Shown: positions 1 through 64,000 of the stretch, piece by piece
Position numbering within the stretch: position 1 is the stretch's first letter
How the letters are laid out: each line of letters begins with the position of its first letter
Assembly: GCA_944325885.1 (NCBI GenBank)
Contig: CALVBT010000005.1
Coordinates: forward strand, 1 to 64,000
Source: Candidatus Gastranaerophilales bacterium
GTDB lineage: Bacteria > Cyanobacteriota > Vampirovibrionia > Gastranaerophilales > Gastranaerophilaceae
DNA: 64,000 bases
Reading direction: 5' to 3'
Notes under the pieces: model-generated
Databases searched by the model: none
Told to the model about the DNA's origin: nothing
What the model saw: only the letters and a program-made list of their open reading frames with translations
Position numbers and translations under genes: made by a program

Positions 1-417
1 AACAGGGATTTTGACCCCGAACACGGTATCGGACTGAGTTATGTACTTGTTTGGGCAAGATTTGATGAACAGCTGATTGTGCCAATAATCACTGCCCTGA
101 CAGGCATCTGGGCATCTTTGTGGGTGGTAAAACTCGTCTATCCTTATTTTAAAAACATTAAATTTGTAAGGCTCATGGGTGAAAACACCTACCACATCAT
201 GGCCAACCATCTGCTGGTTATGTACATTATCACGGCCATTTTTCTTTATATGAACGGAATCCCTATTCAAGAACGTGCAAACCATGACATCTACTGGATT
301 TACAACCCGATTCAAACGACTTATCTTTATTTTGTGCTGACTATGGTAATCACGACCTATGCCGGCGTGGGCTTAAAATGGCTAAAAAAAAGATTCTTTA
401 CTTTTGAAGACAAATAA
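1..417 (+). CDS. C-terminal end of a membrane protein, probably acyltransferase-3 family (5' end outside window)
   Basis: The reading frame is open from base 1 and ends at 417, so only the last 138 residues are present. Three hydrophobic segments are visible (about residues 27-45, 58-78 and 101-120), followed by a basic KWLKKRF tail expected on the cytoplasmic side. The stretch MGENTYHIMANHLLVMY resembles the late 'G..S..IY..H' helix of acyltransferase-3/OafA-type membrane acyltransferases, which transfer acyl groups to surface sugars. That family call rests on one motif; any polytopic membrane protein with a similar end is possible. No terminator follows; the next gene starts about 95 bp on. 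Confidence 0.5.
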   Translation, partial: NRDFDPEHGIGLSYVLVWARFDEQLIVPIITALTGIWASLWVVKLVYPYFKNIKFVRLMGENTYHIMANHLLVMYIITAIFLYMNGIPIQERANHDIYWIYNPIQTTYLYFVLTMVITTYAGVGLKWLKKRFFTFEDK

Positions 418-512
418 TAATGAATCTTAATAATATTAATAAAAACCTTTAAAAAAAATCCCTTTAATATATAATTAGGTATAAGTATAATTTAGACATT
501 GCAGGGAAGAGT

Positions 513-1664
513 ATGGCAGACAAAAATTCAAAGAAAAAAATCAAAGTTGCATTTCCACATATGGGAAACATTTATGTTGCGTGGGGTTCGGCCCTCAGAA
601 GACTAGGCGTAGAACCATATATCCCGCCATATTCCAGCAAAAGGACGCTTTCTCTGGGAACAAAAAACAGTCCGGAATCTATCTGCCTGCCTTACAAACT
701 CATTCTCGGCAATTTTATCGAAGCTATTGAAGGCGGTGCCGACTATGTAGCAATGATATCTTCACCCGGAATTTGCAGACTCGGCGAATACGGTGCCGGC
801 ATACAAAACACCCTTGAGGATATGGGCTATCACGCAAACTATATTGAATTGCAGCTCTATGACGGTGTAAAAGGCATGTTCCGCTTTCTCACAGAGCTTA
901 CGGGCGTAAAAAACCCGATTACAATTTTAAGAGCAATTGTTTTTGCTTTCAGAAAAGTTTTTGCCACTGACAGAATGGAAACCATGCTCTCTTTCTACAG
1001 AGCAAGAGAGGTCAAAGTAGGCGATGCTGAAAAAGCCTTTAAAAAAGGCATGAAGCTTATTTATGAAGCAAACCACTACAGAGAACTCAAAAAAGCAGAA
1101 AAAGAAGCAAAAGAATTAATGCAAAAGGTAGAAATTGACCCGAAAAGAGAGATTCTTCACGTTGATTTGACAGGTGAAATCTACCTTGTTCAAGACCCGT
1201 TTTCAAACCAGAACATTGAAAGAGAACTGGGCAAAATGGGTGTACAAACACGCAGAACTCTTACTGTTTCGAGCTTTTTAAGAGATGCTATTATCCCGAA
1301 AATGTTTGTTAAAGGCGAAACACACCTCGAGCGTGCCTTCAGACTGGCAAAACCTTATCTTTCAAGAGATATAGGCGGTGACTCTCTGGAATGTGTTTCT
1401 GATATTGTTTATGCAAACGAAAAAGGCAAAGACGGCATTATCCACATCAGCCCGTTTACCTGCATGCCGGAAATCATGTCACAAAACTTCTTCCCCGCAA
1501 TGAGAGAAAACTGCGACATCCCGATACTGCCTCTTATCATGGATGAACAATCAGGCAAAGCCGGCTACATCACACGTCTTGAGGCATTTGTTGACCTTAT
1601 GAGAAGACGCAAAAGAAGAAAAGAACAAAAACAGTCCGAAAAAACTCCTGCTCAAAAAGCATAA
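513..1664 (+). CDS. 2-hydroxyacyl-CoA dehydratase / CoA-substrate enzyme-activase family protein
   Basis: The 383-residue protein matches the COG3581/DUF2229-type family related to 2-hydroxyglutaryl-CoA dehydratase components. Seen in the sequence: an N-terminal FPHMGNIY stretch, ESICLPYKLILGNFIEA near residue 55, a SPGICRLGEYG segment with a conserved Cys, and a C-terminal HISPFTCMPEI followed by MDEQSGKAGYITRLEAF, which is the family's characteristic end. The cysteines in these motifs are expected to bind an Fe-S cluster. Many anaerobes carry such stand-alone proteins without a known substrate, so the specific reaction is open. The start ATG at 513 has a GGGA ribosome site and a TATAAT box at 486-491. 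The tail is very basic (RRRKRRKEQK). Genes for the other dehydratase subunits are absent nearby. Confidence 0.78.
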   Translation: MADKNSKKKIKVAFPHMGNIYVAWGSALRRLGVEPYIPPYSSKRTLSLGTKNSPESICLPYKLILGNFIEAIEGGADYVAMISSPGICRLGEYGAGIQNTLEDMGYHANYIELQLYDGVKGMFRFLTELTGVKNPITILRAIVFAFRKVFATDRMETMLSFYRAREVKVGDAEKAFKKGMKLIYEANHYRELKKAEKEAKELMQKVEIDPKREILHVDLTGEIYLVQDPFSNQNIERELGKMGVQTRRTLTVSSFLRDAIIPKMFVKGETHLERAFRLAKPYLSRDIGGDSLECVSDIVYANEKGKDGIIHISPFTCMPEIMSQNFFPAMRENCDIPILPLIMDEQSGKAGYITRLEAFVDLMRRRKRRKEQKQSEKTPAQKA

Positions 1665-1740
1665 CAAACCAATTTTGTTTTGTATTTCTGTGCTAAAATT
1701 ATTTCAAGTAGAATTAGAAATAATTAAGGAAATTTGGAAT

Positions 1741-3192
1741 ATGGTTTCACAAGCAGTTAGAGATAAATACGAAGTCGTTATAGGACTGGAAGTACACGCA
1801 CAGCTCAAAACAAAATCTAAAATCTTTGCACCTGATTCAACAGAATTCGGCGCAGAACCTAATACGCACACAAGCACAATCACTCTGGGCATGCCGGGAG
1901 TTTTGCCTGTATTGAACAAAGAATGCGTAAATATGGGTATTTTGTTAGGACTTGCGCTGAACTGCGAAATCCCGCCCCGCTGCAAATTCGACAGAAAACA
2001 GTATTTCTATCCTGATTTGCCGAAAGGATACCAGATTTCCCAGTATGACCAGCCTATTTGTGTAAACGGTCATATAAATATTAACGGCAAAAAAATCGGC
2101 ATAACACGTGCGCACCTTGAAGAAGACGCAGGAAAACTCGTCCACGCAGGTGCTGACGGGCTGGCAGGCTCTTTGTACTCGCTCGTTGACCTCAACAGAG
2201 CAGGCACACCGCTTCTGGAAATCGTATCAGAGCCTGATATGCGCTCCAGCGAAGAAGCAAGAGCCTACATGGAAGAATTGAGAAACATTGTAAGATACAT
2301 AGGCGTTTGCGACGGAAACCTCGAAGAAGGCTCTATGAGATGCGATGCCAATGTTTCTGTAATGCCTAAAGGCTCTGACAAATTCGGTACACGTGCAGAA
2401 ATCAAAAACATAAACAGCTTTTCTGCCCTACAAAGAGCTATAGAATACGAAATCGACAGACAAATAGAAATTGTTGAAGAAGGCGGAGAAGTAGATCAGG
2501 AAACAAGACTCTGGGACGACAACCAGAAAGTAACAAAAACAATGCGCAGCAAAGAAGACGCAAACGACTATCGTTACTTCCCGGAACCTGACCTTATGCC
2601 AGTAGAAATTTCAAGAGAATGGGTAGAAGAAATCAGAGCAAAAATGCCAGAACTCCCCGAAGCAAAACGTAAAAGATACGAAAGCCTCGGCCTCAGTGCT
2701 TATGACGCAAATGTCATGGTAGAACAGATGGAAACAGCTCTTTTCTATGACGAAGTTTTGAAACTCGGAGCTGATTACAGAACAGCAAACAACCTGCTCG
2801 TAGGCGACATAACAGCTTACCTCAAAGAGCATAACGTAAATATCAACCAGACAAAATTGGCTCCAAAGGCTCTTGCTGACCTTGTAAACCTTATCACCAA
2901 AGGCACAATCTCCAACAACATAGCCAAGAAAATTCTGCCCAAAATGCTCGAAACAGGCGCAGACCCGCAAGCTATTGTAGAAAAAGAAGGCCTGAGCGTA
3001 ATTTCTGACGAGGGTGCCATTAAAGAACTTGTACAAAAAGTTGTTGCAAACAACCCTGCACAGGTTCAGGCATACAAAAACGGAAAAACAAACCTTATGG
3101 GATTCTTTGTCGGACAGATTATGAAAGAAACAAAAGGCAGAGCAAACCCGCAGGTTATTAACAAACTCCTCGCAGAAGAATTGAACAAATAA
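1741..3192 (+). CDS. gatB: Aspartyl/glutamyl-tRNA(Asn/Gln) amidotransferase subunit B
   Basis: GatB, with GatA and GatC, converts Glu-tRNA(Gln) (and often Asp-tRNA(Asn)) to the amidated form. The 483-residue length is normal. The N-terminal EVVIGLEVHAQLKTKSK and the EDAGKLVH and RAGTPLLEIVSEPD segments are classic GatB cradle-domain signatures; the last ~150 residues form the YqeY-like tRNA-binding tail. I chose the ATG at 1741 because AAGGA lies just upstream and the protein then starts at the usual place; an in-frame upstream start at 1675 has no ribosome site. gatA and gatC are not in the window. A non-discriminating GltX (41998-43464) would supply the substrate. A strong intrinsic terminator follows directly. 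Confidence 0.97.
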   Translation: MVSQAVRDKYEVVIGLEVHAQLKTKSKIFAPDSTEFGAEPNTHTSTITLGMPGVLPVLNKECVNMGILLGLALNCEIPPRCKFDRKQYFYPDLPKGYQISQYDQPICVNGHININGKKIGITRAHLEEDAGKLVHAGADGLAGSLYSLVDLNRAGTPLLEIVSEPDMRSSEEARAYMEELRNIVRYIGVCDGNLEEGSMRCDANVSVMPKGSDKFGTRAEIKNINSFSALQRAIEYEIDRQIEIVEEGGEVDQETRLWDDNQKVTKTMRSKEDANDYRYFPEPDLMPVEISREWVEEIRAKMPELPEAKRKRYESLGLSAYDANVMVEQMETALFYDEVLKLGADYRTANNLLVGDITAYLKEHNVNINQTKLAPKALADLVNLITKGTISNNIAKKILPKMLETGADPQAIVEKEGLSVISDEGAIKELVQKVVANNPAQVQAYKNGKTNLMGFFVGQIMKETKGRANPQVINKLLAEELNK

Positions 3193-3214
3193 CAACAATA
3201 CAATATAAAAAAGA

Positions 3215-3243
3215 CCCGCAATATAGATTGCGGGCTTTTTTAG
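3215..3243 (+). terminator. Intrinsic terminator of gatB
   Basis: An 8-bp perfect stem (CCCGCAAT / ATTGCGGG) with an ATAG loop is followed by CTTTTTT. It lies 22 bp after the gatB stop codon. Confidence 0.92.
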
Positions 3244-3350
3244 TATTATACAAACCATTTGTAAAGAAATGTAACAGATATAACAAATATTGAAATCGTA
3301 TATATCAAAATGTTTTTATATATATGTGTGTATTTAAAAAGGTAAGTAAA

Positions 3351-4583
3351 ATGTCTTTAACAGTAAACGGTTTAAACAATGTAGCAGGTACTAACGGAAC
3401 AACAAAAACATCAGGTGTTGCTCCCGAAGAAAAAACTGAAGGCTTGTTCGGCGAAAACAAAACAGAAAAAGCTAACGAAACTCAAGACAAAGAAAGAGCA
3501 TTGTTAGAAGCTGAATTGACCAAATTAGAAGCTGAACTGAAAAACCTCGAAAACGAAAAAGCTAACAAAACTGAATACAAAAACGAACTCGAAGCTCAGA
3601 AAAAAGCTATCGAAAACCAAAAAGCTCAAATCGAAGCACAAATCGCAGCAAACGAAGCTTCTATCAAAGCTAACGAAGAAACTATTAAAGAAAACGAAGA
3701 AAATATCACAAAAGCACAGGAAGAAATCGAACAGCTTCAAGAAGAATATGATGCAAAAAACAAAGAAGCTCAAGAACTCAACCAGCAAATCAGCGAAAAA
3801 ATTTCAAAACTCATTAGCGACTCTGATGAAAGCGTAGAAGCTCAACAGCAAAAAATTTCAGCTGCAACTCAAGAAGCTTATGAAAAAGTTCAATCAGGCG
3901 AAATCAAAGAAGACGAAGTTGCTCAATATGTAGCAAAAAAAGTAGGCAACTCTGCTATCGCTGATTCCAGTGCAGATTTTGCAGCTATCAACTCCTTGAA
4001 TACTCAAGTTGCCGCATTACTTCAGAGCGCAACTAACATTACAAATCAAATGAGCGCAAAACAAGATTCTATAAAGACTTATCAAGCAGCTATTTCTGCA
4101 GCACTTGATTCTAACAGTGCATTAAATCAAAAAAATTCACCGTTAAAACAACAGGTAAACGCTCTTAACGGTCAGATTTCTGCAATAGACAAAGAAATCT
4201 CTACAACTAACAAAGAAATCACAACTATTGATAACAAAATTGCAAAAGTTAACGTAAATATCCAGACTACTCAAAACGCACTCAACGCACTGGATAACAA
4301 AGAAGCAGAAAATACTGTTACTGATGACACTACAGTCGTTATCGACGCTCCGGCAACAGATGATGTAACAAACTCAACAAACAACAACTATGTAATCTCA
4401 GAAAACACTCAATCATCAAATCCGTTCCTTGCAATTTCTTATGACAACACTACATACAACAGCATGCTCGATGCATTGAACGCACTTGCTAAAAACAACG
4501 AACAAAATATAGAATCCGCAAGAACTCAGGATAACGAAAACAAACAAGAAATCAGACAAATGTTCCAGGAATTAATCGCTTAA
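3351..4583 (+). CDS. Coiled-coil protein of unknown function
   Basis: I do not recognise this 410-residue protein. It has no signal peptide or membrane segment. Residues ~45-160 are a Glu/Lys/Ala/Asn-rich heptad-like coiled coil (repeats such as ELEAQKKAIENQ); a second helical section spans ~200-320. A Thr/Asn/Asp-rich linker (~325-365) precedes a short helical C-terminus. Start chosen at ATG 3351, with AAAGGT 8-12 bp upstream; an upstream in-frame ATG at 3324 lacks a ribosome site. It converges on 4714-6189, another coiled-coil protein with low-complexity flanks, and the two look like a pair of filament- or scaffold-type proteins (inference). Highly acidic and Lys-rich composition makes chance similarity searches unreliable. 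Confidence 0.72.
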   Translation: MSLTVNGLNNVAGTNGTTKTSGVAPEEKTEGLFGENKTEKANETQDKERALLEAELTKLEAELKNLENEKANKTEYKNELEAQKKAIENQKAQIEAQIAANEASIKANEETIKENEENITKAQEEIEQLQEEYDAKNKEAQELNQQISEKISKLISDSDESVEAQQQKISAATQEAYEKVQSGEIKEDEVAQYVAKKVGNSAIADSSADFAAINSLNTQVAALLQSATNITNQMSAKQDSIKTYQAAISAALDSNSALNQKNSPLKQQVNALNGQISAIDKEISTTNKEITTIDNKIAKVNVNIQTTQNALNALDNKEAENTVTDDTTVVIDAPATDDVTNSTNNNYVISENTQSSNPFLAISYDNTTYNSMLDALNALAKNNEQNIESARTQDNENKQEIRQMFQELIA

Positions 4584-4606
4584 TAATCAAGCAGCATAAT
4601 ATATAA

Positions 4607-4636
4607 AAACTCCGTTTAAATTAAACGGAGTTTTTT
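4607..4636. terminator. Intrinsic terminator between convergent coiled-coil genes
   Basis: A 12-bp stem (AAACTCCGTTTA / TAAACGGAGTTT) with a short loop is flanked by A and T runs, so it can act in both directions. Confidence 0.9.
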
Positions 4637-4691
4637 ATTGCCACTTTATTGCCAGTTTATTACCGCTTTATTACCATTTTGCTGCCGCTTT
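4637..4691. repeat. Five imperfect 11-bp tandem repeats
   Basis: Five back-to-back 11-mers of the type ATTGCCACTTT, ATTGCCAGTTT, ATTACCGCTTT, ATTACCATTTT, GCTGCCGCTTT sit directly after the terminator and before the stop of the minus-strand gene. The period is close to one DNA helical turn. Confidence 0.75.
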
Positions 4692-4713
4692 ATTGTAATA
4701 GCAAACTTAAAGA

Positions 4714-6189
4714 CTACGCTAATTTAAGTTTGAATGGATTTGCACCTGAGTTTGATGCGGATGTACTCTGAGAAGCTGCTGCAGTTGTAGTGTTTGTTGC
4801 AGTTGTAGTATTTGTATTTTGAGTGCTTGATGCAGCTGTTGTTCTTGTTGAAGAAAACATATCAGCTAAAGGATTTTGATAATATCCGTTAGGAGATGCA
4901 TCATGTTTAGCTATATAGCTTCCTGTTTCTCTAATCTGTTGTTCAAAAGCTCTTTTCAATTCATCAGGCATTTCTGATGTACCTGAAGAAGAAGAGCTTC
5001 CGAGCATATTGCCCAATTGACCAAGGCTGCCAAGAGCCTGATTTCCTGCCTGGAAAATGTTTGCAATACGGTCTGTCTTTTTAGCAGCACCTTTGCCTGC
5101 GGATTCTTTGCCTTCTTCAAGCTCTTTCAATACTTCGTCAAGCTGTTGTGCCAACTCGGAAGATTGAGCCTGAACATCTTCTTTTACAGCTTCATAAGCT
5201 TGTTTTTTAGTTTGTAAATCAGCCTGTGCTTTTTCTAAATCGGCTTTTGCTGTTTTAACTTTTTCGTCAGCAGCTTCAACATTTTTTGTTGCTTCATTTA
5301 ATTTTTTTTCTGCTGCAGAAAGTGCTTCTTTGTCATTATCTAATTCAGCTTTTGATTTATCTCTTTCTGCTGTTGCCTGTTGTTTTTGAGCAGTAGCTTT
5401 TTCAAGTTCAGCCTCAGCAAGGTCAAGTTTGGCCTGAGCAGCTTTTTCTGCTGCCTGAGCTGCCGCAAGGGCTGCTTGTGCTGCCGCTACAGCTGCTGCT
5501 GAATACGGCATTGCACCTTGAGCTGCTTGAAGCTGCGCTTCAGCACTTTTTACAGCTGACTGAGCAGAAGAAAGTGTTGCCTTGGCACTTTGTACATTGG
5601 CCTGAGCTTGTGTTTCAGCAGCTTCTGCTTTTTGCAAAGAAACTTCTTTTTTATCCAAATCAGCCTGCTGGGTAGATACTTTCTTATCTTTTGCTACTTT
5701 GTCTTTATCTGCCGCATCTTCAACGCCCTGAGCTTCTGTTAAGCCTTCTGTTGCAGTTGAAACTCTGCCTTCACTGTCTGCAACATTTGCCTGTGAACTA
5801 TCAACAAGGTTTTGTTGATTTTGTACGTTAGACGCATTATCAGGCGATGCAGCAAGTCCGTTTACCGCACCTAACGCCTGAGAAACTACTGTTGTATCAT
5901 TACTGTGTAAAGCGTCATTAGCCATGTCTATTTCTTCCGGAGTTTCGTTACCCGAATTGTTAGTCGGGTTGTTAGACGGATTATTTACAGGATTGCTGCT
6001 GTAATTAGTCGTAGTATAAGTCTTTTTTGAACCTGAAGATTCAAAACCGTCGCCGACATTACCCCAGTTTCCGTTGCCTTCAAGTTTGATTTCAGGCATT
6101 ACAGGATAGTCAGGTGCACAGTAAGTATCTTTATAATATTGTTTTAAATCTACTTTTAAATTTTCTGGATTAAATTTCAGACGGCCCAT
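4714..6189 (-). CDS. Ala/Glu/Lys-rich coiled-coil protein of unknown function
   Basis: I do not recognise this 491-residue protein. It begins with a non-repetitive ~50-residue head (MGRLKFNPENLKVDLKQYY) and a Ser/Asn/Pro-rich linker. A long Ala-rich coiled coil (about residues 130-350, heptads such as AEAETQAQANVQSAKATL) follows, then a Gly/Ser hinge and a Thr/Ala/Asn/Ser-rich tail that ends FKLKLA. No signal peptide or membrane helix is seen. Architecture resembles its convergent neighbour at 3351-4583, suggesting related structural roles. The long alanine-heptad core also resembles streptococcal-type surface coiled coils, but there is no export signal or anchor here, so I leave function open. 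Confidence 0.72.
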   Translation of the reverse strand: MGRLKFNPENLKVDLKQYYKDTYCAPDYPVMPEIKLEGNGNWGNVGDGFESSGSKKTYTTTNYSSNPVNNPSNNPTNNSGNETPEEIDMANDALHSNDTTVVSQALGAVNGLAASPDNASNVQNQQNLVDSSQANVADSEGRVSTATEGLTEAQGVEDAADKDKVAKDKKVSTQQADLDKKEVSLQKAEAAETQAQANVQSAKATLSSAQSAVKSAEAQLQAAQGAMPYSAAAVAAAQAALAAAQAAEKAAQAKLDLAEAELEKATAQKQQATAERDKSKAELDNDKEALSAAEKKLNEATKNVEAADEKVKTAKADLEKAQADLQTKKQAYEAVKEDVQAQSSELAQQLDEVLKELEEGKESAGKGAAKKTDRIANIFQAGNQALGSLGQLGNMLGSSSSSGTSEMPDELKRAFEQQIRETGSYIAKHDASPNGYYQNPLADMFSSTRTTAASSTQNTNTTTATNTTTAAASQSTSASNSGANPFKLKLA

Positions 6190-6403
6190 TTTTTACTTAC
6201 TCTCTTTCTTACTTTTGTTCTCTTATATATATAAAAACCTTGCAGGACAAATAATTGCCATATTCTTATATACTTTTTATATATTGTTTACATAACTTTA
6301 CAATTGTATAGTTTTGTTACATTATCTCTTTATACTTTTTATATTTAGCAATTTTTAATCTCAATTAGACTTTACATGTGTGTAGGAACTTGTGAGGCGA
6401 ATT

Positions 6404-6793
6404 ATGAAAGTTAATTTTTCAAATACTTTTACAAATGCAAAAAACAGTATCTCTAACGGTTTTAAAAACCATATTAAACCTAAATTACAAGACGGGTGGC
6501 AATATACTAAAGATTTAAAAAAAGATGTTGTCGATTTTGTGAAGAAAAACCCTAAAAAAACAGGCACTATTGCAGCAGCATCATTGCTGGGCATCAGTGC
6601 AATTGCACTCGGGGTTAAGGCTGTAAAAGATTTTGTAGAAACAAAAAAACAAAACAAAATCTTAAAACACTGGGTAGCCAATCAGGCCGAATCCATTAAT
6701 GATTACAGAAAAATGGTAAAAATGAACACCCAAATAATTGGTGCGCAAAATGACGTCATTGATGCAATGAAATCAAAACATACAGAAGCATAA
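6404..6793 (+). CDS. Small membrane-associated protein of unknown function
   Basis: A 129-residue basic protein: an amphipathic N-terminal half (residues 1-45), one hydrophobic segment (about 49-70, TGTIAAASLLGISAIALGV), then a charged helical C-terminus. The ATG at 6404 is preceded by GAGGCGA at a good distance; an in-frame ATG 12 bp upstream would leave no room for that site. No domain is recognised. It stands alone between the coiled-coil gene and comEC and ends at a strong terminator. Confidence 0.7.
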   Translation: MKVNFSNTFTNAKNSISNGFKNHIKPKLQDGWQYTKDLKKDVVDFVKKNPKKTGTIAAASLLGISAIALGVKAVKDFVETKKQNKILKHWVANQAESINDYRKMVKMNTQIIGAQNDVIDAMKSKHTEA

Positions 6794-6835
6794 ATCCATA
6801 ACTACCAATAACCTGTAAACCTTTTTAAACCTACA

Positions 6836-6886
6836 AAAGTCCTTCAAAATTTCTTGCAAAAGATTTGCAATTGAAGGACTTTTTTA
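6836..6886 (+). terminator. Intrinsic terminator, nested hairpin
   Basis: An outer stem AAGTCCTTCAA / TTGAAGGACTT encloses an inner stem TTGCAAA / TTTGCAA and is followed by a run of six T. Confidence 0.88.
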
Positions 6887-6921
6887 TATCATAATTTTAT
6901 ACGCAAAATAAAGTGTATTGG

Positions 6922-9387
6922 ATGAGTGTTTTGGATTCAACAAAAATTAACACAACAATTACATTCACCTCGTTTTACATAGCGGGTATTGTTGCATATT
7001 TTATGCATATCGTGCCTTTTGTAGGATTTATACTTTTGATTCTGGCCTGTTTTTTGCTTTTCAAAAAGCTTGTCAGTGCAAAAGCCGCAATACTATTTTA
7101 TCTTATGTTTGCGCTTGCGCTTGTAAACTGCACACTGCAGGTAAAAAGCTATGACAGTCTGTCAAAATTTCTCCCGTCAAAGGCAAAAATCACAGGCACG
7201 GTCTTGAGTATTCCGACAACAAACAACAACGGAAAAACAAAATTCTACCTGAAAGCCCAGAGCGGAATTTTTGACGGAGAAAAAGCGCAGAATCTTGATG
7301 CAAAAACCATTGTCACAATATATGACACGCCGGAAAATATTTCAAAAATCAAAATTGCAGACAAAATAGAGCTGTACGGAAAATTGAGAAATCCAATAAA
7401 AGCCTCAAACCCCTCGCAGTTTGACTATGCAAATTATCTGAAGAATCACGGAATATTCTCCACCTACTATGTCAATTCCGGCAGCTGGAAAATTGTTTCT
7501 GAGCCTCAAAGTATCAGCGGAAAATTCTTGCAAAAACTAAATGACACAAGGCTAAAGATACTCGAACATCAAAAGAAATACATAAAAAGCCCCAACATAG
7601 AGGTTCTTGGCGGAATTGTTTTTGGCGACGATGCAATAAATCCGCCTGTTCACATAAAAAATTCTTTTATAAACTCAGGCCTGCTGCACATACTCGCAGC
7701 ATCAGGGATGAATGTTTCGATTATTTTCGGTATATGGTTTTTCATAGCATCGAGGCTGAGGCTTAATTACAGATTTATACTGTTTTCCGGTGCAATTCTT
7801 GTTGCTTTTTACACGCTTATGACAGGGATGGGACCGTCTGTTTTGAGAGCAGCATTGATGATAGAATTTGTACTTTTAGGCAAAATGATTGACCGTGACA
7901 CAGACAGCATTTCGCTTGTGTTTTTTGTTGCGTTTTTAATGCTTTTATACAACCCTGCAATGATTAATGATGTGGGATTTCAGCTTTCTTTTGTAGTTAC
8001 ATTTGCGCTGATGTATTACTGTCCGCCTGTGCTTGAACCTATCAAAAACAAATTTTTAGAATTTATTGCAGGGGCCGTGCTTATTCCGTTTGTTGCACAG
8101 CTTTTTGCCAGCCCTATTCAGATGTTTTATTTCAACACTTATGCCACATACTCTGTTCTGGCAAATTTTGTTATAACACCGTTCGTTATGATAATAAGCT
8201 GTCTTGGTTTTGCGGGTTCAATACTGGCGATGCTGCCGTTTGAAGGGTTTGTTGACCTGATATGCAAGAGTTTTTCTTACATACTCAACCCTGTTGTTAC
8301 CTGTTTGATAAACATATCTCACTATTTTGCAGGGCTGCCTCATTCGCTTTTGACAACATTTCATCCTTCGTATTTGCAGATTGTTTTGTATTATACATTA
8401 TTGATTCTGTTCGGATTTTTATTAAGACAAAAATTTGCAAACAAAAAACTCTTAACCTCAGTTCTGGTTTTGTTTGTTTTTCTGTGTCTGAGCTTTATCA
8501 AAATTCCGTCAAAAGACTGTGAAATCCTTGTCTTTGATGTGGGCAACGCTGACAGCTTTTTAATAAAAACGCCAAAGAACAAGTACATAATCATAGACAC
8601 GGCCCACGGACTGTACGAAGGGTCAAAAGCAACATTTTCTCAGGCAGATTCTATCATCAACAAATATTTAAAAGACAACGGCATAAAAATCATTGATTTG
8701 ATGATACTGACACATTTTGACTCTGACCACTCGGGCGGTGCCATTGATATCATGAAATCCGTCACGGTCAAAAAAGTTGTTTTAAACAAAGATAAAGATT
8801 ATTCCAAAACAACAAAAGCAATAATGTCTTATCTTAAACAAAACAATATCCAAACCAAAGACGCAGTTAACAAAGACATTTTGTACAAAGAGCAGAATTT
8901 CAGCATAACAGCATATACTCCTGACTTTACAAAAGGAAAAAACGACAATGACAATTCCACAATCACACTTTTGTCCTTCAAAGACTTTGATATGCTGTTT
9001 ATGGGGGATGGCAGTGTCAAAAGTTTTAACAAAATCAAAAAAGACCTACCGAAAAATGATATAGAAATTCTAAAATCCGGCCACCACGGTGCAAAAAACA
9101 CTGTCACCTCAAAAATGCTAAAAACAATAAACACGGACGCAGCAATCATCTCCACAGGCCTAAACAACTACGGCCACCCTGCAAGAGAAACTCTCAATGT
9201 TCTATACGAAAACAACATAAAAATTTATCGCACTGATGTAAACAATGCGATAAAAATTATTTCTGACGGTCAAAATTACAAAATCTTTAATTTTGACTCC
9301 AATAAAAAACGCTTCCGATTAGTCGTTTCTGAGCCTTGCCAGAAGCTGCAAAATTTCGACATACAGCCACACAAGAGTAACCATTAA
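6922..9387 (+). CDS. comEC: ComEC/Rec2 DNA-uptake channel protein
   Basis: ComEC forms the inner-membrane channel that imports single-stranded DNA during natural transformation. The ~821-residue protein has the full architecture: N-terminal membrane helices, an OB-like extracellular domain (~residues 65-200), the multi-helix Competence domain with the signature LHILAASGMNVSIIFG (~255), and a C-terminal metallo-beta-lactamase-like domain with HFDSDH (~597-602), which in this family may act as a nuclease. I place the start at ATG 6922; a GTG at 6913 is possible and neither has a strong ribosome site. The last 69 bp overlap the convergent 9319-10053 gene. With the pilin and PilT elsewhere in the window it suggests pilus-assisted DNA uptake (inference). 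Confidence 0.93.
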   Translation: MSVLDSTKINTTITFTSFYIAGIVAYFMHIVPFVGFILLILACFLLFKKLVSAKAAILFYLMFALALVNCTLQVKSYDSLSKFLPSKAKITGTVLSIPTTNNNGKTKFYLKAQSGIFDGEKAQNLDAKTIVTIYDTPENISKIKIADKIELYGKLRNPIKASNPSQFDYANYLKNHGIFSTYYVNSGSWKIVSEPQSISGKFLQKLNDTRLKILEHQKKYIKSPNIEVLGGIVFGDDAINPPVHIKNSFINSGLLHILAASGMNVSIIFGIWFFIASRLRLNYRFILFSGAILVAFYTLMTGMGPSVLRAALMIEFVLLGKMIDRDTDSISLVFFVAFLMLLYNPAMINDVGFQLSFVVTFALMYYCPPVLEPIKNKFLEFIAGAVLIPFVAQLFASPIQMFYFNTYATYSVLANFVITPFVMIISCLGFAGSILAMLPFEGFVDLICKSFSYILNPVVTCLINISHYFAGLPHSLLTTFHPSYLQIVLYYTLLILFGFLLRQKFANKKLLTSVLVLFVFLCLSFIKIPSKDCEILVFDVGNADSFLIKTPKNKYIIIDTAHGLYEGSKATFSQADSIINKYLKDNGIKIIDLMILTHFDSDHSGGAIDIMKSVTVKKVVLNKDKDYSKTTKAIMSYLKQNNIQTKDAVNKDILYKEQNFSITAYTPDFTKGKNDNDNSTITLLSFKDFDMLFMGDGSVKSFNKIKKDLPKNDIEILKSGHHGAKNTVTSKMLKTINTDAAIISTGLNNYGHPARETLNVLYENNIKIYRTDVNNAIKIISDGQNYKIFNFDSNKKRFRLVVSEPCQKLQNFDIQPHKSNH

Positions 9388-10053
9388 ACCAAAAGCACCG
9401 TACCACTCAAAATCCTTTGGCAAAAGATTTTTTTCTGCCTGTTCAATAAAATCAAAGTCAAGAATAAGGCTCAAAGAAGCTACTACCACTACAATTAAGC
9501 TAAATACAATCCCCATTTTTGAATAACCGGAGATAAACGGAATGGTAAAATTAAAAAATGGACCTACAAGATTTATCAAATAAAGTATCATAATGGTAAA
9601 AAGCGCAGACATAATTGTTGCTCTAAATTTTGCAGTAGCCCTGATTACACCTGTTCTGTACAAAACAAGCATTACAAAAAACGCAAGAAAAGTTCCTGCC
9701 ACAGCCTGTACAACAATCCCCGGAAATTTTGCCTCAAACATCAAAGACAAACCGGCGAGCAGTACGCCCTCTGCAAAAGCATAAACAGGTGCAAGAAATT
9801 TTGCAAGTTTGGGGACAAAAGCTGTCACAATACCTGCACCCAAACCGGCAAAAAGAGCTATGCCCATTACCATCATCATTTTGTCAGCATAACCCATCAT
9901 AGCTTCATAAACTACAGCCAAAGCAGATACTGCTGCTATCAAAAGCATAACAAATGTTTTATTTATTGTTCCTTTTACTGTCATCGGTGCGCCTTCCAGC
10001 ACCTGTACAGGGCTTTCCATTCTGGAGAGCATCGGATTTGAACTTCTAAACAT
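9319..10053 (-). CDS. Bax inhibitor-1 / YccA-family membrane protein
   Basis: A 244-residue protein with seven predicted membrane helices and the family's N-terminal cytoplasmic segment (MFRSSNPMLSRMESPV), typical of the bacterial BI-1/YccA (COG4760-like) branch with an 'F.....' head before the first helix. Members are proton- or Ca2+-responsive membrane channels or modulators of membrane proteases; the role here is unknown. The start at 10053 has a GGAGG ribosome site 7 bp upstream, better than a start 42 bp further out. It is the last gene of the minus-strand chemosensory operon (34 bp after the HD gene). Its 3' end overlaps the comEC 3' end on the other strand. Confidence 0.88.
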   Translation of the reverse strand: MFRSSNPMLSRMESPVQVLEGAPMTVKGTINKTFVMLLIAAVSALAVVYEAMMGYADKMMMVMGIALFAGLGAGIVTAFVPKLAKFLAPVYAFAEGVLLAGLSLMFEAKFPGIVVQAVAGTFLAFFVMLVLYRTGVIRATAKFRATIMSALFTIMILYLINLVGPFFNFTIPFISGYSKMGIVFSLIVVVVASLSLILDFDFIEQAEKNLLPKDFEWYGAFGLMVTLVWLYVEILQLLARLRND

Positions 10054-10087
10054 ATATAACCTCCATCCTTTATTTTTAATATATATT

Positions 10088-10672
10088 TTACTCAAAAAGA
10101 AATTTTACTTTTCTTTGAAAAACTTCTTCCATCATATCTTTTTTCTTTTCTGCCATTTTTAAATTTGGCTTAAAGCCTATTGTCTTTATATACAACAGCA
10201 ATTCCGTATCATTTTGAACTGCCCTCATTCTCAGTATAAGATTTTTGTGCGGTTTGTCCAATCCGTCAGCAAGCCGTAAAATCGAACCAAGTTTTTTCAC
10301 AAGCTCCCTATTTTCATCAGAAAGCTCTGCATAATACTCATGTTTTTGTTCATCAGGGAAAGACCCTCTGTGATATCTTGCAATATTGGCAACTACAAGA
10401 GTTTCTTCTTCATCAAACCCGTCAAGCCCTTGTGCGATTATCATCTTCATCCCGTGTTTGTGATGAGATTTGCTCTCTATTGCATATCCTATATCATGGA
10501 GCAGTGCTGCTTTTTTTAAATATTCTCTTTGTCTTAAAGAAAAATTAAAGATACCTGCCTCATTGAACGCATCAAATATCATCAGGGCATATTTTTGCAC
10601 TTCTTTTGCGTGGTCATTATCTTTTACATATTCTTCCAGCATTTGTTTTTTATTTTCTGTTTCTGCCAACAT
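10088..10672 (-). CDS. HD-domain phosphohydrolase (Ppx/GppA C-terminal-like)
   Basis: This 194-residue soluble protein has an intact HD motif: LLHDIGYAI near residue 58 with the following HHKHG, an ARYHRG stretch near 103, and a late ILRLADGLD segment. This order is that of the HD domain found at the C-terminus of exopolyphosphatase/guanosine-pentaphosphatase proteins and in stand-alone homologues. Such domains hydrolyse phosphate esters or phosphoanhydrides with a divalent metal. The ASKHA phosphatase half is absent, so it is a stand-alone HD protein. It lies 23 bp after cheA and 34 bp before the YccA-like gene, so co-transcription is likely. Confidence 0.82.
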   Translation of the reverse strand: MLAETENKKQMLEEYVKDNDHAKEVQKYALMIFDAFNEAGIFNFSLRQREYLKKAALLHDIGYAIESKSHHKHGMKMIIAQGLDGFDEEETLVVANIARYHRGSFPDEQKHEYYAELSDENRELVKKLGSILRLADGLDKPHKNLILRMRAVQNDTELLLYIKTIGFKPNLKMAEKKKDMMEEVFQRKVKFLFE

Positions 10673-10695
10673 TTTAATCCCGTCTTAATTATATT

Positions 10696-13600
10696 TTAAT
10701 CGTATTTTAGCAGTTTTTCGATTACATCGAGCAAATAATCCTGATTAAAGTTAGATTTTTGGATAAAAGCGTCAACATCAGGCATATTCTTAGCCATCAG
10801 TTCCGTATCATAAGAGGATATTATTATAACAGGAATATCCTTCAATCTCTGATGACTTTTCAATTCTTTTACAAACATTCCGCCGTCCATCTCAGGCATT
10901 TCCATATCGGAAAGAATCAAATCAAACTCATCTTTGTACAAAATTTCAAAAGCTTCTCTCGGATTTTTCACCATTTCAAAGCTGTAACCCCAGTGTACAA
11001 GGATATTTTTCAACAGTTCTCTGGTTGTAATAGAGTCGTCAACAATAAGAATCTTATATTCTTTGTTAGGTTTGACGGCTGTTTTTTGCGGTTTCTGTCC
11101 GAGCAGAGGTTTTTCAACAGGAGTATAAGTGCTTTTATACAACTCTACAAGATTAAGTATCAAGCAGACATCCCCGTTTGCCAGAGTGGTAATCCCCGAA
11201 ATATTTTTGAGTTTCATAATAGGGGGTTCCAGTTTCTTTTGAAGAATATTTTGATCCCCCACAATTTTGTCCACAATTATACCCATCAGGCTGTTTTCCA
11301 CCTCAATAAGTATAACTGTTTCTTTTTCCTGTTCGGGAGATTTTATGCTGCAGGGCAGCTGCATAAGCTCGCACAATCTGAAGAGATTAACGGTTTTTCC
11401 GTCAATAACCATGGATTTTGTATCATTTCTTGTATAAATTTCAGTGTCATTAATCCACATTACACTCTTGACAGATGTCATTGGCAATGCAAAATACTGG
11501 TCAGAACATTTTACGATAAAGGCCTTTAATGTAGACATAGAAATCGGCAGCTCTATTGTAATTTTTGTTCCCTGATTCGGGATTGAGAACACTTTTACCG
11601 TTCCGTTAAGCTGGGAAATCTTTGTCTGTACGATATCAAGCCCCACCCCTCTGCCGGAAATCTCAGTGACTACCTGCTCTGTAGAAAAACCGGGCCAGAA
11701 TATGATGTTCATAATCTGTTCCGCAGACAGATAGTTTGCCTCTTTTGGGGTAATCAGATTTTTTTCTATGGCTCTTTTTACAATTTTTTCTAAATCAATG
11801 CCCCTGCCGTCATCATGCACCTCGATAACAATTTTGTTTTGCAGGCTTCTTGCAATAAGATAAATCTTTCCTTTAGGCGATTTTCCCGCAGCTATACGCT
11901 CCTGAGGAGTTTCGATTCCGTGGTCAATGGAGTTTCTTATTATATGCATCAAAGGAGCTTTGATTTCTTCAATAACCTTTTTGTCCGCACTTGTTTCGCT
12001 ACCGGAAATCAAAAGCTCAATATCCTTGCCCGTATCTTTAGAAATATCTCTTATCATTCTCGGGAACATGTGAAAAATAGTCGCAAGAGGCAATACACGG
12101 ATGTTTTTAACCATACTTTCCAGCTGGGTGATGATTAAATTCATCTTTGTATCTTCTTCGTCCACTGATTTTTGCAGACTGAGAATTTTATTGTTCAATT
12201 TTACTATTTTTGCAGAGTTTTCCTGAAAAATAGAATAAATCTGTTTGCTGAACACAGAAAGTGTAGAATAGTCTACTTTATCAGCAGTGTTGAGATATTT
12301 TCTGTCATAGTATTTTATAAAACTCTGCGATTTGTGGTTAAAATTTCGCCATTCAGTGAGTTCGGCCAGTATGCCCTCCAGCTCGGAAACATTTTTTTTG
12401 TGTTTGATTCTCCCGATAATAAGCTCGCCCACCTGATTTACCAGCCTGTCGAGTTTTTTGGAATCAACACGCAATGTCCTGATAGAAGTAGTTTCAAAAG
12501 AATTGAAAAAGTCCTGCGCCTTTTTAACCGGCAAAGAAGACTCATCAAGAGTAGTACTCAACGAAGAAAGCGGATTTATTGAAGAGTTCAAATCCAGCAT
12601 CTGTTTAATAATATCCAGCCTTTGCAAAACAAGAGAAACGTCTTCTTCCTCTTCTTTTGTGTCGAGGATGAGTTTTTCTACGGAAGAAAAGCTCTGTTTT
12701 AAGATATTTATCACTTCTTTTTCCGGAAGATTATTGCTGTTTTTGACAACATTAAGAATCTCCTCGAGTTTGTGAGAGATATCCGCTACCTCTTTTTTGT
12801 TGCTGAGTTCGATAAGAGCATCTATAGCAACATGCAAAGCAGGTATCTGGCTGAGATTGTTCTCCAATTTGTTCAGCCCGTCTTTGATAAAATCGATTTT
12901 TTCAATAAAACTGCTGTTTACAGAGTTTTCATTTCCGTTATTATCAGGTGTTTCTGAATTCTGAGCATTTTGCTGCTCGTCACTTTTTAGTTTTTTAGAA
13001 AGCTGTCCCTTTAAATCAAACCTTTCTATCTCAAGTTCCTGATAAATTTTATTCAAAAAATTCACTATATTCGTGAGTTTGTCGTCCAGTTCTTTGATTT
13101 CTTCTTCTGTCATGATATTGGAATTGTGCATGACAAAGCTGATTTTGGCTTCTATATTTTTGATTTCGTTTTTTATATCAAAATATCTTGTTTCGTCAAA
13201 TTGCTCGGAAAGCTGCTTTATTATATCTTCAAAAGTTTCTATATAAGAAGAACCCTCCTGACCGACCATATTTTGCAGCATCAAAGAAGCTTCCGACAAA
13301 AGAGCATTGATTGTGACAGCTTTTTTGGCAAAGGCCTTTGTCTTTTTGTTTTCAGCAGAAGAATGAGCAATTTTTTTATTATCGGTCTTTGATTCTTCTG
13401 TTTGAGGAGTTTTATCCTCAGGGATTTGAGAAGATTTTAAAAGTTCATCAATGTAGTCTATCTGTTTTTGAATATCATCCGTATAATACTCTTTTTTCAG
13501 CTTTACGGATTCTTGTATCAATTCCGAAAGCAAATCAGTTGACCTATACAACGCATCGATAATCTCTCTGTTTATGACAATTTTATTTTCCTTTGCCATC

Positions 13601-13830
13601 CCGAGTACGTCTTCGGCCTTGTGAGCAAGACGCTGTATGTTGTTGAACCCTATCATCCTTGCTGCACCTTTTAGCGAGTGTGCATCTCTGAACAAATAAA
13701 CAAGAAGCTCCTTGTTATTAGGGCTGGTTTCCAGCTGCAGAAGATTATTATTCATTTTTTGAATGATTTCTTCAGTTTCGCTCCTGAATATATTTAAAAT
13801 TTCTTCAAACTCTTCCGGCAGAAAATCCAT
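10696..13830 (-). CDS. cheA: CheA histidine kinase-response regulator hybrid
   Basis: A 1044-residue chemosensory kinase. Domains in order: Hpt phosphotransfer (His51 in DAHSLKGAARM); a long linker with helical segments (~120-440); dimerisation (~450-590); an HATPase domain with the N-box LMHIIRNSIDHGIETP and G-boxes DDGRGID and GRGVGLDIV; a CheW-like domain (~760-890); and a C-terminal receiver domain (~915-1040) with VDDS and the phospho-accepting Asp in LILSDMEMPEMDG. This hybrid plan resembles PilL/ChpA or FrzE kinases that control type IV pili and gliding rather than flagella. It is 21 bp after the receptor gene. No CheR, CheB or separate CheY is in the window, so output may run through its own receiver domain. 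Confidence 0.95.
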   Translation of the reverse strand: MDFLPEEFEEILNIFRSETEEIIQKMNNNLLQLETSPNNKELLVYLFRDAHSLKGAARMIGFNNIQRLAHKAEDVLGMAKENKIVINREIIDALYRSTDLLSELIQESVKLKKEYYTDDIQKQIDYIDELLKSSQIPEDKTPQTEESKTDNKKIAHSSAENKKTKAFAKKAVTINALLSEASLMLQNMVGQEGSSYIETFEDIIKQLSEQFDETRYFDIKNEIKNIEAKISFVMHNSNIMTEEEIKELDDKLTNIVNFLNKIYQELEIERFDLKGQLSKKLKSDEQQNAQNSETPDNNGNENSVNSSFIEKIDFIKDGLNKLENNLSQIPALHVAIDALIELSNKKEVADISHKLEEILNVVKNSNNLPEKEVINILKQSFSSVEKLILDTKEEEEDVSLVLQRLDIIKQMLDLNSSINPLSSLSTTLDESSLPVKKAQDFFNSFETTSIRTLRVDSKKLDRLVNQVGELIIGRIKHKKNVSELEGILAELTEWRNFNHKSQSFIKYYDRKYLNTADKVDYSTLSVFSKQIYSIFQENSAKIVKLNNKILSLQKSVDEEDTKMNLIITQLESMVKNIRVLPLATIFHMFPRMIRDISKDTGKDIELLISGSETSADKKVIEEIKAPLMHIIRNSIDHGIETPQERIAAGKSPKGKIYLIARSLQNKIVIEVHDDGRGIDLEKIVKRAIEKNLITPKEANYLSAEQIMNIIFWPGFSTEQVVTEISGRGVGLDIVQTKISQLNGTVKVFSIPNQGTKITIELPISMSTLKAFIVKCSDQYFALPMTSVKSVMWINDTEIYTRNDTKSMVIDGKTVNLFRLCELMQLPCSIKSPEQEKETVILIEVENSLMGIIVDKIVGDQNILQKKLEPPIMKLKNISGITTLANGDVCLILNLVELYKSTYTPVEKPLLGQKPQKTAVKPNKEYKILIVDDSITTRELLKNILVHWGYSFEMVKNPREAFEILYKDEFDLILSDMEMPEMDGGMFVKELKSHQRLKDIPVIIISSYDTELMAKNMPDVDAFIQKSNFNQDYLLDVIEKLLKYD

Positions 13831-13851
13831 TTATTTATACCATGTTAAGTT

Positions 13852-14862
13852 TTATACGTTTTTTAAATTCTTAATATTTTCAATATTAGAATTAATTGTA
13901 TCAATCACCTCAGCAATATCAGTAGAGCTTTCTTTTATGTTTTTGATAACCTCTGTGGAAATTTTTTCCTGATTTTCCGAGTTGAAAGAAACATTTTCAA
14001 TAAACTTCATCAAACTTGTGAGTGCTTCGTTAAGGACATTAAAGTTTTCTTCAATATTTCCGGCCAGTTTTACACCTGTTTCAATCTCTTTGCTGCCTTC
14101 TTCCGTAGCCATAACAGTAGAGTTTGTTGTGTGCTGAATATCGTTAATCAACGAAGCAATTTTTGTTGTTGCCTGTTTTGATTCATCGGCCAGTTTTCTG
14201 ATTTCGCCTGCTACTACAGCAAAACCCTTGCCGTGTTCACCGGCTCTTGCTGCTTCTACAGCTGCATTCAATGCCAGCATGTTTGTTTGTTCCGCAATAT
14301 CTTCAACAAGCCCGATGATTGAGCCGATTTGCTGGATATATTCACTCAATTCGAGAATCAATTCTGCAATAATCTGGATACGCTGTTTTAGAACAATCAT
14401 CTTGTCTATATTTGCCTGTACAGGCTTTTGTTCAATATCAGTATTTTTTAAAGATTGAGCGACATTATGCAAAATCTCTTTTGAGCTTTGCTTTAGAGAA
14501 AAAGACATTGATTTTATCTTATCAATGTTATTTGCAGTCTGTTTGAATGTGCCGTCGTATTTTACAATTGCATTTTTCTGATTCAAAGCCTGCTCTATTA
14601 TTTCTGATGCGGAGTCAGAAAATTTTAATTCCTTTTTGTGGATTTCTTTTCTCAATTCTTTCAAAATCCAAATTCTCGTCAGAGTATACTGTACGAGATA
14701 CAAAACAAACAAAATACCTACACCGGTAAGTACAAGAGGCGACCACTCATTGCTGACAGAAACAAAAATAACAAGAACCAGAAGCAGCACCAAAAACACA
14801 GTGTCAAGGGCAAACTTTATATTGGATTTTTTCATATATTTAGATTCTTCGTGGCGGCTCAT
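13852..14862 (-). CDS. Methyl-accepting chemotaxis protein lacking a large sensor domain
   Basis: A 336-residue receptor with two adjacent membrane helices (~residues 16-58) separated by only a few periplasmic residues. A cytoplasmic helical bundle follows, with the conserved hairpin tip [20 protein letters not shown]. No HAMP or ligand-binding domain is evident, so the signal may be sensed in the membrane or cytoplasm. AGAGGA precedes the ATG at 14862. It is the first gene of the operon receptor-cheA-HD-YccA, and it is divergent from the CheW gene; the 108-bp gap between them should hold both promoters. Confidence 0.93.
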
Positions 14863-14970
14863 AATAATTCCTCTTAACTCCCTTGTTATTTTTATTAAAA
14901 ATGCAATATAATTATTTTATTACAAATTTGTGTTTGAGCCAAGTACTGTACACAGGAAATAGTAGATATA

Positions 14971-16014
14971 ATGGAAATTACAAAACCGCTGTTGACAATC
15001 GAAGACCCTGACAATCTTCACCTATGTTTTGTGCTGGATGACAAGACCTACGCCTTTAAAGCAAAAAATGTGCTGGAAGTAACCACACTGCCGCTTATAA
15101 ACGAGCCTCAAAAACTCCCCGAATATATTGTAGGTATCCTAAATTACAATGATTTGTTTATAAACGTTATTGATATAAGAAAAATATTTGACCTTCCGCA
15201 AAAGAACTATGAACTCTCTAACAAAATAATCATACTCAAAGGCGAAGAATCCCTTATTGCCGTAATCACTGATGAAGTAACAGACTTTTTTACGGCACAT
15301 CCCGCCAAAATACAAAGAGTCATGGGCGAAAGCTTTAACAACATTGTAAAAACCTTCTACAAACTCAATGACGAAGTAATAAACATTATAGATATTCCGA
15401 GTCTTGAAGAAACAATTAAAAAAGCTCAGTTTCAAGAAAACACCACAAACTACAAAGACATGTTCCCCCATGACGAAGAGTCTATCTGTATTTTGCAAAA
15501 GAGAAGAAACGACATTGCAAAAATCCCTGCAATGAACCTTGATGCGGATATTTACGGCAAAGACCAGTATATTATCTTCAAACTGGCAGAACATACTTAT
15601 TGTATCTATTCGCTGTTTGTAAAAGAACTTATTAACCTCAAAAATTTCCCCGTGACAAAAATCCCGTACACTCCGAATTTCATTACAGGAATAATAAACC
15701 TGAAAGGGAATTTTTATACAGTCATAGACCTTAAAAAATTTATAAATCTGGAATACGAAACACAAGAACCGCCTCAGGAAAAAGAAGGAAAAATTATCGT
15801 TGTAGAATCAACAGAGCTAAAGCTAGCTCTTCTTGTCGATGACATAATAAACATCATAAACATCTCAAAAGAAGATATAGACACAAAAAACGACATGAAA
15901 CTCGACAACATGTTTATCAAAGCAGAAGCCTATATCAACAACAAGGTTTACAATATCCTTAACATAGACAAACTGATAAATGACAAAAGACTCTACGTGG
16001 ACGCCTCTTCATAA
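14971..16014 (+). CDS. Tandem double CheW-domain coupling protein
   Basis: The 347-residue protein holds two CheW-like domains, about residues 12-150 and 185-335. Both carry the family's recurring 'F.LDDKTYA/F.LAEHTYC ... GI.N..G.....IDLRK' pattern: YIVGILNYNDLFINVIDIRK in the first and FITGIINLKGNFYTVIDLKK in the second. CheW proteins bridge receptors and CheA in arrays; double-CheW proteins are found in pilus and gliding systems, as well as some CheV-like ones, but no receiver domain is present here. It is divergent from the receptor-cheA operon and clearly belongs to that system. Confidence 0.9.
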   Translation: MEITKPLLTIEDPDNLHLCFVLDDKTYAFKAKNVLEVTTLPLINEPQKLPEYIVGILNYNDLFINVIDIRKIFDLPQKNYELSNKIIILKGEESLIAVITDEVTDFFTAHPAKIQRVMGESFNNIVKTFYKLNDEVINIIDIPSLEETIKKAQFQENTTNYKDMFPHDEESICILQKRRNDIAKIPAMNLDADIYGKDQYIIFKLAEHTYCIYSLFVKELINLKNFPVTKIPYTPNFITGIINLKGNFYTVIDLKKFINLEYETQEPPQEKEGKIIVVESTELKLALLVDDIINIINISKEDIDTKNDMKLDNMFIKAEAYINNKVYNILNIDKLINDKRLYVDASS

Positions 16015-16032
16015 AATTTATTTGAACAAAAT

Positions 16033-16060
16033 AAAAAAAACCGTCGGCAATAACCGGCGG
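16033..16060 (-). terminator. Orphan intrinsic terminator on the minus strand
   Basis: Read on the minus strand, CCGCCGG-TTATTG-CCGACGG forms a 7-bp stem (one G-U pair) followed by eight T. On the plus strand there is no T run. No minus-strand protein gene lies upstream of it. Confidence 0.75.
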
Positions 16061-16098
16061 CCATAAAGTAAACAGTTTACGAGTGAGAGTGGAATATG
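16033..16098 (-). ncRNA. Candidate small RNA ending at the orphan terminator
   Basis: Between the CheW gene and the next plus-strand gene, the minus strand offers a TATAAG -10-like box (16110-16105), a perfect GTAAAC-A/T-GTTTAC palindrome (16068-16080) and the intrinsic terminator at 16060-16033. Together these predict a ~65-nt RNA with two hairpins. The -35 region is poor and there is no direct evidence of transcription; its 3' end points toward the cheW 3' end. Confidence 0.35.
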
Positions 16099-16205
16099 CA
16101 CAGTCTTATAGTATTAAATTTTTAAAATTTCTTGAATTACCCTGTTGTATAAAAATATTTATTATTAGGATATAATTTGTACAGGAATTGTAAGGGAGAG
16201 ATTTT

Positions 16206-18377
16206 ATGTTATTTTTTATATCCTTTTTCATGGTGCTTTTATCTTCTTATCTTTTTGCAAGCACTGTCTGTGCAAACAATGAAGAGAAAAAACCCAAAGG
16301 CCCCTGTACCCCTTTAATCTGGTACATAACAATGTTTGCTCAGGTCGTAGTAAGTTTTGAATTTTTATCTTTATTCAAAGCAATAAAAGAACCTAATGTC
16401 CTGATAATAAATGTATTGTTTCTTATTGCAGCAATACTTTTCTGGAACAAAAACAAAAGACCTCTGTACATTCCAAAAATAAAAGAAACTCTCCAAAAAA
16501 TCACAAAAGCCCTGAAAAGGGACAAATTCCTTGCAATCATGGCCGCCGGCTTTGTATTTATGATTGTCTGCACAATACTTTTGAACTTATTTTTGCCGGT
16601 AGTAGGCGGAGATGCTCTATCATACCATCTTAACAGAGCCTCTTACTGGCTGCATCAGGGCAGTCTGAATCATTTTACTATCTGTGATGACAGAAACCTT
16701 GTTATGCCGATAAATTCAGAAATCTTATATTTGTGGAACCTTTTATTCTTCAAAAACGACTACGGACTGTATTTTATTGCCTTCAGCGGAATGATTACAT
16801 CGCTGTTTTGTGTTTACAACATACTTGAGTATTTTAATTTTTCAGAAAGAAGAAAAGTCTGGAGTGTCTTGATACTGTCTGCGTTTGCATCAGTTATGGG
16901 ACAGGCCACCAGTCTGGAAACAGATGTGTTTATAGGCGGAATAATTTTAGCTTCTATTACTCTGTTTTTGTTCGCACTAAAAGAAAAAAACATAGTCTTT
17001 CTCTTCTTTTCGTCACTCGCTTATGCTCTTGCAATGGGAACAAAATCTCCGGCAATCATAGCTTTCCCCGGTGTATTTTTGTTAATGACTTACTTTGCAT
17101 ACAGAAAATGTAAAAAAGAGGCATACAAACCGCTGATTACATTCTTAGGATTTTTAGCACTCAACTTTATTATATTTTCTAGCTACAACTACGTGCTTAA
17201 CTTTATTGATTTTGGCGACCCGCTCGGGTCTGAATCTTCCAAAGCCATACACGGTTTTAGAGGCGGAATAAAAGCATTTGTAGCAAATTACATCAGATAT
17301 ATATTCATGATGTTTGATTTTTCAGGCTTTAGATACAGCGATTATGTAGGAGAACATATCACAAACGCCAGACAGGCAATATTGACCTTCCTTCACATTC
17401 CTGCTGATTTGGGTGTGGAAATGGCTGACAACAACGAGGTAAACAACAGACTGCTTAACGTAAAAATGGGTACAGGACTTTTAGGATTCCTGTTATTTTT
17501 ACCGTCCGCTGTCACTGCAATAATCCTTGGCATAATCAGAAAAACAAACAAAAAAATCAATGCTCTTTTTGCATTCGGCGCAATGTTTTTTATAAATATT
17601 GCATTTTTGTCCTGCACCATAGCATATATGGTATTCAGCGTCAGATTTTTGACATTTCTTGTAGTATTGTCCTCACCGGTTCTGGCTCTGTCATATTTAA
17701 AGAAAAACAGCATAATAAAACTATTAATTTTATTTTTTGCAATGTCATATTTCCTTGTTATGTCAACAAATATGACAGGACGTGGTTTTGGCTCCATTGC
17801 AAAAGTTATACTCGAAGAAAAAACTCTTAATGATGCAAGAGAACGCATCAGAGATTCAATGTACGTAGGATTTGAAGGCACAAGACAGTTTGTGTACATC
17901 CGTGATTTTATTAAATCCACTCCAAAAGGCACATCTTTTGCAGTATTTCCTGCAATAACAGAAATGTATCCGATAGATATACTAAACAGCCACGGCTGGA
18001 AAGTAGATACACTGCTGCCTGAAAAAGCGGAACAATATGATTATTCAAAATATGATTATGTTGTGACAATGGACAAAATATTAGTCAGCACAGTGCTTTT
18101 GAAAAAGACAAAAGACATGGTTGTGGAATATAAAGTTAACGAAAAAGGTGATGCTTATTACCCGAGCTACAGACCGTTTACCTGTGTATATGAACTGCAC
18201 GGCAGCGGATTTTATACAAACGGAACAAAAGGAAGAACAATCATGGATTCCAGATGTTTTATAGACATTCCTTTCTTTGAACAAAGAGGATTCCGTGCGG
18301 AAAAAGGATTCAACCTTGTGGCTGACAATCCGAGAGATTCTCACTTTATGACAATATATAAAAATATGAAGAAATAA
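16206..18377 (+). CDS. Multi-pass membrane protein, GT-C glycosyltransferase-like
   Basis: A 723-residue protein with about 11-12 hydrophobic helices over residues 1-520 and a soluble C-terminal domain (~545-723). After the third helix comes a loop with GGDALSYHLNRASYWLHQGS, the 'D.l.YHl.r...W...gsl' signature of GT39/GT83-like enzymes that use polyprenyl-phosphate sugars at the outer face of the membrane; the loop Asp would be catalytic. Substrate and acceptor are unknown; surface polysaccharide or protein glycosylation is plausible. The ATG has GGGAGA 6 bp upstream. The gene ends 22 bp before the riboswitch helix P1. Confidence 0.75.
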   Translation: MLFFISFFMVLLSSYLFASTVCANNEEKKPKGPCTPLIWYITMFAQVVVSFEFLSLFKAIKEPNVLIINVLFLIAAILFWNKNKRPLYIPKIKETLQKITKALKRDKFLAIMAAGFVFMIVCTILLNLFLPVVGGDALSYHLNRASYWLHQGSLNHFTICDDRNLVMPINSEILYLWNLLFFKNDYGLYFIAFSGMITSLFCVYNILEYFNFSERRKVWSVLILSAFASVMGQATSLETDVFIGGIILASITLFLFALKEKNIVFLFFSSLAYALAMGTKSPAIIAFPGVFLLMTYFAYRKCKKEAYKPLITFLGFLALNFIIFSSYNYVLNFIDFGDPLGSESSKAIHGFRGGIKAFVANYIRYIFMMFDFSGFRYSDYVGEHITNARQAILTFLHIPADLGVEMADNNEVNNRLLNVKMGTGLLGFLLFLPSAVTAIILGIIRKTNKKINALFAFGAMFFINIAFLSCTIAYMVFSVRFLTFLVVLSSPVLALSYLKKNSIIKLLILFFAMSYFLVMSTNMTGRGFGSIAKVILEEKTLNDARERIRDSMYVGFEGTRQFVYIRDFIKSTPKGTSFAVFPAITEMYPIDILNSHGWKVDTLLPEKAEQYDYSKYDYVVTMDKILVSTVLLKKTKDMVVEYKVNEKGDAYYPSYRPFTCVYELHGSGFYTNGTKGRTIMDSRCFIDIPFFEQRGFRAEKGFNLVADNPRDSHFMTIYKNMKK

Positions 18378-18399
18378 AATTGACACTGATTTTTGTCAA

Positions 18400-18520
18400 C
18401 CGTACAATCATGAAAGAAGGAAACGGGGTGAAACTCCCCGGCTGAGCCGCAGCCGTATAGCCGGAATACTTTATAAAATCACCATTGCTTCGGGATTTAG
18501 GCATGGGGTCATAAATACGG
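18400..18520 (+). promoter_or_regulatory. Cobalamin (B12) riboswitch
   Basis: The conserved elements of the cobalamin aptamer occur in the right order. P1 is CCGTA (18400-18404) / TACGG (18516-18520). Next comes the TGAAAGAAGGAAAC box, then GGGGTGAAACTCCCC (18425-18439), equivalent to the GGTG..AA.TCC hairpin. GGCTGAGCCGCAGCCGTA (18440-18457) equals the 'aCtGnCCCGCnaCtGT' junction core. CACCATTG..GGGATTTAGG corresponds to the CCACTG/GGGAAGG arm, and GTCATAAATAC (18509-18519) to the 3' 'AGYCAGGAtAC' strand. The last element has one extra base compared with the usual consensus. I could not run a covariance model, but the core match is close. Confidence 0.82.
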
Positions 18521-18542
18521 ATTTTAAAATTTCCGTTCCTGT

Positions 18543-18604
18543 CCTGCAATAGTTCCGGCGCAATAAAAAAGAAGCAAAGGCAAAGCAAAGGAATTAAGCA
18601 GGGA
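18543..18604 (+). promoter_or_regulatory. Possible ribosome-site-masking expression platform
   Basis: CCTGCAAT (18543-18550) can pair with ATT(AA)GCAGG (18593-18602), which overlaps the GCAGGGA ribosome site of the ATG at 18616. No T-run terminator is visible between aptamer and gene, so control would be at translation (inference). Confidence 0.45.
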
Positions 18605-18615
18605 AAAAGTTTTTT

Positions 18616-19365
18616 ATGGCCGCTACTGTCACAAGAGGAGCAAATAACAGAATAGGCACCTGTCCTCACGGGCTGCCTATGGGAGCCTGCCCTATATGCA
18701 ACGGCATGGGCGGCGGCGGTTCTGTAAAAAAAGACAACAAACCAAAAGAAATGTCCTACAACGAGTGCTATGCCGTATGGCAAATGATGAAAGCACAAAA
18801 AGCCGCTCATCAACAGACCGTGCAGCTTTTTGCAGCACAGGATCTGGCTGCTCATTTGAACAAAATTCAAGAACAAATAAATGCACTCAAAACCATGGCG
18901 TTGAATTCTTCTCTGCCCAAACCGCTTGTAAAAGCAATAGTTGTTTTTGCAGATACTGTTTTGACCCCTGCGGCAAAGGTTGTACAGGCTGTTACAAATA
19001 CTGTCCAAAATATTGCCAATGCCATAACAAAAACAATAAATGACATAAAACAAAAAATTGTCGACATAGCAGACAAACTCACTGCCATGCTCGGTGAGGC
19101 AAAGGCTGCAATACAGAAAAAAATTGATGAAAAGTTCAAAGATATCAAGAAAAAAATCTTCAACCTCTTTGGCATAACAGGCACAGACAACGAAGAAGAC
19201 GATGAACTAAAAAGAATAGAAGAAGAAAAAAGGCTGTTTGAATTAAATACCGCAAAAGAAGCCTTATTTGAAACTAAGGACACTAAAGACAATATGGGAG
19301 CTTTTGAAAATGATGAAAACCCGCAACAGCCACAAATTACCCCTCAAGAAAGTGAAATAAAATGA
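18616..19365 (+). CDS. Zinc-knuckle-headed helical protein, first gene of the riboswitch operon
   Basis: A 249-residue protein I do not recognise. The N-terminus carries a compact Cys/His cluster, CPHGLPMGACPIC (Cys16, His18, Cys25, Cys28), followed by a Gly-rich turn; it looks like a small metal-binding knuckle. The rest is helical: residues ~45-95 and a long amphipathic stretch ~115-195 (VQAVTNTVQNIANAI...), then an acidic low-complexity tail rich in Glu, Asp and Gln. No signal peptide is seen. It is the first gene behind the cobalamin riboswitch and overlaps the next gene by 4 bp (ATGA), so the two are translationally coupled. Whether the Cys/His cluster binds Zn, Co or a cofactor is unknown. 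Confidence 0.78.
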   Translation: MAATVTRGANNRIGTCPHGLPMGACPICNGMGGGGSVKKDNKPKEMSYNECYAVWQMMKAQKAAHQQTVQLFAAQDLAAHLNKIQEQINALKTMALNSSLPKPLVKAIVVFADTVLTPAAKVVQAVTNTVQNIANAITKTINDIKQKIVDIADKLTAMLGEAKAAIQKKIDEKFKDIKKKIFNLFGITGTDNEEDDELKRIEEEKRLFELNTAKEALFETKDTKDNMGAFENDENPQQPQITPQESEIK

Positions 19366-20870
19366 GTACCATTAATCCGTATCAAGACATAGAAACAAGA
19401 AGACAATACAGAAACCACACCTACACACAGCAAAAAAACATTTCTGCACTGAAAGAAGGTGTTGTTGTAAACAATCTGATAAAAGACAAAGACAAATACG
19501 ATGAATGTCCGTCCATTGAAGATATGTACGACAATCTCGTTATCCCTGACACGACAACAAACCCTGACAGTTTTGAAAGAATTAACATAAATCACGGTTA
19601 TACAAAAGAAAAAAAACATCAAAAATCCCTGACTCCTCTTCTTGTATCAACAACAGCAGTGTTCGGAATACTGGCAGGGGCAATGGCTATGCTGAGCCGT
19701 GCGGCAAAACACAAAACAGTCCTGCCTGAATGGAAAACTCTGCCGGAAATCCCCAAGAACGTAGCAATTAACAATGAGCCTCATTTTGTTACATACTTGA
19801 TGATTAGGGACCCTAACCTCAGAAACGTCCTCGGTGCGCTGGGAGTTTTTGTACTCAGTGCGGTAGGGCTTGCGGGCAAAAATTTTGTCGACGGGGTAAA
19901 AGAAGTCTGGGTAAGAAAAAAACAGGCTGATGTTCAACGTGATTTGCAAGAAAAATTAATTGCTGTCGAAACACAGAGTTTTTCAGGAAAAATGCAAATA
20001 TTAAGAAACATGCTCTCTGAAAAAGCACGTGAACTTGATTACATCCTGCACAAGGACAACACAAACAACAAAAACACCACATTTAAAAAATTTATTTCCT
20101 TTAAAAATTCACAGCCACAAGCCAATAACAAACAAAAGGAAAATTCTTTCGGCTATGCAGCAGTCGCAATCACCAGCGCATTGATAACAGGGCTGGGATT
20201 TTTAGCATTCAAAAATGTACAAAAAACAGCAAAAACTTATGAATCATACGCCATAAAAATGGAAGAAAAAATCAAAGACCTGATTTCCAAAAACGAAAAC
20301 TGGGATAAAGAATCTCTGCAAAAAGCAAAAAATATCTGCGTTTCTATGAATTTTTCCGCAAAAAAAATAAAGGAAATGTTCAAAAATGCACAAAACCTGC
20401 CCAAAAACTTTGTCGAAGACCTGCAAAAAGAAGCAGAAAAAGTTACACAGGAAGGTGCCGAAGCAATCGCCGGCAAACCCGGTACAAAACCATCACTGTA
20501 TTCTCACACAGATGACGACAGAGCGCATTTGTACAATATGATAGTAAACTGGGAAAACCCGCTTTTAAAAATTCTTTTTGCCGGACTTTCAACAGTTACG
20601 GCCGTGGGATATGTCGGAACTGCAACAGTAGAGGGAATTAAAGAAGCTCAGGTGATAAAAGAGAATGCAAAAACAGAACTCGAACTGCAAAAACGGCTCG
20701 TCAACGTAGAATTGAATAACTTTGAAACAAAAAAACGCAGCGTTATAGAGCCGATGATGAACGAGTTTAGAGTACAGGCAATGAACGGAAAAGACAAAAA
20801 CGAACTCAAAACAAGGGCGGAAAATATCCTCTATGAAATCAAAAACGGCCCGCCGTTTGTATATTCTTAA
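19362..20870 (+). CDS. Membrane protein with internal duplication, riboswitch operon
   Basis: A 502-residue protein of unknown function with four hydrophobic segments (about residues 88-110, 152-172, 262-284 and 400-425) separated by charged helical stretches. The two halves appear duplicated. The segment GLAGKNFVDGVKEVWV plus the helix LQEKLIAVETQSFSGK in the middle is echoed by GYVGTATVEGIKEAQV and LQKRLVNVELNNFETK near the C-terminus, with the same spacing to a preceding membrane helix. This implies a two-repeat membrane fold. The 4-bp overlap with the upstream Cys/His protein, shared riboswitch and shared helical style argue that the two proteins work together at the membrane. Confidence 0.78.
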   Translation: MSTINPYQDIETRRQYRNHTYTQQKNISALKEGVVVNNLIKDKDKYDECPSIEDMYDNLVIPDTTTNPDSFERININHGYTKEKKHQKSLTPLLVSTTAVFGILAGAMAMLSRAAKHKTVLPEWKTLPEIPKNVAINNEPHFVTYLMIRDPNLRNVLGALGVFVLSAVGLAGKNFVDGVKEVWVRKKQADVQRDLQEKLIAVETQSFSGKMQILRNMLSEKARELDYILHKDNTNNKNTTFKKFISFKNSQPQANNKQKENSFGYAAVAITSALITGLGFLAFKNVQKTAKTYESYAIKMEEKIKDLISKNENWDKESLQKAKNICVSMNFSAKKIKEMFKNAQNLPKNFVEDLQKEAEKVTQEGAEAIAGKPGTKPSLYSHTDDDRAHLYNMIVNWENPLLKILFAGLSTVTAVGYVGTATVEGIKEAQVIKENAKTELELQKRLVNVELNNFETKKRSVIEPMMNEFRVQAMNGKDKNELKTRAENILYEIKNGPPFVYS

Positions 20871-20890
20871 ATTAAGAGAGTCTTTATATC

Positions 20891-21466
20891 ATGCAAATAT
20901 CATCTGTTACCTTCAAACAATTTTATACACCCTCTCTGCAAAAATCATCGCAAAGCAATGAACAGTGCGAGCTTGTCGAAACTTTCTGCAGCACTTTTGA
21001 ATTGCCGGATGAAAACTGCAACCACGCAAAATTTGATGAAAATCTTGTTCAAAAAATAGCCTCGTACAAAGAAAAAGCCATCCAACCCGTTACGGATATG
21101 CTCGCAAAAACCGACAACGAAAAAGATGCAACAGCCGGACTTTTTTTGTTAAACAGAATCATTGATGCAGGAGCAGCAGGTGCGGAAAAAACATATCCTG
21201 TAATATCAAAATTTAATTATTCAAAATCCCCGAATATCCAGACAATGCTGGCCGGAATATACAGAAAAACCCTTGTGCCTGACGGATTTTGCGCTCTTAT
21301 GACAATGTACGTTGAAAATCTGCCAAACCACAAAACAAAACCCTTTGACCCAAATGAAGAAATTTGCGGGGCAATGCTGGCTTATCTGAACAATGACAAA
21401 AACACCTGCAACAATTTTTTGGAAGGGCTGAAAAACAAAGCTGCTCTGAGCAGTTATTCAAAGTAA
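20891..21466 (+). CDS. Unknown protein, riboswitch operon third gene
   Basis: A 191-residue soluble protein without a recognised domain. It is mainly helical, with six Cys residues scattered through it (for instance CELVETFC, NDKNTC) and no membrane segment. The N-terminus (QISSVTFKQFY) resembles that of the next protein (GHNISFKQTIL), so the two may share a short targeting or interaction motif 'SxTFKQ/ISFKQ'. The ATG at 20891 has AGAGAG upstream and lies 20 bp after the previous stop. The alternation of helices suggests a HEAT-like or all-alpha fold, but that is a guess. Confidence 0.72.
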   Translation: MQISSVTFKQFYTPSLQKSSQSNEQCELVETFCSTFELPDENCNHAKFDENLVQKIASYKEKAIQPVTDMLAKTDNEKDATAGLFLLNRIIDAGAAGAEKTYPVISKFNYSKSPNIQTMLAGIYRKTLVPDGFCALMTMYVENLPNHKTKPFDPNEEICGAMLAYLNNDKNTCNNFLEGLKNKAALSSYSK

Positions 21467-21536
21467 ATTAATTTTTAAATCACTAGCAAAAAAAATTCTT
21501 CACATATTTTAAGTCCAAAAGAGAGGATAAAAAATC

Positions 21537-21977
21537 ATGATTACACCGGTCGGACACAATATATCATTCAAACAAACAATTCTTCACCCCAGCATAATAA
21601 CACTCAAAGACGAAAACAAAAAAAAGCTGGACACTGCTTTTAAAATTACAAACACAATGTTCCCTCAAAACGATGTAATCTTCGGTGTGGACAGAGAAGG
21701 AGAACTCGTCTTTGAAGTAAGAAAAAGCAACCCTATGGTGCTTCTTCTGGACAAAAAAGTCTGTGAGGCAATGCATATGACCCAGCAGCAGGTTGCAAAC
21801 CTGATAAATCTAGTGACAAGATACAAAGCAATGCACAATTATATTCACAATATTAAAGAACCGGTGCTAAGACAAAAAACAGAAAACATTGACTCTCTTG
21901 ATTCCATGGACATTGCCTACAAAGTAAGAGATGCGATTATGGACTTTAATGATTTACATCCGGATGAACTGAATTAA
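21537..21977 (+). CDS. Unknown small protein, riboswitch operon last gene
   Basis: A 146-residue soluble protein of unknown function. It starts GHNISFKQTIL, similar to its upstream neighbour, then has an alpha/beta stretch (DVIFGVDREGELVFEVRKS) and a helical C-terminus rich in charged residues. GAGAGGA lies 8-10 bp before the ATG. It is followed by a bidirectional terminator, which closes the operon that starts with the cobalamin riboswitch. No Cys/His cluster or membrane helix is present. Confidence 0.72.
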   Translation: MITPVGHNISFKQTILHPSIITLKDENKKKLDTAFKITNTMFPQNDVIFGVDREGELVFEVRKSNPMVLLLDKKVCEAMHMTQQQVANLINLVTRYKAMHNYIHNIKEPVLRQKTENIDSLDSMDIAYKVRDAIMDFNDLHPDELN

Positions 21978-21999
21978 AAAAATAATTAAAATAAAAAAA

Positions 22000-22031
22000 T
22001 CTGCCGGCTTTAACTACCGGCAGAATTTTTA
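22000..22031. terminator. Bidirectional terminator
   Basis: TCTGCCGG / CCGGCAGA stem (8 bp), flanked by an A run on the left and a T run on the right. It serves both the plus-strand operon and the minus-strand flavodiiron gene. Confidence 0.9.
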
Positions 22032-22044
22032 TTGTCAAAAACAA

Positions 22045-23226
22045 TTACAAGCTTTTGTGCTTTGCAGCAATTTCTGCAGCGAGTGCATCAATTTTTTCAA
22101 AATCAGCCTGTCTTGGCTGGCCTTTTACTATAACATAATCCAGTTTTTCAGGTTTAATTATAGTGAACATTTTTTCAATAGTTCCTTCGAGGTTTCCGCC
22201 CCAGCCATAAGAGCCAATGATTGAATAATATCTGAACTTTGGTCTTAGTGCATTAACAAGATATGCTGCAGTCACAGCAGCAGGGTGAGGCCCAGCCAGA
22301 ACCATTGATGCACCCAGAACAACAGTTGCACAATCAACAAGTTCCATTGTCAACTCGCCTTCGTCGCAGTGGATGAGGTCAAAAAGCTTCACCTCGATGC
22401 CGGCTTCAGTAAGTTTTTTGTTCAATCTGTCAACGAGCATTGTTGTGCTTTCGTACATAGAAACATAAGGGATAACGACCTTATTTTCTACTCTGTCGGA
22501 AGTCCAATCAGCATAAAGGTCAAGAATCCATTCAGGTTTGTCATAAACAGGGCCGTGGCTTGGCAAAATCATATCAATATCCATTGCCTTGACTTTATCA
22601 GTATATTTCTTTGCAAAACTTCTAAACGGCATAATAATTTCCGCATAGTATCTTTTTGCAGCTTCAACAAGCTCATTGCTATAATCTGCAAAAAGCTCAT
22701 GTTTTGTATAATGTGCGCCCAAAAAGTCACATGTAAAAAGCATTTTGTCTTCTTTTAAGTAAGAAAACATTGTATCAGGCCAGTGAACAAACGGTGCAAG
22801 AATAAACTGAAAAGTCTTGTCGCCCAGAGAAAGCTCATCCCCGTCATTGATTACAATGAATTTGTCCTCATCAACGTGGAGCATATTCATTACATTTTCT
22901 TTTACTTTTGCGTTTGTAACAACCTTTGCCTCAGGAAACATTTCCAAAAGCATCGGGATTCCGCCTGAATGATCCTGTTCTGCGTGGTTTGAGATAATAT
23001 AGTCAACTTTGTCTATATTATTTTCCTGCAGTCTTTTTTTGTATTCTTCGAGTTTTTTTGGATAATCCGTATCAACAATAGCAGTTTTTTCGCTGCCTTT
23101 TACAAGATAAGAATTGTATGTAGTTCCCTGAGTAAGAGGAATCAACTGGTCAAAGAGTTTTCTGTTTTCGTCTTTTGACCCTATGAAAAAAATGTTATTT
23201 TTTATAGGTCTGATTTTTAAATCCAT
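22045..23226 (-). CDS. fprA: Flavodiiron protein (NO/O2 reductase)
   Basis: A 393-residue class-A flavodiiron protein that reduces O2 to water and/or NO to N2O in anaerobes. The N-terminal metallo-beta-lactamase-like domain carries the diiron ligands H81-x-E83-x-D85-H86 (HAEQDHSGG), a later His in FVHWPDT, the Asp in FTCDFLGAH, and His in LPSHGPVY. The C-terminal flavodoxin domain (~255-393) shows the FMN loop region VVIPYVSMYEST and GSYGWGG. It lies 71 bp downstream of a rubredoxin gene, its natural electron donor, in the same orientation, so an Rd-FDP operon is clear. Substrate preference (O2 or NO) cannot be read from the sequence. Confidence 0.96.
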   Translation of the reverse strand: MDLKIRPIKNNIFFIGSKDENRKLFDQLIPLTQGTTYNSYLVKGSEKTAIVDTDYPKKLEEYKKRLQENNIDKVDYIISNHAEQDHSGGIPMLLEMFPEAKVVTNAKVKENVMNMLHVDEDKFIVINDGDELSLGDKTFQFILAPFVHWPDTMFSYLKEDKMLFTCDFLGAHYTKHELFADYSNELVEAAKRYYAEIIMPFRSFAKKYTDKVKAMDIDMILPSHGPVYDKPEWILDLYADWTSDRVENKVVIPYVSMYESTTMLVDRLNKKLTEAGIEVKLFDLIHCDEGELTMELVDCATVVLGASMVLAGPHPAAVTAAYLVNALRPKFRYYSIIGSYGWGGNLEGTIEKMFTIIKPEKLDYVIVKGQPRQADFEKIDALAAEIAAKHKSL

Positions 23227-23297
23227 GGCTAGTTCTCCTTATTTTTGTAAGGGGATTTTACTGCCAAAAATCCTTTGATACATGAGTGACCGGATGT

Positions 23298-23435
23298 TTA
23301 TTCTTTTGCAAATTGGTCCTTGCCAACTGCACAAACAGGACAAATCCAGTCAGCAGGCAAATCTTCAAAGGCTACATTATCATGTTCCGCCGGGTCATAA
23401 ACATAACCGCATACCAAACATACATATTTATCCAT
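23298..23435 (-). CDS. Rubredoxin (45 aa)
   Basis: A short gene on the minus strand encodes [19 protein letters not shown] and ends near [17 protein letters not shown]. The two CxxCG/CPxC knuckles (Cys6, Cys9, Cys32, Cys35) bind the single iron of rubredoxin. Tyr and Trp around the site match the family. At 45 residues it is slightly shorter than the usual 52-54, with a compressed middle. AAGGAG precedes the ATG. It is the first gene of the operon with fprA and should deliver electrons to it. Confidence 0.93.
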
Positions 23436-23573
23436 TTAATCGCTCCTTTTTAATTTACCTGAGCAGTATAAATAATTATCAAACAAAAATGAATTGCCGT
23501 ACAGGGTACGTTAAAGTTTGTAAATCATAATATTTGTTATGTAGTTTTTGTTTTTGATGTGGTGATTTTAATA

Positions 23574-23894
23574 CAGATAATTGTTAAAAAAGACCTTTGC
23601 ATAGTGAATTACAGAATGTTGCATATACAACTGCAAACGAGGTATTGTCCGAGGCACGGGGAAATTATTGCGGATTTTGCGTAGGCTGTAGCGAAGCGAA
23701 ACGCCGAAGTAACGCCGAAATAGTGAGCGATGTTTTGTTCTGCAAAACAAAGCGAACGACTTGAAGGCGTGAAGCAATAATCCAAGACTATAAATATTTT
23801 TATTAAAGCAATTTTGACGTGCCGAGTTGCCGAGACAGGTATATGCTACTTTCTGTTTGAACGACGCATCAGGTCGATTTTTAATAATTATCTG
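23574..23894. mobile_element. 321-bp inverted-repeat element flanked by TA (MITE-like)
   Basis: The ends CAGATAATTGTTAAAAA (23574-23590) and TTTTTAATAATTATCTG (23878-23894) are inverted repeats matching at 16 of 17 positions, with a further GACCT match inside. Both are flanked directly by TA (23572-23573 and 23895-23896), the target duplication expected for IS630/Tc1-type transposition. The interior has no convincing gene but several small hairpins and GCGAA-rich stretches. This fits a non-autonomous miniature transposable element. No transposase is present in the window. Confidence 0.6.
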
Positions 23895-23940
23895 TAGCAA
23901 TTTTCAGGTTGAAAAATCAAATTCCACTGCAGCAATAAAG

Positions 23941-24060
23941 AGGTGTAAGATGTTTGCTTCGGAGTGACTGCGTAACTCTGCCGAGCAAAACAATCCGGTG
24001 AATTGTTTTGCGAGAGGTCAGACGACGAAGTCGGAACGAAGAAGTAAATGTCTTACACCT
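23941..24060. repeat. 120-bp palindromic element
   Basis: The ends AGGTGTAAGATGTTT and AAATGTCTTACACCT are inverted repeats (first 10 bp exact). A perfect internal hairpin GCAAAACAAT / ATTGTTTTGC sits near the centre. It has no coding content, and it lies 46 bp from the MITE-like element. It could be a second miniature element or a structured RNA/REP-like unit. Confidence 0.5.
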
Positions 24061-24230
24061 TACACAAAACAAAAAATAAAAAACAATAAAGAAAACAATA
24101 TTACATAATAAACATCATCACCCCCCATATCATAAACATTTGTAAACTTTATTAACAAACTGGCAATTTTTTTTAATCACATGTTTTTATTTATATATAG
24201 AGTTTTAGTTAAAGGAACAACTATAAATTT

Positions 24231-24488
24231 ATGAGCGGATATGAATTTCCAAAAGTAAATATGTTCAACCAGATGCCGGTACAACGTACAGCACCTGTCA
24301 GCCCTCGCCAAACACAAGCTGCAGGCGGCAAAAACCCAGCTTCGTCCATTGGAAGAAATCCGATTATAAACACAGATGATATGAGAAACTTTATGGCCTC
24401 TATAGGCAATGCAAATCCGAATCATCCCGCTGTTTTAAACAGTGACCCTGCAGCAGGCGTTGTAAGAACATTTGACTTAACAGCATAA
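24231..24488 (+). CDS. Small protein of unknown function (85 aa)
   Basis: An 85-residue protein, Pro/Asn/Ala-rich and probably mostly disordered at first, with a short helical stretch (TDDMRNFMASIG) and an end VVRTFDLTA. It has no signal peptide or known motif. AAAGGA stands 13 bp before the ATG. A perfect terminator follows. It converges on another 85-residue unknown protein with a similar low-complexity composition. Confidence 0.6.
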   Translation: MSGYEFPKVNMFNQMPVQRTAPVSPRQTQAAGGKNPASSIGRNPIINTDDMRNFMASIGNANPNHPAVLNSDPAAGVVRTFDLTA

Positions 24489-24513
24489 AACAAAAATTTA
24501 TAACAATATAACA

Positions 24514-24546
24514 AAAAGCCTTAAGTTAAACTTAAGGCTTTTTTAT
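24514..24546. terminator. Bidirectional terminator between two small genes
   Basis: A very strong stem, AAAAAGCCTTAAG / CTTAAGGCTTTTT, with a short loop. A and T runs on both sides let it serve both convergent genes. Confidence 0.92.
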
Positions 24547-24803
24547 TAGTGTCTTGGTTTTTTAAATTTTTTAATAAAATCAGATGCTTTTTGCAAAATG
24601 CTTTCTTCTTCAAAGTTTTCTTCCGGAATAAAAACATCATTTTCATCATGTGATTGAAAAACATCAATCTCATCTTCTTTCTTTTTTTCATCTTTTTTTC
24701 TGCGTTGGAAATAGCCAAGATTGCCGCCACCGCCATTGTTGCGCATGTTTTGTGCTTCTTGTATTCCAAATGTAGGACTTGGCCCGTTAATTCCAAATGA
24801 CAT
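24546..24803 (-). CDS. Small charged protein of unknown function (85 aa)
   Basis: An 85-residue protein starting MSFGINGPSPTFGIQ, then a Gly-rich bit and a Lys/Glu/Asp-dense stretch ending in a basic tail (KKFKKPRH). No known domain. I prefer this frame over an overlapping one because of the normal start context and composition, but the coding call is only moderately secure. Its stop codon lies inside the shared terminator region. Confidence 0.52.
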   Translation of the reverse strand: MSFGINGPSPTFGIQEAQNMRNNGGGGNLGYFQRRKKDEKKKEDEIDVFQSHDENDVFIPEENFEEESILQKASDFIKKFKKPRH

Positions 24804-25125
24804 TTTTTACCGGTTTTCTATTCTTAGTGACACAAAAAAAGACATCTTATCTATATATATTATACACTACATTCGTAACAAATGTAACCCCATGCAGCTC
24901 AAGCATTTAGCCGATTTTAAAAAAATTTTTTATTATTCCAAAAGATTTTAATAGCCCGCAAAGCTAACCTTTACGGTAATGATTTTTAACAGGATTCACT
25001 GTAATAATACGGCATAAGATGTTAATTATCGCAAATTGGATTTGTATCCCGATTAAAAAAAGTGAGCTATAAAGCCGCTAGATTTGGTAAATCCGATTTC
25101 AGTTTGTTTAATTAAGGAGGGAAAG
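24804..25125 (+). other. Non-coding leader of the SLH protein gene
   Basis: About 320 bp without a convincing gene. The last ~170 bp before the SLH gene contain short inverted repeats (GGATTT / AAATCC) and a very strong AAGGAGG ribosome site at 25114-25120, so a long structured mRNA leader is likely. I looked for known riboswitch cores (c-di-GMP, cobalamin) and found no acceptable match. Confidence 0.4.
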
Positions 25126-27249
25126 ATGAGAATTAACAAACTTACACTTGCTGCGGCCTTAACAATAGGTTTGATGGCAGGTACCATGAACTCGGGGATT
25201 GCAAGTAATGTGGATATTTCAAGCTTAGATATGACAAAACTTGCTGCTTGCCCGATATCCGGATGTCAGGCAGACGTAACACCTGACACAGCAGTTTGCC
25301 CCTGCGCACCTGCACCGGTAGAAGATTGCGGCTGCAATACAGGATGTGCCGCTCCATGCGACCCTTGCAACACCTGTGCGCCTGTAGATCCGTGCAACCC
25401 TTGCGAAGCAGCAGCTCCGCCGTGTGATTGCCAGCCGGTTGTACAGTCAGTTTGTGCTTCACAAATTGACGGAAAAACAATGGCAAAACAACATTATGCT
25501 TATCCGGCTAATGTTTATTCAGATACCCAATCCGTAGGCTCACAGGCCAACAATGTAATTATCGGCGAAGGTGCCGGCTGCGGATGTCCTATCGGCCCGT
25601 CAAAAGGGGTTATGGTTTCTGACCTGCCTACCTGCGGCTGCGGATGCGGTGAAGGGATTACAACAGGTGCAGCAGCAGACATGCCTGTACTCAACCCGTC
25701 TTTTGATTTAAACCAGATAATCACAGGCGGTGCAGCTCCTGTAGCAAACACAGGATGCCCTATAGAAATGCAAACATCCTCAGGAATGAATGTAATCAAA
25801 AGAACAATCGCACCTTTTGAAATGCCTATCACAGGCGGTGCATCACCTATCACGGGTGCATCATCTTTTGAAGATGTTCCTGCCGGTTTCTGGGCAGGAT
25901 GCGACATCAACCTGCTGGCAGAAAATAAAGTTGTTGCAGGCTATCCGGACAGAACTTTCAAACCGAATTTGCCTGTATCACGTGCAGAAATTGCCTCAAT
26001 GGCAGTTAACGGTTTTAACTTGAGAAGCTGCGGATGTCCGTCAAAAGAATTTAAAGATGTTCCGGCAGACCACTGGGCAAATCAAGCCATCAACACAGCT
26101 GTTGCAAACGGCTTGATGGAAGGATACCCGGGAGATTTGTTCAAACCGAACAAACCTGTAACAAGAGCAGAAGCCATGGTTACACTGGCAAAAGGCATCC
26201 CCTGCGAAATGGATGACTGCAAAGCAGACCAGATTCTGAGCAAATACTGCGACGGAAACAAAGTACCTGCCTGGGCTAAAATCCCTGTAGCAAAAGCTAT
26301 TGAATCAGGCGCACTGAACGATGTTCCGAACCCGAACGAAATTCAGGCCTGCAAAGATGCAAGCCGTGCTGATGTAGCTTCTATGTTAGAAGCAGTAAGA
26401 TGCGCTATGGGCTATTCTAAAAAAGACGTAGCTTATACTGCACCTGATTGCGGATGCACAGGCGGAGCAGCCTTTGTTGCAAAAGACGAAGTTGTTACAA
26501 TTCCTACACTTTGTTTGAAATTTGAAGACGAAATCAGCGCAAAATCCGCTACTATCGGCGACAGATTTGCAGCAAAAACAACAGAATCCGTCTGCATTAA
26601 CGGCCAGACATTCCCTGCCGGCTCCAAAGTCTACGGTAAAGTTACAGAAGTTGAAAGACCTACCGGCAACTGCAAAGGCGGTTTAAAACTTTCATTTGAA
26701 AGAATCCAGTGCCACGATTGCAAGGCAGACTTGCCTCAACAGGTTCTGACAGCTCAGGTTAAAAGCGACAAAAAGCCTAACTTCTTTGCAAAAGTAGTAG
26801 AAGCTCCGTTCAACTGGGCCGGCAGTATTGTCGGTACTGTGGGCAGAACCGTAGGCGGTGCTATCATAGCTGTCGGCAATGCAGCAGAACACGTTTCTGA
26901 CGGTGTTGGTCTGACTCTCGGAGAAACTCTTCAGGGACAATTGCCTGCAGCAGGCCGAAGCTTAATGGATTCTACAAAAGCACTTGTTAAAGCTCCTATC
27001 GACTTGACAAGAACAGCTCTGTCAGGAACCATCGGTCTGTTACAAACTACAGGCGACGAAGTTGCTTACCTCGTAGACCCGAAAGGCAACAGAGTAACTT
27101 CTGTTAACCCGAGAGAAAACATCACAGTTGCTTTCGGATGCAACTCCTGCACAGGATGTGCTGCTCCGGTTCAACCACAGCCATGCGGATGCGACCCTTG
27201 CGCACAACCTGCTCCATGTGACTGCAACAACGACTGCGGCTGCAAATAG
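25126..27249 (+). CDS. Secreted SLH-domain, Cys-rich surface protein
   Basis: A 707-residue exported protein: signal peptide (MRINKLTLAAALTIGLMAG..., cut near residue 27), a Cys/Pro-rich segment (~30-110, many CGC, CNTC and CDP motifs), an SLH domain (~247-295, AGYPDRTFKPNLPVSRAEI), a second (~308-355, EGYPGDLFKPNKPVTRAEA), and a degenerate third (~375-425). A beta-rich domain follows (~460-560), then a glycine-rich stretch, and a Cys-rich tail ending CDCNNDCGCK. SLH domains anchor proteins to cell-wall polymers; in Cyanobacteria-like lineages they also head outer-membrane porins, but no porin barrel is obvious here. The paired cysteine clusters may crosslink or bind metal. AAGGAGG gives it strong translation, fitting an abundant envelope protein. 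Confidence 0.9.
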   Translation: MRINKLTLAAALTIGLMAGTMNSGIASNVDISSLDMTKLAACPISGCQADVTPDTAVCPCAPAPVEDCGCNTGCAAPCDPCNTCAPVDPCNPCEAAAPPCDCQPVVQSVCASQIDGKTMAKQHYAYPANVYSDTQSVGSQANNVIIGEGAGCGCPIGPSKGVMVSDLPTCGCGCGEGITTGAAADMPVLNPSFDLNQIITGGAAPVANTGCPIEMQTSSGMNVIKRTIAPFEMPITGGASPITGASSFEDVPAGFWAGCDINLLAENKVVAGYPDRTFKPNLPVSRAEIASMAVNGFNLRSCGCPSKEFKDVPADHWANQAINTAVANGLMEGYPGDLFKPNKPVTRAEAMVTLAKGIPCEMDDCKADQILSKYCDGNKVPAWAKIPVAKAIESGALNDVPNPNEIQACKDASRADVASMLEAVRCAMGYSKKDVAYTAPDCGCTGGAAFVAKDEVVTIPTLCLKFEDEISAKSATIGDRFAAKTTESVCINGQTFPAGSKVYGKVTEVERPTGNCKGGLKLSFERIQCHDCKADLPQQVLTAQVKSDKKPNFFAKVVEAPFNWAGSIVGTVGRTVGGAIIAVGNAAEHVSDGVGLTLGETLQGQLPAAGRSLMDSTKALVKAPIDLTRTALSGTIGLLQTTGDEVAYLVDPKGNRVTSVNPRENITVAFGCNSCTGCAAPVQPQPCGCDPCAQPAPCDCNNDCGCK

Positions 27250-27280
27250 ATAAATATCTACACCTTGCCTTAATTAGGCA

Positions 27281-27321
27281 AAAAACACGGTTTCAACTCA
27301 CTTGAAGCCGTGTTTTCTTTA
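27281..27321. terminator. Terminator of the SLH gene
   Basis: A long stem AAAACACGGTTTCAA / TTGAAGCCGTGTTTT followed by CTTTATTTT; the A-rich left side lets it also serve the convergent adenine deaminase gene. Confidence 0.9.
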
Positions 27322-27343
27322 TTTTATACAGTCAATTCCCTCT

Positions 27344-29098
27344 TTATACAAACAAATCCGTTACCTCAAATTTGTTTACATCAATAAGCCCCTTATCCGT
27401 AATCTTCAACTCCGGTATTACAGACAGCGACAAAAATGCCATGCTCATAAAAGGCTCATCTATTTTGCAGCCGATTTGTGCTGCGGCTCTGTCCAGATTT
27501 TCAATTTTTTCTTGAACCTCTTTGTACGGCATATCAGACATAAGCCCTGCAATAGGGAGTTTTAGATGAGCGAGAGTTTTTCCGTTTTCTACAATAATTT
27601 TTCCGCCCTGAGATTTGACCAGCTCCACTGCAGCATAATACATATCATCATCATTTGTGCCTATAACTATCATATTATGAGAATCGTGTGCAACCGTAGA
27701 GGCTATTGCACCTGACTTTAAGCCAAACCCTTTAACAAATCCCAGCCCTATATTGCCGGTGGCTTTGTGACGTTCAATAACCGCAATTTTTAAAATATCA
27801 TTTTCCGTATCCGAAACAGCCAGAGCGTTTTCCACTTTGACATTTTCTATTGTCTGTTTTGTAATCAGCTGTTTTGGCACAACATTTATAACTTTTACTC
27901 TGTCTGTTTTTGCAGGTATTTGAAAATCTTCTTTATACAAATATTTAATATTAACGGAACCTCTCAACTCGGGCGGTTTTATATAATCCGTATCAATCGC
28001 CATTTTTCCGTCTTTTGCCACCAGTCTTCCGTTTTTAAAGACCATTTTCGGCTCAAAATCTTCAAGATTGTCAAACACTGCCATATCAGCTTTGTACCCC
28101 GGAGCAATTGCACCCAAATCCGGCAGGTTAAAATATTCCGCAGTATTAAGGCTTGCCATCTGTATTGCCTTCACAGGGTCAACACCGTTTTTGACAGCTT
28201 TTTTCACCATTCTTGAAATATGTTTTGAAAGGTGTTTCGGGTGTCTGTCATCAGTAACAAACATACATTTTCTTGTATTTAAATTTTTCAAAACAGGCAG
28301 CAGCGGTTCCAAATCTCTTGCCCCGGTTGCCTCTCTAACCATCAAGTACATTCCGAGTCTGAGTTTTTCAACAGCTTCTTCCACAGTTGTACACTCATGG
28401 TCAGAGCGCACACCCGCTGCGACATAAGCGCACAAGTCCTTTCCGCTCAAATGCGGTGCATGCCCGTCTATCCTTTTATGTTTTTCAATCCCGAGTTTAA
28501 TCTTTGCAAGAACACCCTTGTCACAATTAACAACACCGGGGAAATTCATCATTTCCGCTATGCCGAGTACCCACGGTGCATCTATCAAAAGCGCAAGGTC
28601 ATAGCTGTTCAAGTCCACACCTGAGGTTTCCAGATTTGTTGCAGGGACACAAGAGGGCAATGTCATATAAACATCAAGAGGAAGATTTTTAGCAGCTTCC
28701 CTCATAAAACTAATCCCCTGCAGCCCCATTACATTAGAAATTTCATGCGGGTCTGCAACAACGGTTGTTGTACCCGAGGGCAAAACCATTTTTGCAAATT
28801 CGGACGGCATAAGCATTGAACTCTCAAGATGCACATGCCCGTCAATAAACGAAGGAGAAACATACGCCCCTTTTACGTCTACTTCGTCTTTACCTTTATA
28901 CCCTTTTGCCACACCGGCAATAATACCATCAACGATTGCGATATCAGCTTCATAAATTTCTTCTGACAGTACATTTATAACTCTGGCATTTTTTATTACC
29001 ATATCAGCCGGTTCTTCGCCTCTGGCTGCTTTTATTATTCTTTCTGTTTCCTCGTATTTTTGGAAATCATTTACCATAGATGTATCAAAAATATTCAC
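27344..29098 (-). CDS. ade: Adenine deaminase
   Basis: AdeC-type adenine deaminase converts adenine to hypoxanthine and ammonia for purine salvage. The 584-residue protein has the amidohydrolase core: VSPSFIDGHVHLESSM (HxH metal site, ~75-90), ADPHEI (~119), a later GHAPHLSGKDL, and SDHECTT, plus the C-terminal family domain with VAHDSHNMIVIGTNDDDM. I take the GTG at 29098 as the start because AGAGG precedes it by 8 bp; an ATG 21 bp further in lacks a ribosome site. Expressed alone from a divergent promoter with the hydrolase at 29205. Confidence 0.95.
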   Translation of the reverse strand: MNIFDTSMVNDFQKYEETERIIKAARGEEPADMVIKNARVINVLSEEIYEADIAIVDGIIAGVAKGYKGKDEVDVKGAYVSPSFIDGHVHLESSMLMPSEFAKMVLPSGTTTVVADPHEISNVMGLQGISFMREAAKNLPLDVYMTLPSCVPATNLETSGVDLNSYDLALLIDAPWVLGIAEMMNFPGVVNCDKGVLAKIKLGIEKHKRIDGHAPHLSGKDLCAYVAAGVRSDHECTTVEEAVEKLRLGMYLMVREATGARDLEPLLPVLKNLNTRKCMFVTDDRHPKHLSKHISRMVKKAVKNGVDPVKAIQMASLNTAEYFNLPDLGAIAPGYKADMAVFDNLEDFEPKMVFKNGRLVAKDGKMAIDTDYIKPPELRGSVNIKYLYKEDFQIPAKTDRVKVINVVPKQLITKQTIENVKVENALAVSDTENDILKIAVIERHKATGNIGLGFVKGFGLKSGAIASTVAHDSHNMIVIGTNDDDMYYAAVELVKSQGGKIIVENGKTLAHLKLPIAGLMSDMPYKEVQEKIENLDRAAAQIGCKIDEPFMSMAFLSLSVIPELKITDKGLIDVNKFEVTDLFV

Positions 29099-29204
29099 TA
29101 AAAAACCTCTTTTGTCCGTACATTTTTGTGTGCAAAAATAAAAAATAATGGCACAATAATATTGCAATAATATTTTTATTAGAATAATTATACAATACTT
29201 ATCA

Positions 29205-29933
29205 ATGGAAGAAATTTTTTTAACAACTTATGACAATTTAAAACTTGCGGCAAACAGAACTGCAACAGGCCACAAAGATGTAATAATCCTTGTCCACGGC
29301 TGGTTTATGAGCAAAGACTCAAAACCCTTTCTGGACATGGCAAAAGCTCTGTCAAAAAACTTTGATGTCATATCAATAGACTGCAGAGGCCACGGCAAAA
29401 GTCAGGGGACATATACATTTACGCAAAAAGAATGCAATGACCTCAACACTGTCATAAAATATGCTCAAAATTTGTACAAAAATATATTCTTAATTGGATT
29501 TTCGCTAGGCGCAGCAATTGTTCTGCAGCAGGCAGTTCAAAACAGCGAAAAAATCAAAAAAGTCATTGCAGTAAGCCCGCCCTCAAAATTTGATAAGATA
29601 GAAAACCGCTTCTGGCATTACAATGCCTGGATTCCGACAATAAAAAAATGCGAATTAAAAACGTGGTTTTCTGTTCGTGCTGATATAAAGAGCCTCGTGG
29701 CAGGCAAAAAAACAAATCCTCAGGAATTTGTCAGCAGTCTAAAGACTCCTGTTTTGTATATTGCCGGAGAAAAAGACCCCACGGTCTGCCCGTGGCATAC
29801 AAAAAATCTGTATGACAAAACAAACTGCACAAAACAGCTGAAAATCTTCAAAAACGGAATCCACGCAGAAGACCTGTTCCTCGACAACAAAGAAGAGTTC
29901 ATAAAAACTTGTGAAAACTGGCTTTTAACTTAA
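29205..29933 (+). CDS. Alpha/beta hydrolase
   Basis: A 242-residue cytoplasmic hydrolase with the canonical triad: nucleophile Ser100 in GFSLGA, Asp in AGEKDPTV (~190) and His in NGIHAEDLF (~220). The oxyanion-side HGWF motif (~31) and RGHGKS (~61) follow the esterase/lipase pattern. Substrate is unknown; it belongs to a wide family of small carboxylesterases and thioesterases. It ends 7 bp from a convergent second alpha/beta hydrolase whose own triad is lost. Confidence 0.85.
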   Translation: MEEIFLTTYDNLKLAANRTATGHKDVIILVHGWFMSKDSKPFLDMAKALSKNFDVISIDCRGHGKSQGTYTFTQKECNDLNTVIKYAQNLYKNIFLIGFSLGAAIVLQQAVQNSEKIKKVIAVSPPSKFDKIENRFWHYNAWIPTIKKCELKTWFSVRADIKSLVAGKKTNPQEFVSSLKTPVLYIAGEKDPTVCPWHTKNLYDKTNCTKQLKIFKNGIHAEDLFLDNKEEFIKTCENWLLT

Positions 29934-29940
29934 AAATTAA

Positions 29941-30705
29941 TTATTTTATCTGAGGAAGAACCCAGTTTACAATATCCTGTGCCATAGAAGGATTTGCCTT
30001 TAACATAAGCATACCCATACCGCCTGCGGGATAAGTTTTTATATCAAAAGTCCCCTGTGCAAACTTTTTAAGCTCCTGTGCCTCTTTATAAGAATGATTG
30101 TCACGTATGCTGACAATGGACAATATCGGAATATTGCCTATATTTGCAAGAGATATCGGGGTATAAATCCCTTTAAATTCTCTTGTTGGGGATAAAAGCA
30201 CCATACATTTCGGTTTATTATGCAGTTTTTCCATAGCAGCAACTGCCGCATTGGCTCCGAGGTCAGCCCCTACAACAGCATATTTTGTTGTAGAAATATT
30301 TTTGTAATTTGTTGCTATATATTTAACTATTTCCGCAGTATCTACGGGTATTTTTTGATAAGTAGCATCAGAGAAATATCGCCATGACCTTATACGAAAA
30401 TTTGAATCGTATATGCTTGCGCCATGGCCTCTCAAATCCATAACCAGCACAGCTGCTCCGGAATCAACAAACTTTTTTGTCAGCACACTCCAATAATCTC
30501 CGGAATATCCGAGAGAATGCAGCATTACAACAACAGGATAGACATCTTTTTGTTCTTTTGGATAAAAGAGTTTTGATTTTATTACAAAACTGTCTTTTGT
30601 TTCATAAGTAATAGAAAGATACCCGACCTTTTGTTTCTTTGCCGCTGCATAAGCAGACATTGGTAAAATCATTACCAGCAAAAATATTATTAAAAGTTTT
30701 TTCAT
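29941..30705 (-). CDS. Exported alpha/beta-hydrolase-fold protein lacking the usual triad
   Basis: A 254-residue protein with a signal peptide (MKKLLIIFLLVMILPMSAYA). The fold is clear: MLHSLGYSGDYW oxyanion-loop segment and DLRGHGAS (~90). But the nucleophile elbow reads VVGADLGA, with Asp148 where Ser is expected. The place where the catalytic His should be reads PAGGMGMLML, with no His. The acid region (VSIRDNHSY) is still recognisable. This may be a non-enzymatic or altered-chemistry paralogue acting in the periplasm. Asp nucleophiles do occur in dehalogenases and epoxide hydrolases, but those keep the His, so loss of function is more likely. Confidence 0.78.
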   Translation of the reverse strand: MKKLLIIFLLVMILPMSAYAAAKKQKVGYLSITYETKDSFVIKSKLFYPKEQKDVYPVVVMLHSLGYSGDYWSVLTKKFVDSGAAVLVMDLRGHGASIYDSNFRIRSWRYFSDATYQKIPVDTAEIVKYIATNYKNISTTKYAVVGADLGANAAVAAMEKLHNKPKCMVLLSPTREFKGIYTPISLANIGNIPILSIVSIRDNHSYKEAQELKKFAQGTFDIKTYPAGGMGMLMLKANPSMAQDIVNWVLPQIK

Positions 30706-30749
30706 ACTGTTTCTCTTCTCGGATTATAATTTCAGGGGATAAGGGTATT

Positions 30750-32003
30750 CTATTGTGCCAGAATAGATTCCAGAACGCCAACCAGCTCGGGATCCCATTT
30801 TGTGCCTGATTCTTCTTTGATGATATTCAGAGCCTCTGCTTCACTCAAAGCTTTTCTGTAAGGTCTGTCTTCTGTCAAAGCGCAATATGCATCTGATATT
30901 GCAATAATTCTTGAACCAAAAGGAATGCTGTATCCTTTCAGACCTTCCGGTTCACCTTTGCCGTCCCAGCGTTCTTTGTGATAATGAATATACGGAATAA
31001 CTTCTGAGAGGAAGTTTATACTCATCAACAAGCTTACGCCGATATTCGGATGGTTTTGCAATTTTTCCCAGTCTTCTGGAGAAAGTTTGCCTTTTTTATT
31101 AAACAATTCTTCAGGGATAGTGATTTTGCCGATATTTTGCAAAAGTCCTGCATAATAGATAAGGTCTTTTGTTTTTTCATTCAGCCCTATATGTTCACAG
31201 AATCTCTTTGCCAAATCAGCAACACGCTGTGAATGATTGTTGTGGAATTCGCTTTTTGCATCAACAGCTTTTGCAAGCATTTCAACAAAATTTTGCTGTT
31301 CCTGACCCAAATCACCTATTACTGCGGTGAGTTCAGCACGGTAATGCTGGAGTTCGGAACTCGTAACATCAGGGTCTTCCATAACATGTGCTGTTTCATC
31401 AGTAAGTTTTTGCAGCATCATAGAAATTGCAAAGAGTCTTGATGTTACCTGTATAAGTTTCACAAATTCATCAGAAATCTTTTTGTCCGGCATAGGCTCT
31501 ATCATAATAAGACCTGCATTCTCTGAGCCGTAATGCATAGGAATATCTAACAAAGACGGGTCTTCACAATTTATTTCTTCATCCGCACTGATAGAAGAAC
31601 CAACAAGCACAAGACCTGTTTCGTCTTTTTCCATGCCTATTGCATATTCATTGGCAAGAAAAATATGGCATGCCTTTGCATCTATCATCTGGACAATTGT
31701 TTTGGCAATAGAATTGTAAATAATGTAATCTTCTTTGTTGGTAAAGCCAAGTACACTCAAAGTGTTATTAATAGAATAAATAGAAATCAGTTCATGCAGC
31801 TGTTTTTTAAGGCTTTCTGCCTTGTCTTTAGCATCATGCTTTTTGATTTTTTGTGCAAGTTCGTCAGAAATCAAATGTTCGGTTAAAAAATCACCAAGGT
31901 TTAAGGCAAAAATTTCTTCCAGCGGATCACCACCTAATAGCTCCTCGCTTCTTGAAAAAACCGATACTCCATTTTCTTCCTTATTAACATTCTCTTTTGC
32001 CAT
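30750..32003 (-). CDS. GAF/HD-GYP-like protein with degenerate catalytic motif
   Basis: A 417-residue soluble protein: an N-terminal GAF-like region (~70-200), a linker coiled coil, and a C-terminal HD-GYP-type domain (~245-410). Several HD-GYP landmarks remain: HSQRVADLA with His267, NHPNIGVSL with His318, HYHKERWDGKG. However, the defining HD pair is QN (LLQNIGKI, 289-290) and GYP is GEP. HD-GYP proteins are c-di-GMP phosphodiesterases; without the HD metal ligands this one probably cannot hydrolyse and may bind the nucleotide or a partner. AGGAAT precedes the ATG. Confidence 0.85.
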   Translation of the reverse strand: MAKENVNKEENGVSVFSRSEELLGGDPLEEIFALNLGDFLTEHLISDELAQKIKKHDAKDKAESLKKQLHELISIYSINNTLSVLGFTNKEDYIIYNSIAKTIVQMIDAKACHIFLANEYAIGMEKDETGLVLVGSSISADEEINCEDPSLLDIPMHYGSENAGLIMIEPMPDKKISDEFVKLIQVTSRLFAISMMLQKLTDETAHVMEDPDVTSSELQHYRAELTAVIGDLGQEQQNFVEMLAKAVDAKSEFHNNHSQRVADLAKRFCEHIGLNEKTKDLIYYAGLLQNIGKITIPEELFNKKGKLSPEDWEKLQNHPNIGVSLLMSINFLSEVIPYIHYHKERWDGKGEPEGLKGYSIPFGSRIIAISDAYCALTEDRPYRKALSEAEALNIIKEESGTKWDPELVGVLESILAQ

Positions 32004-32152
32004 GTTTCATTCCTATTTTGTATAAATCCGTTTAAATACAGAAAAAATGATTCGCTAATCTTCCGTATTTTTATTATCGGCACACAAATAAGAAAACTTT
32101 ATAGTAAATTTCAAAATATTATACTTTTGTTTAAAAAACTTAATACTTTAAG

Positions 32153-32193
32153 ATTTCATATAGTCAACTGACACCGCTATTTGTAGAACCTGT
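32153..32193. repeat. Short copy of a dispersed repeat (two blocks)
   Basis: ATTTCATATAGTCAACTGAC plus four more bases (32153-32176) recurs at 50768-50791 with one mismatch. A second block, TTGTAGAACCTGT (32181-32193), recurs as TTATAGAACCTGT at 50898-50910. Here the two blocks are almost adjacent; at 50.8 kb they are 106 bp apart. Confidence 0.6.
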
Positions 32194-32195
32194 AA

Positions 32196-33245
32196 TTATT
32201 TTTCCTTGCCGTTGCGATACCCTATTCCCGCACGATAAGCAGAAACAGAATACAGCATCGGAAGCACCGGCCCTATCCACTTCAAGCCGGAAACAAAACC
32301 GACAGATGCCACATCATCAAGATGCAAACTTACATCAAGAGCTTCGGGATGACGTTCGGAATTCAAATTTTTAAACATATTTTTTACAGACTTGTGTTCA
32401 GCTTTTTTGTCTTTATCAAAAATAGGATTGATAACATTTTTGCCGACAAAGTTTGCTATAGCATTACCCGCAACAAGCCCCACACCAAGAACCCCTGTCA
32501 TCATTGCAGCGAATCTTGCTGTTTTGGATTTTACGTCAAAAGCATTCATGGTAAGTGCGCCCAAACCCGCCCCGACATTACAAAGTGCTATATTGTTCAA
32601 ATACTGGTATGTTCCTTCTTTTACTTTGTCAGGAAAATGCTTTTTCCAATCATCTTTTGTCAGTTTGTCGCCGACAACGCCGCCTGCTATACCGCCCAAT
32701 ACAGGAATAAGCCCGAGCCATGACAATTTTAAAAGGTCTGCAAACGGAGCCTCGCTCTCCGGCTCCGGTATGACTTTCGAGATAAGTTTTTCATCCTTAA
32801 ATTTTTCTTTAAATTCCTTCATAAGTTCCTTAACTTCACCAAACTTAAGGACTTTATCCTCTTGAACCCTTTCAACAAACCCTCTTGCCTTATCGCTGAG
32901 TTTTGAGGCGAAAGGTTTTGTCAGTATTTCTTTTAAGCCTTGTTCATCTTTTTGCGGAAGTTCAATAATACCTTCAAAAATTTCTTTGCCCTTAATTTTC
33001 AGCCCTCTTGTTGCAAGAAGAGCAGACGCTACCGTAAACCCGAGTACAGACGCATTTTTTACTGCTCTTTTTTTACGTTCTTCAGGTTTTGCCTTAAAAG
33101 TGTCATAAACACCGTATCCGGCAGCTGTACCGGTCAGGACAACAGGCATTGCGTTATACAATTTTTCAACAAGTGCAGGCTGGTCAAGATATTTTCCAAA
33201 AACTTTTGCACTATTTTTCAGCGCATTTAAAGATGATACAGGCAT
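32196..33245 (-). CDS. Multi-pass membrane protein of unknown function
   Basis: A 349-residue protein without a recognised family. Hydrophobic segments near residues 33-48, 68-82, 175-195, 222-240, 245-265 and 325-340 are separated by charged helical loops; glycine-rich motifs (GLIPVLGGIAGGVVG and GVLGVGLVAGNAIANFVG) suggest tightly packed membrane hairpins. It is divergent from a Fur-family gene, and the shared 156-bp gap holds a perfect 7-1-7 palindrome nearer to this gene, so metal-responsive control is plausible. It resembles the riboswitch-operon membrane protein in style but not in obvious sequence. Confidence 0.72.
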   Translation of the reverse strand: MPVSSLNALKNSAKVFGKYLDQPALVEKLYNAMPVVLTGTAAGYGVYDTFKAKPEERKKRAVKNASVLGFTVASALLATRGLKIKGKEIFEGIIELPQKDEQGLKEILTKPFASKLSDKARGFVERVQEDKVLKFGEVKELMKEFKEKFKDEKLISKVIPEPESEAPFADLLKLSWLGLIPVLGGIAGGVVGDKLTKDDWKKHFPDKVKEGTYQYLNNIALCNVGAGLGALTMNAFDVKSKTARFAAMMTGVLGVGLVAGNAIANFVGKNVINPIFDKDKKAEHKSVKNMFKNLNSERHPEALDVSLHLDDVASVGFVSGLKWIGPVLPMLYSVSAYRAGIGYRNGKEK

Positions 33246-33271
33246 AAAAATTTCCCTTAATTAAACTATTA

Positions 33272-33288
33272 ATGCAAATGATTTGCAT
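33272..33288. promoter_or_regulatory. Fur-family-type operator (7-1-7 palindrome)
   Basis: TGCAAAT-G-ATTTGCA (33273-33287), extended by one more matched pair, is a perfect 7-1-7 inverted repeat. This spacing is the standard architecture for Fur, Zur and PerR boxes, and the site lies between a Fur-family gene and a divergent membrane-protein gene. The exact metal cannot be told from the palindrome. Confidence 0.6.
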
Positions 33289-33401
33289 TTGCATATACAT
33301 TAAATCACTTTAATTTTTTAAATCAACCCCGACAGAATAACCTCTTACAGCTAATACTCTCAGACATATTGTGATAAAATATATAAAAAGGAAAATAAAA
33401 A

Positions 33402-33830
33402 ATGATGAAAAATCATTATGAAAAATTAAAAGGCTGCAGAGCTTCAAAAAACAGGGACGAGGTGCTTTTTGTTATGGAAAATCAAAACTGCCCTCTGAGT
33501 GTGGAAGAAATTTACGGCAAAGTAAAAGCAAAAAACTCTTCTATATCGCTTTCTACTGTTTACAGAATTATAGACAAACTTTTGAACCTTGAAATAATAA
33601 GAAAAGCTGCCACGCTCGAGGACAACACCTCGCTTTATGAACTGACAAAAGACAGCCACCATCATTACATGATTTGCACAAAATGCAAAAAAATGATACC
33701 AATAGATATATGTCCGATAGAAGAATTGGAGCATAAAATATCTGATTCTACAGGGTTTAACATAACAGGACACAAATTTGAATTATACGGAGAGTGCAAA
33801 AACTGCGCACAAAAACAAGACAGGAGCTAA
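33402..33830 (+). CDS. Fur-family metal-responsive regulator (Fur/Zur/PerR)
   Basis: A 142-residue Fur-type repressor. An N-terminal winged helix (~15-80, SLSTVYRIIDKL recognition helix) is followed by the dimerisation domain with HHHYMICTKCKK (His86-88, Cys92, Cys95) and HKFELYGECKNC (His124, Cys132, Cys135). The two CxxC pairs form the structural zinc site; His and Glu residues between them form the sensing site. Peroxide, iron or zinc specificity is not clear; the following Cys-rich gene hints at zinc or another thiophilic metal. AAAAGGA precedes the ATG. Likely auto-regulated through the palindrome at 33272-33288. Confidence 0.93.
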   Translation: MMKNHYEKLKGCRASKNRDEVLFVMENQNCPLSVEEIYGKVKAKNSSISLSTVYRIIDKLLNLEIIRKAATLEDNTSLYELTKDSHHHYMICTKCKKMIPIDICPIEELEHKISDSTGFNITGHKFELYGECKNCAQKQDRS

Positions 33831-33831
33831 T

Positions 33832-34044
33832 ATGATTTTTAATTTTCCACCGCAGGACAGACTAGGGAATTACAATGTTATTCAGGTGTTTTTCAAAAAC
33901 TCTTTTGACAAACCAATCAGACTGCTGGGCAAAGTACTCACAGCTACAGACGACGGCAATGAACTGATTCTGGAAACAGATTATGAATATGCAACATTTA
34001 TGTGCAGCGAAATCGCCGGCATACGTTTTGGCAAACAACAATAA
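33832..34044 (+). CDS. Small protein downstream of the Fur regulator (70 aa)
   Basis: A 70-residue protein of unknown function that begins 1 bp after the Fur stop codon, with AGGAG inside the end of that gene, so it is co-translated with it. The sequence (MIFNFPPQDRLGNYNVIQ... ending IRFGKQQ) looks like a compact beta-rich domain with alternating hydrophobic strands and one Cys. No signal or metal site is evident. Confidence 0.7.
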   Translation: MIFNFPPQDRLGNYNVIQVFFKNSFDKPIRLLGKVLTATDDGNELILETDYEYATFMCSEIAGIRFGKQQ

Positions 34045-34146
34045 ATAGCCCGATAGACCTAGTACGGTTCGAGTTTACAGTATTTTCTAAAAATTTATAA
34101 TTAATTTGTAAATAACAAAAGTTATTTAAAAGTTAAGGAGAATTAT

Positions 34147-34695
34147 ATGAAAAAAACTGCAATCACTCTCTGTGCTGCTATGTTATGCTCTGTAATGAGC
34201 GTATGTGCGCAACCCACAGGACTTGTCCCCGTCACCTGTCCTGCTCAAAACGCCCCTTGTGAAAAAGGACTCCCCTGCAACTGCGGACAGCCAGAATGCC
34301 CGAAATGTAATGAACAAAAAGCCCCCGTGTTCAACTCATGCGAAGAAGTTCAGGCGTGGAAAGATAAATACTTCAAAAAAAGATGCGAAATCTACACAAA
34401 ACTCGGACTCTCACAAGAACAGAGAGTAAAAGCAAGATGCGTGGACGAAAAATTCTTTGACGAAATCGCTCCGCTCAAAATGTGCTGCAAACAGGAAAAA
34501 GCAAAACTAAACGAAATGAAATGCCAGAAATGCTCCTGGAGTGCAAAACGAGAACAAAAAGAAAAAATTAAAGACCTGAAATCAGAAATCAAAGACAAGA
34601 AAAAACAACACGAAAAATGCTTTTTGGAACTGCTGAACCAGTGCCAGAAAGATACCTACAAAAAATTGGATAAAAACAAAGGCTGCGGCTGTTAA
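34147..34695 (+). CDS. Exported Cys-rich protein, Spy/CpxP-like helix
   Basis: A 182-residue protein with a signal peptide ending near Ala21 (CSVMSVCA). The mature part holds about 20 Cys. The N-terminal section is CPAQNAPCEKGLPCNCGQPECPKC; the helical remainder (LGLSQEQRVKARCVDEKF...) resembles the LTxxQ/Spy-CpxP type of periplasmic helical protein, with extra CxxC and CC pairs and the ending KGCGC. It may buffer metals or act as a disulfide-stabilised chaperone. The Fur-type regulator gene upstream supports a metal link (inference). Strong AAGGAG site before the ATG and a clear terminator after. Confidence 0.8.
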   Translation: MKKTAITLCAAMLCSVMSVCAQPTGLVPVTCPAQNAPCEKGLPCNCGQPECPKCNEQKAPVFNSCEEVQAWKDKYFKKRCEIYTKLGLSQEQRVKARCVDEKFFDEIAPLKMCCKQEKAKLNEMKCQKCSWSAKREQKEKIKDLKSEIKDKKKQHEKCFLELLNQCQKDTYKKLDKNKGCGC

Positions 34696-34729
34696 AACCT
34701 TTTAAAAACCTCAGTGATTACCTTTTCCA

Positions 34730-34765
34730 ACCAAAAAGCAGCCTGATTTAAGGCTGCTTTTTGGT
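34730..34765. terminator. Bidirectional terminator
   Basis: CCAAAAAGCAGCCT / AGGCTGCTTTTTGG forms a 14-bp perfect stem flanked by A and T runs, between the Cys-rich gene and hcp. Confidence 0.92.
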
Positions 34766-34769
34766 TTAT

Positions 34770-36311
34770 TTATTCACCCAATATATCCTGCAAATCTTTT
34801 TCCGGTGTTGTGATTGGCTTTATCTTAAATTTTTCAACAAGTATGTTCAAAACATTTGGCGAAACAAATGCCGGCAAACTGGGGCCGAGCCTGATATTTT
34901 CTATACCGAGATAAAGAAGCGTCAATAATATACAAACAGCCTTTTGTTCATACCACGAAAGAACAAGAGAAAGAGGCAGCTCATTTACGCTGCAATCAAA
35001 AACTTTGGCCAGTTCTACCGCCACTTTTATTGCGCTGTATGCATCGTTGCATTGTCCCATATCCAAGAGCCTCGGTATGCCGTTTATGTCGCCGAGGTCA
35101 AGGTCATTAAAACGATATTTTCCGCAGGCAAGAGTCAATATCAAAGTATCTTTCGGACACTGTTTGACAAATTCCGTATAATAATTTCTTCCTGTCTTTG
35201 CGCCGTCACAGCCGCCAACCAAAAAAATATGTTTTAAATCACCGGATTTTACAGCATCTATCACTTTGTCCGCAACGGACAATACAGTGCCGTGGCCAAA
35301 ACCTACAGTCAAAACATCTCCGCCGTTGATTCCCGTCATTTTTTTATCTTCTTTATATCCGCCCAGCTGCAAGGCTTTTTCTATAACCGGAGAAAAATCC
35401 TTTTCATCAGAAATATGAACCATATCAGGATATCCAACCACAGAAGTTGTAAACACCCTGTCACGATAACTGTCTTTAACAGGCATTATACAGTTTGTTG
35501 TAAAAAGTATAGGAGCCGGAATATCAGCAAATTCCTTTTGCTGGTTTTGCCACGCAGTGCCAAAATTCCCCTTTAGATGAGGATATTTTTTAAGCTCCGG
35601 ATAAGCGTGACACGGAAGCATTTCTCCGTGTGTATAGATATTTATACCTTTGTCTTTTGTTTGTTCCAAAAGTATCGCCAAATCCCTAAGGTCATGCCCC
35701 GTTACAACAATAAACGGCCCTTTTTCTATATTTGTTGTGACTTTTACAGGCACGGGGGTTCCGTAAGTTTCTGTATTGGCTCTATCCAAAAGCTCCATGC
35801 ATTTTAAGTTTATCTCTCCGGTCTTTAATACAAGTGCCAACAACTCATCTGTCCCCAAATCAGAAGCAAGCGCATTCAAAGCTTCATAAAAGAAATCATC
35901 AACAGCTTTGTCCGTATAGCCGAGAACCCTTGCGTGATGAGCATAAGCGGCTATCCCTCTAAGGCCGAAAAGAATCAAAGATTTCAAGCTTCTTATATCT
36001 TCATCTGCTGTCCAGACAGATTTTATATCAAATTTTTTATCGCAATTTTTTGCAGCGTCCACTCTGTCTATGTATCTTTGGATAGCATCATTATCAAAGT
36101 TTACGTTTGTTATGGTAACAAACAGGCCGTTTATAATAAGGTCTGTAATTTCTTCCGTTTTTTCACAGCAGCCTGCCAGCTCTATTAAAGAATCCGTCAA
36201 TTTGTCCTGCAAATTTGCCGTGTCGGCTTTTTTTCCGCAAACTCCCTGCGCCTTGGTACATCCGCTGCCGCAAGCAGTCTGTTCGCATTGAAAACAAAAC
36301 ATTTGAGTCAT
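34770..36311 (-). CDS. hcp: Hydroxylamine reductase / hybrid-cluster protein
   Basis: A 513-residue Hcp. The N-terminal Cys set Cys6, Cys9, Cys18, Cys25 (CFQC..GC..GVCG) has the spacing of the anaerobe class that carries a 4Fe-4S cluster. All hybrid-cluster ligands are present: His in TGHDL, Glu in THGEMLP, Cys in FTTNC, Cys in VGGCDGAK (persulfide Cys), Cys in ACGKYRF, Cys in MGQCNDAY, and Glu in SWYEQKA. Hcp acts in nitric-oxide and hydroxylamine stress, and in protein nitrosylation. No reductase (hcr) gene is adjacent. A second, cluster-less homologue lies at 50995-52647. Confidence 0.97.
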   Translation of the reverse strand: MTQMFCFQCEQTACGSGCTKAQGVCGKKADTANLQDKLTDSLIELAGCCEKTEEITDLIINGLFVTITNVNFDNDAIQRYIDRVDAAKNCDKKFDIKSVWTADEDIRSLKSLILFGLRGIAAYAHHARVLGYTDKAVDDFFYEALNALASDLGTDELLALVLKTGEINLKCMELLDRANTETYGTPVPVKVTTNIEKGPFIVVTGHDLRDLAILLEQTKDKGINIYTHGEMLPCHAYPELKKYPHLKGNFGTAWQNQQKEFADIPAPILFTTNCIMPVKDSYRDRVFTTSVVGYPDMVHISDEKDFSPVIEKALQLGGYKEDKKMTGINGGDVLTVGFGHGTVLSVADKVIDAVKSGDLKHIFLVGGCDGAKTGRNYYTEFVKQCPKDTLILTLACGKYRFNDLDLGDINGIPRLLDMGQCNDAYSAIKVAVELAKVFDCSVNELPLSLVLSWYEQKAVCILLTLLYLGIENIRLGPSLPAFVSPNVLNILVEKFKIKPITTPEKDLQDILGE

Positions 36312-36478
36312 GTTATTAAATCTCCTTTAGTAATATTCACCATAAAATTGTACAAAAAGATTCGACTCTACACATCAATATATTTTCTATAATCAAATGA
36401 TTTAAGTTATGTATTTTTATATATGCTACAAACAATTCAATCATTGTTAAGCAATGTTTAACAACCCGAAACTCCATG

Positions 36479-36506
36479 TTGGCGTATTTTTTGTTTGGGT
36501 TATAAT
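36479..36506 (+). promoter_or_regulatory. Promoter of rpsB-tsf
   Basis: TTGGCG (36479-36484) and TATAAT (36501-36506) are 16 bp apart, giving a near-consensus sigma-70 promoter and a ~100-nt leader before the rpsB start. The remaining part of the 307-bp gap holds the divergent hcp promoter region, with no recognised operator. Confidence 0.7.
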
Positions 36507-36618
36507 GTTAAACGTAGTACAGTAATCGGACTTTAGACGGAACCAGTCGGGGCAGCGGATAATTTCCAAAGCAAAAACCCTTCCTAGTATGTTAAAGCCC
36601 ATAGAAAAGGAGAAAACG

Positions 36619-37413
36619 ATGCCGGTAGCATCAATGATTGATTTACTCGAAGCAGGTGTACACTTCGGACACCAGACTCAAAGATGGAACCCCAAAATGA
36701 AACCGTATATCTACGGTGCAAGAAACGGAATCTATGTTTTAGACTTAAGAAAAACTTCTGACAAACTGGATGAAGCATACGAAATCGTTAAAGAATTCGC
36801 CGCAAGAGGCAAAAACGTACTTTTTGTAGGTACAAAAAAACAAGCTACAGAAGTTGTTGCTGAAGAAGCTCAAAGATGCGGTATGTATTATATCAACAGA
36901 AGATGGTTGGGCGGTTTGTTGACAAACTTTGAAACTATCAGAGGCAGAGTTAACAAATTGAGAGAACTCGAAGACTTTGTAAACTCCGGCCACATTGAAA
37001 AACTTCCGAAAAAAGAAGTTGTTCAAATGACTAAAAAACTCGAAAAATTGTCAAAAACATTAGGCGGTATCAAAGAAATGCGCGGTATGCCTGATATCAT
37101 CTTTGTTGTTGACCAGAAAAAAGAAGACATTGCTATTGCAGAAGCTAACAAATTGCATATCCCTGTAATTTGTCTTGCTGATACAAACGCAAATCCGGAC
37201 GGAATCGACTACATCATCCCCGGTAACGATGATGCTATCCGTTCTATCAGATTGATTGCTTCAAAACTTGCTGATGCTGTTCTTGAAGGCAAACAGTTAA
37301 GAGAAAACAAAGCTGTAGGTGCTAAAGCAGAAACTATCAAGGCTGAAGATGCCGGTGTATCTGCAGAAGAAGTAAAAGAAGAAACAAAGGAAGAAGCTCC
37401 TGCTGAAGCTTAA
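36619..37413 (+). CDS. rpsB: 30S ribosomal protein S2
   Basis: A 264-residue S2 with all family hallmarks: [19 protein letters not shown] at the start, [26 protein letters not shown], and the INRR and [11 protein letters not shown] segments. The C-terminal ~35 residues are an acidic Glu/Ala extension ([11 protein letters not shown]) often seen in these lineages. The ATG at 36619 follows AAAGGAG by 6 bp; an upstream in-frame ATG at 36589 lacks such a site. First gene of rpsB-tsf. Confidence 0.98.
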
Positions 37414-37427
37414 TTAAATTTAAAAGA

Positions 37428-37487
37428 TTAAGGGCTTTGCCTCAGGCTTGTCCAAACAAGACACAGCGCAAGGCTCTTAATTTTATT
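37428..37487 (+). promoter_or_regulatory. Long hairpin between rpsB and tsf
   Basis: TTAAGGGCTTTGC (37428-37440) pairs over 13 bp (two G-U) with GCAAGGCTCTTAA (37468-37480), enclosing an inner CTTGT / ACAAG stem; TTTTATT follows. It could be a partial terminator or mRNA processing site that sets the S2 to EF-Ts ratio. Confidence 0.55.
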
Positions 37488-37518
37488 GTTATCAAATAAA
37501 ATTAGAGAGGATAAGTTT

Positions 37519-38385
37519 ATGACAGTAACTGCTGCTATGGTAAAAGAGCTTAGAGAAAAAACCGGTGCAGGTATTCTCGACGCAAAAAAAGCATTGACTG
37601 AAAACAACGGAGATATGGAAAAAGCTATGGAATACCTTCGTCAAAAAGGTATCGCTTCTGCTGAAAAGAAAATGGGCAGAATCGCTGCTGAAGGCCTTGT
37701 TGATTCTTATATCGAAGGCAACACAGGTGCTTTGATTGAAGTAAACTGCGAAACAGACTTCGTTGCTAAAAATGAAGAATTTAAAACTCTTGTTAAAAAC
37801 CTCGCAAAACAGGTTGTTGCAACAAAACCTGCTAATGTTGAAGAACTTTTAGCTTCTACATGTGCAGAATGCGGACAAAAAATCGAAGACGTTATCAAAG
37901 AAAAAGTTGCAACTATCGGTGAAAAAATCACTGTAAGAAGATTTGTTATTGTTGAAGGCAACCCCGCATCATACATCCACAACGGAAAAATCGGTGTATT
38001 GCTCAACACTGACAAAGCTGACGAAGCTATGGAAAAAGATATCTGTCTGCACATTGCTTCTAATGCTCCGGAATTTGTTTCAAGAGAAGAAATTCCGCAA
38101 TCTGTTATCGATGAAGAAACAAGAATCGAAATGGGCAAAGAAGACCTTGCTAAAAAACCTGAAAACATCAGAGCTAAAATTGTTGAAGGCAGAATCAACA
38201 AACTCATGGCTTCCAGATGTCTTTTGGAACAACCGTTTGTTAAAAATCCTGACATCACTGTTGCACAGCTGGTTGAAGGCAAACTTAACATCAAATCCTT
38301 TGTACGTTACGTACTGGGTGAAGGTCTTGAAAAAAGACAGGACAACTTTGCAGAAGAAGTTGCAAGCCAGATGGCAGGCAATTAG
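37519..38385 (+). CDS. tsf: Elongation factor Ts
   Basis: A 288-residue EF-Ts, the nucleotide exchange factor for EF-Tu. The N-terminal UBA-like domain (VKELREKTGAGILDAKKAL) is followed by MEYLRQKG, then the core ALIEVNCETDFVAKNEEF and the coiled-coil and C-terminal dimerisation regions. The start ATG at 37519 has AGAGAGG upstream; a start 33 bp earlier would be unusual. Two CxxC-like Cys residues (ACAECGQ, ~118-124) lie in the core, a minor oddity. Co-transcribed with rpsB. Confidence 0.97.
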   Translation: MTVTAAMVKELREKTGAGILDAKKALTENNGDMEKAMEYLRQKGIASAEKKMGRIAAEGLVDSYIEGNTGALIEVNCETDFVAKNEEFKTLVKNLAKQVVATKPANVEELLASTCAECGQKIEDVIKEKVATIGEKITVRRFVIVEGNPASYIHNGKIGVLLNTDKADEAMEKDICLHIASNAPEFVSREEIPQSVIDEETRIEMGKEDLAKKPENIRAKIVEGRINKLMASRCLLEQPFVKNPDITVAQLVEGKLNIKSFVRYVLGEGLEKRQDNFAEEVASQMAGN

Positions 38386-38417
38386 TTTTTAACTAAAATT
38401 CGGTTATTTTAATATAA

Positions 38418-38456
38418 AAGCCCTTTGTTTTATCAAAAACAGAGGGCTTAATTTTT
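38418..38456 (+). terminator. Intrinsic terminator of rpsB-tsf
   Basis: AAGCCCTTTGTTTT / AAAACAGAGGGCTT stem (one U-G pair) followed by AATTTTT. Confidence 0.87.
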
Positions 38457-38575
38457 GAAAAAGTTAAATATATTAGATGATTTTTCTGGACAAAAAAATA
38501 TAATATCATAGTGGTATAATCTATCAGAAAATAATGTTTTTATAACTTTTTATTTATAACCGGAAGGTACAATAT

Positions 38576-39652
38576 ATGTCAGAAGCATTAAATATTGATG
38601 AATTTTTAAAAAAAGCAGTTGCTCTCGGGGCGTCAGACGAACATATAATAGTAGGCCAGCCGCCATTTGTCAGAATCAACGGCTTTATGAAAAAAGTTGC
38701 AATGCCTGTAATAACAAAATCAGATATATCTGAAATGATTTTGCACATAGCACCAGAAAACATTGCACAGGAACTCGATACAGAAAAAGACATTGACTTT
38801 ATTTACGAAATTAAAGGTTGTTCAAGATTCCGTGTAAACTACAGCCGCAGACTGGGCAGCCCTGCTATTGTTTTGAGGAACATTCCCTATCATATCCCGA
38901 CTGTACAGGAGCTTCGCCTGCCTGAAGTCATAAATACTTTTTCAAAATTCCAAAGCGGCCTTGTTATAGTCACAGGCCCGACAGGCAGCGGCAAAAGTAC
39001 AACGCTCGCTTCTGTTATAAATCAAATAAACTTGCAGGAATATAAAAACATTATCACTATCGAAGACCCTATAGAATATATCTTTGATTGCAAAAAGAGT
39101 ATGGTATCTCAAAGACAAATCGGCCCTGATGTTGTTTCTTTTGCCAACGGCGTAAAATATGCCCTTAGACAAGACCCTGATGTTATTCTTATCGGAGAAA
39201 TCAGAGATTTGGAAACAATGGATGCAGCACTCAAAGCTGCAGAAACAGGCCACCTTGTTCTGGCTACTCTTCACACAAACGGTTCTATACAAACAGTAAA
39301 CAGAATCGTCAACCTGTTTGACGAAAGCAACCGAATACTCGCAAGAAAAAGAGTCGCAGAAACACTGAGAGCAGTTGTTGCACAAAAACTTGTTTATTCA
39401 CATGAAAAAAACAAAAGATTTCCTGCCTGCGAAATTATGATAGTCACGCCGACAATCAAAGACTACATCATGAAATCAGAAAGCGATGAAATCTACAGAC
39501 TTATTTCCAACAACGCATCAGAAGGAATGATTACGCTCAACCAGTCACTGGCAGCACTGGTTAACGAAGGTCTGATTTCCGGTGACGAAGCAATGAACAG
39601 CTCAAGCGAACAAAACGAATTGAGCAAAATGCTCCGTGGTGTTTATGTTTAA
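38576..39652 (+). CDS. pilT: Type IV pilus retraction ATPase
   Basis: A 358-residue PilT/PilU. It has the N-terminal PAS-like domain (~1-100) and the RecA-like ATPase domain with Walker A GPTGSGKSTT (~133-142), Asp-box ITIEDPIEY, Walker B DVILIGEIRDLETM and His-box TGHLVLATLHTNG. PilT powers pilus retraction for twitching, adhesion and DNA uptake. Together with the pilin at 43638-44180, ComEC, and the CheA hybrid it supports a pilus-based motility or transformation system. No other pilus assembly genes (pilB, pilC, pilQ) are in the window. GGAAGG precedes the ATG. Confidence 0.96.
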   Translation: MSEALNIDEFLKKAVALGASDEHIIVGQPPFVRINGFMKKVAMPVITKSDISEMILHIAPENIAQELDTEKDIDFIYEIKGCSRFRVNYSRRLGSPAIVLRNIPYHIPTVQELRLPEVINTFSKFQSGLVIVTGPTGSGKSTTLASVINQINLQEYKNIITIEDPIEYIFDCKKSMVSQRQIGPDVVSFANGVKYALRQDPDVILIGEIRDLETMDAALKAAETGHLVLATLHTNGSIQTVNRIVNLFDESNRILARKRVAETLRAVVAQKLVYSHEKNKRFPACEIMIVTPTIKDYIMKSESDEIYRLISNNASEGMITLNQSLAALVNEGLISGDEAMNSSSEQNELSKMLRGVYV

Positions 39653-39759
39653 ACAAAATAAACTTTACAAAACTTTTCACAAACACAACAGAATTTGATA
39701 TTACAAAAATAGTAATTAATAATATTTTATATGAATAGTTGAGGACGGGGTAAAGATTA

Positions 39760-40566
39760 TTGGATAAAAAAAAGAGTTGTGTAAAAAATTTAATAGCAGG
39801 ATTTGTAATAGCGGGTATAATGCAAACAGGCACATTTGCGGCACAAACACAAACAACTGTGCCTCAGCCGCCTATGATGAAACCTGCTGTTAACACTTAT
39901 GACAAACCGGCAAATTTTGTTGAAAACACAAAAACCAACAATGCAAAGAAAAAAATAGAAGTTTATACCGACAAAAACGGAAATCCTATTTCTAAAGAGC
40001 AGAAAGAACGCTCTGAAGAACTGAGAAAAGTATACAAAAAAGTCACTAAAGATGAAAAAATCATGGAAGCTCTTGAGCTTATGAAAGGCGGACTTGCCGA
40101 TTTTTCAAGAAGAGCAATAATGGGTAACAACCTATCCGGAGAGCCTATAAAGATTGATTTTGAAGACCTGAGCAAATTCGGTCAGACCTATGCAAACTTT
40201 GATGCACTGGGATGGAAGAAAAAAGACAAACTCTATATCTACATAAACCAGAAGCATCAGGATGCGCCGGCACCGGCTCTTGCTGCAGTTTTGGCACACG
40301 AGGCTCTGCATCAGGATGATTTCAATTCTCTCAATGAAGAAACCTATGCCTGGACACTAGAGGCTGCCGTATGGACAAAGTTTACGGAAAAAAATCCAAA
40401 ATACAATGACAGCATGCATCCGCTTGTTGTAAGAGAAAACACCCTCAAAAAACTCTTTATAAAAGGGAATTACACAAGCAAATATATCAGAAAAACCGTA
40501 TTCACAAATCCGGGGTACGCAAACCTTCCCTCTCGCTCTCCGGGATTTGAAGACGATGACCTGTAA
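39760..40566 (+). CDS. Exported zincin-type metalloprotease-like protein
   Basis: A 268-residue protein with a basic start (DKKKSCVKN), a hydrophobic signal segment (LIAGFVIAGIMQTGTFA) and a Pro-rich linker. The catalytic-looking motif is HEALH (His180, Glu181, His184), followed by a nearby EE pair at 193-194 and a helical C-terminal half. This is the HExxH zinc site of zincins, placed in a ~100-residue domain with no clear family. I read a TTG start at 39760 because GAGGACGGGG lies 10 bp upstream and no in-frame ATG fits. Role unknown; periplasmic or surface protein processing is possible. Ends 6 bp from convergent bioC. Confidence 0.72.
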   Translation: MDKKKSCVKNLIAGFVIAGIMQTGTFAAQTQTTVPQPPMMKPAVNTYDKPANFVENTKTNNAKKKIEVYTDKNGNPISKEQKERSEELRKVYKKVTKDEKIMEALELMKGGLADFSRRAIMGNNLSGEPIKIDFEDLSKFGQTYANFDALGWKKKDKLYIYINQKHQDAPAPALAAVLAHEALHQDDFNSLNEETYAWTLEAAVWTKFTEKNPKYNDSMHPLVVRENTLKKLFIKGNYTSKYIRKTVFTNPGYANLPSRSPGFEDDDL

Positions 40567-40572
40567 TTTTAA

Positions 40573-41319
40573 TTATTTCTTTTTTAAAACCACATAAACA
40601 GGATTGTAAGTCAGAGTGACTTTATCATTCATACCAAAACATTTTTTGTAATAATCTTCAAAATGTTTTAGCTTTGACACAGTCCAGTTTAGTGGTTTTA
40701 TGCCGTTTGTTCCTGAATTTTTTATATGTTTTAAAACATCCAGCGGAGTGTTAAAACATAAAGTCTGGACATTTTCTTCAAAACACACTATCTCAAACCC
40801 CAGGTTGCATTTTTCTTTGAGAGTTTCCGTTTTTAAATATTCCAGAGAAACACCCGTTGTATCCTTTATTTCTTTATAATTCTGCTCACCAAAAGTAGTG
40901 AATGCAAAATACCCGCCGTCATTTAATGCATTATGCATTTTTATCAAAAGCTCATCAATATCCGCAATCCACTGCATAACAGCATTGGACAAAATCAAAT
41001 CATAAGTTTCTTCTATCCGAATTTTTTCTATATCGCCTGACAAAAATTTTGCATTGTCTATAATATTTTTTATACAAAATTCCGACTCTTCTATTATGTC
41101 GTTTGCGCAGTAATTTAGAAACGATATTTGATGCAAAATATTTTTTGACAAAAACCCTGTACCTGCGCCGAATTCAAAAACATTAGAAAAATTACGCCCG
41201 CAATTACAAAGCACCAAATCAATAAGATGTGCTGCCATTTCTTTTTGTATAACAGCAGAATCATCATAGGTGTTTATGCACTTTTGGAATCTGAATTTTA
41301 CAAGATTTTTGTCTAGCAT
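40573..41319 (-). CDS. bioC: Malonyl-ACP O-methyltransferase
   Basis: A 248-residue SAM-dependent methyltransferase of the BioC type, which methylates malonyl-ACP so that fatty-acid synthase can build the pimelate moiety of biotin. It starts with the FRFQKCINTYDDSAVIQKEMA stretch typical of BioC, then SAM motif I (FEFGAGTGFLSKNI), motif II DLILSNAVMQWI, and NDGGYFAFTTFGEQNYKEI. It is 1 bp from bioG upstream. Other biotin genes (bioF, bioA, bioD, bioB) are absent from the window. Confidence 0.9.
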   Translation of the reverse strand: MLDKNLVKFRFQKCINTYDDSAVIQKEMAAHLIDLVLCNCGRNFSNVFEFGAGTGFLSKNILHQISFLNYCANDIIEESEFCIKNIIDNAKFLSGDIEKIRIEETYDLILSNAVMQWIADIDELLIKMHNALNDGGYFAFTTFGEQNYKEIKDTTGVSLEYLKTETLKEKCNLGFEIVCFEENVQTLCFNTPLDVLKHIKNSGTNGIKPLNWTVSKLKHFEDYYKKCFGMNDKVTLTYNPVYVVLKKK

Positions 41320-41320
41320 T

Positions 41321-41986
41321 TTAAAATAATTCTTCTAACGAACCGTAATTATAAAACGGAAAATGACCGGTCTGCAGCTCAATTTTTTCTGCAAACGTAT
41401 CATTATTCCAAAAATTTAATTGATTTCTTGTAGGGACGCATCTGTCATGCAGTGCAATATACACTCTATCAAATTTACGCACCGAAACAGGCAACCGGGG
41501 AACATAACGTTTCATCCCTATTAATTCTGCTGTACAGCTTTGAGCATTTCTTTTTGGCAAATGTTTTTCAAAAATTTCAAAATGTTCTTTTGCTTTTTCA
41601 CCGCCAAAAAGCCTCTGTCGAAACTTAACCACGCTGTCAGAATCCATTTTTTCCGTCAATTCAAACTGCCTTACCGGAACGCCGAGTTTGTCATCAACAG
41701 GGATAAGAGTTCCGCTTATTGCAACAGAAAAATCCAATTTTAAATTTTCAGGCAGTTTTGCAATCCCAGAAGCGTACACGCCATAAGAAAATGCCAGAAG
41801 TTTTACGCTTTTGTATTTTGAAAAATCAAAATTGAAAAAGTCCTCACACTCCGGCACGGTGTAATCATATACATACAAAACATCACTGGTGTTTTTCAGG
41901 ATAGAGAATGGATTTTCATCCATTCCCCATCCGCAAAAAAACAAAATCAAATTATCACTGTTATTGTTTTGAAGATATGTTTTCAT
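41321..41986 (-). CDS. bioG: Pimeloyl-ACP methyl ester esterase, BioG/DUF452 type
   Basis: A 221-residue alpha/beta-hydrolase of the DUF452 (BioG) group that removes the methyl ester from pimeloyl-ACP, closing the BioC cycle. The start FFCGWGMDENPF and DYTVPECEDFFNFDF are family hallmarks, the nucleophile is Ser67 in LLAFSYGVYA, an Asp lies in IALHDRCVPT, and the His is in QTGHFPFYNYG near the end. The gene starts 11 bp after gltX and ends 1 bp before bioC, so it sits in a gltX-bioG-bioC transcription unit. Confidence 0.88.
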   Translation of the reverse strand: MKTYLQNNNSDNLILFFCGWGMDENPFSILKNTSDVLYVYDYTVPECEDFFNFDFSKYKSVKLLAFSYGVYASGIAKLPENLKLDFSVAISGTLIPVDDKLGVPVRQFELTEKMDSDSVVKFRQRLFGGEKAKEHFEIFEKHLPKRNAQSCTAELIGMKRYVPRLPVSVRKFDRVYIALHDRCVPTRNQLNFWNNDTFAEKIELQTGHFPFYNYGSLEELF

Positions 41987-41997
41987 TTTTTATCAAA

Positions 41998-43464
41998 TTA
42001 CACGGCTTTTTTTATTCTGTAAACTACTCTGTCTTTGCCGAGAAGAACAAGAGTAGCGACCATATCAGCCCCGTGAGTACGACCTGTCACAGCTGCTCTG
42101 ATTGCCCACATTGTTTCTTTCGGTTTTATACCGTGCTGTTCTTTAAAGTATGTTCTCAAATCAGCAAGCTGCTCGTGGAGTTTTTCTTCGTCTTCAAAAT
42201 CCCATTTATCAAGTTCATTTTCAATTACGTAAGGCAAAACTTTTTTTGCAACTTCGCCGTTCAAGATTTTTTCCTGAACATCCGGTTCAATTTCTACATC
42301 TTTGCCAAAGAAATATTTTGTATCATTTGTCAATTCTGAAAGAATAGTAATAGGTTCTCTTGTTACTTCGACTATTCTTTGCAGCTGTTTTTCAGTATAT
42401 TCGCTCAAATCATAGCAGGACAGATACGGTTTTACACGTTCCGTAAGTTTTGCCAGATCCATTTTTTTAATATACTGACCGTTCATCCAGTTCAATTTGT
42501 CATATTCAAAAATAGAGTTTGAAGAAGAAACTTCGGCAATTCTAAAATCAGCAGCAATTTCATCCAGTGTTTTTATCTCATGACCGTCAGAAGGCGACCA
42601 GCCAAGCAAAGCAACAAAGTTTACAAGAGCTTCTGTCAAATAGCCTTTTTCCACAAATTCAGAAACTGCAGTAGCACCGTGTCTTTTTGAAAGTTTGCTT
42701 CTGTCCGGAGCAAGAATCATACCAAGGTGTCCGAATTTTGGCACTTCTGCACCGAGTGCATTGTAAATCATGATTTGTTTTGCCGTATTTGAAATGTGGT
42801 CTTCACCTCTAATGATATGAGAAACTTTCATTTCCATATCATCGATTACAACAGCAAAGTTGTAAGTCGGTGTGCCGTTAGATTTCATAATTACAAAATC
42901 ACCAATCAATGAATTGTCAAAATGCAAATGACCTTTTACCATATCATCATAAGAAGTTTCGCCTTCCGGAACATGGAATCTTATTGAAGGTTTTCTGCCT
43001 TCTGCTCTGAGTTTTTCTTTTTCTTCTTCACTCAGGTTACGGCATTTGCCTGAATATTTGTGAGGTCTTTTATTTTTAATAGATTCTTCTTTTTCTGCAT
43101 CCAATTCTTCCTGAGTACAGAAGCATTCGTATGCATAACCCATTTCAACAAGTTTTTGTGCATATTTTGGATAAATATCAAACCTGTCGGACTGCTGATA
43201 CGGGCCATAAGGGCCGCCGACATCCGGACCTTCATCCCAATTCAAACCGAGAGCCTTTAAGCTGTCATAAATATTATCTATATAAGCCTGGCTGGAACGG
43301 TCGAGGTCTGTATCTTCTATTCTCAAAATATATTTGCCGTTATTTTTCTTTGCGAACAAATAATTAAACAAAGCTGTTCTTGCTGTACCTATATGCAAGT
43401 TTCCGCTCGGCGAAGGAGCGATTCTTACCCTAACTTCATCCAAAGTTGTCATTTTTTTCTCCAT
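41998..43464 (-). CDS. gltX: Glutamyl-tRNA synthetase
   Basis: A 488-residue class I synthetase. The HIGH-type motif is in APSPSGNLHIGTARTALFNYLF and the KMSKS equivalent is KLSKRHG (~256). The length and C-terminal anticodon-binding domain fit GluRS; with GatB present it is probably non-discriminating and also charges tRNA(Gln). Two close ATG starts (43464 and 43452) are possible; GAGGA suits the first. It heads the transcription unit with bioG and bioC. Confidence 0.95.
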   Translation of the reverse strand: MEKKMTTLDEVRVRIAPSPSGNLHIGTARTALFNYLFAKKNNGKYILRIEDTDLDRSSQAYIDNIYDSLKALGLNWDEGPDVGGPYGPYQQSDRFDIYPKYAQKLVEMGYAYECFCTQEELDAEKEESIKNKRPHKYSGKCRNLSEEEKEKLRAEGRKPSIRFHVPEGETSYDDMVKGHLHFDNSLIGDFVIMKSNGTPTYNFAVVIDDMEMKVSHIIRGEDHISNTAKQIMIYNALGAEVPKFGHLGMILAPDRSKLSKRHGATAVSEFVEKGYLTEALVNFVALLGWSPSDGHEIKTLDEIAADFRIAEVSSSNSIFEYDKLNWMNGQYIKKMDLAKLTERVKPYLSCYDLSEYTEKQLQRIVEVTREPITILSELTNDTKYFFGKDVEIEPDVQEKILNGEVAKKVLPYVIENELDKWDFEDEEKLHEQLADLRTYFKEQHGIKPKETMWAIRAAVTGRTHGADMVATLVLLGKDRVVYRIKKAV

Positions 43465-43577
43465 TTCTTTTCCTCGTAATTATAATTTTACATCAAACAA
43501 TAAAATCAAGGAAAAATTTTCATACATTCAGCCAGCATATAGCCAACTTATTCCAATTACCTGCCTTACCGGATAAT

Positions 43578-43610
43578 AAAAAAGCCCCGTAATCATACGA
43601 GGCTTTTTTT
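43578..43610 (-). terminator. Terminator of the pilin gene
   Basis: On the minus strand AAAGCCTCGT / ACGGGGCTTT (one mismatch) is followed by a T run. It lies 28 bp past the pilin stop. Confidence 0.83.
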
Positions 43611-43637
43611 ATTTTGAACGAATCTGTTAACAACCAA

Positions 43638-44180
43638 CTATTTCTGGTATAAAACTTCACCCATTGTAGTGTTAGCAGGTAATGCTTTTTGCGGGTAAAT
43701 AGCGATTGTGAAGATATCAAAGATACGAGTTGTAGCTGTAGTTGGTCTGTTTGGACCTTTCATACCGTTAACGTCAACAACAACAACTGAACAGATGTTA
43801 CCAGTAGTAGCCTGGTCGTTAGCGTTACAGTTAGAAGACGGGCCGTTCAATGCACCTTGAGCTGTACCATAAGCTCTAAACCACATACCATCTGCTGTAT
43901 ACATAGCAGTGTTAGCATTATCAGATGACATAACGTTTAATCTTTGAGTCATCAAATGATAGAAGTTTGTCAAAGAGTAGTCAGTAGCATCTCTACCGTC
44001 TAATGCATAGTTCAAAGTAACAGCTTGGTTAATCATAGATACAGCTTTTTTGAAAGCAGCTCTGTATTCTTGTTGAGCTGTAGACTGCATCAATGAAGGA
44101 ATTGTCATAGCAGCGATTACACCGATAATCATCAATGTAACTAAAACTTCCGCTAAAGTAAAACCTGATTTTTTGTTCAT
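43638..44180 (-). CDS. Type IV pilin-like prepilin
   Basis: A 180-residue prepilin. The short basic leader MNKKSG is followed by the cleavage/methylation site FTLAEVLVTLMIIGVIAAMTIP (mature Phe1 and Glu5 kept) and a hydrophobic helix. The globular part has two Cys (~118, ~129) that likely form a disulfide loop, as in major pilins. Clean terminator after the gene and AGAGGA before it suggest a well-expressed single gene. It could be the major pilin or a type II secretion pseudopilin; length and Cys spacing favour a pilin. Confidence 0.9.
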   Translation of the reverse strand: MNKKSGFTLAEVLVTLMIIGVIAAMTIPSLMQSTAQQEYRAAFKKAVSMINQAVTLNYALDGRDATDYSLTNFYHLMTQRLNVMSSDNANTAMYTADGMWFRAYGTAQGALNGPSSNCNANDQATTGNICSVVVVDVNGMKGPNRPTTATTRIFDIFTIAIYPQKALPANTTMGEVLYQK

Positions 44181-44357
44181 AAGATCCTCTTTCTTTTCTT
44201 ATTTAAAATCTTGTTATTTTCTTAGCATGTATGAGCTAACTAATTTTACTTTATCACTATAAAACATTACTTTAAAAAAAGCAATACTTAATATAATTAA
44301 TTCCCACAATTAAAGTATTCTAAACACTAATTCGTATTTTTGTTATAAAATGTTTAC

Positions 44358-46214
44358 ATGTTTAAATATGATTTGATAGTTGTCGGTTCGGGTCATGCCG
44401 GATGTGAAGCGGTTCTTGCGGCATCAAAACTCGGATTAAAAAGTTTGTTAATAACCCTTAATCTTGAACACATTGCACTGATGCCATGCAACCCTGCAGT
44501 AGGCGGCCCTGCAAAATCCTGTCTTGTGCGTGAAATAGACGCTCTGGGCGGCGTAATGGGAATTGTTACGGATGCTACATATATCCAGATGAAAACCCTG
44601 AACTCGTCAAAAGGCCCTGCAGTAAGAGCATTGCGTGCGCAATCAGACAAAAAAGAGTACATGTCCTACATGCGTCACATTATTGAGTGTAACCCTAACA
44701 TTTCTTTAAAACAGACCATGGCGACATCACTCATAGTGGAAAACAACGAAGTTAAAGGCGTTATTGACGAATTCGGGCTGGAATACCACGCCCCTACTGT
44801 CATTTTAACAACAGGAACATCTCTGGAAGGGAAATGCTATGTCGGGCTTCAATACGTCAACGCAGGCAGAATGGGAGAACGTGCTGCAACAGGTCTTTCA
44901 GAATCTCTTATAAAAAACGGCCTGACACTCAAACGACTCAAAACAGGAACACCGGCCAGAGTGGATTCCAGAACAATTGACTATTCAAAAATGACGATTC
45001 AGCCCGGGGACGAACAGCTCAGATTCTTCTCTTTTGAACCGGACAGACCGATAAGAAAGCAATATCCGTGCTATCTTACCCGCACAACAGAAAAAACCCA
45101 TGAAATCATAAAAAACAATCTGGACAAATCCCCGCTGTATGCAGGTCTGATTCACGGCATCGGCCCCAGATACTGCCCTTCTATTGAAGATAAGGTTATA
45201 AGATTTGCAAACAACCCTTCTCATCACATATTTATCGAGCCTGAAGGCAAAGATACTTACGAAATTTATGTGCAGGGATTTTCGACCAGTCTTCCTGCCG
45301 AGGTACAAATCCAAATGCTACATTCACTGCCGGGGCTGGAGAATGTTCATATAATAAAACCTGCTTATGCAGTAGAATACGATGCTGTACCGGCACTGCA
45401 GCTGAGCCACTCGCTGATGACCAAAAAAATTAAAGGACTGTTTTGCGCAGGCCAAATCAATGGTACGAGCGGATACGAAGAAGCCGCGGCTCAAGGGCTT
45501 GTTGCAGGGATAAACGCCTTCAATTATTTAAACAACAAAGAAATGCTGGAACTTTCAAGAAGCAACTCCTATATTGGTACGCTTATAGACGACCTTGTCA
45601 CAAAAGATATACAGGAGCCTTACAGAATGCTTACTTCCCGTTCGGAATACAGGCTGCTTTTGCGTCAGGACAATGCAGACGAGCGTCTTACTCCGATAGG
45701 ACACAAAATCGGACTCATCAGCGACGAAAGATATCAGCGTTTTCTGGAAAAACAAAACAAAATTGAGCAGGAAATAGAAAGACTCAAGTCACAAAAAGTT
45801 TCTCCAACAGAAGAAAACAACAATATTCTTGCAAAATACAACGAAAGCATAGAAAGAGGCATGAAGCTTGCCGAGCTAATCAAACGTCCGAATATTACTT
45901 ATGAAGTTTTAAAAGAGCTGGACAAAGATACCCGTGACCTCAACCTGCCCTCTGATGTATATGAAGAGGCAGAGATAAAAATCAAATACGACGGCTACAT
46001 AAAAAGACAAAACCAGCAGGTGGAAACTCTTGACAGACTGGAAAAAATAAAGATTCCTGCAGATATAAACTATGACGAGCTTACTCATATTTCTACAGAA
46101 ACACGGGAAAAACTCGCAAAAGTCCGTCCTGCCACACTGGCTCAGGCCTCACGCATAGGCGGGGTAAAACCTGCTGATATATCTGTTTTAATGGTTATGC
46201 TCAGCCGCAGATAA
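44358..46214 (+). CDS. mnmG: tRNA uridine-5-carboxymethylaminomethyl modification enzyme
   Basis: A 618-residue MnmG (GidA), the FAD enzyme that with MnmE makes cmnm5U34 in tRNAs. The FAD site GSGHAGCEA is at the N-terminus. NPAVGGPAKSCLVREIDALGG and the two Cys-containing regions (SIEDKVIRF, GYEEAAAQGL) are typical, as is the C-terminal tRNA-binding part with EIKIKYDGYIKRQ and a final HIST-like segment (ELTHISTETREKL). Ends 4 bp from the convergent murE stop. Confidence 0.97.
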   Translation: MFKYDLIVVGSGHAGCEAVLAASKLGLKSLLITLNLEHIALMPCNPAVGGPAKSCLVREIDALGGVMGIVTDATYIQMKTLNSSKGPAVRALRAQSDKKEYMSYMRHIIECNPNISLKQTMATSLIVENNEVKGVIDEFGLEYHAPTVILTTGTSLEGKCYVGLQYVNAGRMGERAATGLSESLIKNGLTLKRLKTGTPARVDSRTIDYSKMTIQPGDEQLRFFSFEPDRPIRKQYPCYLTRTTEKTHEIIKNNLDKSPLYAGLIHGIGPRYCPSIEDKVIRFANNPSHHIFIEPEGKDTYEIYVQGFSTSLPAEVQIQMLHSLPGLENVHIIKPAYAVEYDAVPALQLSHSLMTKKIKGLFCAGQINGTSGYEEAAAQGLVAGINAFNYLNNKEMLELSRSNSYIGTLIDDLVTKDIQEPYRMLTSRSEYRLLLRQDNADERLTPIGHKIGLISDERYQRFLEKQNKIEQEIERLKSQKVSPTEENNNILAKYNESIERGMKLAELIKRPNITYEVLKELDKDTRDLNLPSDVYEEAEIKIKYDGYIKRQNQQVETLDRLEKIKIPADINYDELTHISTETREKLAKVRPATLAQASRIGGVKPADISVLMVMLSRR

Positions 46215-46218
46215 TATG

Positions 46219-47685
46219 TTAACAAAATACTTTTCTGGCTTCTTCTCTGTCATCAAAGTGGATGGTTTTATCTTTTAATATTTGATAATCCTCATGCCCT
46301 TTACCCGCAAGCACGACTACATCGTTTTCTTTTGCAATGTTTTTCAACATAGAAATTGCTGTTCTTCTGTCAGGTTCAACATAAACCTTTTGCGTATTAA
46401 CAGACTTGATACCTGCCAGAATATCAGAAATAATCAGCTGAGGGTCTTCTGTTCTCGGGTTGTCAGAAGTAACAACAACTATATCAGCTGCCTCATCCGC
46501 AATTTTACCCATTTTAGGACGTTTTGTAGCATCTCTGTCCCCGCCGCAGCCAAACATACAAATCAAATTGCTGTCTTTTGGCGTAAGTTCTCTTGCAGCC
46601 TTTAAAACATTTTCCAGTCCGTCCGGTGTATGGGCATAATCCACTATCACGAGAGGTTTTTTGCTCACAATCTCAAATCTGCCGTCGACACTCTTTGTTT
46701 CTTCCAGTGCTTTTATACAAATTTTTGCATCAAAGCCCATTGCAATGCCTGCAGCCAGTGCAGCGAGCGCATTGTAAACACTAAACATCCCGTTCATTTG
46801 CAAATTGACAGGAAACACTTCATTTCCTATTTTGCAGTTAAACTTAGCTCCGTGTATTGAAAAATCAATATCACAAGCAGTAATATCCGCACTGTTTTTT
46901 ATTCCGTACGTATAAACCTTTACCCCGTCAGGGATTACATCTTTAAAACGCTGTGCATAGCTGTCATCATTATTTATAACGGCAAATCCGCCTTTTTTGA
47001 GGTTTTTGAACAAAATTGCCTTTGCCTCAAAATAGTTGTTCATTGTAATGTGGTAATCCAAATGGTCCTGTGTGAGGTTTGTAAAAACAGCACCGTCAAA
47101 GTCGCATCCGCCCACACGATTTTGTTCCAAAGCGTGGGAGCTAACTTCCATGGCAACATACCCGATTCCTTTTTTATTAATCATATCCAGAGTTTTTTGC
47201 AGTTCCGGAGCCTGAGGGGTGGTATGTTTTGCATCGTGGTAACTGTCAGCAGCAGACAATTTGTACCCCAGAGTCCCGATTAAAGCGCATTCATTATCCG
47301 GTCTAGCGTCTTCTACTATTCTCTGGATAAGGTGTGTGACTGTTGTTTTTCCGTTAGTACCTGTTACACCTATCAAAGTCAAATTTTTAGACGGATAATT
47401 GTAAAATGCAGAAGCAAAATCAGCTATCTGATGACGAGTGGACTTTACAATTATTTGTGGAACATCAATATCATCAAGTTTTTTTTCTGCAACTATTGCA
47501 CAAGCCCCGTTTTCCACAGCCATTTTCGCGTAATCATGCCCGTCAGACACTTCTCCTTTCAAACACACAAAAAGCTCTGAAGGCCTTATTGTTTTGGAAT
47601 TGTATGATATTCCTTCAACATCAACATCTTTAAAATTTATTTTTTCTTCAATCATTATATTTTTAATAAGTTCACTCAGCTTCAT
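46219..47685 (-). CDS. murE: UDP-MurNAc-L-Ala-D-Glu:meso-diaminopimelate ligase
   Basis: A 488-residue Mur ligase. ATP site GVTGTNGKTTVTHLI (~109), catalytic Lys region and the three-domain plan are present. The diagnostic DNPRTEDP (~408-415) marks meso-DAP specificity, so the cell wall is of the Gram-negative A1-gamma type. It starts 3 bp after ftsI ends, the usual dcw-cluster order. mraY, murF and ftsW are not in the window. Confidence 0.97.
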   Translation of the reverse strand: MKLSELIKNIMIEEKINFKDVDVEGISYNSKTIRPSELFVCLKGEVSDGHDYAKMAVENGACAIVAEKKLDDIDVPQIIVKSTRHQIADFASAFYNYPSKNLTLIGVTGTNGKTTVTHLIQRIVEDARPDNECALIGTLGYKLSAADSYHDAKHTTPQAPELQKTLDMINKKGIGYVAMEVSSHALEQNRVGGCDFDGAVFTNLTQDHLDYHITMNNYFEAKAILFKNLKKGGFAVINNDDSYAQRFKDVIPDGVKVYTYGIKNSADITACDIDFSIHGAKFNCKIGNEVFPVNLQMNGMFSVYNALAALAAGIAMGFDAKICIKALEETKSVDGRFEIVSKKPLVIVDYAHTPDGLENVLKAARELTPKDSNLICMFGCGGDRDATKRPKMGKIADEAADIVVVTSDNPRTEDPQLIISDILAGIKSVNTQKVYVEPDRRTAISMLKNIAKENDVVVLAGKGHEDYQILKDKTIHFDDREEARKVFC

Positions 47686-47688
47686 AAA

Positions 47689-49431
47689 TTAGTCCTTTAT
47701 AGTCTTTTTAACAGTTGTTTTGTCAGGAGGGATATTCATAATACGGGCAGTCTGCATTGCCACTTCTCTAAATACAGGAGCCGCAACAGTGCTTCCCCAC
47801 AAAGCCCCTTTTGACGGTGAGTCAATAACGACATAAATCTCTACCTGCGGATTGCTTGCAGGTAAAAAGCCGATAATAGACGTCACAAGTTTATTTGTAT
47901 AACCGCCATTATTTGAAGATTTTCTTGCTGTACCTGTTTTTGCAGCAACATGATAATCATCCAGATTTACCGGTGATTTTGAGCGGCCGATACTTCCTGC
48001 GAGTAGTTTTGTTACGACACGAGCGGTTTCAGGGCTGACTGTTTGTATATGTTTGATTTTTTTTGCCTCTTCTTCCGGCGAATATTTAATTACATGCGGT
48101 GTAACCCTGACACCGTTATTTGCAATAGCAGAAATAGCAGAAGCCATTTGGATTGCTGTGACAGAAATACCATAACCATAACCAATAGTTGCATGTGTGG
48201 ATTTATACCAGTCGCTCACAGGCGGGATAATACCTCTTGATTCTCCGGGGAGGTCAATGCCTGTTTTTTCACCTATTCCAAATTGCTTAAGCATATTATA
48301 ATGCTCTTGCTTTGTCATCATCAACGCTGCTTTTACACTGCCAACATTGCTTGAATGTTCGAAAAGATAATACAAATCTATATTTCCGGGGAACGGCTTC
48401 GTGCTATAATCATAATTTTTGATTGGCCATTTGTCGATTTCTATCTTTCCTGTATCAAGAATTTTTGAATGTTCGTTGAGTCGGCCTGTTTCTATTGCAG
48501 AAGATATTGTCAAAACCTTAAAAGTTGACCCAGGCTCAAATACATCACTCAATGTCCAGTTTGTCAGCTGAGTAAGAGTCGCCTTTTTATAATTATTCGG
48601 ATTGTATGTAGGATAAACAGCATAACCCAATATTTCACCGTTTTTGGGGTTCATAACAATAACCGTACCACGAAGCGCGCCTTTTTCTTTGATTACTTTA
48701 TTAAGCTCTACCTCACAAACATGCTGTATTGCAGAATCTATGGTCAAAGTAATAGACTTGCCCCTCAAAGGCGTAGTTGTTGCGGCAGGGTCTGTATTAA
48801 CCTCATAGATAATATCGCCGTCAGGTGTTTTTTCAAAGTTTACATCCTGTTCAACTTCTTCTAGTTTATCTTTGGCGGTAAGCTCGACTCCTGCAGCCAA
48901 ATCAGCGTCCGGATTATAATATCCGAGAATATGGGCGGCCATTGTACCCTGCGGGTAGACACGCTCATTTTTTTTTCCGAGGCTTATTTCCCTAAGCCCC
49001 AATTTTCTTATCTTTTGCGCAGTTGTTCTCGGGACATCTTTTTTCAAAACTATAATTTTTTCATCCTGTGCAAGTTTTTTTGCCAGCTGATTTTTATTTA
49101 CTCCAAGAATAGGCGCAAGTATTGCTGCCAGTTCATTAGGTGTATGGTCAAAATATTCCTGATGGGCATATACATCAAAAGAAGTTTTGTCAGATGCCAG
49201 TTTTATACCGTTTCTGTCAAGAATAGCCCCACGCATAACAAAACTCTTTGCGCTTCTCTGGCGTTTTGCCTGACCACGGTAGTCTTTTACGTCTATGACC
49301 ATAATCAAAAACAAATAACCTGCAATGACAAAGCTTATCACTATACAGAGGATTTGCCACAGTATCAGTTTGTTATCAAATTCTTTAAACTTCTCTTTAT
49401 CGCTTTTATAATTCTTATAATTCCGTCCCAT
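47689..49431 (-). CDS. ftsI: Division-type penicillin-binding protein (FtsI/PBP2x-like)
   Basis: A 580-residue class B PBP: short cytoplasmic tail, one membrane anchor (~residues 23-47), dimerisation domain, and transpeptidase with Ser302 in GSTFK, SSN, and KTG (AAKTGTARK). It crosslinks septal peptidoglycan. The C-terminal PASTA domains found in some PBP2x are absent. Neighbour murE supports the dcw-type ftsI identity rather than mrdA. It lies behind the rpsO terminator. Confidence 0.92.
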   Translation of the reverse strand: MGRNYKNYKSDKEKFKEFDNKLILWQILCIVISFVIAGYLFLIMVIDVKDYRGQAKRQRSAKSFVMRGAILDRNGIKLASDKTSFDVYAHQEYFDHTPNELAAILAPILGVNKNQLAKKLAQDEKIIVLKKDVPRTTAQKIRKLGLREISLGKKNERVYPQGTMAAHILGYYNPDADLAAGVELTAKDKLEEVEQDVNFEKTPDGDIIYEVNTDPAATTTPLRGKSITLTIDSAIQHVCEVELNKVIKEKGALRGTVIVMNPKNGEILGYAVYPTYNPNNYKKATLTQLTNWTLSDVFEPGSTFKVLTISSAIETGRLNEHSKILDTGKIEIDKWPIKNYDYSTKPFPGNIDLYYLFEHSSNVGSVKAALMMTKQEHYNMLKQFGIGEKTGIDLPGESRGIIPPVSDWYKSTHATIGYGYGISVTAIQMASAISAIANNGVRVTPHVIKYSPEEEAKKIKHIQTVSPETARVVTKLLAGSIGRSKSPVNLDDYHVAAKTGTARKSSNNGGYTNKLVTSIIGFLPASNPQVEIYVVIDSPSKGALWGSTVAAPVFREVAMQTARIMNIPPDKTTVKKTIKD

Positions 49432-49497
49432 AAACTAAATTATACTATACGCAGTTTTTTTGAGCTTATTAATTTATGTAAAATTATTCAACAAAAT

Positions 49498-49531
49498 ACA
49501 AAAAAGCCCTGCTTTGCGCAGAGCTTTTTTA
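49498..49531 (-). terminator. Terminator after rpsO
   Basis: On the minus strand, AAAAAGCTCTGC / GCAGGGCTTTTT with a short loop and a following T run separates rpsO from ftsI. Confidence 0.85.
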
Positions 49532-49552
49532 AAAATTTTAATAAATTTAAGA

Positions 49553-49828
49553 CTAACCTCTGATACCGAGTTTTTTAATAAGTTCTCTGTATTCTTCAAG
49601 GTTTTGTTTTTTAACATAAGCCAGAAGTCTTTTTCTCTGACCTACCATCATCAAAAGACCGCGTCTGCCCTGAAAGTCTTTTTTGTTAGCTTTCAAGTGT
49701 TCTGTCAATTCAGAAATTTTTTGAGTCAACAAAGCGATTTGAACTTCGGCTGAGCCTGAATCTTTTGCATCTTTACCGAATTTTTTGATGATTTCTGCTT
49801 TTTCTTCTTTTGCTAAATTTATTGCCAT
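49553..49828 (-). CDS. rpsO: 30S ribosomal protein S15
   Basis: A 91-residue S15 with the expected helices and the signature [35 protein letters not shown] and [10 protein letters not shown]. Ends with the IKKLGIRG tail. Typical length; stand-alone with its own terminator. Confidence 0.98.
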
Positions 49829-50055
49829 TTTGTTTTCCTTTTTCTAATTTTAATAAGTTTAAGTTGGTGGCGTAAACTCAATAAAATTATTTATCGTTCC
49901 TATAGCATAACACCTAAAACACTTACGTCAAGCATGACTTGGATATAAAAAAGTTTTGTTAAAAAACAAAAATTTAAGTTACATATTTTTACAAAAAATA
50001 CAGCAAATGTTATTATGAAATAAAGTGGCCGACAAAACATTATCAGGGGAGAATT

Positions 50056-50766
50056 ATGGAAAACAATAACAAACCGGTTGTAAAACTTATAGCAAAACCT
50101 CAAAACCTTTTAAAAACTATATACACAGCCTGCAGAACCTGCTACAGCGCAGATTCGCCGGTAAACATATATGACAAAGCCGATGATGAACAAAAAATGC
50201 TCAATCTTATTGAAAGAGTAATCTCCTCAGGCCACTATTCAACAATAGAACACATTCAGGTATCTTTTGCCATTTCCAATGTATCAAGAGCATGCACACA
50301 CCAGCTCGTGCGTCACAGACACATGTCCTTTTCCCAAAAATCACAACGCTATGTAAAAGAAAAAGGACAGTTTGATTACATTACTCCGCCGACTATAGAA
50401 AAAAACCCAGAATTGCTGAAAAAATACAATGATTTTATGGGCAAAGTTTCGGAATTTTATCTTGAAATGACAAAAGCAGGCATACCCGCAGAAGATGCCC
50501 GTTTTGTACTCCCCAATGCAGCAGCCAGCTCTCTTGTCGCTTCTTTGAACTTGAGAGAACTTATTCATCTGGCAAACATAAGACTCTGCACCCGTGCGCA
50601 ATACGAAATCCGCATTATGGTCAAGATGATGTGCGAGGAGCTTTTAAAAGAAGAGCCTTGGCTTTCTAAATATCTCGTGCCAAAATGTGAACGACTCGGC
50701 TACTGCGACGAGGACAAATGCTGCGGCAGAAAAATTAAAAAAGAAGAATTTTTAGCAAAATTATAA
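50056..50766 (+). CDS. thyX: Flavin-dependent thymidylate synthase
   Basis: A 236-residue ThyX, which makes dTMP with FAD/NADPH instead of the folate-oxidising ThyA route. The defining motif RHRxxSFSQKSQRY stands at residues 86-99, with EHIQVSFAI before it and ARFVLPNAAASSL, LCTRAQYEIR after it. The C-terminus carries a Cys pair (YCDEDKCCG) that is not part of the core. GGGGAG precedes the ATG. ThyX fits low-folate or anaerobic lifestyles. Confidence 0.96.
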   Translation: MENNNKPVVKLIAKPQNLLKTIYTACRTCYSADSPVNIYDKADDEQKMLNLIERVISSGHYSTIEHIQVSFAISNVSRACTHQLVRHRHMSFSQKSQRYVKEKGQFDYITPPTIEKNPELLKKYNDFMGKVSEFYLEMTKAGIPAEDARFVLPNAAASSLVASLNLRELIHLANIRLCTRAQYEIRIMVKMMCEELLKEEPWLSKYLVPKCERLGYCDEDKCCGRKIKKEEFLAKL

Positions 50767-50767
50767 T

Positions 50768-50994
50768 ATTTCATATAGTCAACTGACTCCGACTACTTCT
50801 TGGATTTTCTTCACGCTCGGACAGTTTCGCCTTTTGTGCTTTGCACAAGCAGGCGCAATGTCCTCGCTCCCCGGGTTTTACCCGTCCGAAAATCCGCTTA
50901 TAGAACCTGTGCATTTGGCAAGTCCGTTTTATTCAACAAGTCCGGCACAGGCAAAGTGCATGGGGTCACTTCACAAGCTACAAGCGAAACCGAC
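50768..50994. repeat. Non-coding dispersed-repeat region
   Basis: 227 bp between thyX and the Hcp-like gene. It opens with ATTTCATATAGTCAACTGAC shared with 32.15 kb, and carries the second shared block TTATAGAACCTGT at 50898-50910. Its minus-strand stretch GCGTGAAGAAAATCCAAG is close to GCGTGAAGCAATAATCCAAG within the MITE-like element at 23.77 kb. GC content looks higher than the flanks. No convincing gene. Confidence 0.55.
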
Positions 50995-52647
50995 TCAGAC
51001 ATTCTTTAAATCCTGCTTCGGGTCATCCGTTACCTGTTTAAAATCGAATTTTGATTTTAAAAATTCAATCATTCCCGGAGTTATTGTATTTGAGGTGCAT
51101 TTTGGCAGATAAATATTTTTTATCCCTAGATACCTCAAATTAAATAAGTGTGAAATCGTATGCAGATTGCACGTCGTAATAAACACGCTGACAGGAAATT
51201 TATCCAAATCAATATGCTCTTTTATGCGGGCAATGATTTTGTAAATCAAAGAAGAATTAAAGAAAGAATTAAAATAAAGTATATTTTCTTTTGAAGAAGG
51301 AATTGTCGTAGAAATTACATAATAATCAGAAGGCAGATTCTTCTCCATCTCGCTAAAATAAGCCGACTGGATAGCTGCATGATTCAAAAGTCCTACAACA
51401 ATCAGTTGTTTAATCTTCTTGTTTTTAATTTTTTCAATAATTTCATCTGCTTTCTGCATAACAGAATCCTCATCATATCCGACTTTTATCTGAGCGAGTC
51501 TGTGATTGCTGTCAAAGCCTGTTGAATTTTCAGCAGCTTCTATGAGCGGAAGAAAATTGTTGTCCTCTATCCTTGTCATCCCCTTGCCGGCAATAATATT
51601 TGTCGTAAAGAGTCTGCCCCTGTACAATCTGTCAAGAAGATATTGAAAATTCCTTATAACAAGCACAGGCCCCTTAAAAGAAGCAAAATCAAACTGTACA
51701 CTATCCAGCGACATTTGATAATGTCCTTTCAGATTTTTATATTTTGCAAATTTTGGATATGCATGAGCAACTACCAGCCCGTTATGGGTATAAACATTTA
51801 TATCGGTATCAATAGCCGCCTCGAGCAAATTTTCCAAATCTTTAAGATTTTGTCCGGAAACAAGAATGGATTTGCCTTTTTCAACACCTACTTCCACATC
51901 ATTGAGAGTGATTTTTCCGTAATATTCTTCTTTAAACTGATGAAGTTTTTGATGAATTTGGTAATTAATACGAGAAAAATCATTTATTTTTTTTATGAGT
52001 TTTGTTTCTGTCATTGCAGAAAAATTGAGATTGTTAAAAAGCCTCAAAATCCCGTCTTCTTCCGGAACATAGTCCTCTGTATAGGCTTTTAGCTCTGTTA
52101 GCCTTATACTCGCACTTTTTATCAGGTTCAATATAATTTCATAAAGATTTTTTATATCAGGATTCATTATCTTGTTGCGTTGAATAGCCTGCTGTTCACC
52201 CTGATTTACAATAGAAGAAAGGTCAAATTTTTCAAACTTTATATTTGATTTCAAAATCTGACAATCTATATTCTTTTTGTCGCAAAAATTTATATAGGCC
52301 TCTTTTACCTCTTCCTTTGCTTTATGAATTTCTTTTAAAATACGCTCAAACTCATCACGGTTGAACTCATAACCAATCAAAAACAATGACAGATAATTTA
52401 TTATCTGGTTTTTAAACTTTTTGTTTTCATAGCCGAGTTCCTGCATTTTTATGTAATAGTAGGTAATTTGCTTTAACTCATAAAGCAAAACCTCCATCAA
52501 AGAATAAACTATCGGGTCTATACTGCAATAGCCGTCAATGGCGCAGTCATTATAGCCCAGTTTTTCGCCGTAATTTCTGTCAAAATCCTGTGCAGCTGCA
52601 CTTCTTTTATCCTGTCCTGAATTTTCGTTTGCAAATTGATTAAACAT
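50995..52647 (-). CDS. Hcp-fold paralogue without cluster ligands
   Basis: A 550-residue protein whose C-terminal two thirds align with Hcp (34770-36311): SGQNLKDLENLLEAA matches TGHDLRDLAILLEQ; INVYTHNGLVVAHAYPKF matches INIYTHGEMLPCHAYPEL; LRYLGIKNIYLPK matches LLYLGIENIRLGP. Ligand positions are changed: His to Gln (SGQNL), Glu to a non-ligand (THNGL), FTTNC Cys to RNF, the persulfide VGGCDGAK Cys to VGLLNHAA, ACGK Cys lost, and WYEQ Glu lost; the N-terminal four-Cys cluster is missing and replaced by a helical region. It cannot hold a hybrid cluster as known. Role unknown: scaffold, sensor or partner of Hcp are options. Confidence 0.82.
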   Translation of the reverse strand: MFNQFANENSGQDKRSAAAQDFDRNYGEKLGYNDCAIDGYCSIDPIVYSLMEVLLYELKQITYYYIKMQELGYENKKFKNQIINYLSLFLIGYEFNRDEFERILKEIHKAKEEVKEAYINFCDKKNIDCQILKSNIKFEKFDLSSIVNQGEQQAIQRNKIMNPDIKNLYEIILNLIKSASIRLTELKAYTEDYVPEEDGILRLFNNLNFSAMTETKLIKKINDFSRINYQIHQKLHQFKEEYYGKITLNDVEVGVEKGKSILVSGQNLKDLENLLEAAIDTDINVYTHNGLVVAHAYPKFAKYKNLKGHYQMSLDSVQFDFASFKGPVLVIRNFQYLLDRLYRGRLFTTNIIAGKGMTRIEDNNFLPLIEAAENSTGFDSNHRLAQIKVGYDEDSVMQKADEIIEKIKNKKIKQLIVVGLLNHAAIQSAYFSEMEKNLPSDYYVISTTIPSSKENILYFNSFFNSSLIYKIIARIKEHIDLDKFPVSVFITTCNLHTISHLFNLRYLGIKNIYLPKCTSNTITPGMIEFLKSKFDFKQVTDDPKQDLKNV

Positions 52648-52756
52648 AAACGTATTTTAAAAAACAATATTGCAAAAACCATTAGCTAAAAGGCCAATTC
52701 GATTATGCCCGATTTTGCCAATCATTTGGATTATGACTGCATTTTAAAATCTATAG

Positions 52757-52773
52757 TATAATTTGATATCAAA
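52757..52773 (+). promoter_or_regulatory. -10 box with overlapping palindrome upstream of the M16 gene
   Basis: TATAAT (52757-52762) is directly followed by the perfect 12-bp palindrome TTTGATATCAAA (52762-52773), an obvious place for an operator at the start site. A clear -35 is not seen. Confidence 0.45.
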
Positions 52774-52804
52774 TATACAAAATTATTGAAGGGGGCAGGT
52801 TTTT

Positions 52805-55438
52805 ATGAAAAACATTAAAAAACTATTTATTCTGGTTTTATTTGCATTTTTCTGCATAACCCAGAATGTTTTTGCGATGGATTATTCCGTCTACAAACTC
52901 GATAACGGCCAAACAGTCATTATAAAAGAAGTCCACGACAACCCGATAGTAACAATTGACACGTGGATAAAAACAGGCTCTATAAACGAAAATGACAAAA
53001 ATAACGGTGTGGCTCACTTTCTGGAGCATCTGTTCTTTAAAGGGACAACAAAACATCCGACAGGTGAATTCGACAGAATACTGGAATCTAAAGGCGCACA
53101 AACAAATGCTGCAACGAGCAAAGATTTTACACACTATTACATAACCCTGCCTTCAAAATATTTTGAAACAGCAATCGACCTGCACGCAGACATGCTGATG
53201 AATCCGCTCATCCCCCGCAAAGAACTGGAAAAAGAACGCAAAGTAGTAATAGAAGAAATAGCAAAAACAAATGACAATCCTGAAAACAAACTGTATGAAA
53301 ATATGGTGCAGTCATTTTATATAAACCATCCTTACAAAAGAAAAGTAATAGGCAAAAAAGAGATTATAGAGAACATTTCCAGAGAAGAAATCTTCAATTT
53401 TTACAACAGCTGGTACAATCCGTCTAATATGATTACAGTTGTTGTCGGTGATATTGACACGACTCAGGCTCTGGATTTGATAAAAAAGAACTTTAACAGA
53501 CCCGAAGCCAAAAACTGCAAAAATCCAAAATACAAATCAGATAAAAATATCGAAAAACAAATCGAAATTACTGCAAAAGACAAAGTCAAAAACGGCTATA
53601 TGCTGATAGGCTTTAGAGGAGTTCCGCAGGAAAACAGAGCAGACAGCTACGCTCTTGATGTTCTTGCCACCATCCTTGGCGACGGCCGCGCCTCAAAACT
53701 CTATCAGGCAGTTAAAGAGCAAAAACAGCTTGCTTACAGCATTTCTGCAGGACATGCTTCTATGAAAGATGACAGCCTTGTGTTTGTAAGAGCAAACTTT
53801 ACACCGGAAAACAAGGACAAAGTAAAAAAAGCTATTTTTGACGAAATTACAAAAGTAAGAAACGGCAATATAGACGAGCAGGAAATTTCTACCGCAAAAA
53901 ATATTATAGAGAGAGATACCTTCTACGCAAGAGAATCTACCTCAAACATTGCCAACGAACTCGGATACACCACTCTTGTTTACGGTGATGCAAAATATTA
54001 TGACGAATACATAGACAACATCAAAAAGGTTACAAAAGCCGATTTAATAAGGGTTGCAAAAAAATATCTGAACCCGAATCACGCAGTAATCTCCATAATG
54101 CTTCCGGACACGGCTTCTGAAGAAAACATTAAAAAGATAAGCAATGTTGCACACCCAAAACCCGTTGTTGTCAAAAAAGAAAAAAATATTACCCAGTACA
54201 AACTATCAAACAATCTGAACCTTATTATAAATCACAACACGCTCAATGATATTGTTGCTATGGAAATTTATGCCAAAGGCGGAAATTTTATTGAGAAAAA
54301 AGCAGGCACAGGCACAATAACAGCGTCAGTTATGATGAAAGGGACAAAAAAATATTCCCAGATAGATTTGTCACAGACAATGGAACAAAACGGAATAAAA
54401 ATAGTTCCGGCTAACGGCTCGGATTACTTTTCAATATCCGTAAAAACAACAAAAAACGATTTGCCGCTGACATTTGACCTCTTAAACGAAGTGGTAAACA
54501 ATGCAACACTGGACAAAAACGAAATTGAAAGAATAAAAACAGAAAAAATCTACGCTATTCAACAAAACAGAGATACGCCTTCGAGTGTTGCTTTTGAAGA
54601 ATTCAAAACAGCAATCTGGGCAAACACTCCTTACGGTGTCACCGGGAAAGTAATGGAAAAAACTATCCCGACAATAAACAAAAATGATGTAGAAGAATTT
54701 TACAACACTGTTTTTTATCCGGAAAATCTTGTTATCTCAATTAATGGAAACGTTAATGACGAAGAAATCATAAAAAACATTGAACAAATCTTCTGCTCAA
54801 AAAAATATACAAATGCGAAAAAATTTGAATATTCAAACTACAAGAACAAATTCTTACCGCTTTCAGCCACCAAAAACGTAAAAAAAGAAAAAGACGTAGA
54901 AGCTGCATGGATACTAATGGGCTGGCTCACAGACGGAGTGCAGAACAAAAAAGACATTGCAGCTCTGCAGGTTATTGATTCTATACTAGGCGGCGGTATG
55001 AGTTCCAGACTGTTCTCAAATCTCAGAGGAGAACAGGGGCTGGCATATCAGGTAGGTTCCAGCTTTGCAGCGAACGTAAATCAGGGTGTTTTTGCGGTTT
55101 ACATCGGCACAAACCCGGAAACAGCACTGCACTCAAAAAATGAACTGCTAAAACAAATTAACCTGCTTAAAAAAGAATTTGTTTCGGACAAAGAGCTGCA
55201 AGAAGCAAAGGACAAAATTCTCGGCAACTTTGTTCTTTCTCAGGAAACAAACATGGAAAAAGCCTACACTCTGGGCTGGTTTGAACTCTCCGGCAGAGGG
55301 TTTGACTATATAAATGAATTTCCTAAACTGATAGAATGCGTAACCCCGACCGAAGTAATAAGAGTCGCAAACAAATATTTTGAAAAACCTTACGTATTCA
55401 CGATAGTTGCACCGAAAAAATATCTGAAACAATTCTAA
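52805..55438 (+). CDS. Exported M16-family zinc peptidase (two-domain)
   Basis: An 877-residue peptidase with signal peptide (cut near residue 24). The first M16 domain has the inverted zinc motif HFLEH (71-75) and the downstream Glu in KERKVVIEEIA (~151). The second half (~450-877) has the same fold but no HxxEH, as is usual for the paired inactive domain, with the RGEQGLAYQVGSSF signature. M16 enzymes degrade peptides and small proteins in a closed chamber; this one would act in the periplasm. Typical of PqqL/YmxG-like proteins fused in one chain. GGGGG precedes the ATG. Confidence 0.93.
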   Translation: MKNIKKLFILVLFAFFCITQNVFAMDYSVYKLDNGQTVIIKEVHDNPIVTIDTWIKTGSINENDKNNGVAHFLEHLFFKGTTKHPTGEFDRILESKGAQTNAATSKDFTHYYITLPSKYFETAIDLHADMLMNPLIPRKELEKERKVVIEEIAKTNDNPENKLYENMVQSFYINHPYKRKVIGKKEIIENISREEIFNFYNSWYNPSNMITVVVGDIDTTQALDLIKKNFNRPEAKNCKNPKYKSDKNIEKQIEITAKDKVKNGYMLIGFRGVPQENRADSYALDVLATILGDGRASKLYQAVKEQKQLAYSISAGHASMKDDSLVFVRANFTPENKDKVKKAIFDEITKVRNGNIDEQEISTAKNIIERDTFYARESTSNIANELGYTTLVYGDAKYYDEYIDNIKKVTKADLIRVAKKYLNPNHAVISIMLPDTASEENIKKISNVAHPKPVVVKKEKNITQYKLSNNLNLIINHNTLNDIVAMEIYAKGGNFIEKKAGTGTITASVMMKGTKKYSQIDLSQTMEQNGIKIVPANGSDYFSISVKTTKNDLPLTFDLLNEVVNNATLDKNEIERIKTEKIYAIQQNRDTPSSVAFEEFKTAIWANTPYGVTGKVMEKTIPTINKNDVEEFYNTVFYPENLVISINGNVNDEEIIKNIEQIFCSKKYTNAKKFEYSNYKNKFLPLSATKNVKKEKDVEAAWILMGWLTDGVQNKKDIAALQVIDSILGGGMSSRLFSNLRGEQGLAYQVGSSFAANVNQGVFAVYIGTNPETALHSKNELLKQINLLKKEFVSDKELQEAKDKILGNFVLSQETNMEKAYTLGWFELSGRGFDYINEFPKLIECVTPTEVIRVANKYFEKPYVFTIVAPKKYLKQF

Positions 55439-55470
55439 TTTTCTTTAATATAAAGTTATAAAAAGACTAC

Positions 55471-55503
55471 AGGCTGCGTGATTTAAACAGCGCAGCCTTT
55501 TTA
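55471..55503. terminator. Terminator of the M16 gene
   Basis: AGGCTGCG / CGCAGCCT stem (8 bp) with a loop of 12 nt, then TTTTT. It overlaps the 3' end of the minus-strand formyltransferase by 3 bp. Confidence 0.83.
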
Positions 55504-56472
55504 TCTGCAAATATCTCCTGCTTTGACACACCATTTTATATAAAACGGAGTAAATATCCGGCCTATTTTGTGGAACAATTTTAATTTTTGCACCTTGGCA
55601 ATCTTGTTGTCTCCTGTAAGAATCCACAGTGCTTTGTCATTTTTTTTGAGAATCAAACCGGCCTTGTACTTTTGTGTTGTATATTTTGTCTTGTTTTCAA
55701 AAAATTTTATCTTTCCTACTTTTAAAAAAGTCCTTTTATGAGGGATATAAGCGGGCTGCCACGGACTCAGGCCTCTCACCATCGCATTTATTTCCGTCGA
55801 GGATTTTCTAAAATCAATCAAAATGTCTGTCTCGCTGATTTGAGGATAATAAGAAGCATCCTTTTCGTTCTGGTTTATAGGAATAATCATCTCATCATTC
55901 ATGGCTGTTAACAGTTCATTTATTCCCTGCCGTGCAAGCACGCAGCATTTATCTTTGAGGCTTCCGCCCGTATCTCCGTTAAAACCCTGTAAAATATCTA
56001 TTTTCTTTTGCAAAAGAATCGGGCCTGTATCGAGTTTTTCATCCATAAGATGAAAAGTTATGCCGCTTTGAGTTTCACCGTTCATGATAACTCTCATATA
56101 AGGGTTCGGCCCTCTGTATTTTGGCAGTAAAGAGGGATGACAGTTGATTGTACCGATTTTTGGCAAATTAATTATGTCTTTTTTAAACTTTTCACTCCAC
56201 GAGCCGACCAGAATAATATCGGGATTGAGTTTTAGGATTTCTCTTTTAAAAGCATCAGAATTTACGCTGCGGGCTTTAATTTCTCTTAATTTAAGACTCC
56301 TTATAAAAGACAAATCTTTGCCGGGGGCAAAAAAATCCTTAAAAAACAAAAGCCACGGTGCAATAGACACTCTTTCATGCCGGAACACTCCTACGACCTT
56401 ATTATTAGACTCAAGAGTCCCCAGAATAAGGTTAGAAAACATCTTATCATATCCGACAATTACTATTTTCAT
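55501..56472 (-). CDS. Formyltransferase-family protein (Fmt-like)
   Basis: A 323-residue N-formyltransferase-fold protein. The catalytic Asn-His-Asp set is visible: NCHPSLLPKYRGPNPYMRVI, then HLMDEKLDTGPILLQ. Length and C-terminal domain resemble methionyl-tRNA formyltransferase, but the post-SLLP segment (RGPNPYM instead of RGAAPIQ) and a long basic C-terminus differ, so it may be a sugar-nucleotide or other 10-formyl-THF-dependent enzyme. It is 53 bp downstream of a zinc-ribbon protein in the same strand. No deformylase gene is near. Confidence 0.72.
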   Translation of the reverse strand: MKIVIVGYDKMFSNLILGTLESNNKVVGVFRHERVSIAPWLLFFKDFFAPGKDLSFIRSLKLREIKARSVNSDAFKREILKLNPDIILVGSWSEKFKKDIINLPKIGTINCHPSLLPKYRGPNPYMRVIMNGETQSGITFHLMDEKLDTGPILLQKKIDILQGFNGDTGGSLKDKCCVLARQGINELLTAMNDEMIIPINQNEKDASYYPQISETDILIDFRKSSTEINAMVRGLSPWQPAYIPHKRTFLKVGKIKFFENKTKYTTQKYKAGLILKKNDKALWILTGDNKIAKVQKLKLFHKIGRIFTPFYIKWCVKAGDICR

Positions 56473-56525
56473 TTTTTTCTAAAATGCGAAGTTATAAACA
56501 AATCCAGCAGATCATCAACTTGCTT

Positions 56526-56867
56526 TCATATTTCGTTTTGCAGTTTTTTTGCACAGTTGCTGCACAACTGGTTTGTTTTGCCTGCAATTGGTACAATATT
56601 CCCGCATTTTGCACATTTCATTGTGACTTTTTGCGCTACTTTCACAAATTTGCCTGCAAGAAACAAAGCTTCAAATTCATCAACTTTAAGATTAAATCTT
56701 GTCAAAATTTCTTCTAAAGGAACTGTTTCTGCCGGTGCTGTCAAAACGTAGGTATTTATATCACTTACAAGTTTATTTTGTTCTTCAAAGCATTTGTCAC
56801 AAATATCTCTTTTTGATGTTTGGAGAAATAATGCTCCGCATTTTTTACAATTAGCTGCATTAGCCAT
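56526..56867 (-). CDS. Zinc-ribbon plus helix-turn-helix protein (YvyF/TIGR03826-like)
   Basis: A 113-residue protein: an N-terminal zinc ribbon (CKKCG ... CDKC), a short MerR-like helix-turn-helix (VPLEEILTRFNLKVDEFEALFLAGKF), and a second Cys pair set at the end (CAKCG, CSNC). This order is that of the small 'flagellar operon protein' YvyF family, although no flagellar gene is here, so its regulatory role may lie elsewhere (perhaps with surface structures). First gene of a two-gene unit with the formyltransferase. Confidence 0.78.
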   Translation of the reverse strand: MANAANCKKCGALFLQTSKRDICDKCFEEQNKLVSDINTYVLTAPAETVPLEEILTRFNLKVDEFEALFLAGKFVKVAQKVTMKCAKCGNIVPIAGKTNQLCSNCAKKLQNEI

Positions 56868-57029
56868 GTATAAACCCTCTCAATATTTATAGTAAAATCT
56901 TAGCTAAACAATCACTAAAAAGCAAGTAGGGGCATAAAAACCCGTTTTTGCTTTATCTCAACACAGACAACAGACAACAGAACAAACAATTTCTGCAATC
57001 TACAGGCAACGTCAGGCTGATGAATTAAG

Positions 57030-57059
57030 TTGACAAAGGATTTAAACAAATAGTATAAG
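57030..57059 (+). promoter_or_regulatory. Promoter for the 57.1 kb operon
   Basis: TTGACA (57030-57035) and TATAAG (57054-57059) are 18 bp apart, a good sigma-70 pair, with a long ~85-nt leader. Confidence 0.65.
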
Positions 57060-57113
57060 TGTATTGTATTGTAAAAAAAAACAAAAAAATGCTACCTGTA
57101 AAGTAAATTTTTT

Positions 57114-57129
57114 TATACAATATTGTATA
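57114..57129 (+). promoter_or_regulatory. Perfect 16-bp palindrome before the ribosome site
   Basis: TATACAAT / ATTGTATA lies 2 bp upstream of the AGAAGAGAG ribosome site of the gene at 57146. It could be an operator or a hairpin that controls ribosome access. A related run TGTATTGTATTGTA is 50 bp upstream. Confidence 0.5.
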
Positions 57130-57145
57130 AGAGAAGAGAGATAAA

Positions 57146-57772
57146 TTGGACAACCATTTCAACAGCTTTGACAATCTAGAAACATCAATCAGAAAATCCT
57201 CTGTTATTCAAGAGAGGATAAATCTTGTTTCAACTCATATGTACAAACAGTTTTTGGAATACCAACGCTCCACAATGAATTCTGCAGAGGTATTTTTAAA
57301 AATTGCTGACAATATGCGCTCAACCGTTGAATATCTAAAACAGTCCTTTGGCGCAAGAGGAGTCGCCACAGACAATATTTATTTTGAAGCTGATAACGAC
57401 AACTCAGTACTTGTGCTTCATATCTTGTGGCATACAATAAGCTTTACCACAAAATGGAACAACCAGCCTCAGGCTCTTTACAGAGGGGTCGAAGTCCCTA
57501 TGATATCCAACAGAATCATTGCAATGAAGGGCAATTTCTACGAAATAATCAAAGACGTAAAAGAAGAAGACCAGCTCAGAACAGTCCTTGAACAAGAGGT
57601 AGCCTCGTTATTTATCCCTGCTGAAAGAGGACAGAACTGCATTATAAAAATAAACCATCTTGGTAACAAAGAATTTTATATAAACCACATGGATGCCCCG
57701 AGAGAATTTCTGCTGAAAGTAATAGAAACAATATGCGGCGGCGGCATATACCACGAAGAATTAAGACAATAA
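57146..57772 (+). CDS. Unknown protein, TTG start
   Basis: A 208-residue soluble protein I do not recognise. Helical N-terminus (IQERINLVSTHMYKQFLEYQ), a central alpha/beta part (VLVLHILWHTISFTTKWNN), and a C-terminal EEDQLRTVLEQEVASLFIP stretch. No metal site or membrane segment is apparent. The start is TTG at 57146, supported by AGAGAG at the right distance and by the promoter above. It is 12 bp before the TPR-glycosyltransferase gene and presumably co-transcribed. Confidence 0.7.
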   Translation: MDNHFNSFDNLETSIRKSSVIQERINLVSTHMYKQFLEYQRSTMNSAEVFLKIADNMRSTVEYLKQSFGARGVATDNIYFEADNDNSVLVLHILWHTISFTTKWNNQPQALYRGVEVPMISNRIIAMKGNFYEIIKDVKEEDQLRTVLEQEVASLFIPAERGQNCIIKINHLGNKEFYINHMDAPREFLLKVIETICGGGIYHEELRQ

Positions 57773-57784
57773 CAGGCTACATCA

Positions 57785-59266
57785 ATGGCAGATATCCAAA
57801 AGGCACTGGAGCTTCAATCAAACGGCCAGTATGAAGAAGCAAAACAAATTTATCTCGAATTTCTCAAAGAAGAACCGGAGCAGCCGGATGTTTCAAACCT
57901 TCTGGGGCTGATTTATCTTAACACGGGAGAACTCTCTCTGGCCAAACAATACCTCAAGACAGCTCTAAAAGGGTTCCGTTGTGCTGATTTTTGCCGGAAC
58001 ATGGGGCTTGTTTATTACAAAGAAAAAAATTACGACGAAGCAATAAAACTGTTTGATGAAGCTATAAGCTACGAATCTGACAATGTTTACTTCATAAGAG
58101 ATTTTGCAAAACTTGCACAAAAAGCACAACTCGTAGACTACTGCATAAAATTAACTAAAAGGTGCCTCGAACTCGACCCGAAAGACACTATAGGCATGAT
58201 AAATTTAGGCCTTATGTACGAAAAAAAATACGACATGGTCTCAGCCAAAAAATGCTATATCAACTCTCTTAAAATCAAAAAAAGCTACGCAGCACTGCAC
58301 AATCTCGGTATTTTATACAGAAATGAAGGAAATTATGCAGAATCCGAAAAATGTATAAAAGAAGCTCTTAAATACGATCCTAAAAATGTAATGTCCCATC
58401 TGAGCCTTGGCATGACTTATCTTATACAAAAAGATTTTGAAAACGGCTACAAACACTATATGAAAAAAAAGCCCGAAGTAGCTGCAATGTACAAAAACCA
58501 CTGGGACGGAGCAGAACACAAAGACAAGACCCTTCTTGTTTATTATGATTCCGGTTTTGGCGACCAGATAATGTTTTGCCGTTATCTGAACCTTGTGAAA
58601 GACAAATTTAAAGAGGTAAAATTTTTCTGCTCGCATGAACTCGGACGTTTGTTTACAAAGAATTTTCCCGACATAAAGATAATTCATCAGGTAAAAGATG
58701 ACTACGACTACAGCGACAATGTCATGTACCTAAATTATCATCTCGGGCTGGATTTTGAGCATATACCTTTTTCTGACGGATATTTGAACGCAGAAATTTC
58801 AAAAGATGAATGTTTTAATACACAAAACAAAAAAATAGGGCTTTTCTGGCAGGGGAACTATGACGGATACTCAAACCGTGCAATAAAACTCAAAGAACTC
58901 GCTCCCCTGTTAACTCTTGAAAACTGCACCTTTTACGGTTTTACAAAAGATGACAAAGACAATCAGATAGAAGAATTTTCGCAAATAATAAATACCGGCA
59001 AAGACCTTAAAGATTTTTACGACACCGCAACAAAACTAAAAGCACTGGATTTGTTCATCACAATAGATACTGCCGCAGCAAACCTCGCCGGTGCGCTCGG
59101 GGTAAAAACACTGTTTTTGCTGCCAAAAGTAAATGAATGGAGATGGTTCTCCGATACCAAAACGACTCCGTGGTACTCCTCTTTTACGATTTACAAACAA
59201 AAAGAAGACAGAAACTGGCAGCCTGTTATAGAAGAAATTCTGCAAGATTTAAAAAAATCCTTCTAA
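57785..59266 (+). CDS. TPR protein with a C-terminal GT9/GT41-like glycosyltransferase domain
   Basis: A 493-residue protein. Residues 1-235 hold about six TPR units (e.g. GLIYLNTGELSLAKQYLKTAL, GLMYEKKYDMVSAKKCY). The rest has the ADP-heptose/GT-B-type end DSGFGDQIMFCRYL, then IGLFWQGN, LFITIDTAAANLAGALGVKTLFLLP, and the W-rich 'WRWFSDTKTTPWYSSF' piece. This TPR-plus-GT plan is common in bacteria with surface or flagellin/pilin glycosylation. Acceptor and donor are unknown. The three tRNA genes follow on the same strand. Confidence 0.82.
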   Translation: MADIQKALELQSNGQYEEAKQIYLEFLKEEPEQPDVSNLLGLIYLNTGELSLAKQYLKTALKGFRCADFCRNMGLVYYKEKNYDEAIKLFDEAISYESDNVYFIRDFAKLAQKAQLVDYCIKLTKRCLELDPKDTIGMINLGLMYEKKYDMVSAKKCYINSLKIKKSYAALHNLGILYRNEGNYAESEKCIKEALKYDPKNVMSHLSLGMTYLIQKDFENGYKHYMKKKPEVAAMYKNHWDGAEHKDKTLLVYYDSGFGDQIMFCRYLNLVKDKFKEVKFFCSHELGRLFTKNFPDIKIIHQVKDDYDYSDNVMYLNYHLGLDFEHIPFSDGYLNAEISKDECFNTQNKKIGLFWQGNYDGYSNRAIKLKELAPLLTLENCTFYGFTKDDKDNQIEEFSQIINTGKDLKDFYDTATKLKALDLFITIDTAAANLAGALGVKTLFLLPKVNEWRWFSDTKTTPWYSSFTIYKQKEDRNWQPVIEEILQDLKKSF

Positions 59267-59270
59267 CCAC

Positions 59271-59299
59271 TTGACACTTTAACATGTCCTTAATATTAT
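59271..59299 (+). promoter_or_regulatory. Promoter of the tRNA cluster
   Basis: TTGACA (59271-59276) and TATTAT (59294-59299) with a 17-bp spacer; the start site would fall at about 59306, 2 bp before the first tRNA. Confidence 0.7.
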
Positions 59300-59307
59300 A
59301 ATCCTAT

Positions 59308-59379
59308 GCCGAAGTGGCTCAATGGTAGAGCAACGGTTTTGTAAACCGTAGGTTGTAGGTTCGATTCCTATCTTCGGCA
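59308..59379 (+). tRNA. tRNA-Thr (anticodon TGT)
   Basis: A 72-nt cloverleaf: acceptor GCCGAAG / CTTCGGC with discriminator A, D-loop with AATGGTAGAG, anticodon arm ACGGT-TTTGTAA-ACCGT reading TGT, and T-arm with GGTTCGATTCC. No CCA is encoded directly after it. Confidence 0.95.
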
Positions 59380-59394
59380 TTTTTTATAATCTGC

Positions 59395-59466
59395 GCCTTC
59401 GTAGCGCAGGGGTAGCGCACTCCCTTGGTAAGGGAGAGGCCACGGGTTCAAATCCCGTCGAAGGCA
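59395..59466 (+). tRNA. tRNA-Thr (anticodon GGT)
   Basis: A 72-nt cloverleaf: acceptor GCCTTCG / CGAAGGC with discriminator A, anticodon arm CTCCC-TTGGTAA-GGGAG reading GGT, and T-arm GGGTTCAAATCCC. Second threonine isoacceptor, 15 bp after the first tRNA. Confidence 0.95.
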
Positions 59467-59498
59467 GATTTCTTCTAGAGAGTGCAACAATTGAATAT

Positions 59499-59581
59499 GG
59501 GTAGATGGCCGAGTGGCTAAAGGCGACAGACTGTAAATCTGTTCCCGCGAGGGTACGGTGGTTCGAATCCACCTCTGCCCA
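59499..59581 (+). tRNA. tRNA-Tyr (anticodon GTA)
   Basis: An 83-nt class II tRNA with a long variable arm (TCCCGCGAGGGTAC). Acceptor GGGTAGA / TCTGCCC (one U-G pair), discriminator A, anticodon arm CAGA-CTGTAAA-TCTG reading GTA, T-arm GGTGGTTCGAATCCACC. Its 3' end is reused in the tandem repeat that follows. Confidence 0.95.
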
Positions 59582-59926
59582 AACTTTTTAAAAGACTCCG
59601 ATAGGGGTCTTTTTTATTGAGGTGGATTCGAACAAATCTCTATACTGCTCGCAGATACTTCGTATCTGACTTAGCATACCTCCATCCGTAACGTGCCACA
59701 GGCACCTTCCGCACGGAGTCCTTACCTCTGCCCAAACTTTTTAAAAGACTCCGATAGGGGTCTTTTTTATTGAGGTGGATTCGAACAAATCTCTATACTG
59801 CTCGCAGATACTTCGTATCTGACTTAGCATACCTCCATCCGTAACGTGCCACAGGCACCTTCCGCACGGAGTCCTTACCTCTGCCCAAACTTTTTAAAAG
59901 ACTCCGAAAGGGGTCTTTTTTAATAA
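59571..59926. repeat. 153-bp tandem repeat containing the tRNA-Tyr 3' end
   Basis: Units 59571-59723 and 59724-59876 appear identical, followed by a third partial copy (59877-~59926) that differs by one base in the hairpin loop. Each unit starts with ACCTCTGCCC of tRNA-Tyr, then the terminator hairpin. GAGGTGGATTCGAAC follows, an exact reverse complement of the tRNA T-arm/3' side (GTTCGAATCCACCTC). The unit also holds the hairpins CAGATAC-TTC-GTATCTG and GTGCC-ACA-GGCAC. The span has no gene. Confidence 0.85.
59590..59616 (+). terminator. Terminator of the tRNA cluster
   Basis: AGACTCC-GATA-GGGGTCT stem (one U-G pair) followed by a T run. It is duplicated within each copy of the 153-bp repeat. 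Confidence 0.85.
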
Positions 59927-59930
59927 AAAA

Positions 59931-60215
59931 TTATTGCAGCACCACATACTTTTTCAAAATCTCTTTTTGAAAACTCTCGGGGAGATTTTCAAACTTCACC
60001 ACATCAACAAGAAACGGAATATTACTTTCTTCTAAAGCCGTTTTTAAAACAGAAATATCACCTTCACCGACAATTGCAATATCCAAATCACTGCCGCTAT
60101 GAGCAAACCCGTCTATACGACTTCCATAAGCCCACACTTGCGCATCAGGTACTGTTTTATTAAAAATAATTTTTAATTCATCCAAAAAACGCTGCTCTAT
60201 AAAAATATCAGTCAT
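59931..60215 (-). CDS. MntA-type minimal nucleotidyltransferase (antitoxin-like)
   Basis: A 94-residue MNT domain with the GSX10DXD signature: Gly31-Ser32 in YGSRIDGFAHSGSDLDIAI, with Asp43 and Asp45. In MntA/HepT modules this protein is the antitoxin that adenylylates the HepT toxin at Tyr. It overlaps the HepT-like gene by 8 bp, in the usual order (HEPN first). Full length for the family (~95-140). It lies just downstream of the tandem repeat. Confidence 0.85.
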   Translation of the reverse strand: MTDIFIEQRFLDELKIIFNKTVPDAQVWAYGSRIDGFAHSGSDLDIAIVGEGDISVLKTALEESNIPFLVDVVKFENLPESFQKEILKKYVVLQ

Positions 60216-60366
60216 TTTCTATAACCTGTATAAGTTTTTCTGTATCTTTAAGAAAATCATCCACCAGTATCAATGTTTCTTTTGCAAATTGCTCTCCATA
60301 ATCATGAGCGGTAGAATTTCTATTATCCAGACATTTATGCAAATATTCAGTGTTTATTTCGCTCAT
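60208..60366 (-). CDS. Truncated HEPN (HepT/HI0074-like) toxin partner
   Basis: A 52-residue gene: MSEINTEYLHKCLDN then RNSTAHDY, ending in a helix LILVDDFLKDTEKLIQVIEND. RNSTAHDY is an exact RX4HXY, the RNase and Tyr-adenylylation motif of HepT-type HEPN proteins, and its overlap with the MNT gene fixes the operon. Normal HepT proteins are ~115-145 residues, so the N-terminal helices are missing; the upstream frame stops 24 bp before the ATG. It may be a decayed toxin, still acting as a target, or a minimal form. Confidence 0.65.
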   Translation of the reverse strand: MSEINTEYLHKCLDNRNSTAHDYGEQFAKETLILVDDFLKDTEKLIQVIEND

Positions 60367-60416
60367 AAAATTAATTTTTCTCAAATATTACTAAATATAG
60401 CATATAAAATTGTTTT

Positions 60417-61514
60417 TTATACTGTCAAATTTGATTTTGCGCATATATTCTTCATTGTATCAAAACAATGTGTATACATATTTCCATTATTTTCACGCCC
60501 GTCAATCCTGCCTATAAAATCTTTAAAAACAGACTCAGATGTATTCACTCCAGAAGCTTGCGCAGCTTTCGTACATTTTGCGTCAAGAATTCCCGTTGCT
60601 TGAACAAATTCCTTTTTCTGTGCCGGAGTCATAACATTATAGAATTTTTCAAAATTAGGGTAATCAACAAGAGGACACCACAAATCATACTTTGTATTGA
60701 GATGTGCATCAACATCATACTTATAAAAATCAATTATATATATACTTTTATTTTTATAATCAATCAAATAATTATTAGGATTAAAACTATCGGCTTTGTA
60801 CCCTTTATCATCAATTATTTTCAATTTCCTTGCAAAATCATCGAAAGTTTCTTGCGGAAATTTTGCTATATTTTTTACATCAGCCAAAAAGTCTGATGCT
60901 TCTTTTACAGTTATCTCTGTATTATTTTTACGGTGAGCAGACCAGTCTTTTACAGAATGGGGTTTTGCATCAATTCTTTTCAAAATTTTGACAGTATCAT
61001 CAAACCTTGCAATTTCCTGCCCCATATTAAAACCTGAAAAAACATCCGCCGTTTGTTGAATAACGTTATTAAAACTATGCGTAAAATCATTATGCTTTGT
61101 ATTAACTTTTATAACCCAATTTTCCAACAAAGGACTGTCAAATTTATATACAACAGAATTTTGCCCCGTACCAAGAATATTCTTTTCCGTGCAGTTGGCA
61201 AGATAATCAGCTGCCGTATTAATATTAGCTTCTTTCAACTTTTTCAAAAATGCGGAAAAATTATAAAATTCTTCCTGATATGGCTTTATTGACTGAATTG
61301 CTGTTTTTTTATTTTTAGTTCTTATTGCAACAGCTGCAGCACCAGCAACAGCCATACAGCCCAGCCCTGCCGTTAAATATTTGGATTTATTAAAATTATT
61401 ATCCACATTGGAATTATTAGATAATTCCTTTTTTTCTTTCTGTGTTTTATCAGAATTGGAACGGCCAAAACAAGAAAAAAAGTCCGCTTTGCTTAATTGA
61501 ACAGATTGCAGCAT
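60417..61514 (-). CDS. Membrane-anchored protein-kinase-like fold protein
   Basis: A 365-residue protein with one membrane segment (~46-64, LTAGLGCMAVAGAAAVAI) and a large cytoplasmic or external domain. Protein-kinase-like hints: a glycine-loop-like NILGTGQNSVVYKF (~113), VIKVN with a Lys (~136), and an NPNNYLIDYKN then IYIIDFY (catalytic/DFG-like region, ~255-270). Classic HRD and DFG are altered, so the phosphotransferase activity is uncertain; it could be an aminoglycoside-kinase-like or pseudokinase member. Start chosen at 61514 with AAGGA upstream; a start 48 bp earlier lacks a site. It precedes the HepT-like gene by 50 bp. Confidence 0.6.
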   Translation of the reverse strand: MLQSVQLSKADFFSCFGRSNSDKTQKEKKELSNNSNVDNNFNKSKYLTAGLGCMAVAGAAAVAIRTKNKKTAIQSIKPYQEEFYNFSAFLKKLKEANINTAADYLANCTEKNILGTGQNSVVYKFDSPLLENWVIKVNTKHNDFTHSFNNVIQQTADVFSGFNMGQEIARFDDTVKILKRIDAKPHSVKDWSAHRKNNTEITVKEASDFLADVKNIAKFPQETFDDFARKLKIIDDKGYKADSFNPNNYLIDYKNKSIYIIDFYKYDVDAHLNTKYDLWCPLVDYPNFEKFYNVMTPAQKKEFVQATGILDAKCTKAAQASGVNTSESVFKDFIGRIDGRENNGNMYTHCFDTMKNICAKSNLTV

Positions 61515-61648
61515 TTTTATATCCTTAAATAATGAGACCCGTAAAAATAATAATATTTCCAAATAATTACGTCAACTATACAAAATATTCTTTTATAACT
61601 CAAATCTCTGATATAATTTTTATAAAAAACTAAAAAATCGGAGTTTAT

Positions 61649-62335
61649 ATGAATTTTGACCTTCACAGCTGGCTTGAAAATTTTACAAACGAAATCCTGA
61701 AACACTTTGACAAACGTGTACTTTTTATAGGTTATCAAGGGAGTTATAAAAGAGGCGAAGCTGCCTCAAACAGCGATGTTGATATGGTCGTAATCCTTGA
61801 CAAAGCGGATATCGAAGATTTAAAAATATACAGACAAATTGTTCAAAATCTGCCACACAGTGAAAAGGCATGCGGATTTTTCGGCGGGAGCCAAGAAGTA
61901 ATAAACTGGCCAAAATCGGATATTTTTCAGCTTATATACGACACAGCACCTCTTTATGGAAATCTGGACAATATTGCGCCGAAAATAACAAAAGAAGATG
62001 TAAAAACAGCCGTCAAAAACGGAGCAGCAAACCTCTATCACGCAGCTGTCCACAGTTTTCTTTATGACAAAGACAAAAAATCCTCTCTGACGGAATTGTT
62101 CAAAGGGACATTTTTTGTGCTTCAGGCATTGTATTTTTATAAAACAAAAAATTACATCTGCACTAAAAAAGAACTCCTGCCTCTATTACAGAATCAGGAC
62201 AAAGAAATTCTACAGCTTTGCATTGACAGAAAAAATTTCGCTCAACACAACGACGAAGAAATCGAAGCTGCATACAACAAATTAATCCTATGGGCTTCAG
62301 AATTAATTACAGAAAAAGGGGAGAATAATAAATAA
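61649..62335 (+). CDS. Nucleotidyltransferase with a helical C-terminal (HEPN-like) domain
   Basis: A 228-residue protein. The N-terminal nucleotidyltransferase core has GSYKRGEAASNSDVDMVVIL (GSX9-10DXD type), typical of antibiotic-adenylyltransferase or MNT-like enzymes. The C-terminal helices (LYHAAVHSFLYDKDKKSSL..., FKGTFFVLQALYFYKTKNY) resemble the substrate-binding helical domain that in some families is a fused HEPN. Substrate unknown. Lies divergent from the kinase-like protein, near the MNT/HepT pair; horizontally acquired defence or modification genes are suggested. Confidence 0.72.
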   Translation: MNFDLHSWLENFTNEILKHFDKRVLFIGYQGSYKRGEAASNSDVDMVVILDKADIEDLKIYRQIVQNLPHSEKACGFFGGSQEVINWPKSDIFQLIYDTAPLYGNLDNIAPKITKEDVKTAVKNGAANLYHAAVHSFLYDKDKKSSLTELFKGTFFVLQALYFYKTKNYICTKKELLPLLQNQDKEILQLCIDRKNFAQHNDEEIEAAYNKLILWASELITEKGENNK

Positions 62336-62352
62336 TTCCCCCCACATTCTTT

Positions 62353-62639
62353 TTACACCATTTTTGCGTCTGTCAGCGTAAACTGGGTCAGAGAATATTC
62401 TTTTACCTGTATTACCATAAAAATCATATCTGTACTGCCTGCGTTTTCTACAGTTCTGATTCCGTCCGGCGCAACTCTTGCTGCGGAGCCTTCTTTCATC
62501 TCCAATCTGCAATTGTCCACCTCCAAAACAGCTGTGCCTTTAAGTACAAGATAAATTTCTTCGTTCTGTGTATGGGCATGTTTAAAAGGAACTTTATACC
62601 CGACAGGAGCGTAGTTTATAGAAAATTATGGTTCGACAT
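62353..62639 (-). pseudogene. Broken cupin gene
   Basis: A cupin C-terminal part is clear: NYAPVGYKVPFKHAHTQNEE, ENAGSTDMIFMVIQVKEYS (metal ligands HxH and Glu are present). Its frame is closed upstream by a stop; an ATG at 62639 reads MSNHNF and then stops after one residue more. One extra T in the TTTT run would join the two frames. No ribosome site precedes the ATG. So the gene is either frameshifted by one base or 5'-truncated. Sequencing error in the T-run is possible. Confidence 0.6.
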
Positions 62640-62666
62640 CTAACTATTGTCAAGACCATTGAACAA

Positions 62667-63569
62667 TTATTTTTCGCTCCGGTGTGAAAAACCTCTGACA
62701 ATACCGTTTTTCAAAGCTTTAAAAAACCTCGGTCTTAGCCAGAAAAAAGGAACTCGTTTTAAATACCTGAGATAACTGTACACATTTGACACAAACTGCC
62801 AGAGAGCCGACGGGCTGCCCCATCCGGTTTTTGACATATAATAAAAGAACTTTTTCTTAAACGGCATAAACGAACCGAACAGCCAAGGCTTTGACCCGCC
62901 TATAAAATGTACTATGCCATAATTCATTTCGTAAGTAGAAAAAGAATAAAAATTCAACGTCTGCACATTCCACATATCAGGAAGCTGCAAAATCTTGCCT
63001 TTAAACACATCATTTATTATTTCCTGATCGCCGCAGGAAATTTTTTCCTTATTTTGTTCAATATAGTCAAAAATCAATTTTTCGGCGTTTTCTTCTCTCC
63101 ATTTTTTCAAATTTATCAAAAGCACTCCGGAATTTATAATCCCGTCACTACGTCCGAGATGGTCAACAACCCCCGCACAGAAATTGTCCTCAAAATCAGT
63201 GAAATACAATTCGCTCAAACTTTTTTCGACAATAATATCGCTATCCAGATACAAAACTCTATCCTCTACATCGAGCAGACTGGCAGCCCGCAGTCTGAAA
63301 TAAGAAGGCAATGTAATATGAGAAAGCGTTCTTACCTCTTTACAAACCTCAAAAAAGTCTTCTGTCGGCGTGATGATTTTTATTTCACAATTTTTAAGAT
63401 TTTTCAAAGCCAAAAAATTAGCAATATTCTCTTCAGACAAATGGTAAGCAAGAATATGAAAAACAAACGACTCATCTTCTTTGGAATTTAATAAAACCGA
63501 TGCAATAACAACACCTGCATATTTTGCATAATTGTCATCACACGCCAGACAAATATTAAGAATTGACAA
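62667..63569 (-). CDS. Family 8 glycosyltransferase
   Basis: A 300-residue GT8 enzyme (LgtC/GspA type). DXD site is D109-S-D111 in VLYLDSDIIVE, with the GT8 pattern LSHITLPSYFRLRAASLL before it and HFIGGSKPWLFGSFM near 225. It transfers galactose or glucose from a UDP-sugar, usually to LPS or capsule. The start is TTG at 63569, with AAGGAG 6 bp upstream. The C-terminus is basic and amphipathic, fitting membrane attachment. Expression is likely controlled by the operators at 63584-63637. Confidence 0.9.
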   Translation of the reverse strand: MSILNICLACDDNYAKYAGVVIASVLLNSKEDESFVFHILAYHLSEENIANFLALKNLKNCEIKIITPTEDFFEVCKEVRTLSHITLPSYFRLRAASLLDVEDRVLYLDSDIIVEKSLSELYFTDFEDNFCAGVVDHLGRSDGIINSGVLLINLKKWREENAEKLIFDYIEQNKEKISCGDQEIINDVFKGKILQLPDMWNVQTLNFYSFSTYEMNYGIVHFIGGSKPWLFGSFMPFKKKFFYYMSKTGWGSPSALWQFVSNVYSYLRYLKRVPFFWLRPRFFKALKNGIVRGFSHRSEK

Positions 63570-63583
63570 TTTTTACTCCTTTT

Positions 63584-63597
63584 TTGCATGCACGCAA
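63584..63597. promoter_or_regulatory. Operator 1, divergent GT8/XRE region
   Basis: TTGCATGCACGCAA, a near-perfect 6-2-6 palindrome, 15 bp upstream of the GT8 start. It matches operator 2 except for two positions. Confidence 0.6.
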
Positions 63598-63623
63598 ATT
63601 TTTTATTCAAAATAGCACTAAAA

Positions 63624-63637
63624 TTGCATACATGCAA
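63624..63637. promoter_or_regulatory. Operator 2, overlapping the XRE start codon
   Basis: TTGCAT-AC-ATGCAA, a perfect 6-2-6 palindrome, exactly 40 bp from operator 1 (four helical turns). It overlaps the ATG at 63632, which suits autorepression. Confidence 0.6.
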
Positions 63638-63847
63638 CATGAAGAATTAATAAAACTCGGACAGCATATCAAAAAGCTAAGAAAAGAAAAAAAACTCACT
63701 CTGAGCGCACTCTGCTACCGCAACGGGCTGGAACCGTCTACAGTAAGCCGAATCGAAGCAGGTATTGTCGAAGCAAAATACCTTACTTTGCTAAAACTGG
63801 CAAAAGCATTTAATATCAAAATATCCGAACTTTTAGATTTTCAATAA
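63632..63847 (+). CDS. XRE/Cro-family helix-turn-helix regulator
   Basis: A 71-residue protein that is essentially one HTH domain: LGQHIKKLRKEKKLTLSAL, then the recognition helix LEPSTVSRIEAG and LLKLAKAFNIKISELLDF. Such tiny regulators act as repressors of adjacent genes. No ribosome site is seen before the ATG at 63632, so translation may start leaderless or from a short leader; the upstream in-frame TTG/ATG options lack sites as well. Divergent from the GT8 gene and linked to it by the two palindromes. Confidence 0.85.
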   Translation: MQHEELIKLGQHIKKLRKEKKLTLSALCYRNGLEPSTVSRIEAGIVEAKYLTLLKLAKAFNIKISELLDFQ

Positions 63848-63879
63848 TTTTATAATTTGTTATAAACAGTTGATTAGCC

Positions 63880-64000
63880 TTATTTATTTTGCAATTTTTG
63901 TTTTAATCTGCAATATTCCTTATAATCAGTACCCCACTGCATCATTGCTTCGAGTACCGGAGCCAGTGAATAACCCACATCCGTCAAAGAATATTCCACT
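63880..64000 (-). CDS. HxlR-family regulator, C-terminal end (5' part outside window)
   Basis: The minus-strand frame ends at 63880 and runs off the window edge. The visible 39 residues include VEYSLTDVGYSLAPVLEAMM and QWGTDY, the hallmark C-terminal half of HxlR-type winged-helix regulators that respond to oxidants or aldehydes. Confidence 0.82.
   Translation of the reverse strand, partial: VEYSLTDVGYSLAPVLEAMMQWGTDYKEYCRLKQKLQNK

Follow-up and report, generated by a model that had tools for sequence, protein, structure and literature searches.

Introduction

B12 genes can be traced dependably through cobalamin riboswitches. Those known to stand under such control include the importer BtuBCDF and B12-independent isozymes such as NrdD-NrdG, an oxygen-sensitive, B12-independent RNR. 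Riboswitch linkage or missing-importer arguments also led to BtuM, ECF-CbrT and CbtA, which are non-canonical cobalamin or cobalt transporters.

The locus described here lies in a stretch of 64,000 nucleotides (the window) from Candidatus Gastranaerophilales (Vampirovibrionia), bacteria of the gut with a kinship to cyanobacteria. A first-pass annotation had placed a cobalamin riboswitch upstream of an operon with no recognisable B12 gene, and this description holds: the aptamer is matched by the AdoCbl-II model RF01689 (E 1e-6) and is kept across the family. Our literature search found no report on cobalamin riboswitches of Gastranaerophilales. The features of the locus are collected in Table 1.

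Table 1. Positions of the riboswitch leader elements and the downstream genes in the window
Feature	Position	Strand	Description
Sigma-70-type promoter	18380-18408	+	TTGACA (18380-18385), 17-nt spacer, TACAAT (18403-18408); from sequence
AdoCbl-II-type cobalamin riboswitch aptamer	18407-18479	+	core 18419-18466; RF01689 34.9 bits, core pattern, covariation in aptamer helix P4
P13 hairpin UGCUU[CGGGAUUU]AGGCA	18486-18503	+	loop L13, predicted to kiss aptamer loop L5 (GAGC)
SD-masking hairpin	18542-18603	+	5' arm 18542-18556 (UCCUGC..UAGUUCC), 3' arm 18590-18603 (GGAAUUA.GCAGGG); minimum-energy fold
P1, 249 aa	18616-19365	+	invariant N-terminal CPHGLPxGACPICNGMGGGG (CHCC site) and Cys51
P2, 502 aa	19362-20870	+	four predicted TM segments; internal duplication; near-invariant C-terminus KNGPPFVYS
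P3, 191 aa	20891-21466	+	helical repeat protein of predicted HEAT/ARM-like type (mean pLDDT 86)
Protein P4, 146 aa	21537-21977	+	outside the conserved core; N-terminal xSFKQ motif common to P3

Results

Aptamer and leader

The window element resembles the AdoCbl-II class in its compact aptamer, its core GGAAA..GGTGAAA..CTG..CCGCA.CCGT..CGGAA and a predicted L5-L13 kissing loop. The Rfam covariance model RF01689 scores it slightly under the gathering cutoff of 36.5 bits, with E-values of 1.1e-6 over 401 nt and 1.4e-6 over the whole genome, and RF00174 reaches only 24.8 bits. At the gathering threshold, the Rfam scan of the window returned tRNAs only; the aptamer was detected with an E-value threshold and by the genome-wide search. 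At the orthologous gene of same-genus relatives the RF01689 scores are 37.0 and 39.1 bits, both above the cutoff, and before orthologous operons family-wide they rise to 54.4 bits, the best of the family. Among 36 orthologous copies the core retains 25 invariant columns, and aptamer helix P4 shows double, compensatory changes in four of its five pairs. By these comparisons the element has an AdoCbl-II-type cobalamin riboswitch aptamer, whose ligand we infer to be AdoCbl.

A 20-bp inverted repeat, TTGACACTGATTTTTGTCAA, spans the -35 box of the window promoter, and a TTGACA/TATTTT-like pair lies 5' of the aptamer in most relatives. L5 and L13 can form three of four pairs in the window's own group or genus; most other clades have all four, and the paired letters covary. 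A hairpin-based test over 88 leaders gave a mean of 3.07 out of 4 pairs versus 2.49 in permuted sets, with borderline significance (p=0.045) when only unique letter combinations were counted. The minimum-energy fold pairs GCAGGG (18598-18603) with UCCUGC (18542-18547) within a 13-bp interrupted hairpin, whose 3' arm likely holds the ribosome-binding site (RBS). The proposed masking of this site thus gains support, as SD-masking helices of differing sequence recur in many, not all, relatives. The hairpin is followed immediately by a U-run in many relatives, and might therefore perhaps serve as a terminator too. We also considered the 5' strand of the aptamer as an anti-SD competitor; it appears in some clades (AGAGGA; GGGAACAGGGG) and is weak overall (5.6 vs 4.9), so that we do not claim it. 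In contrast to nrdD and btuB copies of the same family, in which the SD sequence lies in or beside the 3' strand of P13, the operon leader keeps P13 and the SD hairpin separate. Control of an RBS hairpin by a kissing-loop P13 has been described (PMC10653944). Since corrinoid riboswitches that activate exist as well (PMC10653944), the sign of control at this locus is one that we infer.

Linkage of the riboswitch and the operon

The operon is present in 101 of the 117 family genomes, and none of the operon-bearing genomes is devoid of the aptamer. The strict aptamer-core pattern occurs in 72 of 75 regions 5' of the P1 gene, with variants in the other three, and the riboswitch precedes orthologues of the operon in dozens of genera. 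Across 20 sampled genomes the order riboswitch-P1-P2 is invariant, and P3 was found in 18. Four ORFs do follow the aptamer as the first-pass annotation had it; the conserved unit, riboswitch-P1-P2-P3, comprises three genes, because gene 4 is unmatched in the sampled relatives. The neighbours, a glycosyltransferase-like gene on the 5' side and one for a flavodiiron-type protein on the 3' side, are not conserved in their adjacency to the operon in these relatives. Regulation of the P1-P3 operon by the riboswitch is well supported by comparison, unlike the biochemical role of the operon.

Protein products

We searched P1-P4 against Pfam, NCBIfam, PDB sequences, PADLOC and PHROGs. P1 yielded no confident family match in these collections, no enzyme family exceeded its cutoff for P1-P4, and no named family was matched by P1-P3 in the Pfam, NCBIfam and PDB sequence searches. 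Neither a TonB receptor, FecCD permease, ABC ATPase or periplasmic binding protein in P1-P4 nor an ECF-type importer component in P1-P3 themselves was matched. Weak matches of P1-P4 to apolipoprotein, tape measure, ZorA, SctB and hemolysin BL families are of the coiled-coil type, and were rejected as low-complexity similarity.

Cys16, His18, Cys25 and Cys28 of P1 are invariant in 56 orthologues, and Cys51, nearly as constant as this cluster, is invariant in the same alignment. Past the CHCC site the protein continues in amphipathic or coiled helices, with moderate hydrophobicity at residues 99-127. The cluster noted earlier as a possible metal or corrinoid contact is thus real as a conserved element; it looks like an ordinary zinc-type site, and a corrinoid contact is speculation. 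We rejected P1 as a PduO-type adenosyltransferase, because PF01923 scores 13.9 bits against a Pfam cutoff of 24 and the genome has BtuR instead.

P2 is the only clear membrane protein among the operon products, with TM segments predicted at 86-117, 152-180, 259-288 and 401-423 and long helices predicted by charge to be cytoplasmic. Its residues 141-239 align with 387-483 (BLASTP E 2e-8, profile-profile E 1.7e-9), in agreement with its earlier description as a duplicated membrane protein. The structure model is poor (pLDDT 62), and we give little weight to its fold search, whose rows did not exceed unrelated helical bundles (best Z 8.1, rmsd 20). We found no P2 in four genomes, from two genera (G025, G030, G060 and G087), that keep the riboswitch, P1 and P3 in an operon reading P1-P3-P3'; this argues against a simple transporter.

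For P3, the top VIA rows are HEAT/ARM proteins (Z 14.0, rmsd 2.2, 133 aligned), and Foldseek gave nothing at E <= 0.001. The VIA rows are generic, and the predicted HEAT/ARM-like alpha-alpha superhelix suggests a fold class, not a common function.

B12 regulon and genome profile

Forty-six other aptamers were found in the family: 40 before nrdD-nrdG, four before btuBCDF, one before a B12-binding radical SAM gene and one before an unknown gene. These nrdD-nrdG and btuBCDF targets indicate a real B12 regulon, to which the window's own genome contributes an nrdD-nrdG copy at C5:126635. Among the 117 genomes, 82 have NrdJ, 86 BtuR, 12 BtuC and 13 a TonB receptor, whereas CobS is found in none and a PduO-type adenosyltransferase exceeds the cutoff in none. 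Most of them thus combine the B12-dependent RNR and BtuR without CobS, TonB receptor or BtuC, and the window's own genome shows neither PF01032 nor PF00593. By this comparison the Gastranaerophilales appear to be users and non-makers of AdoCbl, an auxotroph profile, mostly without BtuBCDF.

The operon is associated with NrdJ (p=8e-5 over 117 genomes, uncorrected for relatedness) and is present in 82 of the 87 genomes that have NrdJ or BtuR; its association with AdoCbl users is weaker at the genus level (p=0.03). One genus (g18) has riboswitch-btuBCDF and no operon, and BtuC and the operon occur together in eight genomes. Taken as a phylogenetic profile, this distribution speaks for a B12-linked role of the operon.

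Discussion

The best reading of these data is that an AdoCbl-repressed operon serves either cobalamin acquisition or the physiology of B12 shortage. An AdoCbl-II riboswitch would control the lineage-specific P1-P2-P3 operon of Gastranaerophilales. With ample AdoCbl, the aptamer would fold, with L5 kissing L13 and holding P13; the RBS-hiding hairpin, perhaps also a terminator, would then form and switch the operon off. When AdoCbl drops, the operon would be made along with NrdD-NrdG, joined in a few genomes by BtuBCDF. P1 with its CHCC metal site, the duplicated four-TM P2 and the HEAT-like P3 may assemble into a membrane-anchored complex, which would help the cell acquire or salvage cobalamin where AdoCbl is used, not made, and BtuBCDF is mostly absent. 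We tentatively prefer this whole chain, from ligand and sign to complex and acquisition, while holding it at somewhat less than even confidence. That P1-P2-P3 is in itself the missing cobalamin acquisition system of the order, unrelated to BtuBCDF, ECF and BtuM, seems rather unlikely. Counting against an acquisition role, and against the uptake or storage function that had been suggested earlier, P1-P3 have no homology to transporters, ATPases, beta-barrels or corrinoid-binding proteins, and P2 was not found in the four genomes mentioned above. The 19 operon-bearing genomes with neither NrdJ nor BtuR, the weaker genus-level association with AdoCbl users, the eight genomes that combine BtuC with the operon, the three-of-four L5-L13 pairing in the window's own genus and the poor P2 model also weigh against the preferred chain.

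It is quite possible, if somewhat doubtful, that the operon transports no cobalamin and helps the cell adjust once lack of AdoCbl disables NrdJ. Its products might, for example, be a scaffold anchored in the membrane and linked to RNR switching, to replication stress, or to envelope or surface change. The predominance of nrdDG among the co-regulated targets and the tracking of NrdJ by the operon would fit such a role, as would the likeness of P2 to an anchored helical scaffold and of P1 and P3 to cytoplasmic interaction proteins, and the retention of P1 and P3 in some genomes where P2 was not found. However, 19 operon-bearing genomes have neither NrdJ nor BtuR, and the sequences tied the operon to no replication, division or surface protein. 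An intracellular function in corrinoid or cobalt handling, i.e. storage, chaperoning or remodelling with the P1 cluster as the metal or corrinoid contact, is improbable in our view. It would fit the invariance of the CHCC site and Cys51, the weak sub-threshold matches of 18 of 56 P1 orthologues to the helix region of PduO-type adenosyltransferase (best E 0.003), and the resemblance of P3 to the bilin lyase subunits CpcE/F (VIA Z 11.1), which is one among many. Storage, however, is expected to rise, not fall, with B12, the Pfam matches are sub-cutoff and mixed with other coiled-coil families, the HEAT matches are generic, and CPHG/CPxC is typical of zinc sites.

Two further explanations concern the riboswitch itself. 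The sub-cutoff score of the window copy and its imperfect L5-L13 pairing could indicate that the aptamer before the operon has drifted to another ligand, its genes being unrelated to B12; this is very unlikely, since copies before the same operon include the best-scoring one of the family and their core letters are identical to those of the nrdD and btu copies. That the 34.9-bit match arose by chance, or marks a non-functional remnant, we consider barely credible. The comparative data contradict it, given the E-value, the recurrence before orthologues in dozens of genera, the compensatory changes in aptamer helix P4, and the conserved promoter and SD hairpin.

Among known systems, BtuBCDF under a cobalamin riboswitch shares with the P1-P3 operon the aptamer class and the presumed repression, and occurs in genus g18, which has no operon. 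It differs in occurrence (12 versus 101 of the 117 genomes) and in the TonB barrel, permease, ATPase and binding protein, to none of which P1-P3 are homologous. Copies of this aptamer also stand before the B12-independent isozyme genes of these genomes, here nrdD-nrdG, and the window's own genome is one example; P1-P3, by contrast, resemble no enzyme. From BtuM, ECF-CbrT and CbtA, P1-P3 would be set apart by the Pfam, NCBIfam and PDB sequence searches, which gave no named family. If the acquisition reading is true, the operon would answer how these gut bacteria get B12, with machinery serving B12 auxotrophs that mostly have no TonB-dependent receptor; if not, it would represent a new kind of B12-regulon target. 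Either way, the AdoCbl-II aptamer here precedes target genes that are new for its class, pointing, throughout an order of bacteria that are common in the gut, to three protein families without assigned function, and gives these conserved yet unnamed families a testable function.

The riboswitch and its operon

The first-pass annotation proposed a cobalamin riboswitch in front of an operon without a recognisable B12 gene, and its four open reading frames were borne out. The aptamer matches Rfam RF01689 (AdoCbl-II) and scores only 24.8 bits against the larger Cobalamin family RF00174. Since the RF01689 score lies under the curated cutoff, a plain gathering-threshold scan misses it.

Features of the riboswitch-operon region (window coordinates) and of related loci (named)
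Feature	Position	Remark
Inverted repeat TTGACACTGATTTTTGTCAA	18380-18399	spans -35 box; possible operator; like repeats in some same-genus relatives
Promoter TTGACA-N17-TACAAT	18380-18408	directly after preceding gene
RF01689 match	18407-18479	34.9 bits, E 1.1e-6; curated cutoff 36.5
Leader hairpin	18486-18503	downstream of aptamer
Larger leader hairpin, 3' arm	18590-18603	contains GCAGGG site; upstream of ATG at 18616
P1 (+)	18616-19365	
P2 (+)	19362-20870	
P3 (+)	20891-21466	
P4 (+)	21537-21977	
N-terminal motif xSFKQ/xTFKQ	20891-20920 (P3); 21537-21575 (P4)	also starts other lineage proteins; perhaps lineage-specific targeting
Large Cys-rich protein	25084-27249	SLH-like repeats (FxDVPxxxWA); unrelated to riboswitch operon
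Aptamer before nrdD-nrdG, own genome	contig C5 126635-126790 (locus L083 4636-4791)	~60 nt insert in P6 region
Riboswitch before B12-binding radical SAM gene	locus L090 4803-6281	
Riboswitch before 94-aa unknown gene	locus L097 4657-5059	PTPS-like gene two genes further

Across the 117 Gastranaerophilaceae genomes, RF01689 matches occur in 109 (above cutoff in 93), and the highest-scoring copies (54.4 bits) precede this operon. P1 is found in 100 genomes, P2 in 97 and one or both in 101, none of which lacks an aptamer. Operon homologues consistently without the riboswitch were thus not found, and the proposed link stands. Among 75 P1 upstream regions from genome contigs, 72 contain the strict aptamer core, at a median of 97 nt ahead of the start codon, and the other three carry visible aptamer variants. 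The order riboswitch-P1-P2 is constant in 20 sampled genomes, with P3 next in 18 and varying flanking genes; in this sample protein P4 did not emerge as a conserved part of the unit. The association is not due to chance; support is good both for the riboswitch and for its link to P1-P2-P3.

Within 386 genomes of the phylum, P2 occurs in this family and in three genomes from two further families of its order; one marginal match (E 3e-4) lies outside the order. Its orthologues on genome contigs come from records labelled Candidatus Gastranaerophilales, Melainabacteria or 'uncultured bacterium' bins, with a few odd labels. This Gastranaerophilales locus also turns up in L133, L107 and L154, whose records bear the labels Fusobacterium sp. 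CAG:439, Clostridia and Alphaproteobacteria; these bins are probably mislabelled. Four genomes of genera g25 and g30 (loci L209-L212) have riboswitch-P1-P3-P3', with P3 duplicated and no P2 found. In G109, a g25 genome, P2 lies on a different contig.

Likely ligand and probable switch mechanism

Of 46 other aptamers examined in the family, 40 precede the class III ribonucleotide reductase genes nrdD-nrdG, as does the second copy in the own genome, and four precede btuB-btuC-btuD-btuF; one each stands before a B12-binding radical SAM gene and an unknown gene. These genes were mostly identified by translated sequence, and representatives by Pfam. Apart from this operon, nothing in the regulon across the family departs from ordinary B12 biology. 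Because the other aptamers precede classical cobalamin-riboswitch targets, AdoCbl is likely to be the ligand.

Over 36 copies, four of the five pairs in aptamer helix P4 show compensatory changes. The letters of loop L5 and of L13, the loop of the downstream hairpin, covary (GUGC/GCAU, CUGC/GCAG, UAGC and CAGC/GCUG, CUGG/UCAG, GAGC/GCUU). Over 88 leaders they form a mean of 3.07 of 4 pairs versus 2.49 after permutation, a figure inflated by relatedness; on unique combinations, p = 0.045, and three of four pair in the window's own genus. A helix masking the ribosome-binding site (RBS) is present in many relatives with clade-specific letters (GUCCUCUA/UAGAGGAU, UAUCCUUGUUUU/AGAACAGGGAUA, GUCUUUUCUUACU/AGUAAGAAAGGAC), often with a U-run directly 3' of it; the same method did not find it in several clades.

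In other corrinoid riboswitches, the kissing loop stabilises P13 and hence an RBS hairpin or terminator (PMC10653944), which makes repression by AdoCbl the natural reading: AdoCbl binding would let L5-L13 kissing stabilise P13, the RBS hairpin would form, and the operon would be repressed. Since activating corrinoid riboswitches also exist (PMC10653944), the sign of control is one that we infer.

Function of the operon

NrdJ, the AdoCbl-dependent reductase, is encoded by 82 of the 117 genomes and BtuR by 86. BtuC occurs in 12 and a TonB-dependent receptor in 13; neither CobS nor a PduO-type adenosyltransferase over cutoff was found in any. In the own genome NrdJ and BtuR are present, and BtuC and a TonB receptor are absent. 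In draft genomes such as these, an assembly gap may also account for an absence. Judged by gene content, this is the profile of cells importing cobalamin by a route outside those recognised here, where the 'missing importer' means missing BtuBCDF only. The operon occurs in 78 of 82 NrdJ genomes versus 23 of the 35 without NrdJ (Fisher p=8e-5, uncorrected for relatedness), and its association with NrdJ-or-BtuR users weakens to p=0.03 at genus level. In genus g18 a riboswitch precedes btuBCDF, and the operon is absent.

Sequence searches gave no named-family match for P1, P2 or P3. P1 carries an invariant CPHG-x5-CPxC site and Cys51, followed by amphipathic helices. P2 has four predicted transmembrane (TM) segments and is truly duplicated internally, residues 141-239 matching 387-483 (profile E 1.7e-9); its Lys/Arg-rich segments after TM2 and TM4 are presumably cytoplasmic, and its structure model is poor (pLDDT 62). 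P3 is well modelled (pLDDT 86) as a HEAT/ARM-like superhelix, a predicted fold that offers little information on function.

We tentatively suppose that the operon serves cobalamin acquisition. Counted against a strict importer are 19 operon genomes without NrdJ and without BtuR, eight that also have BtuC, and the g25/g30 arrangement without a found P2. A role in B12-shortage physiology is a slightly less likely alternative, and intracellular handling, or an aptamer with a changed ligand, seems unlikely. The deeply conserved target operon is new, and the riboswitch class that precedes it is already known.

Follow-up and report, generated by a model that had tools for sequence, protein, structure and literature searches.

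In the Gastranaerophilales, gut-dwelling relatives of the cyanobacteria, we describe a homologue of the hybrid cluster protein (Hcp) that has lost every ligand of the hybrid cluster and that selection maintains more consistently than it maintains Hcp itself. The gene lies in the 64,000-nucleotide stretch of DNA analysed here (the window; Table 1), where it is a single unbroken ORF of 550 codons with exact bounds. Judged by the defining ligands, its family stands outside functional Hcp and forms a new subfamily, without ligands, within the prismane fold. Hcp is regarded as strictly metal-dependent, and this near-core, selected family has no hybrid-cluster ligand. Two pairs of conserved cysteines, and a glutaredoxin gene next to the Hcp-like gene in many genomes, suggest that the fold may now serve thiol chemistry.

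The window gene is solitary, placed between a convergent thyX-like gene that ends at 50766 and a divergent M16 peptidase gene that starts at 52805. The upstream region (52648-52804) contains a block conserved throughout the genus ahead of the start codon, composed of GGTTAATGGTTT, a spacer and TTTAAAATGC, which perhaps exceeds the length needed for a plain promoter. When this conserved string was sought as a shared regulatory motif, it had no further matches within the window at three or fewer mismatches. The true Hcp gene of the window has, at a distance of about 1 kb, a gene that reads by sequence as a Fur/PerR-type regulator (33402-33830, + strand), and the two possibly form a redox-stress cluster.

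Table 1. Positions of the Hcp-like gene, its conserved cysteine codons and comparison genes. Positions refer to the window, or to the named locus where one is given.
Feature	Position	Strand	Evidence or remarks
Ligand-less Hcp-like gene	50995..52647	-	550 aa; ORF, Prismane match, ligand table, AlphaFold2 model
Cys35, aligned with DvHcp [4Fe-4S] ligand Cys15	52543..52545	-	C in 111/120
Cys41, aligned with DvHcp [4Fe-4S] ligand Cys21	52525..52527	-	C in 111/120
Cys122, family-specific	52282..52284	-	C in 108/120
Cys493, in place of the Tyr adjoining Hcp ligand Glu494	51169..51171	-	C in 116/120
Cys517, in place of Ser/Thr of the Hcp GP(S/T)LPAF loop	51097..51099	-	C in 115/120
Intergenic region, putative promoters of the Hcp-like gene and the divergent M16 peptidase gene	52648..52804	.	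upstream-region alignment; blocks genus-conserved
True Hcp, comparison gene	34770..36311	-	full ligand set present
Degenerate Hcp paralogue L061	803-2446	-	keeps four N-terminal Cys, Glu268, Cys312, Cys406
Degenerate Hcp paralogue L070	5048-6703	-	keeps Cys15, Cys21, Glu268, Cys312
Degenerate Hcp paralogue L074	5024-6679	-	keeps Cys15, Cys21, Glu268, Cys312
Degenerate Hcp paralogue L077	4948-6609	+	keeps only Cys406, Cys434
Degenerate Hcp paralogue L085	4954-6633	-	keeps only Cys406, Cys434

The homology to Hcp is far above chance, because the window paralogue matches the Pfam Prismane family (PF03063) at 1.8e-34 and 119.7 bits, above the gathering cut-off of 27 bits, aligns over most of its length with the intact Hcp of the window (BLASTP 2e-47, 25% identity), and has 8cnr as its top phmmer match in the PDB (2.9e-38). 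Against TIGR01703 (hybrid_clust), which has a curated cut-off of 360.8 bits, it scores 234.8 bits and so falls below; the true Hcp of the window scores 710.6. An AlphaFold2 model made from 74 sequences (mean pLDDT 87, pTM 0.85) has solved Hcps as its closest structural relatives, with Foldseek TM scores of 0.75-0.78 (1e1d, TM 0.78; 8cnr, E 5.2e-30) and, in VIA-align, a Z score of 30.7 and an rmsd of 3.8 over 494 residues at 22% identity. CODH structures align to the model with Z of about 15. A sequence-only reading of this DNA had described an Hcp-fold paralogue that is colinear with Hcp through the C-terminal domain; the homology is real, and it is not confined to the C-terminal part, since the whole fold is matched. 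The model thus presents the protein as a full-length Hcp homologue with a retained fold.

The ligand positions tell a different story from the fold. With D. vulgaris Hcp (DvHcp) numbering given first and that of the window paralogue second, His244 is replaced by Q266, Glu268 by G290, Cys312 by F334 and Glu494 by N494, and Cys406, Cys434 and Cys459 correspond to residues other than Cys, so none of the seven hybrid-cluster ligands (one His, two Glu, four Cys) is retained; the active-site Lys496 has become H496. The alignment is loose around Cys434 and Cys459, but no Cys can occupy these two sites because the protein has just six, at 35, 41, 122, 129, 493 and 517. The ligands are lost in all 60 paralogues of the first set, where every true Hcp has the full set, and the set is also complete in 14 of 15 Hcps from cyanobacterial families outside the order, the fifteenth being left unjudged for an ambiguous residue and a gap in the ligand stretch. 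The sequence-only reading was therefore right that His, Glu and nearly all Cys ligands are replaced. Its companion statement that the N-terminal four-Cys cluster is gone is only half right: the equivalents of Cys3 and Cys6 are absent and the motif is incomplete, but C35 and C41 correspond to ligands three and four of the [4Fe-4S] motif, DvHcp Cys15 and Cys21. Its term "cluster-free" needs a similar qualification: C35 and C41 are inherited ligands and C493 and C517 lie beside the old hybrid-cluster site, so that the sign it named as refuting, other Cys at the cluster site, is partly present and the protein might hold some other metal centre.

The paralogue is nearly universal in its family. A search of close relatives found it in 57 of 60 family genomes (G000-G059), 23 of the 60 having intact Hcp. 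Among the 226 Gastranaerophilales family genomes that are at least 90% complete, 218 match the family profile and about 217 carry the paralogue; one of the 218, G240, has a weak match only, maybe to a true Hcp. A genus-level scan returned Gastranaerophilales records, save two labelled "uncultured bacterium" and one labelled "uncultured Clostridia", and elsewhere in the phylum profile scores were at most 295 bits among the matches listed, those inspected being ordinary Hcps. In 16 pairs of close paralogues dN/dS ranged from 0.03 to 0.14 (median 0.057). We conclude from this distribution and from dN/dS that the gene is kept by selection, as its earlier description as a conserved paralogue implied.

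These observations bear directly on two simpler accounts of the gene. The loss of every active-site residue is what a decaying Hcp pseudogene would display, but full-length ORFs in nearly all family genomes, the low dN/dS and the gain and retention of specific cysteines are so contrary to decay that we reject this account and give it practically no credence. The sequence-only reading had favoured a structural partner or sensor that binds full-length Hcp, and a partner, chaperone or sensor of this sort would fit two proteins whose folds are identical in kind and whose genes both occur in the window genome. However, intact Hcp is absent from 35 of the 57 paralogue-bearing genomes and the two genes show no linkage; the proposal fails on co-occurrence, and we regard it as highly improbable. 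In two family genomes with an intact paralogue, the true Hcp is seemingly fragmented (G014:C4:142716-143137 and G046:C26:14044-14897).

Over 120 non-identical family members, five of the six cysteines (35, 41, 122, 493 and 517) are conserved in 90-97%. In the alignment C493 and C517 are absent from Hcp. The members of each pair come and go together, with joint presence or absence in 119 of 120 members for C493/C517 and in 116 of 120 for C35/C41. Corrected mutual information, calculated with about 60 effective sequences, ranked C35-C41 23rd and C493-C517 187th of 137,026 column pairs, and the residues of each pair were one another's best partners. The same scan found no coupling between the two pairs and no clear covarying Cys partner for Cys122. 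Lineages without C35/C41 mostly retain C493/C517, and the reverse holds in two lineages; because each pair has been lost somewhere while the gene persists, neither is essential everywhere. In the model, C493 and C517 follow the successive strands 486-489 and 511-514, and would therefore sit on neighbouring loops, as in a Rossmann-type sheet. The model says little on C35 because residues 31-40 have a pLDDT of about 55. Ligand-less Hcp-like genes with differing Cys patterns also occur in tandem, three at L032:4611-9482 (+) and two at L031:417-3685 (+).

By neighbour clustering and a profile search, 56 of 120 loci have a glutaredoxin-like gene directly upstream of, and codirectional with, the Hcp-like gene, at a median stop-to-start gap of 6.5 nt. 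All 56 glutaredoxin-like ORFs found in the loci hold this position; the profile search found no adjacent glutaredoxin in the other 64, which include the window's own genus. The linked proteins are of two types, 49 GST_N/Grx2-like (PF13417) and seven Grx3-like (PF00462), and since these fall in two separate clades of the tree the linkage probably arose twice. Most GST_N-type linkages represent one inherited event, because 33 of the 49 share a common neighbourhood. First-clade loci in which both outer flanks differ, about seven in number, nonetheless keep the pair, and in the second, Grx3-type clade it is retained across two kinds of neighbourhood. Of the 56 linked glutaredoxins, seven have the monothiol CPYS form. 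In several first-clade genomes (e.g. G023, G027, G035) the linked glutaredoxin is the sole PF00462 match. The window genome has two unlinked glutaredoxins, whose neighbours are flagellar export genes in one case and a FixC-like gene in the other, and a search of it for a GST_N_3 glutaredoxin found none; glutathione synthetase (PF02955) is present there and in every searched genome of the genus. In part of the second clade a TPR-repeat gene precedes the glutaredoxin and Hcp-like genes on the same strand (L026:348-1121, L028:3501-4277, L154:2950-3729).

We propose that an ancient Hcp duplicate in the Gastranaerophilales kept its fold while losing the hybrid-cluster set and two of the four [4Fe-4S] ligands, and that it may have become a thiol-based protein whose two Cys pairs occupy or adjoin the two former metal sites. 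C35/C41 would be a remnant of the [4Fe-4S] motif, and C493/C517 would lie close to the old hybrid-cluster site on their neighbouring loops. Each pair could alternate between a dithiol form and a disulfide (or a glutathione-, nitroso- or persulfide-bound form), with glutaredoxin or glutathione substituting for ferredoxin or Hcr as the source of electrons. We infer that the protein is without metal, that its pairs are redox-active and that glutaredoxin is the reductase. NO and hydroxylamine are substrates of Hcp, which is also tied to protein S-nitrosylation, as presented in PMC10502027 and references there, and for this reason our guess, which is only a guess, is that the substrate or role may belong to nitrosative or disulfide stress.

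How probable this is depends on how much is claimed. That the Hcp fold without its hybrid cluster now carries out thiol/disulfide or glutathione chemistry with glutaredoxin seems to us evenly balanced between true and false. Ligand loss, conservation, purifying selection, the covarying pairs and a glutaredoxin operon in two clades speak for it; the 64 loci and the window's genus without an adjacent glutaredoxin, the loss of each pair in some lineages, the seven CPYS monothiol forms, the single inheritance behind 33 of the 49 GST_N linkages and the low pLDDT at residues 31-40 count against it. The fuller version, in which both Fe-S sites were swapped for dithiol/disulfide pairs and glutaredoxin became the new donor to a metal-free protein that keeps the two-centre layout, is more doubtful and is put forward tentatively. 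If this is true, an Fe-S redox enzyme has turned into a thiol enzyme free of metal. Glutaredoxins can carry [2Fe-2S] clusters, and the same cysteines might instead belong to a rewired metalloprotein, where some of Cys35, 41, 122, 493 and 517, perhaps with a glutathione ligand, would hold another Fe-S cluster or metal and glutaredoxin would deliver the cluster or the glutathione. The inherited origin of C35 and C41, the conservation of all five residues and the position of C493 next to an old ligand agree with this, but no single place with three or four ligands is apparent and the hybrid-cluster set is absent. Independent loss of the two pairs and the lack of covariation between them speak in particular against a single four-Cys cluster made from C35, C41, C493 and C517. 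We consider a rewired metal site, the main rival, rather unlikely. A non-catalytic scaffold or pseudoenzyme, in which the Hcp fold would serve for binding or regulation and the Cys pairs would be purely stabilising, would account for low dN/dS in a protein whose ancestral active site is entirely gone, and for single lineages that tolerate losing either pair. Stabilising disulfides would be unusual in a protein with no visible export signal, however, and glutaredoxin operons, present in two separate clades, are a sign of thiol chemistry, so we judge this account unlikely as well. For thiol chemistry, the glutaredoxin linkage supplies a direct, testable partner.

Compared with known systems, the window paralogue shares with class I/II Hcp (TIGR01703, PF03063) the full-length fold and two of the four N-terminal cysteines. 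Unlike class I/II Hcp, it is without the hybrid-cluster ligands, Cys3/Cys6 and the active-site Lys, and its family has the new Cys pair 493/517 and, in many genera, a linked glutaredoxin. Class III Hcp, which according to PMC10502027 does without the outer helices found in class I/II, and Ni-CODH belong to the same superfamily and have a related fold, but are structurally more distant. Variation of cluster ligands has been described among Ni-CODHs as variants of the C-cluster motif and not as loss of a whole set (PMC6344411). A parallel in chemistry is E. coli Hcp, an S-nitrosylase (Seth et al. 2018, as cited in PMC10502027), which likewise ties the Hcp fold to thiols; that enzyme has a hybrid cluster, the window paralogue lacks the ligands for one, and a comparable activity here would be speculation by analogy. 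In the open-access papers searched, on ligand-less Hcp, on Hcp with glutaredoxin and on Hcp in the Gastranaerophilales or Melainabacteria, such a protein is not described, which is weak evidence that the family is novel.

In a tree rooted on cyanobacterial Hcps, the window's family and degenerate Hcp paralogues from two further families of its order form one group (SH-aLRT 100), although with long branches and a quick search this grouping could reflect long-branch attraction. The sister paralogues (L061, L070, L074, L077 and L085; Table 1) resemble the window's family in their place on the same branch and in having partly lost their ligands, and differ from it in that none has the Cys493/Cys517 pair. 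The pattern fits one duplication followed by stepwise ligand loss, and these relatives together with the ligand-less family provide a natural series on how an Fe-S enzyme may survive the loss of its cluster. They also illustrate how an automatic label of "hydroxylamine reductase" can mislead: L061 passes the NCBIfam TIGR01703 (hydroxylamine reductase) cut-off, with 374.4 against 360.8 bits, despite missing several ligands.
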